Virus record (IMG/VR): IMGVR_UViG_3300029309_000331
Coordinates: 1-24,575 of that record
Length of the DNA stretch: 24,575 bases
From: a virus
Reading direction: 5' to 3' (one strand)
Shown in pieces: positions 1 through 24,575 of this stretch. The position numbers and the translations under genes are program-made. Position 1 is the stretch's first letter, and every line of letters starts with the position of its first letter. The notes under the pieces were generated by a model, which saw only the letters and a program-made list of their open reading frames with translations, ran no database searches and had not been told where the DNA came from.

Positions 1-970
1 CGGTGAGGGTCGAGTTGATGCTGGCGAGGTTCGTCGTGTTCGTGGCCACGTCAGTGGTGAGCTGCGTCTGCGTGTTGCTGATGCTGGTAGCAGAGGCGTC
101 GAGCGCAGTCTGGCTCGTCTGGATGGAAGCGAGCTGCGTGGTGTTCGTTTGCTGGGCCGTTTGGACGGCTGCGATGTCGGCGGTGTTCTGGTTGGCGACG
201 GACTGGACTGACGCGAGCAGCGTGTTTGCCGAGCTGAGCGTGGTGTTGGCCGTGGTGATCTGGCTCGCCGAGGTGGCCAGATTGGTGTTGATGTTGCCTT
301 CGATGGCGATGATGTCGGCGTAGATCGTGTCGATCTGGCCCTTGGTCGTGGTGGCAGAGGTGGCTGCTGCTTGTGCGAGCGCCAGCGAGCCAGTGACCGG
401 GGTCTCGAAGGCCGTGACGAGGGTTTGAAGGTCGGCGAGGTCTTGCTCGGCATCTTCGGCGTAGCCTCGGGCCAGTTCGGCCTGCTGGGTCGCGACTTGC
501 TCAGCGCTGTTGGCCACGCCTGCGGTGTCGAACAGGAGGTCGGTGTTGGCGGAAGCCTCGAACTCGGCGGCGGATGCGAAGCTCTGGTTATCGGTGTTGA
601 CGATGTAGAGCTTGGTGCCGAGGATGACCATCTCGAGCTGGTTGTAGGTCGTGTGCGTCGCGAAGGTGCCGCCGGAGCGGAGCACGGGCTGGATGTCGGT
701 CCAGCCAGTGTTGGGATCTGAGTAGATGCCGACACGGATCTGGAGCTGCGAGTTGCTGGTGCGGAACTCGAACAGCTCCGCGTTGAACTGGCCGCTCGAG
801 TTGAAGATGTCCGACATGAGATCGGACAGAGACCGGCCACCCCGCTCGGCATCCTCGAGGTAGGTATCGAGAACGTGCTCGCCCGTGTACTCGCTGACAA
901 AGCGAATGCGCTCGGCGCGAGGCCGAGTTGGGGTAAAGCCCTGCGCGTTGTTCTCGGTGTAATGAGCCAT
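1..970 (-). CDS. Tail-fibre-like structural protein, C-terminus cut by window edge
   Basis: The leftward frame is open from an ATG at 970 to the window edge, giving about 323 residues with the C-terminus missing. The start is MAHYTENNAQGF, and its ATG shares one base with the TGA of the upstream gene (TGATG). The first ~110 residues look globular, with a stretch of the type IRVGIYSDPNTGWTDIQP. From about residue 150 the protein is very rich in Ala, Thr, Gln, Asn and Ser with regularly spaced hydrophobics, as in the helical or trimeric shafts of phage fibres and tail needles. I infer a virion appendage (tail fibre or stalk) from composition and from its place in the structural operon. No receptor-binding tip can be seen because it lies outside the window. 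Confidence 0.6.
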   Translation of the reverse strand, partial: MAHYTENNAQGFTPTRPRAERIRFVSEYTGEHVLDTYLEDAERGGRSLSDLMSDIFNSSGQFNAELFEFRTSNSQLQIRVGIYSDPNTGWTDIQPVLRSGGTFATHTTYNQLEMVILGTKLYIVNTDNQSFASAAEFEASANTDLLFDTAGVANSAEQVATQQAELARGYAEDAEQDLADLQTLVTAFETPVTGSLALAQAAATSATTTKGQIDTIYADIIAIEGNINTNLATSASQITTANTTLSSANTLLASVQSVANQNTADIAAVQTAQQTNTTQLASIQTSQTALDASATSISNTQTQLTTDVATNTTNLASINSTLT

Positions 971-1266
971 CAGTAGATGCCCGTATCCTTCATGTACTTG
1001 ACCACGGCAGCACGAGTGGGCTGACGGGTAAGGTCGTCGAGGAAGCGGGTCATCTCGCCCTCGAGACTGTCGTGCCGCTGGTTAAGCTCGGTCATGGATT
1101 GGCGGGCTTCAGCGAGGTAGCCCGTGACGCGAGTGCGCTCGGCTTCGATCTCAATGCTGAGAGCTTCAAGGATGGTTTGCAGAACGTCGCGCTCCTTGGC
1201 ACTCAGGTTCTGTAACTGAGCACGGAGGACAATGTTCTTGCTGGGGTCGAGACGGTTGGTAGCCAT
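970..1266 (-). CDS. Small helical/coiled-coil protein
   Basis: A 98-residue protein starting MATNRLDPSK. An in-frame ATG eight codons upstream lies inside the previous gene; I prefer the ATG at 1266 because GGAAG lies at the right distance before it and it follows the previous stop (TGA at 1270-1268) directly. The sequence is charged, with heptad-like leucines and alanines from about residue 10 to 80, predicting a long helix or coiled coil. There is no signal peptide or membrane segment. It is translationally coupled to the fibre-like gene downstream, so a role in virion assembly (chaperone, scaffold or small tail component) is possible. I do not recognise a family. Confidence 0.65.
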   Translation of the reverse strand: MATNRLDPSKNIVLRAQLQNLSAKERDVLQTILEALSIEIEAERTRVTGYLAEARQSMTELNQRHDSLEGEMTRFLDDLTRQPTRAAVVKYMKDTGIY

Positions 1267-1267
1267 G

Positions 1268-1519
1268 TCACTTCCTGCTCTTGGTGCCACTGCACTTCCA
1301 GCGTTTACGGCTGAGGCGCAGAGGCGAGTTGGGGTCTTTCGCAGCCTTGGGGTGGCGCTTCATCTGGCCAGCGGATCGACTGCAATAGCTGTTCCCTTTT
1401 GATGTGCCGGGGCGCACGCGGGGACCGCCGCCTTTGGCGGAGCCCGCTTGGCCGTAGCTGACGCGCTTGCCGGAGGCCGTGACTTTGACCTTCGCTTTTC
1501 CTTTGGCGGGCTTGGCCAT
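1268..1519 (-). CDS. Small basic Cys-containing phage protein
   Basis: An 83-residue, strongly basic protein starting MAKPAKGKAKVKV, with AGGAAG before the ATG and the previous stop overlapping the ribosome site. A longer start exists upstream but runs through the neighbouring gene. The central part (GKRVSYGQAGSAKGG) and the C-terminal pattern LSRKRWKCSG, with a second Cys in NSYCSRSAGQM, resemble small basic proteins I recall from many environmental phages and some large DNA viruses. No function is known to me. It is one of five consecutive tiny Lys/Arg-rich genes between portal and fibre. A virion-internal or DNA-binding role is inference from charge and position. Confidence 0.65.
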   Translation of the reverse strand: MAKPAKGKAKVKVTASGKRVSYGQAGSAKGGGPRVRPGTSKGNSYCSRSAGQMKRHPKAAKDPNSPLRLSRKRWKCSGTKSRK

Positions 1520-1520
1520 G

Positions 1521-1757
1521 CTACTTCCTCTTCTTACCCGACGCGGTCGTTGACCATTTGATGCGTTTGCTGCTGGTCTTCTTCGCGGCGTTACGCTTCT
1601 TCTCACTGGCCGACATCTTCGCGGCGACAGCCTTCGGGCGACAGGCGGGGTAGCTTTTTCGCTTTTCGCCCGCCTTCCGTCCGCAAGGCTTTCCGGTCTT
1701 CACATCACGCCAGTCCTGCCGAAACCATTTCTTGAGGCCACCGCTGTAGCTGGTCAT
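1521..1757 (-). CDS. DUF5872-like small basic protein
   Basis: A 78-residue protein starting MTSYSGGLKKWFRQDW. The N-terminal pattern GGLKKWF..DW.DVKTGKPCGR, followed by Y-P-A-C-R-P, is the signature I associate with DUF5872, a small family found in phages and in nucleocytoplasmic large DNA viruses, with no established function. The two Cys (CGR and ACRP) could bind a metal or form a disulfide. The C-terminal third is almost all Lys, Arg, Ser and Ala. Its ATG overlaps the TGA of the preceding gene by four bases (ATGA at 1757-1754), so it is translationally coupled. The family call rests on motif recall only. Confidence 0.7.
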   Translation of the reverse strand: MTSYSGGLKKWFRQDWRDVKTGKPCGRKAGEKRKSYPACRPKAVAAKMSASEKKRNAAKKTSSKRIKWSTTASGKKRK

Positions 1758-1930
1758 TTCTTGGTCTTCTTTTTGGTGGTGCCGGACTTCCAGCCACCGC
1801 CCATCTCCTTGTACTTTTTAGCGGCGTACCCGTTTGCATACGCGCTCGGATATACCTTGTACTTGGCTTTGGCGGCGGCCTTGGCCTTGGCCCATTTGCT
1901 GGGGCTAGTGGGGACTGGTTTGCTCGCCAT
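1754..1930 (-). CDS. Small basic protein with YPSAYANGYAAKKY motif
   Basis: A 58-residue protein, MASKPVPTSPSKWAKAKAAA..., ending in KKKTKK. The core KYKVYPSAYANGYAAKKYK resembles the 'K-x-K-(V/W)-x-P-SAYA-x-(G/A)' pattern of small basic proteins in marine phages and giant viruses, often encoded next to the DUF5872-type gene as here. The ATG at 1930 follows the preceding stop by a few bases, and GAAGAAGAAG precedes it. The stop overlaps the next start (ATGA). The function is unknown. The high positive charge suggests nucleic-acid binding or packaging as a virion component. Confidence 0.65.
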   Translation of the reverse strand: MASKPVPTSPSKWAKAKAAAKAKYKVYPSAYANGYAAKKYKEMGGGWKSGTTKKKTKK

Positions 1931-1932
1931 GA

Positions 1933-2046
1933 CTACTTCTTCTTCTTGGCGCTCATCATCTTTTTGCCAGACTTTTTAGCGGCGGCTTTCGCGCGCTTCA
2001 TTCCGGCTGGCGTGTAGGCGAATTTTTTTCCATTGACCATGGGCAT
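1933..2046 (-). CDS. 37-residue basic peptide MPMVNGKKF family
   Basis: A very short reading frame starting MPMVNGKKFAYTPAGMKRAK and ending in a Lys-rich tail. A clear ribosome site, AAGGAG, sits about 8 bases before the ATG, which supports translation despite the length. Similar 'MPMVNGKKF-x-YT-x-x-G' peptides are, to my recollection, common in environmental phage genomes, with no known function. It sits in frame with the packing logic of its neighbours: its stop (1935-1933) is 2 bases before the next start. Confidence 0.6.
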   Translation of the reverse strand: MPMVNGKKFAYTPAGMKRAKAAAKKSGKKMMSAKKKK

Positions 2047-2093
2047 GGTTCGGCTCCTTACAGGTTGAGGGGGTTGATTTTAGGAGGGGGTCG

Positions 2094-2216
2094 TCAGTAT
2101 TTCCGCTTTCCGATCATTCCGGGCTTGGTTGCACCAGTTTTGCGGGCGGCAGAGGTCTTGGCCTTGCCTCTGGCAACGGGCTTACGAGCGGGGGCTTTCT
2201 TCATGTAACCGGGCAT
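2094..2216 (-). CDS. 40-residue basic peptide
   Basis: A short frame, MPGYMKKAPARKPVARGKAK, continuing to GMIGKRKY. It contains no acidic residue and is about one third Lys/Arg. AAGGA precedes the ATG by about 8 bases. It is the first gene after the portal and opens the run of tiny basic genes. The function is unknown. Length and charge resemble protamine-like or virion-internal peptides, but that is inference. Confidence 0.55.
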   Translation of the reverse strand: MPGYMKKAPARKPVARGKAKTSAARKTGATKPGMIGKRKY

Positions 2217-2282
2217 AGTGCGCGTCCTTGTTGAATTGGATGAGCGCACTATGGCTGAGAGGGTTTGGCCCTGTCGTCCCGG

Positions 2283-4199
2283 TCAGCGGGGCATCGGAAT
2301 GAGGTTTCCGCGCTCTACATCGCGCTGGATGGTCTCGGCCTCTTGGATCTTTCCGGTCGCGCCACGGTCGGCTTGAGCCATGGCCATTTGTTGGCTTGGG
2401 CTGAGGCCGTTCTGCTGAAGCTCTTCGGGGCTGATACGGAAGCGGTCGAGGTCTGAGACGCCCATTGACCGGATGGCTTCCTCGGTGATCTGAGACATGT
2501 CGAACTCCATGTTCAGGCCCGTGGTGTTCATGATCTGGATCATCTGCATCCACACGTTCGGATCGCGAGTTGGCTCGAGCGGGAGCGAGCCGTCGATCAC
2601 GAGGTAGTCGATGTCACCGTCCAGCATGTTCGGCGTGAAGTCGAGGTAGCCATCGTTGGTTATGGATTGGAGGTTGGCCGGAAGCGACTTGGGGTTCACC
2701 TGCACTGAGCCAGATGCGGCGACGGCATCTTGGATGTTGCCGATCATCATGCGGACCATAGGTCGGATGGTCTGAGCGGAGGTCAGGCGGCTGAGCACGC
2801 CGAGGCGCTGAGAGCCGAGTTGGGTCAGGCGCTGGATCTCAGTCGCGGTGCGCACGTCGGAGGTGGGCACACCCTGCTGGGCGTCGGATGCGGCTGAGAC
2901 GCGCTGCTTGAGATCGGCCATGGCGGCGATGTCGTTGAAGTGGCCACGGGTCACGTCTGGGATCTGGCTGATAAACAGGCCCTCGCCGGGGTTGGTGCCG
3001 GGGAGCGTGCGCACGATACCGAAGGGGTTGCGGTCGATCAGGTCACTGATGTGAATGCGGCTCGGGTCAGCGAAAATGAGGTTGGTCATCGTCGCGGAGA
3101 TGTTGTCGATACGACTGCGCAGCAGGTACGTCGCGATGTGATGCATCGGAAGCAACAAGTCGTAAAGCGACTGCGAGAAGGTCTTGTGGCTGTCGTGGTA
3201 GAGGCTGCCAAAGACGAAGGGGAGCTGCTTGCCGTAAGGATTGAGCTGGAAACGGATGCACACCTCTTCGTCGAGGATGGTGGCGGTCAGGTAGACGGTG
3301 CCAGCTTGTGGCATGCCGATTTCCCAGCCCTGCACGCGGAACCAGATTTCGTCCACGGTGCGGGCGGAGCCAAGCTGGAAGGAAGAGCTGTCCTCGGTGG
3401 TGGGATTGAAGACGGGGTCCACGTTGAGACCCTGCATCATTTCCTTGTGGTTCTTGTGGCTGTTCCAGCCGGTGCGAGTGGAGGTCCGGCTCTCACTGAG
3501 GGCCGGGTACTTGTTCATCTTGGGGTACAGGCCCGACGAGAGCAGCGCGGAGGTGCTCATGTACTCGGTGCTGACCACAAACTGCATGCGGTCCCACTCG
3601 CCCCACTGGACGCGGGGGTCAGGAAAACAGCGGCGCGGGTCGATGTTGACCAGATGGTTGGTGTTGTCGCGCTGGCTCCATACGACTTTGGTCGGGGCGA
3701 AACCGTAGCGGATGCCGTCCTGAAGCATTTGCAGCAGCTTGGTCTCGCCTGCCGTGCGGCGCATGTGTTGGTGCAGGATGCGCTCGAGGACTAGGGCGGC
3801 GTTCCGGCTTTTGCGGTTGAGGCCCTCCAGCATGAACATCGGATTGCGGCCCGTCAGAGCGGCCATCTGGTAGGTCAGGACAGTGTCCGCGATAGCGCGG
3901 GTGTCCGACATGACTGCCTTCTCACGGAACTCGGTGCTGTCGGGCGGCGTGTAAACGTCGTGCGCGCGGTCTGCCTCGCGCCATGCATCGTAGCGCTGCG
4001 AGATTTTGGCGTAGCTCATCTCGGCGCAGCTTTTGACGTACTGCACGATCTTGCGCTCTTGCTCGTCGGTGAGCAGGTCGCTGATGTCGATGTTGGCCTC
4101 GAGCGCCTGAGCGTGCTCGCTCAGGTCCGCGATCTGCCGAGTGCTCTCAAGTTGCTCGCTGGCGGACGAGCGGTAGTCGCCAAAATATGAAGTAGCCAT
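2283..4199 (-). CDS. Phage portal (head-tail connector) protein
   Basis: A 638-residue soluble protein directly downstream of the large terminase. It would form the dodecameric ring through which DNA is packaged and to which the tail attaches. Size, position and composition fit podovirus-type portals of about 500-700 residues. These include an N-terminal helical region, a central part with IDPRRCFPDPRVQWGEWDR and DEIWFRVQGWEIG, a long helical stretch SRIDNISATMTNLIFADPS, and an acidic, Gln/Met-rich C-terminus. The ATG at 4199 follows TerL by 42 bases. I see no strong Shine-Dalgarno sequence before it, only AGG further away, so coupling or an atypical initiation site is possible. The assignment rests on synteny plus general resemblance, not on a diagnostic motif. 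Confidence 0.82.
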   Translation of the reverse strand: MATSYFGDYRSSASEQLESTRQIADLSEHAQALEANIDISDLLTDEQERKIVQYVKSCAEMSYAKISQRYDAWREADRAHDVYTPPDSTEFREKAVMSDTRAIADTVLTYQMAALTGRNPMFMLEGLNRKSRNAALVLERILHQHMRRTAGETKLLQMLQDGIRYGFAPTKVVWSQRDNTNHLVNIDPRRCFPDPRVQWGEWDRMQFVVSTEYMSTSALLSSGLYPKMNKYPALSESRTSTRTGWNSHKNHKEMMQGLNVDPVFNPTTEDSSSFQLGSARTVDEIWFRVQGWEIGMPQAGTVYLTATILDEEVCIRFQLNPYGKQLPFVFGSLYHDSHKTFSQSLYDLLLPMHHIATYLLRSRIDNISATMTNLIFADPSRIHISDLIDRNPFGIVRTLPGTNPGEGLFISQIPDVTRGHFNDIAAMADLKQRVSAASDAQQGVPTSDVRTATEIQRLTQLGSQRLGVLSRLTSAQTIRPMVRMMIGNIQDAVAASGSVQVNPKSLPANLQSITNDGYLDFTPNMLDGDIDYLVIDGSLPLEPTRDPNVWMQMIQIMNTTGLNMEFDMSQITEEAIRSMGVSDLDRFRISPEELQQNGLSPSQQMAMAQADRGATGKIQEAETIQRDVERGNLIPMPR

Positions 4200-4241
4200 G
4201 GTGGTTGGTGTGACCTAGTTGGCGGAGGTTGTCGTCCTCGG

Positions 4242-5960
4242 TTAGCGCTTGTGACGGGGCTGACGCTTGAGGTCGTCGTCGTAGGCGGACATGCCGAAGC
4301 CAGCCCACTTCTGTTGGGGGCGTCCGGCCTTGCCGAGTTCGTCGTTTAGGCTGCCGCCGTAGGTGTTGAGGCTGAGAGGGCCTGCGGCAGCGATCTGGTC
4401 CTCGAACGGCTGAAGGTGCTGACGGCTGAGAACGTCGATGGTCATGGACAGGGCGTCTACTTGGTCATCGTATTTCGCGGAGGGGAAGGCCGTGCATTCT
4501 TCGACAAAGGCATCGAGCCAGTTGGCGCGGGATGGCAGGAGGACGCGGCCACCCTCAAGGAAGGGCAGGATCGAGTGGACGCGCGTTTCCTTGTCGCCCT
4601 TGCCTTTGGGCTGGTACGGCAGGACGTTGACGCCGCTCTCCCGGCGCAGCTCCTGAATAATCATGGTGCCGGAGGTGACGGCCTCGATATAGAAGCCACG
4701 GAGCCCCTTGCCGCGCCAGCGATTGTTGAGATGGACAAGGCGGCGCTTGAGCTCGGGGCTCTCCCAGCGGCCACGGTCCACTTGCAGGATATACATGTCG
4801 CCCTGCTGGCTGAGGCCAGCGACGAGGGCCACAGTGTAGTTGGCGCGGCTGGATTTGGTGAAGGCGGTGTCCACGCCGATGATGAGGCTGGCGAAGTTTT
4901 CGGGCGTCTGCTCGGGCTCGTAGTAAGTCCAGTAGCTGTCCTTGATGATGCCGCCACCACGGATGTACGGCGTCTGCTGGTATTGCGCGTGAAACTCGAA
5001 CGGGCTGAGGCGCTCGCGCTTTTGGAGCCACTCAAGGTCGAAGCCACGTTGGGGCCACAGGGCCTTGTGGACCGTGGCGTCCGGGTAGTTCGTGCCGGGG
5101 CCGACGTACTTTTCGTCTGTCTCGAGCTTATGGAATACGCCGGGCTTGGTGTAGAGCTCGTGGCCTTCAGGCAGGCTGATGCGGGCGGTGCGCTTGGTGA
5201 GCGGCACCTCTTGGCGGGCGGGGATGTTGAGGTGCATCCACTCGTCCTCGTGCCACTCGTCGAGTTCGGTGATGCGGCCCGACAGGTCGTCGGTGTGCCA
5301 GCGTGTTTGAATGACGATCTGGCGAGGCTGAAGGCCGGAGACCTCGGGCTGCATACGGGTGCTGAGGGAGCCAACGTAGAAGTCCCACACCTTGTTGCGC
5401 ATGGTCGGGCTCTCGGCTTCCTCGCGGGAGCGGATGGGGTCGTCAATGATGAGAAGGTTGGCAGCTCGGCCAACAGTGGTGCCGCCGACGCCGATGCCGT
5501 AGTAGACGCCGCCCTGTTCTGTGGCCCACTCCTGTGGCGCTTGGCGCTTGGGGTTGAGGCTGAAGTCGGTGAAGGCTTTCTGGGCCTCGGGGTGTTTGAC
5601 GTTGGCGAGCACGTTCTGGCCAAAGCCACGGGCCAGATCGTTGTTGTAGCTGGTGGTCATGATGAAGCGGCGCGGATCGCGCAGCATGAACCACGCCGGG
5701 AACAGCTCGGTGCAGTAGGTCGATTTGGCGTGCCGTGGCGGCAGGTTGATCATGAGGTTGCGCACGGGTGCCTTGGTCTCGGGGTGCGCAAGCTCGTCCT
5801 TGCCAAAGGCGTCGAGAGTGGCGGCGAGGTCGAGGTGGAACTGCGGGATCGTCCAGTCGGGGTGCAGCAGGCGGACGAAGTCGATGAAATTATCTTGGGC
5901 CTTACGGAGGGCGAGAAGGCGTTTGAGCGCCTTTTGTTTGTCAGTCTTTGAAAGGCTCAT
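4242..5960 (-). CDS. terL: Terminase large subunit (packaging ATPase/nuclease)
   Basis: A 572-residue DNA-packaging motor. The N-terminal ATPase has the Walker A-like PPRHAKST (residues 74-81), Walker B LLIIDD (169-174) followed by P-x-R-x-x-E, and a coupling motif QTRWHTDDL (about 218-226). The C-terminal RNase H-fold nuclease shows the acidic residues of IIGVDTAF (D364), FYIEAV (E426) and KYDDQVDAL (D498/D499, D502). All key residues are present and the length is typical. Its ATG overlaps the end of the upstream 80-aa gene by 20 bases. No good ribosome site is visible, so translational coupling is likely. It works with a small terminase and with the portal encoded just downstream. Confidence 0.97.
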   Translation of the reverse strand: MSLSKTDKQKALKRLLALRKAQDNFIDFVRLLHPDWTIPQFHLDLAATLDAFGKDELAHPETKAPVRNLMINLPPRHAKSTYCTELFPAWFMLRDPRRFIMTTSYNNDLARGFGQNVLANVKHPEAQKAFTDFSLNPKRQAPQEWATEQGGVYYGIGVGGTTVGRAANLLIIDDPIRSREEAESPTMRNKVWDFYVGSLSTRMQPEVSGLQPRQIVIQTRWHTDDLSGRITELDEWHEDEWMHLNIPARQEVPLTKRTARISLPEGHELYTKPGVFHKLETDEKYVGPGTNYPDATVHKALWPQRGFDLEWLQKRERLSPFEFHAQYQQTPYIRGGGIIKDSYWTYYEPEQTPENFASLIIGVDTAFTKSSRANYTVALVAGLSQQGDMYILQVDRGRWESPELKRRLVHLNNRWRGKGLRGFYIEAVTSGTMIIQELRRESGVNVLPYQPKGKGDKETRVHSILPFLEGGRVLLPSRANWLDAFVEECTAFPSAKYDDQVDALSMTIDVLSRQHLQPFEDQIAAAGPLSLNTYGGSLNDELGKAGRPQQKWAGFGMSAYDDDLKRQPRHKR

Positions 5961-6183
5961 TGGAGGCCAACTTTGCTCTGAGGAGACGGGCGGTCATGAG
6001 TTTCTGGCGGTCGGAGGGAAGGGCTGCGGTCTCGGAGGCAATGCGCCCGAGATGCTCCATGATGGCCTCGTAACGCTTGTGCTCGGGTATATTTGAAAGG
6101 TCGAGCTGGGCCATGGCCTTGCCGAGTTGCTCGACAGTGATGGTGGCCGGGATGGCCTCTTTTTGGCGGTTTCTTACGTTCAT
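5941..6183 (-). CDS. Small helical protein between terminase genes
   Basis: An 80-residue protein starting MNVRNRQKEAIPATI. A much longer upstream start would overlap the 380-aa gene and give low-complexity Ser/Pro/Arg sequence, so I use the ATG at 6183, 10 bases after that gene's stop. The protein is mostly helical (EQLGKAMAQLDLSNIPEHKRYEAIMEHLGRIAS) and basic at the end, and its last 20 bases overlap terL. Lying between a candidate small terminase and TerL, it may be part of the packaging complex, or may itself be the small subunit. No motif decides this. Confidence 0.6.
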   Translation of the reverse strand: MNVRNRQKEAIPATITVEQLGKAMAQLDLSNIPEHKRYEAIMEHLGRIASETAALPSDRQKLMTARLLRAKLASNEPFKD

Positions 6184-6193
6184 GAGCAGTTCT

Positions 6194-7336
6194 CTATACG
6201 ACCGAGGCGGGATCGTCGTCCTCGGTGGGATTGATGACACGGGCGGGCTCGGCGTCGATGACTGGTGGGGCATGCCCTTCGGTCTCCGCGATGAGGGCTT
6301 CGATCTCTTCGGTGGTGAGGTTTTCGATGGCGCGGGCCTCCTCGGTGTGTTCCTCAGCGACGTGGGCGTCCGGCAGGACTTTGCCCATGAGGGTCTTGAA
6401 GACTTGGACTTGGCTGCTGTTCCATTCGTGGTCGCCGGATAGGACAGCCTTGGCCATGCGCACGAGGTCTTCACTGTCGCGGAAGATCTGCTGGCGCAGC
6501 TTGTTGCGCTGGGCCTTTGTGATGGGCGGGGTCTTGCCCCGCGCGGGAATGATCTCGTTCATGAGTGTGTCTCCGTCTGTGTTGACGCACCGGAGCAGGA
6601 AGTTCCAGCGCACGTTGTACTTGTTGTTGAGGGTCCATTTGTGGGCGGTGCGGCCCGTCGCGATGCGTTGGGGCAAGTTGCGCTGGATGTACTTGTCGCG
6701 CGCACGTTCGACGCGGAAGGAGCGGCGGGACACCCATTGGCCACAGTAGGCGTCCCAGAGGTAACGGCAGTTTGGGTTGCAATAAACATGGCGCACCCGC
6801 TGGTCGGGGTCGTCCGGGGCGATGTAGCGGTCCCGGTGCTCGACGTTCATCATCACGCCGAGACTGGCGAAGGGGCGGTTGCACCAGTGGCAGTGGACAA
6901 CTGCGCCATGGCAGTCGGGCGCGTCCTCGTATTCGTTTGACCAGTGGGTGATGACGGGCGCGTCACGCGGAATGTACTTGGGCAGGTGGGCCACCTGTGG
7001 GCCAAGGTGGTCGAGTTTCACGCGGCGCGGGCCGAGAGGCGTGGTCGCGTGCGGAACGTGCGAGAGCCATGGTGGGTTTGGCAGGCGGGGCCCAAAAAGG
7101 CGGCGGGGGCTGAGCAGTATGTCCGGGCGGAGGCTGAGCTGGTCAGGGCCAAGTAGGTAGCGCTCGACTACGCCGGACCATGTGTATGGCTTCGGGTGAG
7201 TGGGGTACTCCTTCACCTCGTCCAGCGTCGGGTAGTACAGGTCCGGCCATACGGGCACCTCCTCCGGCTTCCAGTATTCCTCCGGCGGTCGGCCCGCGAG
7301 CCGCTTGGCCCAATTGTCCTCGTTCTTCGCGCTCAT
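6194..7336 (-). CDS. Zn-binding protein, candidate small terminase
   Basis: A 380-residue protein and the first gene of the leftward structural operon. The middle carries a dense metal-ligand cluster: C142, H143, C149, H150, C152, then H167, C186, C190 and C198, a treble-clef or double zinc-finger-like arrangement. The C-terminal part has an R-x-x-I-x-x-D...M-A-x-x-V-L-x-G region and FKTLMGKVLPD (313-323), followed by acidic residues. The K-x-L-P-D pattern recalls the C-terminal helix of several phage small terminase subunits. With TerL two genes downstream, a DNA-recognition role in packaging is the best guess; an HNH-like nuclease remnant is an alternative. The N-terminus is Pro/Trp/Tyr-rich and unfamiliar. 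Confidence 0.6.
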   Translation of the reverse strand: MSAKNEDNWAKRLAGRPPEEYWKPEEVPVWPDLYYPTLDEVKEYPTHPKPYTWSGVVERYLLGPDQLSLRPDILLSPRRLFGPRLPNPPWLSHVPHATTPLGPRRVKLDHLGPQVAHLPKYIPRDAPVITHWSNEYEDAPDCHGAVVHCHWCNRPFASLGVMMNVEHRDRYIAPDDPDQRVRHVYCNPNCRYLWDAYCGQWVSRRSFRVERARDKYIQRNLPQRIATGRTAHKWTLNNKYNVRWNFLLRCVNTDGDTLMNEIIPARGKTPPITKAQRNKLRQQIFRDSEDLVRMAKAVLSGDHEWNSSQVQVFKTLMGKVLPDAHVAEEHTEEARAIENLTTEEIEALIAETEGHAPPVIDAEPARVINPTEDDDPASVV

Positions 7337-7724
7337 TCGTTCAAATTTTACCGGCTTGGTTTCAAAAATTCAGCGCGATTGCGTGGGCACCAGTAACAGT
7401 GATCGCGTCACCGCGACGGCGGGCATAGGCACCCGCCCCCCCATGCGCGAAAAACGTGTCCGTGCGCGACATTCGCCGTAAGGCGGCGTCCTAAACCTCT
7501 GGCAAATCAGCGTTTTCCACTCCCCCTGAAGGGGAATTACGGCGTCGGATCGGCCTCGGCTGGCTCGGCTCCCCTCGGTTTGGCGGCTTGGCAATTTGTG
7601 ACCTTTCGCAGTGCTACCCGCCAAGACTTAGCGCCATTGGAACTCACGGTCTTACCCACGTCTGAACCGATGGCGGCTCCCGAAGGGGAATAACCACGGC
7701 AAAACATCACGAAAGGACATTGCC
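7337..7724. other. Divergent intergenic region
   Basis: About 390 bases separate the leftward structural operon from the rightward module. A short leftward frame here is low-complexity and has no ribosome site, so I do not call it. The region holds a variant CCCCTGAAGGGG hairpin (7523-7534), a small GCC/GGC hairpin near 7470, and the first copy of the CCCGAAGGGGAATA element (7679-7693) just before the first rightward gene. Close to the left start, GGTAAAATTT on the minus strand could be a -10 box with a weak CTGAAT -35. No convincing promoter is seen for the right side. Confidence 0.5.
7679..7693 (+). repeat. CCCGAAGGGGAATA element, copy 1
   Basis: First exact copy of a short intergenic repeat. 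CCC-GAA-GGG(G) can fold as a tight three-base-loop hairpin and is followed by AATAA. It lies about 30 bases before the start of the first rightward gene. Confidence 0.7.
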
Positions 7725-7973
7725 ATGACTTGGGATTTTCACTCCGGGCCTCGCTCCCTCGCCACTTCGTTCATGTTCGACGCGCCCTATTCCGCGTTCA
7801 AATCGCAGGACGCGCTCCAGCACCATCTCGTCACCGAGATGGTGCGAGATGCGGTCGAGAACGATCCGCTCCTCCAAGAGGAGGGCGGCGTCGAGTTTGT
7901 CGCCGAGCAGATTGTGAGCCTCGCTACTGAAGTAGCGGAGCAATACTTCGACGACCTCCGCAGCAGCTTCTAA
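7725..7973 (+). CDS. Small acidic unknown protein
   Basis: An 82-residue acidic protein, MTWDFHSGPRSLATSFMF..., with a helical second half (VEFVAEQIVSLATEVAEQYFDDLRSS). ACGAAAGGACATTGCC before the ATG gives a good ribosome site (AAAGGA). It is the first gene of the rightward module and is followed at once by a hairpin. I recognise no family, and there is no membrane segment or metal-binding motif. Leading the operon and being small and acidic, it fits the pattern of early phage proteins acting on host factors, but that is only context. Confidence 0.6.
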   Translation: MTWDFHSGPRSLATSFMFDAPYSAFKSQDALQHHLVTEMVRDAVENDPLLQEEGGVEFVAEQIVSLATEVAEQYFDDLRSSF

Positions 7974-7977
7974 TCCT

Positions 7978-7999
7978 CAGCCCCTCTTCTGAGGGGCTG
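7978..7999 (+). terminator. Perfect 9-bp hairpin without T-tract
   Basis: CAGCCCCTC-TTCT-GAGGGGCTG forms a perfect 9-base-pair stem with a four-base loop 4 bases after the stop of the preceding gene. No run of T follows, so it may be an mRNA-stabilising or processing hairpin rather than an intrinsic terminator. Confidence 0.55.
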
Positions 8000-8022
8000 C
8001 ACTCTCTCGAAAGGAATGACCC

Positions 8023-8247
8023 ATGAAATTCGACCAAATCACCGCGCCAAGCCATTGGGCTTCGTACCTGATCAACAACGATGCCAGTGGCATCGACGCC
8101 AACGAAGTTGCCGCCGCTGACCACCACTTCGCCGGATACCACGTCGTCTCTTGTGACGACGAAGACTGGTTCACTTGGAGCGCGGACCTGCACGGCGCGA
8201 CCTCCAAGGGAGGTCACGTCACGAACTACACCGTCCAGAAAATCTGA
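8023..8247 (+). CDS. Small acidic phage protein, W-x-x-YLINxDxSG type
   Basis: A 74-residue protein, MKFDQITAPSHWASYLINND..., with DASGID near residue 20-25 and a closing half rich in aromatic and acidic residues (CDDEDWFTWSADLHGATSKGG). The pattern 'W-x-x-Y-L-I-N-x-D-x-S-G' followed by an acidic W/F strand resembles a family of small accessory proteins of phages and plasmids that I have seen annotated only as DUFs. I cannot name it safely. AAAGGAATG precedes the ATG. A CCCCGAAGGGGAATAA hairpin begins right at the stop codon. Confidence 0.6.
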   Translation: MKFDQITAPSHWASYLINNDASGIDANEVAAADHHFAGYHVVSCDDEDWFTWSADLHGATSKGGHVTNYTVQKI

Positions 8248-8263
8248 CCCCGAAGGGGAATAA
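8248..8263 (+). repeat. CCCGAAGGGGAATA element, copy 2
   Basis: CCCCGAAGGGGAATAA lies directly after the TGA of the upstream gene. It is followed by ACAGCAG and then GAAACATCAACGAAAGGA, closely matching the spacing and sequence after copy 1, so the whole ~45-base leader is partly duplicated. Confidence 0.75.
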
Positions 8264-8295
8264 CAGCAGCGAAACATCAACGAAAGGAAATCGCT

Positions 8296-8541
8296 ATGGT
8301 TTACGCTTACCCCTCCAACTCCATGATCGGAGTTGTTTTCCGTGAAGTTCACACGAACCACCCTCGCGTTTTTCGTGAGCGCACGATCGACGGTCGGCGG
8401 TTCTGGGAATACTTCTACGCTTCAGAGTTCGAGGAAATCGAACTCTACGGCGCTCGCATGGGCACGTTCGACGGCCTGCTCATGCCGCGAAGCCATGTTT
8501 GGGATGGCAGCATCGAGTTCGTCGCCAAGCCCGAAATTTGA
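8296..8541 (+). CDS. Small unknown protein
   Basis: An 81-residue protein, MVYAYPSNSMIGVVFREVHT..., rich in aromatic residues and with alternating hydrophobic/charged stretches that suggest a small beta-sheet fold (IGVVFREVHTNHPRVFRERTIDGRRFWEYFY). The ribosome site ACGAAAGGAAATCGCT is clear. A tract of the same leader found before the first rightward gene (GAAACATCAACGAAAGGA) precedes it, suggesting the two genes' control regions share ancestry. I do not recognise a family. The next CCCGAAGGGGAATA copy follows its stop within 6 bases. Confidence 0.6.
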   Translation: MVYAYPSNSMIGVVFREVHTNHPRVFRERTIDGRRFWEYFYASEFEEIELYGARMGTFDGLLMPRSHVWDGSIEFVAKPEI

Positions 8542-8546
8542 CCCCT

Positions 8547-8561
8547 CCCGAAGGGGAATAA
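8547..8561 (+). repeat. CCCGAAGGGGAATA element, copy 3
   Basis: CCCGAAGGGGAATAA five bases after a stop codon, again followed by ACAGCAG as in copy 2, and then a further ~55 bases of leader before the next start. Confidence 0.75.
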
Positions 8562-8622
8562 CAGCAGTGGATCGGCTCTCGGTTCACTGCTTCCAATCTC
8601 ATGCACAAGTAAGGAATTACCC

Positions 8623-9078
8623 ATGTCTATCATCGCTTCCATGACTGCCGCTCAAATTTCCGACGCCATCACTGCTGACCCCAGCCTAAAGGCTGACGGC
8701 GTAAAAATCCTCGCTGACCGCTACCTGCGTCAGTCGGCCAAAGGCCGCAAGCCACGCTGGAAGTCTGTCACCAAGCTCGCCGAGTACCTCGGCTATGAGG
8801 GTGCCTCCACTCGTGAGGCCATCAGCACTTTCCTCGACAGCAAGCTGTCCAAGCCAGCCGCTGCACCCAAGGCCAAAGCCAAGGCGCAGCCAAAGGCTGA
8901 GCCAGCTCAGGCCGCCTTCGCTTTCACCAGCGACCCCAGCGCTGCCCTCCAAGCCCTGACCTCTGGTCAGATCAAAGCGGTCAAAATGTCCCTCGGCATT
9001 CTCAAGAATGCCGAAGCATCGGCATCACGCCGCAAGGCCGCGACCACCACGCTGCGCAACTACGGCCTGATCGTCTGA
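8623..9078 (+). CDS. Ala/Lys-rich two-part unknown protein
   Basis: A 151-residue basic protein starting MSIIASMTAAQISDAI. Residues 1-73 form one helical domain (ITADPSLKADGVKILADRYL...SVTKLAEYLGYEGASTREAIS). A Pro/Ala/Lys linker at about 76-95 leads to a second short helical domain ending in RNYGLIV. The arrangement of two small domains on a flexible basic linker suggests a nucleic-acid or protein adaptor; that is inference. AAGGAATTACCC gives a good ribosome site. A strong intrinsic terminator follows the stop, so it ends a transcription unit. Confidence 0.65.
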   Translation: MSIIASMTAAQISDAITADPSLKADGVKILADRYLRQSAKGRKPRWKSVTKLAEYLGYEGASTREAISTFLDSKLSKPAAAPKAKAKAQPKAEPAQAAFAFTSDPSAALQALTSGQIKAVKMSLGILKNAEASASRRKAATTTLRNYGLIV

Positions 9079-9102
9079 CCCAACCACCATGCTGCTACCT
9101 GC

Positions 9103-9130
9103 GGGGCTGCTTCGGCAGCCCCTTTTTTTT
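9103..9130 (+). terminator. Intrinsic terminator with TTCG loop
   Basis: A GGGGCTGC stem, a TTCG tetraloop and GCAGCCCC are followed by eight T residues: a perfect 8-bp stem with a stable UUCG loop and a full U-tract, about 24 bases after the preceding stop codon. Confidence 0.93.
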
Positions 9131-9149
9131 GCCTGAAAGGATCTTCGCC

Positions 9150-9383
9150 ATGCCTAGTCCAGAGCTCCGCTTCGCTGTCTGCTCCGCCGTTTCAACGCCC
9201 ACTGGTCAAATGCCCGCCGACCGCGACGCTGCTTACTCGTGGTTCTACGACCGCGCAGAAAAGACCATCCGCTCCGCTGCACTCCGCACGCTCAAGTCCG
9301 CCAACCCGGTCAGCGTGCCCGCTGACGTGAAACGTCAGGCCATTCAGCTCGCATTCGACCATGTATGGGACGACCGATGCTAA
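9150..9383 (+). CDS. Small unknown protein
   Basis: A 77-residue protein starting MPSPELRFAVCSAVST. An upstream in-frame ATG at 9129 lies in the terminator T-tract and is less likely; the ATG at 9150 has AAAGGA ten bases before it. The C-terminal half is helical (AYSWFYDRAEKTIRSAALRTLKSA...VKRQAIQLAFDHVWDDRC). No family is recognised. Its stop overlaps the start of a tiny membrane-protein frame (ATGCTAA), implying coupled translation. Confidence 0.55.
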   Translation: MPSPELRFAVCSAVSTPTGQMPADRDAAYSWFYDRAEKTIRSAALRTLKSANPVSVPADVKRQAIQLAFDHVWDDRC

Positions 9384-9523
9384 GCCAACTCAGTTCCCAA
9401 CTGATTATGAACCCCCTACGGGGGTTCTTAATCACCCCACTCCACTCGGCCATCCGACTGGCCACGTTTATCGCCATCGCCCTCACGCCAACAGCGCTGC
9501 TGATCGCTTGGGCCTACTCGTAG
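9377..9523 (+). CDS. Tiny membrane protein, 48 residues
   Basis: A short frame starting MLSQLSSQLIMNPLRG whose ATG lies just inside the end of the upstream gene (ATGCTAA). From about residue 17 to 47 it is almost entirely hydrophobic (FLITPLHSAIRLATFIAIAL...ALLIAWAYS), giving one long or two short membrane segments. A GAACCCCC-TAC-GGGGGTTC hairpin (9409-9427) lies inside the frame. It ends 12 bases before the next start. Small hydrophobic phage proteins of this sort include holin-like and regulatory peptides; the function is not determined here. A non-coding hairpin leader is the main alternative. Confidence 0.5.
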   Translation: MLSQLSSQLIMNPLRGFLITPLHSAIRLATFIAIALTPTALLIAWAYS

Positions 9524-9535
9524 GAAAACCGACCC

Positions 9536-9814
9536 ATGGCCTACCTATCCAAGCACGCCACGACATGGACCGGAGACAGCACTGCTGGCTCCGTTTCCTA
9601 CCATCACACAACCATTGTCCACTGGGACAGCGATACCGTCACGCTCAACACGGACGGCCACGACACGGAAACCACACGCAAGAGGATGAACCAAGCCGCA
9701 GAGCAATTCTTGCTCGGGTTCAGCGTGTACCAGAAGAACCGCCAATGGTTCGTGACGACCCACGATGACGGACAGGAGACCTTCTACGAAGATGGCATGA
9801 CATTACATCGCTAG
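9536..9814 (+). CDS. Conserved phage protein (YHxTxIVxWDxDxVTL type)
   Basis: A 92-residue protein, MAYLSKHATTWTGDSTAGSV..., with SYHHTTIVHWDSDTVTLNTDG, then TRKRMNQAAEQFLLGFSVYQKNRQWFV and a closing GQETFYEDGMTL. The ordered motifs (YH-T-x-I-V, T-x-x-R-M-N-Q, GF-V-Y-Q) match a small soluble family that I recall as widespread in phages and prophages, with no assigned function. The upstream sequence AAAACCGACCC resembles the GACCGACC start signal used elsewhere in this genome. An operator-like palindrome begins one base after its stop. Confidence 0.7.
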   Translation: MAYLSKHATTWTGDSTAGSVSYHHTTIVHWDSDTVTLNTDGHDTETTRKRMNQAAEQFLLGFSVYQKNRQWFVTTHDDGQETFYEDGMTLHR

Positions 9815-9854
9815 TGTCAAAAGATTTGACATCTGTATAAACTTTTGCCATCTA
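9815..9854 (+). promoter_or_regulatory. Operator-like palindrome with -35-like box
   Basis: TGTCAAAAGATTTGACA (9815-9831) is a perfect 7-bp inverted repeat around AGA. Its right arm contains a consensus TTGACA -35 (9826-9831). Seventeen bases downstream lies only a weak -10 (CATCTA), while TATAAA occurs at 9836-9841. GATTTGACA is repeated at the 24.28-kb promoter. I read this as a regulated promoter for the gene at 9884; the exact -10 is uncertain. Confidence 0.5.
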
Positions 9855-9883
9855 AACCAAACCAAACCAAGGGACCGACCGAC

Positions 9884-10243
9884 ATGACAGCAGCATCCGT
9901 TACCTACCTTGTCACGCTCGACCAGACCGATTGGGAAATGGTCGAGACCATACTGAACGAGATCACAGTACGACTTGAACGTCTCGTTCAATCACCTGCC
10001 GAGCGCACTCCAGACGACCGACAGCAGGACATCGCCGACATCAATCGGGTTGACCGCATTCGAGCCAAGCTCACGCCCCGCCTGAGCCCTGCGCCGACCA
10101 TGTATCCGCTGAGCGAGGAAGAGTACGGCACCTACGTCGATGCTCTCCAGTTCGGCACCAAAATGGTGGAGCAAGACCTCTGCCGTCACCCCCTGCTCAC
10201 TGCCACGCAGCAGGTCGAGCGTATCAACCGCATGCACGGTTGA
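9884..10243 (+). CDS. Small unknown protein
   Basis: A 119-residue protein starting MTAASVTYLVTLDQTDWEMV. A longer frame begins at 9845, but I take the ATG at 9884 because it follows GGGACCGACCGAC, the start-associated signal of this genome, and because residues before it look non-coding (CCAAACCAAACCAA). The sequence is mainly helical, with an internal Arg/Pro stretch (LTPRLSPAPTMYPLSEEEYGTY). No recognised family. It is probably transcribed from the regulated promoter just upstream and ends at a strong intrinsic terminator. Confidence 0.6.
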   Translation: MTAASVTYLVTLDQTDWEMVETILNEITVRLERLVQSPAERTPDDRQQDIADINRVDRIRAKLTPRLSPAPTMYPLSEEEYGTYVDALQFGTKMVEQDLCRHPLLTATQQVERINRMHG

Positions 10244-10252
10244 GAGACCCTT

Positions 10253-10266
10253 CCCGAAGGGGAATA
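10253..10266 (+). repeat. CCCGAAGGGGAATA element, copy 4
   Basis: CCCGAAGGGGAATA lies ten bases after a stop codon and runs directly into the stem of an intrinsic terminator. The same fusion is seen at the copy near 14160. Confidence 0.75.
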
Positions 10267-10267
10267 G

Positions 10268-10302
10268 GGGCTGGCTGGATCAGTTCCGGCCAACCCTTTT
10301 TT
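10268..10302 (+). terminator. Intrinsic terminator
   Basis: GGGcTGGCTGG-ATCAGTT-CCGGCCAaCCC forms an 11-position stem with one mismatch and one G-T pair, followed by six T. It lies downstream of the gene ending at 10243 and before the DUF2958 gene. Confidence 0.85.
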
Positions 10303-10343
10303 CATCAGTTCAAAATCCGCAACTCAAATGGAAGGCTTCCACC

Positions 10344-10676
10344 ATGAAGCTGCTTACAAAAGCACAGACCACAAAGCTCTTGGCGAACGGTGCAAACCCT
10401 GACGCCGATCACAAACCAGTCGTCAAACTGTTCGTGCCATGGGGTGCAGCAACGTGGCTCGTGACAGAGCTCGACCCCACCGATCCTGACATCGCCTTCG
10501 GCCTCGCCGACCTCGGCTTTGGTTGCCCTGAGCTGGGCTCGTTCTCGTTGTCCGAGCTCGCCTCAATCAGAGGTCCGCTTGGCCTCAAGATCGAACGTGA
10601 CATGCACTTTACCGCAGACAAACCGATCTCCGCCTACGCCGACGAGGCCCGTGGCCTCGGTCGTATCGCAGCCTGA
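10344..10676 (+). CDS. DUF2958 domain protein
   Basis: A 110-residue protein, MKLLTKAQTTKLLANGANPD..., matching DUF2958 along its whole length: VVKLFVPWGAATWLVTELDP, then DIAFGLADLGFGCPELGSFS, LSELASIRGPLGLKIERDMHF and a final KPISAYADEARG. The family is small, about 100-120 residues, and common on conjugative elements, plasmids and phages; no biochemical function is established. A much longer frame starts at 10140, but it overlaps the preceding gene and terminator and reads as nonsense. The gene precedes the CobS-like ATPase by only 16 bases, so the two are probably co-transcribed. Confidence 0.88.
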   Translation: MKLLTKAQTTKLLANGANPDADHKPVVKLFVPWGAATWLVTELDPTDPDIAFGLADLGFGCPELGSFSLSELASIRGPLGLKIERDMHFTADKPISAYADEARGLGRIAA

Positions 10677-10692
10677 ACGAAAGGACACACCA

Positions 10693-12309
10693 ATGGACCT
10701 GATTAGCTACGCCAACAAATACATCCCACAAAGGGCTTGCTCTCACGAGCTCGACCCCGTGACGTGCGCTGCTTACGCCCGCCTCATGGAAGAGTGCGCA
10801 GACAAGACGGGCACCGAGCGTGTCGCTCTGCTCAAGTCGTGGATCATGAGCAACTGCGAGCTCAGCCCCGAGCAAGTGGACGCCGCCTTCACTCGTACCA
10901 GCCCTGAGAACCGCATCTTGGACACCGATCCTGCCCACCCCGAAGTGCAGAAGATCAACAGCATCACGCTGTCCGGCATCATCAAGTACATGCCCGAGCA
11001 GTCGTTGCAGTTCGCCGCTTTGTTGCAGTGCCTCGCACTCACATCCACACATGACGACTTCATTTGGTTCGGTCTCGACCGCAGAGAATGCGTGCAAGAC
11101 AGCAACTACGCCACTGGTTGCTCGGCTGGGTTTGCACGTATGTGGGCCCAAAGTGTCGTAGCCCTCCACGACCAAGCGATGGAAGAAGCCGGTCAGGCAC
11201 CAGCCACCACAGCCGACGAGCCAGCCACGTCCCTGCCCGACCTTGACCCCGCCGTTCAAGCCATGCTCGACGCCACGTTGAGCGGTGCCGGTGTGCCAAG
11301 TTACGACGAGATCAAATCGCAGATCGAGGCCGCAGCCAACAACGCCAAAGGCGGGCTGACCGTCAACATCGGCAACGTCGCCTATGCCAGTGGCTCGGAT
11401 GACGTGCCGGACCTCGACGACGAGGTGAAGTCCAGTCGTCTAAGCGAGCTGGGCCTACCCACCAACCATGATTTGCCGGTCAACGTACTGTCGTGGTCGT
11501 TCGACCACCCCGGCATCCCCGCCAAGATCGAGGGCTACCATTTCCGGCCCGAGCTGGTGGACAGTCTGGCCTACGCTCTGACGGTCAACGAGCGCATCTA
11601 CCTGTCGGGCCACACTGGCACCGGCAAGTCGAGCCTCGTGGATCAGGTCGCTGCCTACCTCAACTGGCCTGTTGTTCGGGTCAACTTCGACAGTGAGATC
11701 AGCCGCATGGACCTCATCGGTCGTGAGGTACTCACTCAAGAGGACGGCACAACGGTCAGCAAGTTCGTCGATGGCATCCTGCCAACGGCCATGCAGCAAC
11801 CATGCATCCTGCTGCTGGACGAGATCGACTTCGTGCGGCCTGACGTGGCCTACGTTCTGCAACGTCTGCTGGAGACCGATGGCGAGCTGGTCATCACCGA
11901 GGACGGTGGTCGCCGAGTGAAGCCACACCCACTCTTCCGCATCGTTGCGACCGGCAACACCAAAGGTCAGGGCGACGAAACAGGTCACTACACTGGTGCC
12001 CGGACGCAGAGCGCTGCCTTCCTCGACCGCTTCTGTGTATGGGCTGACGTACCGTACCTCGACGCCGCTCAGATCACCGAGATGACCGGCAAGTCTGAGA
12101 TCGCTGCCTACTACGCCGAGCACGTTGCTGCCTTCATCGACGGTCAGGTCAACCTGCCGCTGAGCCCTCGTGGTGTCACGGCATGGAACCGCATGGCCCG
12201 TGTCGTTGGCGACGTGAAGACGGCCTTCACTGCCACCCTGCTCAACCGTGCGACCGAGGCTGACCGTGCTGTCATGTCCGGCATCGCTGACCGAGTGCTC
12301 GCCGCATGA
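10693..12309 (+). CDS. CobS/MoxR-like AAA+ ATPase
   Basis: A 538-residue AAA+ ATPase. The ATG at 10693 has GAAAGGACACACCA before it; the longer frame upstream overlaps the DUF2958 gene in another frame and is rejected. Walker A is GHTGTGKSS (306-314), Walker B ILLLDE (372-377), with sensor-like IVATGNTKGQGDETGHY and arginine-finger candidate FLDRF (R446). The G-N-T-x-G-x-G-D-x-T-G-x-Y stretch is typical of CobS, the ATPase of aerobic cobaltochelatase, and relatives used by phages. The first ~210 residues are a helical extension not usual for CobS (about 330 residues). It pairs with the HExxH/VWA gene at 14710-16532. CobS-like ATPases remodel or load partners via a VWA protein; the target here is unknown. 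Confidence 0.85.
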   Translation: MDLISYANKYIPQRACSHELDPVTCAAYARLMEECADKTGTERVALLKSWIMSNCELSPEQVDAAFTRTSPENRILDTDPAHPEVQKINSITLSGIIKYMPEQSLQFAALLQCLALTSTHDDFIWFGLDRRECVQDSNYATGCSAGFARMWAQSVVALHDQAMEEAGQAPATTADEPATSLPDLDPAVQAMLDATLSGAGVPSYDEIKSQIEAAANNAKGGLTVNIGNVAYASGSDDVPDLDDEVKSSRLSELGLPTNHDLPVNVLSWSFDHPGIPAKIEGYHFRPELVDSLAYALTVNERIYLSGHTGTGKSSLVDQVAAYLNWPVVRVNFDSEISRMDLIGREVLTQEDGTTVSKFVDGILPTAMQQPCILLLDEIDFVRPDVAYVLQRLLETDGELVITEDGGRRVKPHPLFRIVATGNTKGQGDETGHYTGARTQSAAFLDRFCVWADVPYLDAAQITEMTGKSEIAAYYAEHVAAFIDGQVNLPLSPRGVTAWNRMARVVGDVKTAFTATLLNRATEADRAVMSGIADRVLAA

Positions 12310-12377
12310 GCCCACTCGATATTGCGCTGGTCTTGGCACTCCTTGCCATGACCGGCTTCGCCTTCTGGCCCAACTGA
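12306..12377 (+). CDS. Possible 23-residue membrane peptide
   Basis: A minute frame, MSPLDIALVLALLAMTGFAF, ending WPN. Its start overlaps the ATPase stop as ATGA, the arrangement used by confirmed neighbours. Nearly all residues from 4 to 21 are hydrophobic, giving one membrane helix. It ends 12 bases before the next start. No independent ribosome site is needed if it is coupled. It could be chance reading through a spacer; its hydrophobicity and exact coupling are the only support. Confidence 0.38.
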   Translation: MSPLDIALVLALLAMTGFAFWPN

Positions 12378-12389
12378 GAAAGACCGACC

Positions 12390-12770
12390 ATGCTTATCTT
12401 CCATACCCAACTGATTGACCCCGAGCGAGGGATTATACGCTCTTCTGTGTGCCACCGCCTTTCTGACGCCAAGGCCACCTTGGCCGCATACATGGTGGAT
12501 TACACAGGCTCAAGTATTCCGACGACCATGCACACCTCAAGCCTCATCGAGTGGTTCAACGAGAACCAAGAGGCCGCCGTCATAACGTGCGCCTTCTACG
12601 ACCCTGACGACGAAAGGAGCACAGAGTTTGTCGCGTGGGACGAAAGAGGCAACAAGCCCGCGATGACAGTCGGCGAGGCTATCGCTCTGGCCGACGAAGA
12701 CGAAGACGAGGGCGAGGACGACGACGACGACGGCTTCCTCATGAACGTGGAGGCGGCTGGCCATGCCTAG
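12390..12770 (+). CDS. Unknown protein with acidic tail
   Basis: A 126-residue protein starting MLIFHTQLIDPERGIIRSSV. GAGAAAGACCGACC immediately before the ATG is one copy of the recurrent start signal. The N-terminal 75 residues look like a small alpha/beta domain. Residues ~99-114 are almost pure Asp/Glu (ADEDEDEGEDDDDDG), followed by a short end FLMNVEAAGHA. Such acidic tails are found in DNA mimics and in proteins that bind basic partners; nothing here identifies the target. It overlaps the next gene by 8 bases. Confidence 0.6.
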   Translation: MLIFHTQLIDPERGIIRSSVCHRLSDAKATLAAYMVDYTGSSIPTTMHTSSLIEWFNENQEAAVITCAFYDPDDERSTEFVAWDERGNKPAMTVGEAIALADEDEDEGEDDDDDGFLMNVEAAGHA

Positions 12771-13050
12771 TGACATCCCAACCGCCCGCAAGCTGCTCGA
12801 CGAGGCACTCGTTGCCATGGATGAGCGCACTCGCCTGTCACTCATTCGCCGAGCCCGTGAGCTCATGACCCGTGACAGTCCCATCCGACGAGCCAGCGTC
12901 CAGAAGCGCATGGACAGCGACATCGCCAAGTCCATCCGTCTAATGGCTCGCACCAACCCCGACATGCACCAGACCGACATCGCCGCTGCGCTTGACGTTA
13001 ATCCGGGTCGAGTGAGTGAAGCGCTCAACGACAAGGAGACCAAGCATTGA
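12763..13050 (+). CDS. HTH DNA-binding protein
   Basis: A 95-residue basic protein starting MPSDIPTARKLLDEAL. The C-terminal part carries a helix-turn-helix: IRLMARTNPDMHQTDIAAAL-DVNPGRVSEAL (about residues 58-90), with the 'Q-x-x-I-A-x-x-x-x-V-x-x-x-R-V-S-E' signature seen in many phage and plasmid regulators. The first half is helical and may dimerise. It overlaps its upstream neighbour by 8 bases and its downstream neighbour by 4, so all three are co-translated. It probably controls transcription of this module, or DNA replication; the target is unknown. Confidence 0.7.
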   Translation: MPSDIPTARKLLDEALVAMDERTRLSLIRRARELMTRDSPIRRASVQKRMDSDIAKSIRLMARTNPDMHQTDIAAALDVNPGRVSEALNDKETKH

Positions 13051-13541
13051 ACCTGTTCTTCCTCGACCGTGACCCTGTGCTTGCGGCGCAAGCTCAGTGT
13101 GACAAGCACGTCTGTAAGATGATCATCGAAACCGCTCAGATGATGAGCACGGCCCACATGCTGGGCTCCATGTTCAACGTCTCGGGCCTGTATCTACCCA
13201 CACACGAAAACCATCCCTCGACCGTGTGGGTTCGGTCGTCACCGTCCGCCTATCGGTGGACGTGGCACCATCTCAAAGCGCTGTGTGAAGAATACACGCA
13301 CCGCTACGACCGCATCCACGCCACGCAGCGCAAGTTGCTGCACCGTCTGTTCGCTCAGCCCATCACTGAGGGCAACGAGTGGCGTGATCCCCCGCAATGT
13401 ATGCCCGACAAGTTCAAGCAAGACGATACCGTCGAGGCTTACCGTGCGTTCTACCGGGGCAGCAAGGTCAGCTTCGCTCGCTGGACCAAACGCCCTTCCC
13501 CCCACTGGATGACAATCGCAGCCAACCAGCACGCTGCATAA
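13047..13541 (+). CDS. Conserved phage protein (CDKHVxKM family)
   Basis: A 164-residue protein whose best start is a TTG at 13047 overlapping the previous stop (TTGA). AAGGAG lies 8 bases before it, which decides the start. The order of motifs MNLFFLDRDPVLAAQAQCDKHV-C-KM, then NHPSTVWVRSS, CEEYTHRY, PPQCMPDKFK and EAYRAFYRGSK...WTKRP is that of a family I know from many phages (including cyanophages) and some bacteria, always without an established function. The conserved Cys, His, Asp and Lys residues suggest an enzyme. No signal peptide is present. It is encoded between two HTH proteins in the CobS-like module. Confidence 0.75.
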   Translation: MNLFFLDRDPVLAAQAQCDKHVCKMIIETAQMMSTAHMLGSMFNVSGLYLPTHENHPSTVWVRSSPSAYRWTWHHLKALCEEYTHRYDRIHATQRKLLHRLFAQPITEGNEWRDPPQCMPDKFKQDDTVEAYRAFYRGSKVSFARWTKRPSPHWMTIAANQHAA

Positions 13542-13554
13542 CCGGAGACCGACC

Positions 13555-14148
13555 ATGCTTAACAAGATCATTCCTACCCTCAACGGTACTGGCCCTACGC
13601 CAGTGCCGGCATCGACCACCACCACTGCACCGAATGCGCGTAAACGCAGAGGCCCCCGCCCAACTAGAGGCGCGGCCAAGGCTGTGGCTGACATGATACG
13701 GATACGTCAGGCCAACAAGCTGAGCCAGAGCCAAGTCGCCGACTTACTAGACGTTCACTTCACCTGCGTATCGAAGTGGGAGACCCGAGGCTCGCTACCG
13801 AGAGCACACACCCTGAACAAGCTCCGCGAGTTCAATGCGGCCTATGCTGATGGAGCACCATCGGAAGCGCCCAAGGAAGAGCCAAAGAGCCAGCAGCACA
13901 TCCTCACCCGTGACGGCGAGCTGCCGTTGCGCTTCAAGGGTGTGAAGCTGGGCTCGTACCTGCTGCCAGACGGTCTGCTGACCATCTACCAGACGGACGG
14001 CGGCCAAGTAGTGTGGGATTTAGCGGGCATCGTGAACTTCGGCTCGGCTGACGAGTTGGTCCAGTATTGGGCCGGGTCCAAAGAGCAGGACAAGGTGCTC
14101 GCCTTCGCCGCAGAGTGCGGCCTTGAGATCTTCGAGGACATCGCCTGA
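13555..14148 (+). CDS. XRE-family HTH regulator
   Basis: A 197-residue protein with a Cro/CI-type helix-turn-helix at about residues 46-92 (MIRIRQANKLSQSQVADLLD...VSKWETRGSLPRAHTLNKL). It is preceded by a basic Thr/Pro-rich leader and followed by a Glu/Pro/Lys linker and a C-terminal domain of ~90 residues (LPLRFKGVKLGSYLLPDGLLT...) that may sense a ligand or dimerise. The start has GGAGACCGACC directly before the ATG. It ends the transcription unit: a CCCGAAGGGGAATA copy and a strong terminator follow. A Cro/CI-type protein in an element with integrases may be the lysogeny repressor, but no Ser/Lys autoproteolysis motif is seen. Confidence 0.82.
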   Translation: MLNKIIPTLNGTGPTPVPASTTTTAPNARKRRGPRPTRGAAKAVADMIRIRQANKLSQSQVADLLDVHFTCVSKWETRGSLPRAHTLNKLREFNAAYADGAPSEAPKEEPKSQQHILTRDGELPLRFKGVKLGSYLLPDGLLTIYQTDGGQVVWDLAGIVNFGSADELVQYWAGSKEQDKVLAFAAECGLEIFEDIA

Positions 14149-14159
14149 GTGGGAAGCCC

Positions 14160-14173
14160 CCCGAAGGGGAATA
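14160..14173 (+). repeat. CCCGAAGGGGAATA element, copy 5
   Basis: CCCGAAGGGGAATA, within a longer C run, begins 12 bases after the HTH gene's stop and abuts the terminator stem, as copy 4 does. Confidence 0.75.
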
Positions 14174-14207
14174 GGGTCGGCAGCACAAGCTGTCGGCCCT
14201 TTCTTTT
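14173..14207 (+). terminator. Intrinsic terminator
   Basis: AGGGTCGGCAG-CACAAG-CTGTCGGCCCT forms an 11-bp stem including two G-T pairs with a six-base loop, followed by TTTCTTTT. It ends the transcription unit containing the CobS-like gene and the XRE regulator. Confidence 0.85.
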
Positions 14208-14491
14208 GAGACGAGACGTGCCGTTGTTAGCGGCTAGTGGGCGGTGCCTCCTCCCATGACGAGAAGCGGTCTAACAGCCGCAAAACTACAGGGCCGATGG
14301 TAGTAGCCACCGTTAACATCCTTACCGATGGTAGTAGCCCGTGATGAAGGAAGCGTTAGCGGGGTGTTGGGGAGACGTTTGAACCTACAGTCCGAGCCAC
14401 TACGCCATAGGCGTCGTGTCTTCGATTGGCAGGAAGTCAGTGAACCAATGCTCCGCACCTTCACCTTTCCAACCGAACAGGAGACCGACCA
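14208..14491 (+). other. Non-coding leader with repeats before the CobT-like module
   Basis: About 285 bases without a credible gene. It contains a 15-base direct repeat, CCGATGGTAGTAGCC, at 14294-14308 and 14325-14339 (31-base period); a GCGGCT/AGCCGC inverted pair (about 14230 and 14277); and a small ACGCC-ATA-GGCGT hairpin near 14402-14414. I tested the region by eye for a tRNA and found no consistent cloverleaf. It may be a structured 5' leader or regulatory region for the genes that follow; no clear sigma70 promoter is visible. Confidence 0.45.
14294..14339 (+). repeat. 15-base direct repeat pair
   Basis: CCGATGGTAGTAGCC occurs twice, exactly, with starts 31 bases apart, in the non-coding leader ahead of the CobT-like module. 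It may be a protein-binding site or a structural RNA element. Confidence 0.7.
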
Positions 14492-14713
14492 ATGACCAAA
14501 GATCACGACATCTACGACATCACTGTGACGGCACCCGTGAGGACCGTCTTCGAGATGCCAATGACCATCTACGCACGCACCATGGAGGACGCCAAGGCCA
14601 TCGCACTCAGCGAGGCGCGCCGCCTGACCGACAACAACGAGGGCTGGTGGTCCGAAGACGAGAGCCATCGCACCCTCACCGGCAAGTTCAAAGCACAAAG
14701 GAGCAAGGTATGA
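14492..14713 (+). CDS. Small unknown protein
   Basis: A 73-residue protein, MTKDHDIYDITVTAPVRTVF..., with AGGAGACCGACCA before the ATG (a copy of the recurrent start signal with a good ribosome site). The pattern of a beta strand ITVTAPVRTVFEMPMTIYA, then a helix TMEDAKAIALSEARRL, resembles small alpha/beta phage proteins; I cannot assign a family. Its last bases overlap the start of the CobT-like gene by 4 (ATGA), so it is the leading, coupled cistron of that unit. Confidence 0.6.
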   Translation: MTKDHDIYDITVTAPVRTVFEMPMTIYARTMEDAKAIALSEARRLTDNNEGWWSEDESHRTLTGKFKAQRSKV

Positions 14714-15651
14714 GCAGCAAACTGATGGCACTGCACCAGCACGAGCTGGTCGAGACAGCCAAACTATTCTCCGAGCAGGGCAAGAGCCTGCGCGTTGAGT
14801 TCCACGAGGGTGGAGCCAAGATGAACGAGGGTATCGTTTACCTACCAAGTACGCCGCCTGACGTGGCGCTGAGCGAGCGAGGCCAGCGCTTTGACCGAGC
14901 CATGGTGGATCATGAGGCGGGCCACCACGTCATCTCGACGATGGGTCCGCTCAAGCAGGCCGCTCAGAGTGGCGACAAGCGCTTGCTTTCGTTGGTGCAG
15001 GGCATCGAGGACTGCCGAGTAGAGCATGCCGTGTTGGACAAGTACCCCGGCGCTCGCAAGAACCTCGGTACGGCACGGGACATTGTGTACGAGGGCGTGG
15101 CTGAGGCCATCGCCCAATCCAAAGACGCTCGCCAGTTTGCGTCCACCGGCATTATCAATGCGTGGTGGGAGAAGAACGGCGGCTGGCTGCGTTCGAGGCC
15201 CTGCCGCAACAGATACAGGAGTTCTGCCGCAAGTACGCCGACTTGGCGCAGAAGTTGCCCACCAAGCGTGGGTCCATGCCGACCGTCAAGCTGGCCGAGC
15301 AGGCGCTCGCAGAGCTTGAGGCCATGGGTGTGCAGCAGGTCGAGGACGAGCAGCAGGTCGAGGTCGAGGTGCCGAGTGCTGGTGGCGACGGCGATGAGCA
15401 AGAGCAACAGCAGTCGAGCGACGGTGACGGTGACGACGAGCAGCAGTCGGAGAGCGGCAGCGCTGACGGCGCTGCCGATGATGAGCAGCAGAGTGCGTCG
15501 TCGAGTGGGTTCGAGCCCGGTGATGAGCAGCACTCTGTCAGCTTCGACGATCACCACGAGCGAGTGCGCGACGAGGAGAGCGACGGCACGCCGGGTGGCC
15601 AAAGGCATGGTCGGCACGGCGACGTGTGCGATTGGGTGCCAAATCAACTGA
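14710..15651 (+). CDS. CobT-like protein, N-terminal part (HExxH domain), frame interrupted
   Basis: Starts MSSKLMALHQHELVETAKLF, overlapping the upstream gene by ATGA. Convincing coding runs to about residue 160 (near 15190): LPSTPPDVALSERGQRFDRAM, then VDHEAGHHVIS with an HExxH motif at H68-H72, and GIEDCRVEHAVLDKYPGARKN, where E100 lies 28 residues after the motif, as in zinc metallopeptidase-like folds. After INAWWEKNGG the frame turns into low-complexity Arg/Ser sequence up to the stop at 15651, while the natural continuation lies in the -1 frame. So this is the first half of a CobT-like gene split by a -1 frame change. The real protein would be about 600 residues, close to CobT's length. 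The 3' half of this frame is probably not translated. Confidence 0.7.
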   Translation: MSSKLMALHQHELVETAKLFSEQGKSLRVEFHEGGAKMNEGIVYLPSTPPDVALSERGQRFDRAMVDHEAGHHVISTMGPLKQAAQSGDKRLLSLVQGIEDCRVEHAVLDKYPGARKNLGTARDIVYEGVAEAIAQSKDARQFASTGIINAWWEKNGGWLRSRPCRNRYRSSAASTPTWRRSCPPSVGPCRPSSWPSRRSQSLRPWVCSRSRTSSRSRSRCRVLVATAMSKSNSSRATVTVTTSSSRRAAALTALPMMSSRVRRRVGSSPVMSSTLSASTITTSECATRRATARRVAKGMVGTATCAIGCQIN

Positions 15652-16532
15652 GACTGGCGACGGTCGATGATTGGGTCGCTGCTCGTCGGCTGACGGGCTA
15701 CGCCGAGAGGATCATGAACGTCTACGATAATTGCTACTCCACGGTGCCGTGGGACGAGGGGCTGACTGCGTGGCCAGACATGCTGCGCACTGTGCAGACC
15801 GCCGTTGGTCGGACACAGGCCAAGTTGCAGGAAGCGTTTATGAGCGCCTCTGAGCGCAACTGGTCCGGCGGGTACGATCAGGGCGCGCTCGACCCCAAGG
15901 CCCTTGTACGGGCTTATCAGGGCCGTGACGGGGCATTCCGGCGCAAGGATACCGGGCAGGACATTGATGGTGCTGTGACGCTGCTGCTCGATTGCTCGGG
16001 CAGCATGAGTGAGCAGGACAAGCAAGACGTGTCTGGGCCAATGACCGTTGCACTGGCCATGGTGCTTGAGCGGATGGGCGTGGCTGTCGAGGTGCGTGGG
16101 TTCACCGGCCTGATGCACAAAGACGGACAGTTCGACATGATCCTGAAGCCGTTTGATATGCAGGTCAGCCGGTGTCGTGCGGGGCTGGGGCAGGCCGCCA
16201 TGATGGCCTGTGCGCAGAACTATGACCCGGCGCACGTCGCGACAGCGGCCCACTCGCTGATGCGTCGGCCCGAGGCCAAACGCATGCTGATCGTGCTGAG
16301 TGACGGCTCGCCCACCGGGTTCGGGCGAGCACTGAGGCGGCTGTGCCGTGCGCTGCACGAGAAGAGCCCCATCGAGTTGCTCGGTGTCGGCATTCGAGAC
16401 CGCTCGGTCGAGGATTACTACCCCAACTGTGTCGTCGTGAACGAGCTGAGCGAGTTGAGCACGGTCGTGGCAGGGCGCATTGCGCAGACCTTGCTGGGGC
16501 GTGGGCTGACTGAGATGCGGAGGGCTGCGTGA
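15162..16532 (+). CDS. CobT-like protein, C-terminal part (acidic linker and VWA domain)
   Basis: The -1 frame continuation, open from before 15162 (a GTG with no ribosome site) to 16532. It begins sensibly at about LAAFEALPQQIQEFCRKYAD. Residues ~58-150 are a Glu/Asp/Gln/Ser linker typical of CobT. The C-terminal von Willebrand A domain has the MIDAS motif DCSGSM (D277), a helix with VALAMVLERMGVAVEVRGF, and LSDGSP (D381). CobT is the VWA partner of the CobS ATPase in cobaltochelatase-type complexes, and the matching ATPase is at 10693-12309. A HExxH domain plus VWA also recalls DUF2201-type proteins encoded with MoxR ATPases. The expected product is the fusion with the 14710 frame. Ends TGATG into the next gene. 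Confidence 0.8.
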   Translation: MVGEERRLAAFEALPQQIQEFCRKYADLAQKLPTKRGSMPTVKLAEQALAELEAMGVQQVEDEQQVEVEVPSAGGDGDEQEQQQSSDGDGDDEQQSESGSADGAADDEQQSASSSGFEPGDEQHSVSFDDHHERVRDEESDGTPGGQRHGRHGDVCDWVPNQLRLATVDDWVAARRLTGYAERIMNVYDNCYSTVPWDEGLTAWPDMLRTVQTAVGRTQAKLQEAFMSASERNWSGGYDQGALDPKALVRAYQGRDGAFRRKDTGQDIDGAVTLLLDCSGSMSEQDKQDVSGPMTVALAMVLERMGVAVEVRGFTGLMHKDGQFDMILKPFDMQVSRCRAGLGQAAMMACAQNYDPAHVATAAHSLMRRPEAKRMLIVLSDGSPTGFGRALRRLCRALHEKSPIELLGVGIRDRSVEDYYPNCVVVNELSELSTVVAGRIAQTLLGRGLTEMRRAA

Positions 16533-16777
16533 TGCTGATCTATTCGGAGACACTGCCCAAGAGCAATCGCAAGGTTCAGGTGATTGCCTTCGCCACAAGC
16601 CCGATGACTTCGGAGCGCTTCAGCGTGTCCGTGTACGAGCATGACGGCGAGTATGTGGACGATGTTGTGGTTAGGGATTTGCGGTTGGCCCTTAAGGCAG
16701 TGCGGACGCTCGACCACTTTCTCAACTTCAATAAGTTCCGTGTGCGCTACCGCAACAACAAGTTGGTGGAGAAATGA
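16532..16777 (+). CDS. Small unknown protein
   Basis: An 81-residue protein starting MLIYSETLPKSNRKVQVIAF. Its ATG shares one base with the stop of the VWA gene (TGATG), and CGGAGG lies 9 bases upstream. The sequence alternates beta-like segments (VQVIAFATS, FSVSVYEHDGEYVDDVVV) with a basic end (FRVRYRNNKLVEK). No family is recognised. Tight coupling to the CobT-like gene suggests it acts with that complex or shares its timing. Confidence 0.6.
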   Translation: MLIYSETLPKSNRKVQVIAFATSPMTSERFSVSVYEHDGEYVDDVVVRDLRLALKAVRTLDHFLNFNKFRVRYRNNKLVEK

Positions 16778-17007
16778 GTACATATCGAGTGAAGGTCCGC
16801 CGAGTGGCGACGATCATCTTGGAGCGTGCATACGACTTGGATGAGGACAGCTCAGAAGTGGCTGTCGAGTTGGCCATCAAGCACGCCCAATACAGCGACC
16901 CACGAGACAGCGAATGGCAAGAACCAGACAGGTTCATGGACTGCCACCTCGAGTGGGCACCCGATCTCAACCATGACTGCTACACGGTCGCGGAGGTCGA
17001 GCCATGA
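16774..17007 (+). CDS. Small acidic unknown protein
   Basis: A 77-residue protein, MSTYRVKVRRVATIILERAY..., overlapping the previous gene by ATGA, with GGTGGAG before the start. A basic N-terminal strand is followed by an acidic helix (DLDEDSSEVAVELAIKHAQY) and a Trp/Asp-rich end (WAPDLNHDCYTVAEVEP). Similar small strand-helix-strand proteins of unknown function are frequent in phages. It sits in the middle of a chain of four coupled genes. Confidence 0.6.
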   Translation: MSTYRVKVRRVATIILERAYDLDEDSSEVAVELAIKHAQYSDPRDSEWQEPDRFMDCHLEWAPDLNHDCYTVAEVEP

Positions 17008-17204
17008 AACTCTGGCGCAAGCCGCGCGAGCGGAGACTGAGGATCGAGGCTGAGTGGTTCAGCCTCGTGAACGAGAGGATGCCAATGGCATTCTGGGCAA
17101 CGGTGGCGCATGAGGTGCGCCGCCGACGAGTGACGAGAAGCCAGCGCGGAAAGATGAGGGCACTCGTCGATGAGCAGAAAAAAATCTGGCAAAGCACCCA
17201 TTGA
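17004..17204 (+). CDS. Small basic unknown protein
   Basis: A 66-residue, very basic helical protein, MKLWRKPRERRLRIEAEWFS..., with 17 Arg/Lys in the first two thirds and no clear motif. It overlaps the preceding gene by ATGA. It is the last of the chain coupled to the CobT-like gene. A shared 14-base regulatory sequence begins four bases after its stop. A nucleic-acid-binding role is possible from charge only. Confidence 0.55.
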   Translation: MKLWRKPRERRLRIEAEWFSLVNERMPMAFWATVAHEVRRRRVTRSQRGKMRALVDEQKKIWQSTH

Positions 17205-17207
17205 AGG

Positions 17208-17235
17208 TGTAAACAGATTTAGACAGAAGCTGTTT
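17208..17235 (+). promoter_or_regulatory. Putative operator upstream of LuxR-type gene
   Basis: TGTAAACAGATTTA (17208-17221) is identical, in reverse orientation, to 24110-24123 next to the HTH/zinc-ribbon gene. Here AAACAG (17211-17216) and CTGTTT (17230-17235) form an inverted pair across the same short gap. No clear -35/-10 pair is visible. Confidence 0.45.
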
Positions 17236-17251
17236 GAAGAGGAACGCAGTA

Positions 17252-17692
17252 GTGAACGAATTGGCCGAATTGAAGGCGCTCTTATTGGGCATCAGTGCTC
17301 GACTGGATCGCATCGAGGCGGCTTTGGGCGATGGCTCCCCGCCATACAGTACGGAGCCACCAAAGACGCCAAGCCCCGCCGAGTTTACGACCAGACAGCA
17401 TGTCGTGCTGCAAGGTGTCGTGCGTGGCTGGGATAACAAGAAACTTGCAGAGTGCATGGGCATCTCGCCCATCACTGTGAAGACCCACCTGAAGGGTGCG
17501 GCCGACAAGCTCAGCGCAACCAAGCGAGGCGAGGTGGCGGTTGCTGCCTCAGCCATGTTTGGGAGCACGGAGCCCGACCAGTACAGGCTGGCGAGTGGTG
17601 GATTGCCACTCGAGTGGGCCGAGCAAGCGGAGAAGCTGAAGCGCTGGACTGATGACCAGTACCGAGCGCTCTACACCAAACCACCAACGTAG
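17252..17692 (+). CDS. LuxR/GerE-type HTH regulator
   Basis: A 146-residue protein with a LuxR C-terminal-type helix-turn-helix at about residues 45-100: FTTRQHVVLQGVVRGWDNKK, LAECMGISPITVKTHLKGAA and DKLSATKRGEVAVAA, matching the family's L-T-x-R-x-x-x-V-L...N-K-x-I-A...GIS-x-x-T-V-K-x-H pattern. The first 26 residues are a short coiled coil (ELAELKALLLGISARLDRIEAAL). No autoinducer-binding or receiver domain is present. I choose the GTG at 17252, with AGAGGA 8 bases upstream, over a TTG at 17234 that lacks a ribosome site. The operator-like sequence lies just upstream. Eight bases later the integrase begins, so it may regulate integration or excision. Confidence 0.78.
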   Translation: MNELAELKALLLGISARLDRIEAALGDGSPPYSTEPPKTPSPAEFTTRQHVVLQGVVRGWDNKKLAECMGISPITVKTHLKGAADKLSATKRGEVAVAASAMFGSTEPDQYRLASGGLPLEWAEQAEKLKRWTDDQYRALYTKPPT

Positions 17693-17700
17693 AGGACACG

Positions 17701-18624
17701 ATGCGCACAACCAAAGGACCGACCAACCTCGCCAACCACCGCAACGCACAGCCCAGAGAGCAGGGCATTCCCCACGAAAGTCTGGCCAACACCAAGGCCA
17801 GCAAGCTAAACCCCGACATTGCGGAGATCGTCCGCTACTCCAAGACGAGCCGCGATGTCGGGGACAGCAACCGTTTCTATCTTGAACGATGGGCCGAGAG
17901 ATGTGGCTCGGTACGGTTGCAACTGATTACACCCGCAATGCTACGGAACTACGTTGATCGAGGCCAGACGAGCGGCTCGCAGCGACGTGAGTTGGGTGCG
18001 CTGATTGCAGCCGTCAATCACTGGCTGCGAGAGAACGACCCCATGAGTTCTCGGTCGTTGAGCATGGCTCGGCCTGCCGACAATCCGGGCCGGGATCGTT
18101 ACGTCACCGTCGATGAAGAGTTGGCCATGGAGCTGGCGTTTCCGCCCGAGTTGTGGGCGGTGGCTCGCTTCTGTTTGCGGACGGGAGCAAGACCGTTCGA
18201 GGCTCGGGCGTTGAACGGGAAGGACTTCAATGCTCAGAGGGGCACCGTCAAGCTGCGGCACAGGAAGGGCCAGAACAAGCTGCACGTTCGAGAGGTGCCT
18301 GTGCGAGATGAGGTCGTGCTGGCGGACTTGCTGGAGCGGCTGAAGGAGAGTGGACACTCGGAGCTGTTTCGGTGCCAGCAAGGTGGCCCGTGGATCAGGA
18401 CCAACTTGGCCCGTCAGTTCGAGCGGTATGCTGCGCTCGCTGGCTTGGTCGATCTGAAGTGGACCGATCTGCGGCATACCTTTGCCACACGGGTGGGGCG
18501 AGGTGGGGCCAGTGCCACCACCATCGCCGATCTTTTGGGCCACACCAACTTGCAGCTCGTCATGCGGTATGTGCAGACGGATAGTCTGGATCGTGAAGCC
18601 GCGATCACTTCGGCAGTTGCCTGA
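17701..18624 (+). CDS. int: Tyrosine recombinase/integrase 1
   Basis: A 307-residue phage-type integrase. The N-terminal SAM-like core-binding domain (about 35-115) is followed by the catalytic domain. Box I is CLRTGARPFEARAL with R164; the beta-strand Lys is K189 (LRHRKGQNK); box II is WTDLRHTFATR with R258; then LLGHTNLQLVMRYVQ with H281 and the nucleophile Y290. The first His of the usual H-x-x-R is Thr255, so one catalytic position is non-canonical. It starts 8 bases after the LuxR-type gene with AGAGGA before the ATG. The 3' end overlaps the convergent second integrase by 20 bases. The expected role is site-specific integration/excision. Confidence 0.9.
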   Translation: MRTTKGPTNLANHRNAQPREQGIPHESLANTKASKLNPDIAEIVRYSKTSRDVGDSNRFYLERWAERCGSVRLQLITPAMLRNYVDRGQTSGSQRRELGALIAAVNHWLRENDPMSSRSLSMARPADNPGRDRYVTVDEELAMELAFPPELWAVARFCLRTGARPFEARALNGKDFNAQRGTVKLRHRKGQNKLHVREVPVRDEVVLADLLERLKESGHSELFRCQQGGPWIRTNLARQFERYAALAGLVDLKWTDLRHTFATRVGRGGASATTIADLLGHTNLQLVMRYVQTDSLDREAAITSAVA

Positions 18625-19927
18625 CCCGGATGTTCGGACGCCACGAGGCCATGAAGATGTGGGCGTCCGGCTCGAAGGCTCGCAGATAGTGCTTGGTGAC
18701 GGCGGCCATGCCGCCTTTGATCTCGTGACCTACGATGGCTTCGATCACACCGTCGGGTGTGTTCGGGGCCATGCGTGGGGCGAGAGTGCGGAAGGTCGAG
18801 CGAGTGCTGTGCTGTGTCTCAACGCGCGAGATGCAGCCGACCTTCTCTCGAGCCCGAGTGCAGGTGACACGCCAACGTGCCGAGTTGTTGTCGAAGTCGT
18901 GAGGGATACCAGCGAAGTACATGCCGTCGAGAAGTGGGCGGCTATGGATGATCAGTTGAGCCAATGGCGTCAATGGGATCATGCGAACGCTGGCGACGGT
19001 CTTCGCTACGGTTTCGGGAATGCGCCACTCGTTGGCGTCGAAGTCGATCTGGTCGGGGGCCATGTTGGCCAGCTCACGGATGCGTGCGCCGGTCAGCAGG
19101 CCGAGAGCCCACATGTCGGCTGCGCCGAGTTCGTTGATGTCGATGAGCTGGTCGTAAATCTCCTGCCATCTCTCAAGGGTGACGGGCGAGTTCGCCTCAC
19201 GGCGACCAACGAGTTCGTCACGAGTTGGGCGACCGACTTTGATCGTACCCCAATCGGTGGCGGTGTAAGGACGGGCGTGATCGATGAGGAAGTCGCGGAT
19301 CACGGAGCGAACCCGGCTTTGTTTTATGCCGGCATAGCTGTGCTTGATCTTGCCGTCGAACTGAGAGCGGGCCCACTGCTGCCAATGTTCGGGCGTGACG
19401 TGCTCAAGGTAGTGTCGTCCTTCCGCGTGCTGGTGGGCCATGAACTCCTCGAAGGTGGCGGCTCGTTGGGCGATGGCGGCTTCGCCGATGGGTGCGTTTT
19501 TGTTGTGCTCGAGGACGGCGTACAGCGGCGTGAGAGCGCCGAATGCTTCGATCACGGTGCGCGCTGGGTCGGCTGGCGGGTGAAGGTCGGGAGCCATGAT
19601 CTCATCGACGTGCTGCTCGAGCTGCTCGAGGGTGTGACGTGGGTGGGTCTGCTCGAAGTGCCGGTCGATGGCGTCGAAGACGTTGAGGCTGGCGATTTGG
19701 GCTCGAAGGACTTCGGCTCGGTAGCTGTCACGGTTGACGGCTGCCTTCGCTTTAATGATCTGGGCGCGCATGCTCGTGATGATAGGAGCGGCGAGGCGTT
19801 CGGCTTCACGACGGGACTTGGTCTTGAGGCTGACGTGCATTTCGGTGCGCTGAATAAGGGGCTGGCAGTCGGAGGGAACACGCATTCTGACGTGGTAGTG
19901 CCCGGACGGGGACTTGCTGAGGTACAT
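18605..19927 (-). CDS. Tyrosine recombinase/integrase 2
   Basis: A 440-residue integrase of the long type. I place the start at the ATG at 19927, giving MYLSKSPSGHYHVRMRVPSD, a typical integrase beginning. It is preceded by AAGGACCGACCAA, the recurrent start signal. The frame stays open 100 codons further, but that stretch reads as non-coding. The catalytic set is complete: R282 (LLTGARIRELANM), K309 (VAKTVASVRM), H373/R376 (QHSTRSTFR), H401 (VGHEIKG) and Y414 (TKHYLR). It lies tail to tail with integrase 1 and is only distantly similar to it. Having both suggests either distinct attachment sites or an acquired second recombinase. Confidence 0.92.
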   Translation of the reverse strand: MYLSKSPSGHYHVRMRVPSDCQPLIQRTEMHVSLKTKSRREAERLAAPIITSMRAQIIKAKAAVNRDSYRAEVLRAQIASLNVFDAIDRHFEQTHPRHTLEQLEQHVDEIMAPDLHPPADPARTVIEAFGALTPLYAVLEHNKNAPIGEAAIAQRAATFEEFMAHQHAEGRHYLEHVTPEHWQQWARSQFDGKIKHSYAGIKQSRVRSVIRDFLIDHARPYTATDWGTIKVGRPTRDELVGRREANSPVTLERWQEIYDQLIDINELGAADMWALGLLTGARIRELANMAPDQIDFDANEWRIPETVAKTVASVRMIPLTPLAQLIIHSRPLLDGMYFAGIPHDFDNNSARWRVTCTRAREKVGCISRVETQHSTRSTFRTLAPRMAPNTPDGVIEAIVGHEIKGGMAAVTKHYLRAFEPDAHIFMASWRPNIRVRQLPK

Positions 19928-20003
19928 TTGGTCGGTCCTTTTTGCTGGACCGGCAGAATGACTGGTGTGGAGCGATATGGCGGTAGCGTGGAGTGCAGTT
20001 TTC

Positions 20004-20012
20004 TGTGGATAA
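20004..20012 (-). promoter_or_regulatory. Perfect DnaA box
   Basis: TGTGGATAA on the plus strand, i.e. TTATCCACA on the minus strand, matches the consensus DnaA site exactly. I see only this single perfect copy, about 80 bases upstream of the integrase 2 start. Confidence 0.5.
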
Positions 20013-20325
20013 GTTATGCAAGTGCTGTAACTACAGTGGCTTACGGGGATTTTGAAGTGGCTGGCGTGGCGGGTGGTATCGACCTGTTTCAGATTGTAAC
20101 AGCCGAAACGATGGTCGTCGTAAGACATTGTAATCACAGCACATTTTTCAGGTGTCCACACGGAGCGTGTGGAGGCTTGAATGCAACGATGTGTGGTGAA
20201 CGTGGAGTTGGCGTGACTGATTTCCACGGAAAATTTCGGTGCGTGTGCATTGACGATGCCGAATATGTCACCGAAAAAACATGGACGTTACGTTATCACA
20301 AACCGTTGGTTCGTAATGTCCAAAC

Positions 20326-20353
20326 AAAAAACGGACGGGGGTGGTAGCCCCCG
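20326..20353 (-). terminator. Possible leftward intrinsic terminator
   Basis: Read leftward, CGGGGG-CTACCA-CCCCCG is followed, after four bases, by six T (20331-20326). The stem is 6 bp with a six-base loop. It could end a leftward transcript reading past the endolysin gene, in which case that transcript would be antisense to the three small rightward genes. Confidence 0.45.
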
Positions 20354-20363
20354 CCCGCCCAAC

Positions 20364-20389
20364 CGAGCGGACCGACCAAGGTTCGCTCG
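20364..20389 (+). promoter_or_regulatory. Leader hairpin containing GACCGACC
   Basis: CGAGCGGACC-GACCAA-GGTTCGCTCG forms a 10-bp stem (one G-T pair) ahead of the small gene at 20417. The start-associated GACCGACC motif is here embedded in the stem and loop, away from any start codon. Confidence 0.5.
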
Positions 20390-20416
20390 ACGACCACGAA
20401 AACGAAAGGAGTTATC

Positions 20417-20542
20417 GTGATACCGTGCATATCAACTACTTTAGAGAACTACGCAAGAGGGGTACTTGCTCGCCCGTGTGGTCATAAGTTGTGGCTGCTC
20501 TGCGCGTCCGCATTCGGCAGCGTAGCGGGAGGCAACCCATGA
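20417..20542 (+). CDS. 41-residue small protein, GTG start
   Basis: A short frame beginning GTG (IPCISTTLENYARGVLARPC...) with a very strong ribosome site, AAAGGAG, six bases upstream. It ends with the TGA of an ATGA overlap into the next gene. It has three Cys and a hydrophobic middle (KLWLLCASAFGSVAGG). The strong ribosome site and exact coupling are the support; it could instead be a leader peptide controlling the next gene. Function unknown. Confidence 0.5.
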   Translation: MIPCISTTLENYARGVLARPCGHKLWLLCASAFGSVAGGNP

Positions 20543-20772
20543 ACGAAGAGGTACAGCACAAGCTCGGCACGCATGTGCCGATCTTTAGTACGGCAATGAA
20601 GGGCTGGCTGTTTATGCAGGGCTGGCTCGTAAGTGCCTGTGAAAGACTACTGCACCCGCTACGGTGGACCTCGATCTCGAAAGGTCAAGTTTGGTTCCCG
20701 CCGCCACGGGGCAACGTGGAGGCCATAGGTAATGGACATATCGTCCGCAGTCCTCATGGACATGTTTTGTAA
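20539..20772 (+). CDS. Small unknown protein
   Basis: A 77-residue protein, MNEEVQHKLGTHVPIFSTAM..., with its ATG overlapping the upstream 41-residue frame by ATGA; an earlier in-frame start overlaps that gene further and is less likely. A modestly hydrophobic segment (KGWLFMQGWLVSACERLL, ~21-38) may be an amphipathic or membrane helix, followed by a Trp/Pro-rich basic part. No family is recognised. It overlaps the next small frame. Confidence 0.5.
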   Translation: MNEEVQHKLGTHVPIFSTAMKGWLFMQGWLVSACERLLHPLRWTSISKGQVWFPPPRGNVEAIGNGHIVRSPHGHVL

Positions 20773-20917
20773 CCAACTCCATAGCCTTGAGGGCAACGTC
20801 AAAAGTGACGTTGTCGAGGCTATGGTAAATCACGTTAGTTCATGTCCTGAAGCGGAGTTGCGAGACCTAGCACGAAGGCTGGTCGAGCACGTCGCTACGG
20901 ACGGTACTGAATTTTAG
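20732..20917 (+). CDS. Small helical acidic protein
   Basis: A 61-residue protein, MDISSAVLMDMFCNQLHSLE..., acidic and helical throughout (VKSDVVEAMVNHVSSCPEAELRDLARRLVEHVA). GTGGAGG lies about 12 bases before the ATG. It overlaps the gene before it by 41 bases in another frame and the convergent endolysin by 23 bases at the 3' end. No family is recognised. The helix pattern looks like a real small protein. Confidence 0.5.
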   Translation: MDISSAVLMDMFCNQLHSLEGNVKSDVVEAMVNHVSSCPEAELRDLARRLVEHVATDGTEF

Positions 20918-21701
20918 TTACGGGCTGTCCGAGGGCTTCACGGAGCTCTCGGAAGTCCAGCACATATTCCATGGAGTTGATCACGCCTTCGTAGGGATCA
21001 TCCATATCCGGCGTGTAGTCCTCGGGCTCAGTGCTCCGTAGCTCCACGTCCTCGCCAACAGCCAGATTTGCAAATGTGTTGGCCACGTCGAGAGGTGGCA
21101 CTTCTAAGGCCACCTCATCGGCGCTCTCAGCAGCGCCACTAAACATTGCCAGCTCAGAGGCCCGACGATTGCGGAGACCATCGAGTGGCTTGCCGTCTGC
21201 GTTGATGTAGGCGGGCATTTTTTCCATGACCGTAGCAAGATCACGCTGACCGTTGTCGGTGAGGGCGTTGAGGTTGCCCGGTCCCAAGTTGTACGCGAAT
21301 GAAGTCAGCGCATTTATCTGACTGTCGTTAAGGCTGGTGTAGCCATGGCCCGCTGCCTGCTCGTAGCGGTCGAGCTTGGCCACCACGTCGTCACGCACTT
21401 CCTGAATTTCGTCACGCATGAGTTGCTCGGCCTGCTCGATAGTGATCGAGCGCTCGCCGCTGCGCAGCTCGTCCTCGGGTATGCCGAGCGCCTTCGCAGC
21501 GCGCTTGATGTTCGTGCCATAGCCAATGCTGTATTGCGCGCCGTCGTTGTACGCGGTCAGGTAGCGCCGGTTGCTACCGCTGGGAGTGATCGCGCCGGAT
21601 GCCTCGAAGTGACGGATCAAACCAAACAGATCGTCCATGGAGCCAGCCTCGTGGCCGCTGACATATCCGTTGGTGGCTGGTGCGCCGATTGGGTCGGCCA
21701 T
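20895..21701 (-). CDS. Endolysin, GH24 lysozyme-like muramidase
   Basis: A 268-residue protein starting MADPIGAPATNGYVSG. The frame runs far upstream, but the extension is Ser/Arg-rich non-coding sequence. CGGAGACAAGCC before the ATG at 21701 sets the start. The N-terminal ~180 residues are a glycoside hydrolase 24 domain that cuts peptidoglycan: E33 (IRHFEASG), D53 and S58 in YNDGAQYSIGYGTN, then LNDSQINALTSFAYNLGPGN and RRASELAMF. The usual catalytic Thr is Ser here, and the E-to-D spacing is longer than in T4 lysozyme. A C-terminal acidic extension (~190-268) is unusual. No signal peptide, so a holin would be needed. A terminator lies between it and the upstream gene. Confidence 0.85.
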   Translation of the reverse strand: MADPIGAPATNGYVSGHEAGSMDDLFGLIRHFEASGAITPSGSNRRYLTAYNDGAQYSIGYGTNIKRAAKALGIPEDELRSGERSITIEQAEQLMRDEIQEVRDDVVAKLDRYEQAAGHGYTSLNDSQINALTSFAYNLGPGNLNALTDNGQRDLATVMEKMPAYINADGKPLDGLRNRRASELAMFSGAAESADEVALEVPPLDVANTFANLAVGEDVELRSTEPEDYTPDMDDPYEGVINSMEYVLDFRELREALGQPVTKIQYRP

Positions 21702-21764
21702 GGCTTGTCTCCGGTTGTTACGCCGAAAGATTAGGGCGAGTACGGGTGCCGTGTCGTCCTGCTG

Positions 21765-21822
21765 AAAAAGAGTGGACCCCGCCGATGCACGTTGAGACCG
21801 AGTGCTAGGGGTGGCGGGGTCC
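21765..21822 (-). terminator. Leftward intrinsic terminator before endolysin
   Basis: A perfect 10-bp inverted repeat (GGACCCCGCC at 21774-21783 and GGCGGGGTCC at 21813-21822, 29-base loop) is followed on the minus strand by ACTCTTTTT. It lies downstream of the Rap1a-like gene and 73 bases upstream of the endolysin start, so the endolysin must have its own promoter or need read-through. Confidence 0.7.
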
Positions 21823-21855
21823 GAGTGGGCTGTAACCGCCGAGAGAATAAAACGG

Positions 21856-22239
21856 CTACAGCGCTTTTCCGAAATTCTGTGGACACGGGAAGGCTTCGAG
21901 CACAGCGAGTGGGGCCACGACCTCGAGGATGCCGCTGGGTTGGTCGAGGAGTTCGTTGTTGACGAGAAAACTGCCGAAGAGATCGAGTAGCTTGTAGTTC
22001 GTGATGTCGTGCGGCATGCAGATGACCGGTGTGAGGTCGTTGCCGAGTGTGCCCATCGCTGAGGCACCGCTGATGGTGCCACGGGCGTAGGCCCACAGCG
22101 GGTCGCCGGGTACTTCGACATGGAGTTGGAGATCGGTCATCCATTCCCACGGTGGCGTGGTGTATGGGACGTAACGCTGGGCGGCGGCTGTGGCCGAGGC
22201 GAACAGGCCAACGAGGGCCATGGTGATGCGGGCATACAT
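21856..22239 (-). CDS. Secreted Rap1a/Tai-like protein
   Basis: A 127-residue protein starting MYARITMALVGLFASATAAA, with AAGGA before the ATG; the longer frame upstream overlaps the HNH gene. It begins with a clear signal peptide (cleavage probably after ASATAAA, about residue 20). The mature part has two cysteines, C74 (PVICMPHDIT) and C119 (EAFPCP). The layout YARGTISGA...C-x-P-x-x-I-T...L..LF-x-x-FLVNNELLDQP...A-x-x-x-L-E-A-F-P-C resembles the Rap1a/Tai family, periplasmic immunity proteins against type VI secreted peptidoglycan amidases, also seen in phages. Next to an endolysin it may modulate cell-wall hydrolysis or guard the infected cell. The family call is by pattern and not certain. 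Confidence 0.62.
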   Translation of the reverse strand: MYARITMALVGLFASATAAAQRYVPYTTPPWEWMTDLQLHVEVPGDPLWAYARGTISGASAMGTLGNDLTPVICMPHDITNYKLLDLFGSFLVNNELLDQPSGILEVVAPLAVLEAFPCPQNFGKAL

Positions 22240-22241
22240 GA

Positions 22242-22604
22242 CTATTCCTTGAGAGTGCCGGGGACGTAACTCCGTCCGAGAGCCCGGATGGCGGCCTGTT
22301 CGGCGGAAGTGGCACGTTCGGTTTTCGGGATAAGTCCGAGGGCCATAGCCTCGGAAGCCGTGTGGTTCGCCTTCTTGGCGTTGCACTCGAGACAACAGAG
22401 GGCGACGTTCGGATGGTCGGGGCTACGGCCAGAGCCACCGAGTTGTTTCGGGATGATGTGGTCGAACGTGAGCTTGTCGGGCTGGTCGTACTGGCTGACG
22501 GCGAGTGGGCGGTCGCAGTACAGGCAGCGGTCGATGAGCGAGGCACGAGCGGGCTGGTGCTTGCGTGACCGGCGTGGGCGGCGGGGTGGTCCGGCCTTAC
22601 GCAT
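22242..22604 (-). CDS. HNH endonuclease
   Basis: A 120-residue HNH nuclease starting MRKAGPPRRPRRSRKH, with the ATG inside the last codons of the preceding gene (8-base overlap, ATGCGTAA). A basic N-terminus precedes the zinc-stabilised HNH fold: C27-x-x-C30, FDHIIPKQLGG (D48, H49), NVALCCLEC (N66, C71, C74) and NAKKANH (H81). All expected motif residues are present. HNH proteins of this size in phages include packaging-associated nucleases and free-standing homing or degradative enzymes. Here it lies far from terL and next to another nuclease, so a role in recombination or host-DNA breakdown is equally likely. Confidence 0.88.
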   Translation of the reverse strand: MRKAGPPRRPRRSRKHQPARASLIDRCLYCDRPLAVSQYDQPDKLTFDHIIPKQLGGSGRSPDHPNVALCCLECNAKKANHTASEAMALGLIPKTERATSAEQAAIRALGRSYVPGTLKE

Positions 22605-23400
22605 CGAGCTTGTCCGGCGTGCCGGTGGCAAGGGTCTCGAGATCGTCCATCATTTGCTTTGCCACGATCATGCAAAGGTCGATGTCCGGGTCTGAAAGAT
22701 CGAGTTCGTCGAGTGGGCCATTGTTCATGTGGACGTACAGCATGGCCTGTACGGCGAGGCTGAAATCGTCGTCCCAATCCTCGAGTATTGCTGCGGCCAC
22801 TGCCGAGTGGATGGTCGGGAAGGTCTTCTGCTCGACGATGCCGTCGATGAGTGGCCACACCATCGTGGCGTGCCGGTAGAAACGGGCGTCCTGATACATC
22901 TGCTCGGCAACGACACGGGGGAACATGACCGGCACGTTCTCCAATGGGCCCTCGCAAAAGAGCTCGAACAGATCTTCGACGCGCGCGATCCTCGTGTCGC
23001 GCAGTGAGATCATGTCGGGCAGCGGAAGGGGGTACTCGCTGACGGCCTTGTCAACGTGCTGCTCGATGGTGCTCTCAGCCAGTGAGCCAGCGCAGCGGGC
23101 TGCTGCCATGACGAGGGCAGGTTCGTACCTGTCCCACTCGGGCGGCAACAGGCAGGAAGCGGCGGCTCTGTATTTCGTGGCGTCGTTGTCGGGCTGGTCG
23201 GTCTTGTCGATGCTGACGACGGCGACGAGGACGGCGAGGACGTTCTCATCAATACCTGCCTCGGCCACGATGGTGTCGTAGGCTTCGATCATGGCGGGCT
23301 TGAAGCCGGATTGGGCTTCGGCAATTTGGTCGTCCGGTATCTCGGTCGGGTCTTCCCACACGAGGTCGGCGACATCTAGGTCGTCTGGCTTTCGTGCCAT
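22597..23400 (-). CDS. Helical unknown protein
   Basis: A 267-residue acidic, apparently all-helical protein, MARKPDDLDVADLVWEDPTE.... No catalytic motif is obvious. Repeated Ala/Leu/Val helices (LAVLVAVVS, ALVMAAARCAGSLAEST, SAVAAAILEDWDDDFSLAVQ) suggest a bundle, perhaps for protein-protein contact. The motif GACCGACC lies 17 bases before the ATG, with GAGAGAG closer. It overlaps the upstream nuclease by 25 bases and the downstream HNH gene by 8, so it is translationally linked with both and may act with them. Confidence 0.65.
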   Translation of the reverse strand: MARKPDDLDVADLVWEDPTEIPDDQIAEAQSGFKPAMIEAYDTIVAEAGIDENVLAVLVAVVSIDKTDQPDNDATKYRAAASCLLPPEWDRYEPALVMAAARCAGSLAESTIEQHVDKAVSEYPLPLPDMISLRDTRIARVEDLFELFCEGPLENVPVMFPRVVAEQMYQDARFYRHATMVWPLIDGIVEQKTFPTIHSAVAAAILEDWDDDFSLAVQAMLYVHMNNGPLDELDLSDPDIDLCMIVAKQMMDDLETLATGTPDKLDA

Positions 23401-23795
23401 GGTTTATCTCTCTCTTGGTCGGTCTCTTCGGTTGGGCGGGGCCCGTAGCCCTGCTGAGTAAGGAAGGCGCGGTAGAGGGCCATCCACTCGTGCAGACGCA
23501 TGAAGACGTATGAGTTCTCCATCGACTGCTTGTTGCGGCGGGTGATGACTACGGGCAGGTCGTTGCCGCAGTTCTTCACTGCCTGTGCCATGAACTCGGT
23601 GGGGTTGATCTTCTCGACGCGCTTGGCTTCGATAGCGATGCCCGGAGTTCCAATGAGGTCGGCGAGGGCTTCTTTACGGCCCCCGCCGGACAACGGCGTG
23701 CGGTGGGAGGAGATGCCGCACTGCGCGTTGAAGTATTCGGCGAGGTCGCGCTCGTAGCGGTCGCCCTTTTGTTTTGATCCGCGCCCCGTCACCAT
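23376..23795 (-). CDS. PD-(D/E)XK nuclease, Holliday-junction-resolvase-like
   Basis: A 139-residue protein, MVTGRGSKQKGDRYERDLAE.... The arrangement GSKQKGDRYERDLAEYF (E15), SGGGRKEALADLIGTP (D46), IAIEAKRVE (E56-x-K58) and AQAVKNCGNDLPVVITRRNKQS is the PD-(D/E)XK fold as used by phage and archaeal Holliday-junction resolvases and by related repair nucleases. All catalytic residues are present and the size is normal. It probably resolves branched DNA during replication or recombination before packaging. GGAG is present before the ATG, and it starts 3 bases after the regulator gene. A restriction-like role is the alternative. Confidence 0.8.
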   Translation of the reverse strand: MVTGRGSKQKGDRYERDLAEYFNAQCGISSHRTPLSGGGRKEALADLIGTPGIAIEAKRVEKINPTEFMAQAVKNCGNDLPVVITRRNKQSMENSYVFMRLHEWMALYRAFLTQQGYGPRPTEETDQERDKPWHESQTT

Positions 23796-23798
23796 CGC

Positions 23799-24095
23799 CT
23801 AGTCTCCGCTGTAGCCCGCACGGGCGCGGCAACGGGTACACATGTAGTAGCCCTTGGGTCTCTCTTCGGTTGAGCCACAACGTATGCACGGGCGTTTCCA
23901 GCGGGGAGCGTCTTCGGATGGAAGGCGGGCATACTTGGCACCGTCGAATGTTCGGATGCCGTAGCGGTGGAGCAGACGCTTGAGCGTGTCGATTGATACG
24001 TCGAGCTTGTCTGCCTGTTCACCGTATGATCGCCTCAGTTGATTACGCTTGAGCCACTGGACCTGCCGTTTGGTGAGGTGTACCTCTTTGCCCAT
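23799..24095 (-). CDS. HTH and zinc-ribbon regulator
   Basis: A 98-residue protein, MGKEVHLTKRQVQWLKRNQL.... Residues 8-48 form a helix-turn-helix (YGEQADKLDVSIDTLKRLLHRYGI). Residues 66-90 form a zinc ribbon with C70-x-x-C73 and C86-x-x-C89 (WKRPCIRCGS, YYMCTRC). The combination occurs in small phage DNA-binding proteins. It is the first gene of the leftward nuclease/lysis operon and starts ten bases from a 13-base palindrome, CAGATTTAATCTG, so it may repress itself and the divergent rightward promoter. No obvious ribosome site; only GTCGGCGA precedes the ATG. Confidence 0.78.
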   Translation of the reverse strand: MGKEVHLTKRQVQWLKRNQLRRSYGEQADKLDVSIDTLKRLLHRYGIRTFDGAKYARLPSEDAPRWKRPCIRCGSTEERPKGYYMCTRCRARAGYSGD

Positions 24096-24104
24096 TCGCC
24101 GACC

Positions 24105-24123
24105 CAGATTAAATCTGTTTACA
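24105..24123. promoter_or_regulatory. Palindromic operator next to HTH gene
   Basis: CAGATT-A-AATCTG (24105-24117) is a perfect 6-1-6 palindrome ten bases upstream of the HTH/zinc-ribbon start. It overlaps TAAATCTGTTTACA (24110-24123), whose reverse complement occurs exactly at 17208-17221. Confidence 0.6.
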
Positions 24124-24167
24124 TCTTTTATGCGTCAATGCTGAAGTCGTCAAGACATGTGAACTAC

Positions 24168-24210
24168 CGGCGCTCTGCCCCCCCAAGGGGCAGGGAGCGC
24201 CCCGGTTCCG
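24168..24210. repeat. Two adjacent GC-rich hairpins
   Basis: GGCGCTC...TGCCCC pairs with GGGGCA...GAGCGCC around a short CCCAA loop. It is followed directly by CCCCGG-TT-CCGGGG, whose last bases lie just before the left arm of a long inverted repeat. There is no T-tract on either side, so these are not intrinsic terminators. Confidence 0.6.
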
Positions 24211-24269
24211 GGGTCAATCGTTCAGGGTTCAGGATCAGGCAACAACCTGTCGGCGAAAACAATTAGGTT

Positions 24270-24307
24270 AAATCCGATTTGACAGCTCATTTTTTTCGAG
24301 CTAGTCT
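24270..24307 (+). promoter_or_regulatory. Sigma70-like promoter with overlapping operator
   Basis: TTGACA (24279-24284), a 17-base spacer and TAGTCT (24302-24307) make a strong promoter for the gene at 24441. AAATC-C-GATTT (24270-24280) is a palindrome overlapping the -35, and GATTTGACA is shared with the site at 9824-9831. The spacer itself contains an AGCTC/GAGCT inverted pair. Confidence 0.65.
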
Positions 24308-24332
24308 CCCCCTTCAGACGGAAACACTGAAG

Positions 24333-24370
24333 AGCGTTTTCTCTCTCCGCTTACGCTTCGAGAAAACGCT
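24333..24370 (+). repeat. 11-bp hairpin in 5' leader
   Basis: AGCGTTTTCTC (24333-24343) and GAGAAAACGCT (24360-24370) form a perfect 11-bp stem with a 16-base loop, in the expected 5' leader of the gene at 24441. CTTCAG/CTGAAG (24312-24317/24327-24332) makes a smaller stem just upstream. No T-tract follows. Confidence 0.65.
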
Positions 24371-24440
24371 ACTGAAACTGATCCTGAACCCTGAACGAAG
24401 GCCAAAGTTGACCTTTAGTACTCCTTCAGTAGAGGCGGGC

Positions 24441-24575
24441 ATGTCGAAAATCGACCGCGCACAACTCAACTTACGCGCGAAACAGGTTTACGACGCTTCG
24501 GTGGACGCAGCCCGCAAGCGGAACCGAGAACGTGACCCGGTTGCCGCTGCTGCTGTCGATTTGATCAGAGAAAAA
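24441..24575 (+). CDS. Rightward protein cut by window end
   Basis: An ATG at 24441, with AGAGG six bases upstream, opens a frame to the window edge: MSKIDRAQLNLRAKQVYDAS..., 45 residues seen, helical and basic (AARKRNRERDP). It is probably expressed from the promoter at 24279-24307 through a ~130-base structured leader. Too little is present to assign a family. Position beside an operator-rich, palindrome-rich region suggests a replication or lysis-lysogeny control protein, but this is inference. Confidence 0.6.
   Translation, partial: MSKIDRAQLNLRAKQVYDASVDAARKRNRERDPVAAAAVDLIREK

Follow-up and report, generated by a model that had tools for sequence, protein, structure and literature searches.

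A phage CobS/CobT gene pair whose CobT keeps a zincin signature absent from cellular CobT

The window analysed here is a 24,575-nucleotide stretch (positions 1 to 24,575) of the IMG/VR virus record IMGVR_UViG_3300029309_000331. It encodes a CobS-like ATPase and a CobT-type partner, the two genes lying 2.4 kb apart and the second being spread over two reading frames:

10693..12309, + strand: CobS-like MoxR-type AAA+ ATPase, 538 aa (AAA_5, E 6.5e-19; phrog_249, E 1.5e-50)
10717..10908, + strand: CobS N-terminal extension, fast-evolving patch 1, residues 9-72 (dN 0.27 against the related contig L003)
11029..11220, + strand: CobS N-terminal extension, fast-evolving patch 2, residues 113-176 (dN 0.28 against L003)
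11608..11631, + strand: CobS Walker A, GHTGTGKS, residues 306-313 (sequence and alignment A2)
11818..11823, + strand: CobS Walker B acidic pair, D376-E377 (sequence and alignment A2)
14710..15186, + strand: N-terminal domain of CobT bearing the zincin signature, 159 aa in its own frame (Pfam matches of relatives, structure model)
14911..14925, + strand: HEAGH, residues 68-72 (HExxH conservation in phage relatives, set against cellular CobTs)
15007..15012, + strand: E100-D101, probable third metal ligand plus adjacent residue (near-invariant among phage relatives)
15162..16532, + strand: ORF with acidic linker and CobT_C/VWA domain (profile matches)
15181..15196, + strand: likeliest position of the -1 frame break (from codon-usage likelihood; slippery heptamer lacking)
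15990..16004, + strand: MIDAS motif DCSGS, of DxSGS type (sequence; alignments A1 and A3)

The ATPase has an AAA_5-type P-loop, both Walker motifs and a VWA partner gene alongside, as a MoxR/CobS-type AAA+ protein does, and the profile matches bear out its first-pass annotation as such an enzyme with a long N-terminal extension. Its AAA core is almost identical to that of L003, the one close contig to the window, which ends inside cobS (dN/dS 0.06, dN 0.004-0.007). The extension also outpaces the ATPase core in other phage pairs, with dN/dS across pairs of 0.22-0.83 for the extension versus 0.03-0.19 for the core. In the fast patches dS is itself raised, which may mean recombination.

The partner is a VWA/MIDAS protein with a CobT-type N-terminal domain, for which a mini-zincin-like fold is predicted. 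H68, E69, H72 and E100 lie in the frame of an ORF at 14710-15651, and the linker and VWA domain in the -1 frame; the VWA half matches PF11775 (CobT_C; E 5e-21) and has an SDG motif besides DCSGS. The first-pass annotation had described one protein joining HEAGH...E, an acidic linker and a VWA MIDAS domain: every part is present, but not in a single ORF, the one-base break that codon-usage likelihood places at 15181-15196 having been missed. Since a single gene is the near-universal rule among related CobTs, with no frameshift needed in 72 of 73 phage relatives, the break looks like the result of mutation or of faulty assembly, the simplest account being a misassembly or a mutation of recent date. 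Programmed -1 frameshifting, with a short zincin product made alongside the full-length protein, would suit the direction of the break, and the chelatase relative chlD is known to use frameshifting (PMC9227772). However, those 72 relatives manage without a shift, the stretch from 15060 to 15300 contains no X XXY YYZ heptamer, homopolymers do not exceed 3 bases, and the zero frame stays open for ~155 codons past the break; on two of these grounds, the absent heptamer and the long zero frame, we rejected what is a very remote prospect. That the window's cobT is a real pseudogene, and the pair inactive in this phage, is somewhat unlikely, and would concern the contig rather than the family, being compatible with the other readings considered here. 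The two frames and the long tree branch of the VWA sequence (1.68 changes per site) speak for decay, whereas both halves retain coding signal and key motifs, with no second break seen, and the core of the partner CobS is under strong purifying selection. Among viral contigs we found no close relatives of the window's CobT by which to judge the break.

A Pfam search with the window's N-terminal domain on its own gave no match, and the family was therefore assigned through relatives: 27 of 28 aligned N-domains match PF06213 (Pfam CobT), and profile-profile comparison with CobT gives a probability of 95.1% (E 3.5e-8). These comparisons make the domain a homologue of the N-terminal domain of CobT, its zincin signature intact. 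The labels 'zincin-like' and 'CobT N-terminal domain' are thus compatible; the first-pass annotation had opposed them, and of that claim the signature stands while the opposition falls. AlphaFold models of the viral and cellular versions both resemble mini-zincins. The model has a pLDDT of 86 and its best structural matches are nearly all zincins, those of the HExxH kind included, with Z at most 6.8 (below 8); Foldseek against the PDB alone gave no significant match (best E 0.49). Sequence gave no support for identity with DUF2201_N (PF13203), a comparison proposed at first pass: neither the window nor, at an E cut-off of 1, any of the 28 N-domains matched its profile.

The HExxH signature itself separates phage from cellular CobT. 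In a sample of 73 phage relatives picked by the VWA half alone, HExxH is present in register in 67, nearly always with a downstream NxxED...E; among the 71 cellular CobTs examined it occurs in none. An earlier sample of 48 viral loci, selected by the peptide VDHEAG, was left out of this count. HExxH arises in ~2% of shuffled copies of the window's domain and is not rare by chance, so that the weight rests on in-register conservation across relatives, where E100 is near-invariant too. The window has H68, E69 and H72 with the downstream acidic E100/D101, as a zincin sequence should, and with its HEAGH differs from the cellular type. In a tree, one branch parts viral from cellular CobT, the losses of HExxH being scattered among the viral ones, and most close pairs show purifying selection on the zincin domain. 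Cellular CobT has lost the HExxH of an HExxH...NxxED...E set that phage CobT keeps. A scan of bacterial chromosomes with A1, a limited test that requires near-exact peptides, found no HEAGH-type relatives. The first-pass reading of HExxH gains support from conservation, predicted fold and selection alike. Six of the 73 phage relatives lack the motif, as do L008 and L009 among isolates, suggesting that catalysis is not always needed; in five relatives (L009, L079, L081, L091 and L113) loss of a histidine is accompanied by a change at D101.

The two genes travel together, CobS lying within 776 bases of CobT in 72 of the 73 phage relatives, as had been supposed. Neighbours in the window and in relatives include sigma factors, replication proteins, a polymerase and a ligase; an Rfam search returned nothing. 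That phages carry cobST genes is already known: the viral two-gene cluster has been published as cobaltochelatase subunits (PMC8651126; CRP-810-type phages, PMC11288001), and comprises the same two homologous genes in the same kind of phage, the window's CobS sharing 44% identity with that of CRP-810 over 66% of its own length. No mention is made there of an intact zincin site, and the window differs in its separated genes and frame-broken cobT. Could such subunits borrow host CobN and raise cobalamin output, as PMC8651126 reads them? Homology of both proteins and a proposal in print favour this, and in cellular CobNST (PDB 9UKA, 21VU, 21VT) the CobS ATPase, the CobT_C VWA domain and the N-terminal domain are all homologous to those of the window. 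Yet cellular CobT partners CobN, which is encoded in none of the 49 phage records that the search covered (the window itself being a fragment) and nowhere in the annotated surroundings; HExxH sets viral CobTs apart from all 71 cellular ones examined; and the neighbours are replication and transcription genes. The cellular CobS of Burkholderia examined here also differs, having no long conserved extension of the window's kind. We regard a borrowed chelatase as quite improbable, in keeping with the earlier view that chelatase work was unlikely in a phage with no other cobalamin gene visible.

A jumbo-phage pair of the same architecture, in which a MoxR-type ATPase is accompanied by a VWA protein carrying a metallopeptidase-like domain at its N terminus, has been proposed as a virion-assembly chaperone with peptide processing (PMC7824862), and by analogy the present pair might act likewise. 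The Atu_ph07 pair was, however, rejected as the same family: it belongs to DUF2201_N (E 4.2e-38), is unmatched by CobS/CobT profiles and has the motif HQILH. Since, moreover, the genes around our pair serve replication and transcription, and relatives sit on plasmids without virions, a role in virion assembly seems highly improbable. HExxH is also kept further afield. In cyanophage S-CAM9, a neighbour annotated 'peptidase' has HEVGH...NVTEDARIE and a VWA domain near CobS, as in the window's type, though it is very diverged, its CobS (350 aa) has no long extension and the genes are ~2.7 kb apart. The conjugative plasmids pMAQU02, pAZI09 and pW6G encode DUF3150-linked VWA proteins with an HExxH N-domain, and two of the three also have a CobS-like ATPase close by; these differ in the additional DUF3150 gene, the conjugative-plasmid context and strong divergence.

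As phage CobT keeps a metal-protease signature lost in all 71 bacterial CobTs of the B12 type examined, these very common viral 'B12 genes' probably encode a machine that processes proteins, and we lean towards reading the pair as an unfoldase with a zinc protease-like domain of mobile elements rather than a cobaltochelatase. The CobS hexamer would pull on or unfold a target, which may be a protein, from host or phage, that serves DNA replication or gene expression; the VWA-MIDAS domain would dock CobT onto CobS or the target; and the zinc domain, a putative protease at the end of its acidic tether, would cut the protein presented. The fast-evolving CobS extension might choose the target. Proteolysis and a conflict role, both raised at first pass, remain putative. 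Alternatively, in the manner of NorQD or CbbQO, the pair could be a chaperone that handles metal or remodels its target, with HExxH holding or delivering metal without cutting: target remodelling or metal insertion is what characterised MoxR-VWA pairs do (PMC9976466, PMC13036017), and some relatives without HExxH still keep the pair. The catalytic-type E69, kept with the histidines in the same 67 relatives, would go beyond the need of a plain metal site, and we consider such a chaperone unlikely.

In the literature we found no account of viral and cellular CobT differing consistently in an intact zincin site, nor of the fast CobS extension. PMC9301287, drawing on earlier work, counts cobS among globally conserved viral auxiliary metabolic genes, PMC3037559 places it in the cyanophage core, and the gene is read as B12 metabolism. 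We offer tentatively, as a conjecture that may well fail, that the 'cobS/cobT auxiliary metabolic genes' so common in viruses worldwide, with the cobS of the cyanophage core among them, are no cobalamin genes; they would instead belong to a single ATP-driven zinc protease, shared across mobile elements, by which replication and gene-expression proteins are attacked or matured, and cellular cobaltochelatase CobT would carry this zincin domain in a dead form. The clean split in HExxH opens the question to a point-mutation test. If viral CobT is an active zinc protease, ecological conclusions based on B12 need revision, and phages, phage-plasmids and conjugative plasmids have an uncharacterised protein-processing machine in common; an origin would also be suggested for the N-domain of cobaltochelatase.

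As judged from alignments, a zincin signature - HExxH with downstream acidic residues - is what sets viral CobT apart from its cellular counterparts. Phage relatives were fetched through the VWA half, to avoid motif-based selection, and in 67 of the 73 that have an N-domain, HExxH lies in register with the window's HEAGH (residues 68-72), bearing out the HExxH reading of the first-pass annotation; E100 nearly always accompanies it, and D101 usually. Six relatives do not carry HExxH, one of them via a one-residue insertion, and a lost histidine is paired with an altered D101 at five relatives' loci (L009, L079, L081, L091 and L113). By comparison, HExxH occurs in none of 71 cellular CobTs, located via the neighbouring CobS. 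On a VWA-domain tree, a single branch (SH-aLRT 98) sets the cellular sequences apart from the viral ones; viral members lacking HExxH are dispersed among its carriers, counting relative L084 as a 'no' merely because its N-domain is a separate ORF; being rooted on the cellular group, the tree gives no order of ancestral and derived HExxH states. In the open-access literature searched, no paper described an intact zincin site as generally distinguishing viral CobT from cellular CobT.

Profile comparisons indicate that the phage N-domain is the CobT N-terminal domain. Pfam CobT was matched by 27 of 28 aligned phage N-domains (the window's own, by itself, gave no Pfam CobT match), and the phage profile aligned with that of cellular CobT over 118 columns (95% probability, E 3.5e-8). 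Its match to the solved N-terminal chain of cellular CobT was weak (E 0.092). The cellular counterpart of HEAGH in these alignments is an A-D-x-x-A-L-like stretch. One stretch of the phage profile, NALEDvwlEr..deYpGa..N, also matches the solved anti-CRISPR AcrIIA26 (PDB 9zq6_B, E 0.0086), which may be chance.

The nearest solved structures to the window N-domain model (pLDDT 86) are nearly all HExxH zincins (Z ≤6.8), including BepA, jannalysin, selecase, Wss1, SPRTN and ArdC; jannalysin and selecase are mini-zincins. Foldseek alone gave weak matches (best E 0.49). The cellular CobT N-domain (loci L142-L221; no HExxH), predicted at pLDDT 94, has the same element order, with selecase and BlaR1 as top matches, and therefore resembles a zincin minus the metal site. 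With all Z scores below 8, the models are suggestive of a zincin-like fold without HExxH in cellular cobaltochelatase CobT.

The window itself, 24,575 bases long, makes up an entire IMG/VR record that probably represents a fragment. It has terminase and portal protein genes on its minus strand and a plus-strand block encoding CobS, an endonuclease V-like protein, an HTH regulator, CobT, a LuxR-type HTH protein and an integrase. Roseobacter phage CRP-810 has the same gene set in similar order (endonuclease-like 36%, LuxR-type 27%, integrase 31% identity). The features concerned are:

7519, 7673, 8243 and 8541: a leader-like repeat around CCCGAAGGGGAATAAC, present four times and in two or more cases immediately preceding a small plus-strand gene
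10693-12309, plus strand: cobS
14710-15651, plus strand: cobT, frame of the HEAGH part
15162-16532, plus strand: cobT, -1 frame, acidic linker and VWA domain
17701-18624, plus strand: tyrosine integrase
within 18605-20227, minus strand: a different tyrosine integrase, tail to tail with the first

The first-pass description of the ATPase holds for the window CobS; the single partner protein described with it does not, as cobT occupies two frames rather than one ORF. Codon usage, trained on the window's other genes, places the switch at 15181-15196, and the break shows neither a slippery heptamer nor any base run longer than three. In the VWA-selected sample, with both halves in view, cobT is a single ORF in 72 of 73 relatives; the sole split one, L084, breaks cleanly within the linker, at a TAATG junction. 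A split cobT has been published for HHTV-2 (PMC8651126). Nor is the window alone among metagenomic contigs in having a frame break: in L034, cobS and the cobT N-domain are each spread over two ORFs. We take the window break to be an assembly error or recent mutation; that this copy is a real pseudogene seems doubtful, and is a question separate from the family's function.

Co-encoding of the pair holds among the relatives, where CobS lies at most 776 bases from CobT in 72 of 73 (the remaining locus is near a contig end), but not so tightly in the window, where the gap is 2.4 kb. Widespread in tailed viruses, cobST has been proposed to act with host CobN, and the 'peptidase' label on cyanophage cobT has been called a mistake (PMC8651126). 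In cyanophage S-CAM9, the gene labelled 'peptidase' near CobS (L222:923-2995) encodes HEVGH...NVTEDARIE with a VWA domain after it, and cyanophage cobS therefore has the same kind of partner; CobN was found in none of 49 phage records, complete phages among them. A genuine chelatase function of phage CobST appears improbable to us. A virion-assembly role, proposed for a jumbo-phage pair of MoxR and metallopeptidase-vWA (PMC7824862), we also consider improbable here: neighbours of the relatives' cobST encode sigma factors, replication proteins, DNA polymerase and ligase, those in isolates DNA polymerase III alpha, primase and helicase, and those of S-CAM9 cobS a sliding clamp and clamp loader. 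Agrobacterium phage Atu_ph07 carries adjoining MoxR-like and DUF2201_N genes, both missed by CobS/CobT profiles, which probably correspond to that published pair, judging by position in the accession series and by architecture. Its DUF2201_N-VWA protein (L231:1045-2334) has HQILH in place of HExxH, and this copy may thus be inactive. Conjugative plasmids pMAQU02, pAZI09 and pW6G (L138, L139, L140) also encode HExxH-VWA proteins with a phage-type N-domain, adjoining DUF3150 genes, with a CobS-like ATPase close by in two of the three, in regions containing ssb, recT, exonuclease or toprim genes.

The zincin domain is conserved much like the VWA domain, with dN/dS of 0.06-0.32 in most close phage pairs; one very close pair gave 0.78 on few changes. 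The CobS extension behaves differently from its core. Between the window and L003, a close contig ending inside cobS, extension patches at residues 9-72 and 113-176 have dN of 0.27-0.28, versus 0.004-0.007 in the remaining core; synonymous change is likewise elevated in both patches, and recombination with diverged alleles may therefore contribute. The contrast recurs in pairs drawn from several further phage lineages, many sharing members and so not all independent, with dN/dS of 0.22-0.83 for the extension versus 0.03-0.19 for the core. Rapid evolution of an N-terminal domain attached to a conserved motor would be expected if that domain served in target recognition.

Homology shows CobST to comprise a motor, an adaptor and a putative metal-site domain. 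The extension would select a target, which the CobS motor would feed to the metal domain of CobT, and this domain would cleave proteins. A metal-handling or remodelling chaperone that performs no cleavage is an unlikely reading in our estimate; we lean slightly towards phage CobST being a protease machine. From its predicted fold and lack of HExxH, the N-domain of cellular CobT is a possible dead metallopeptidase.
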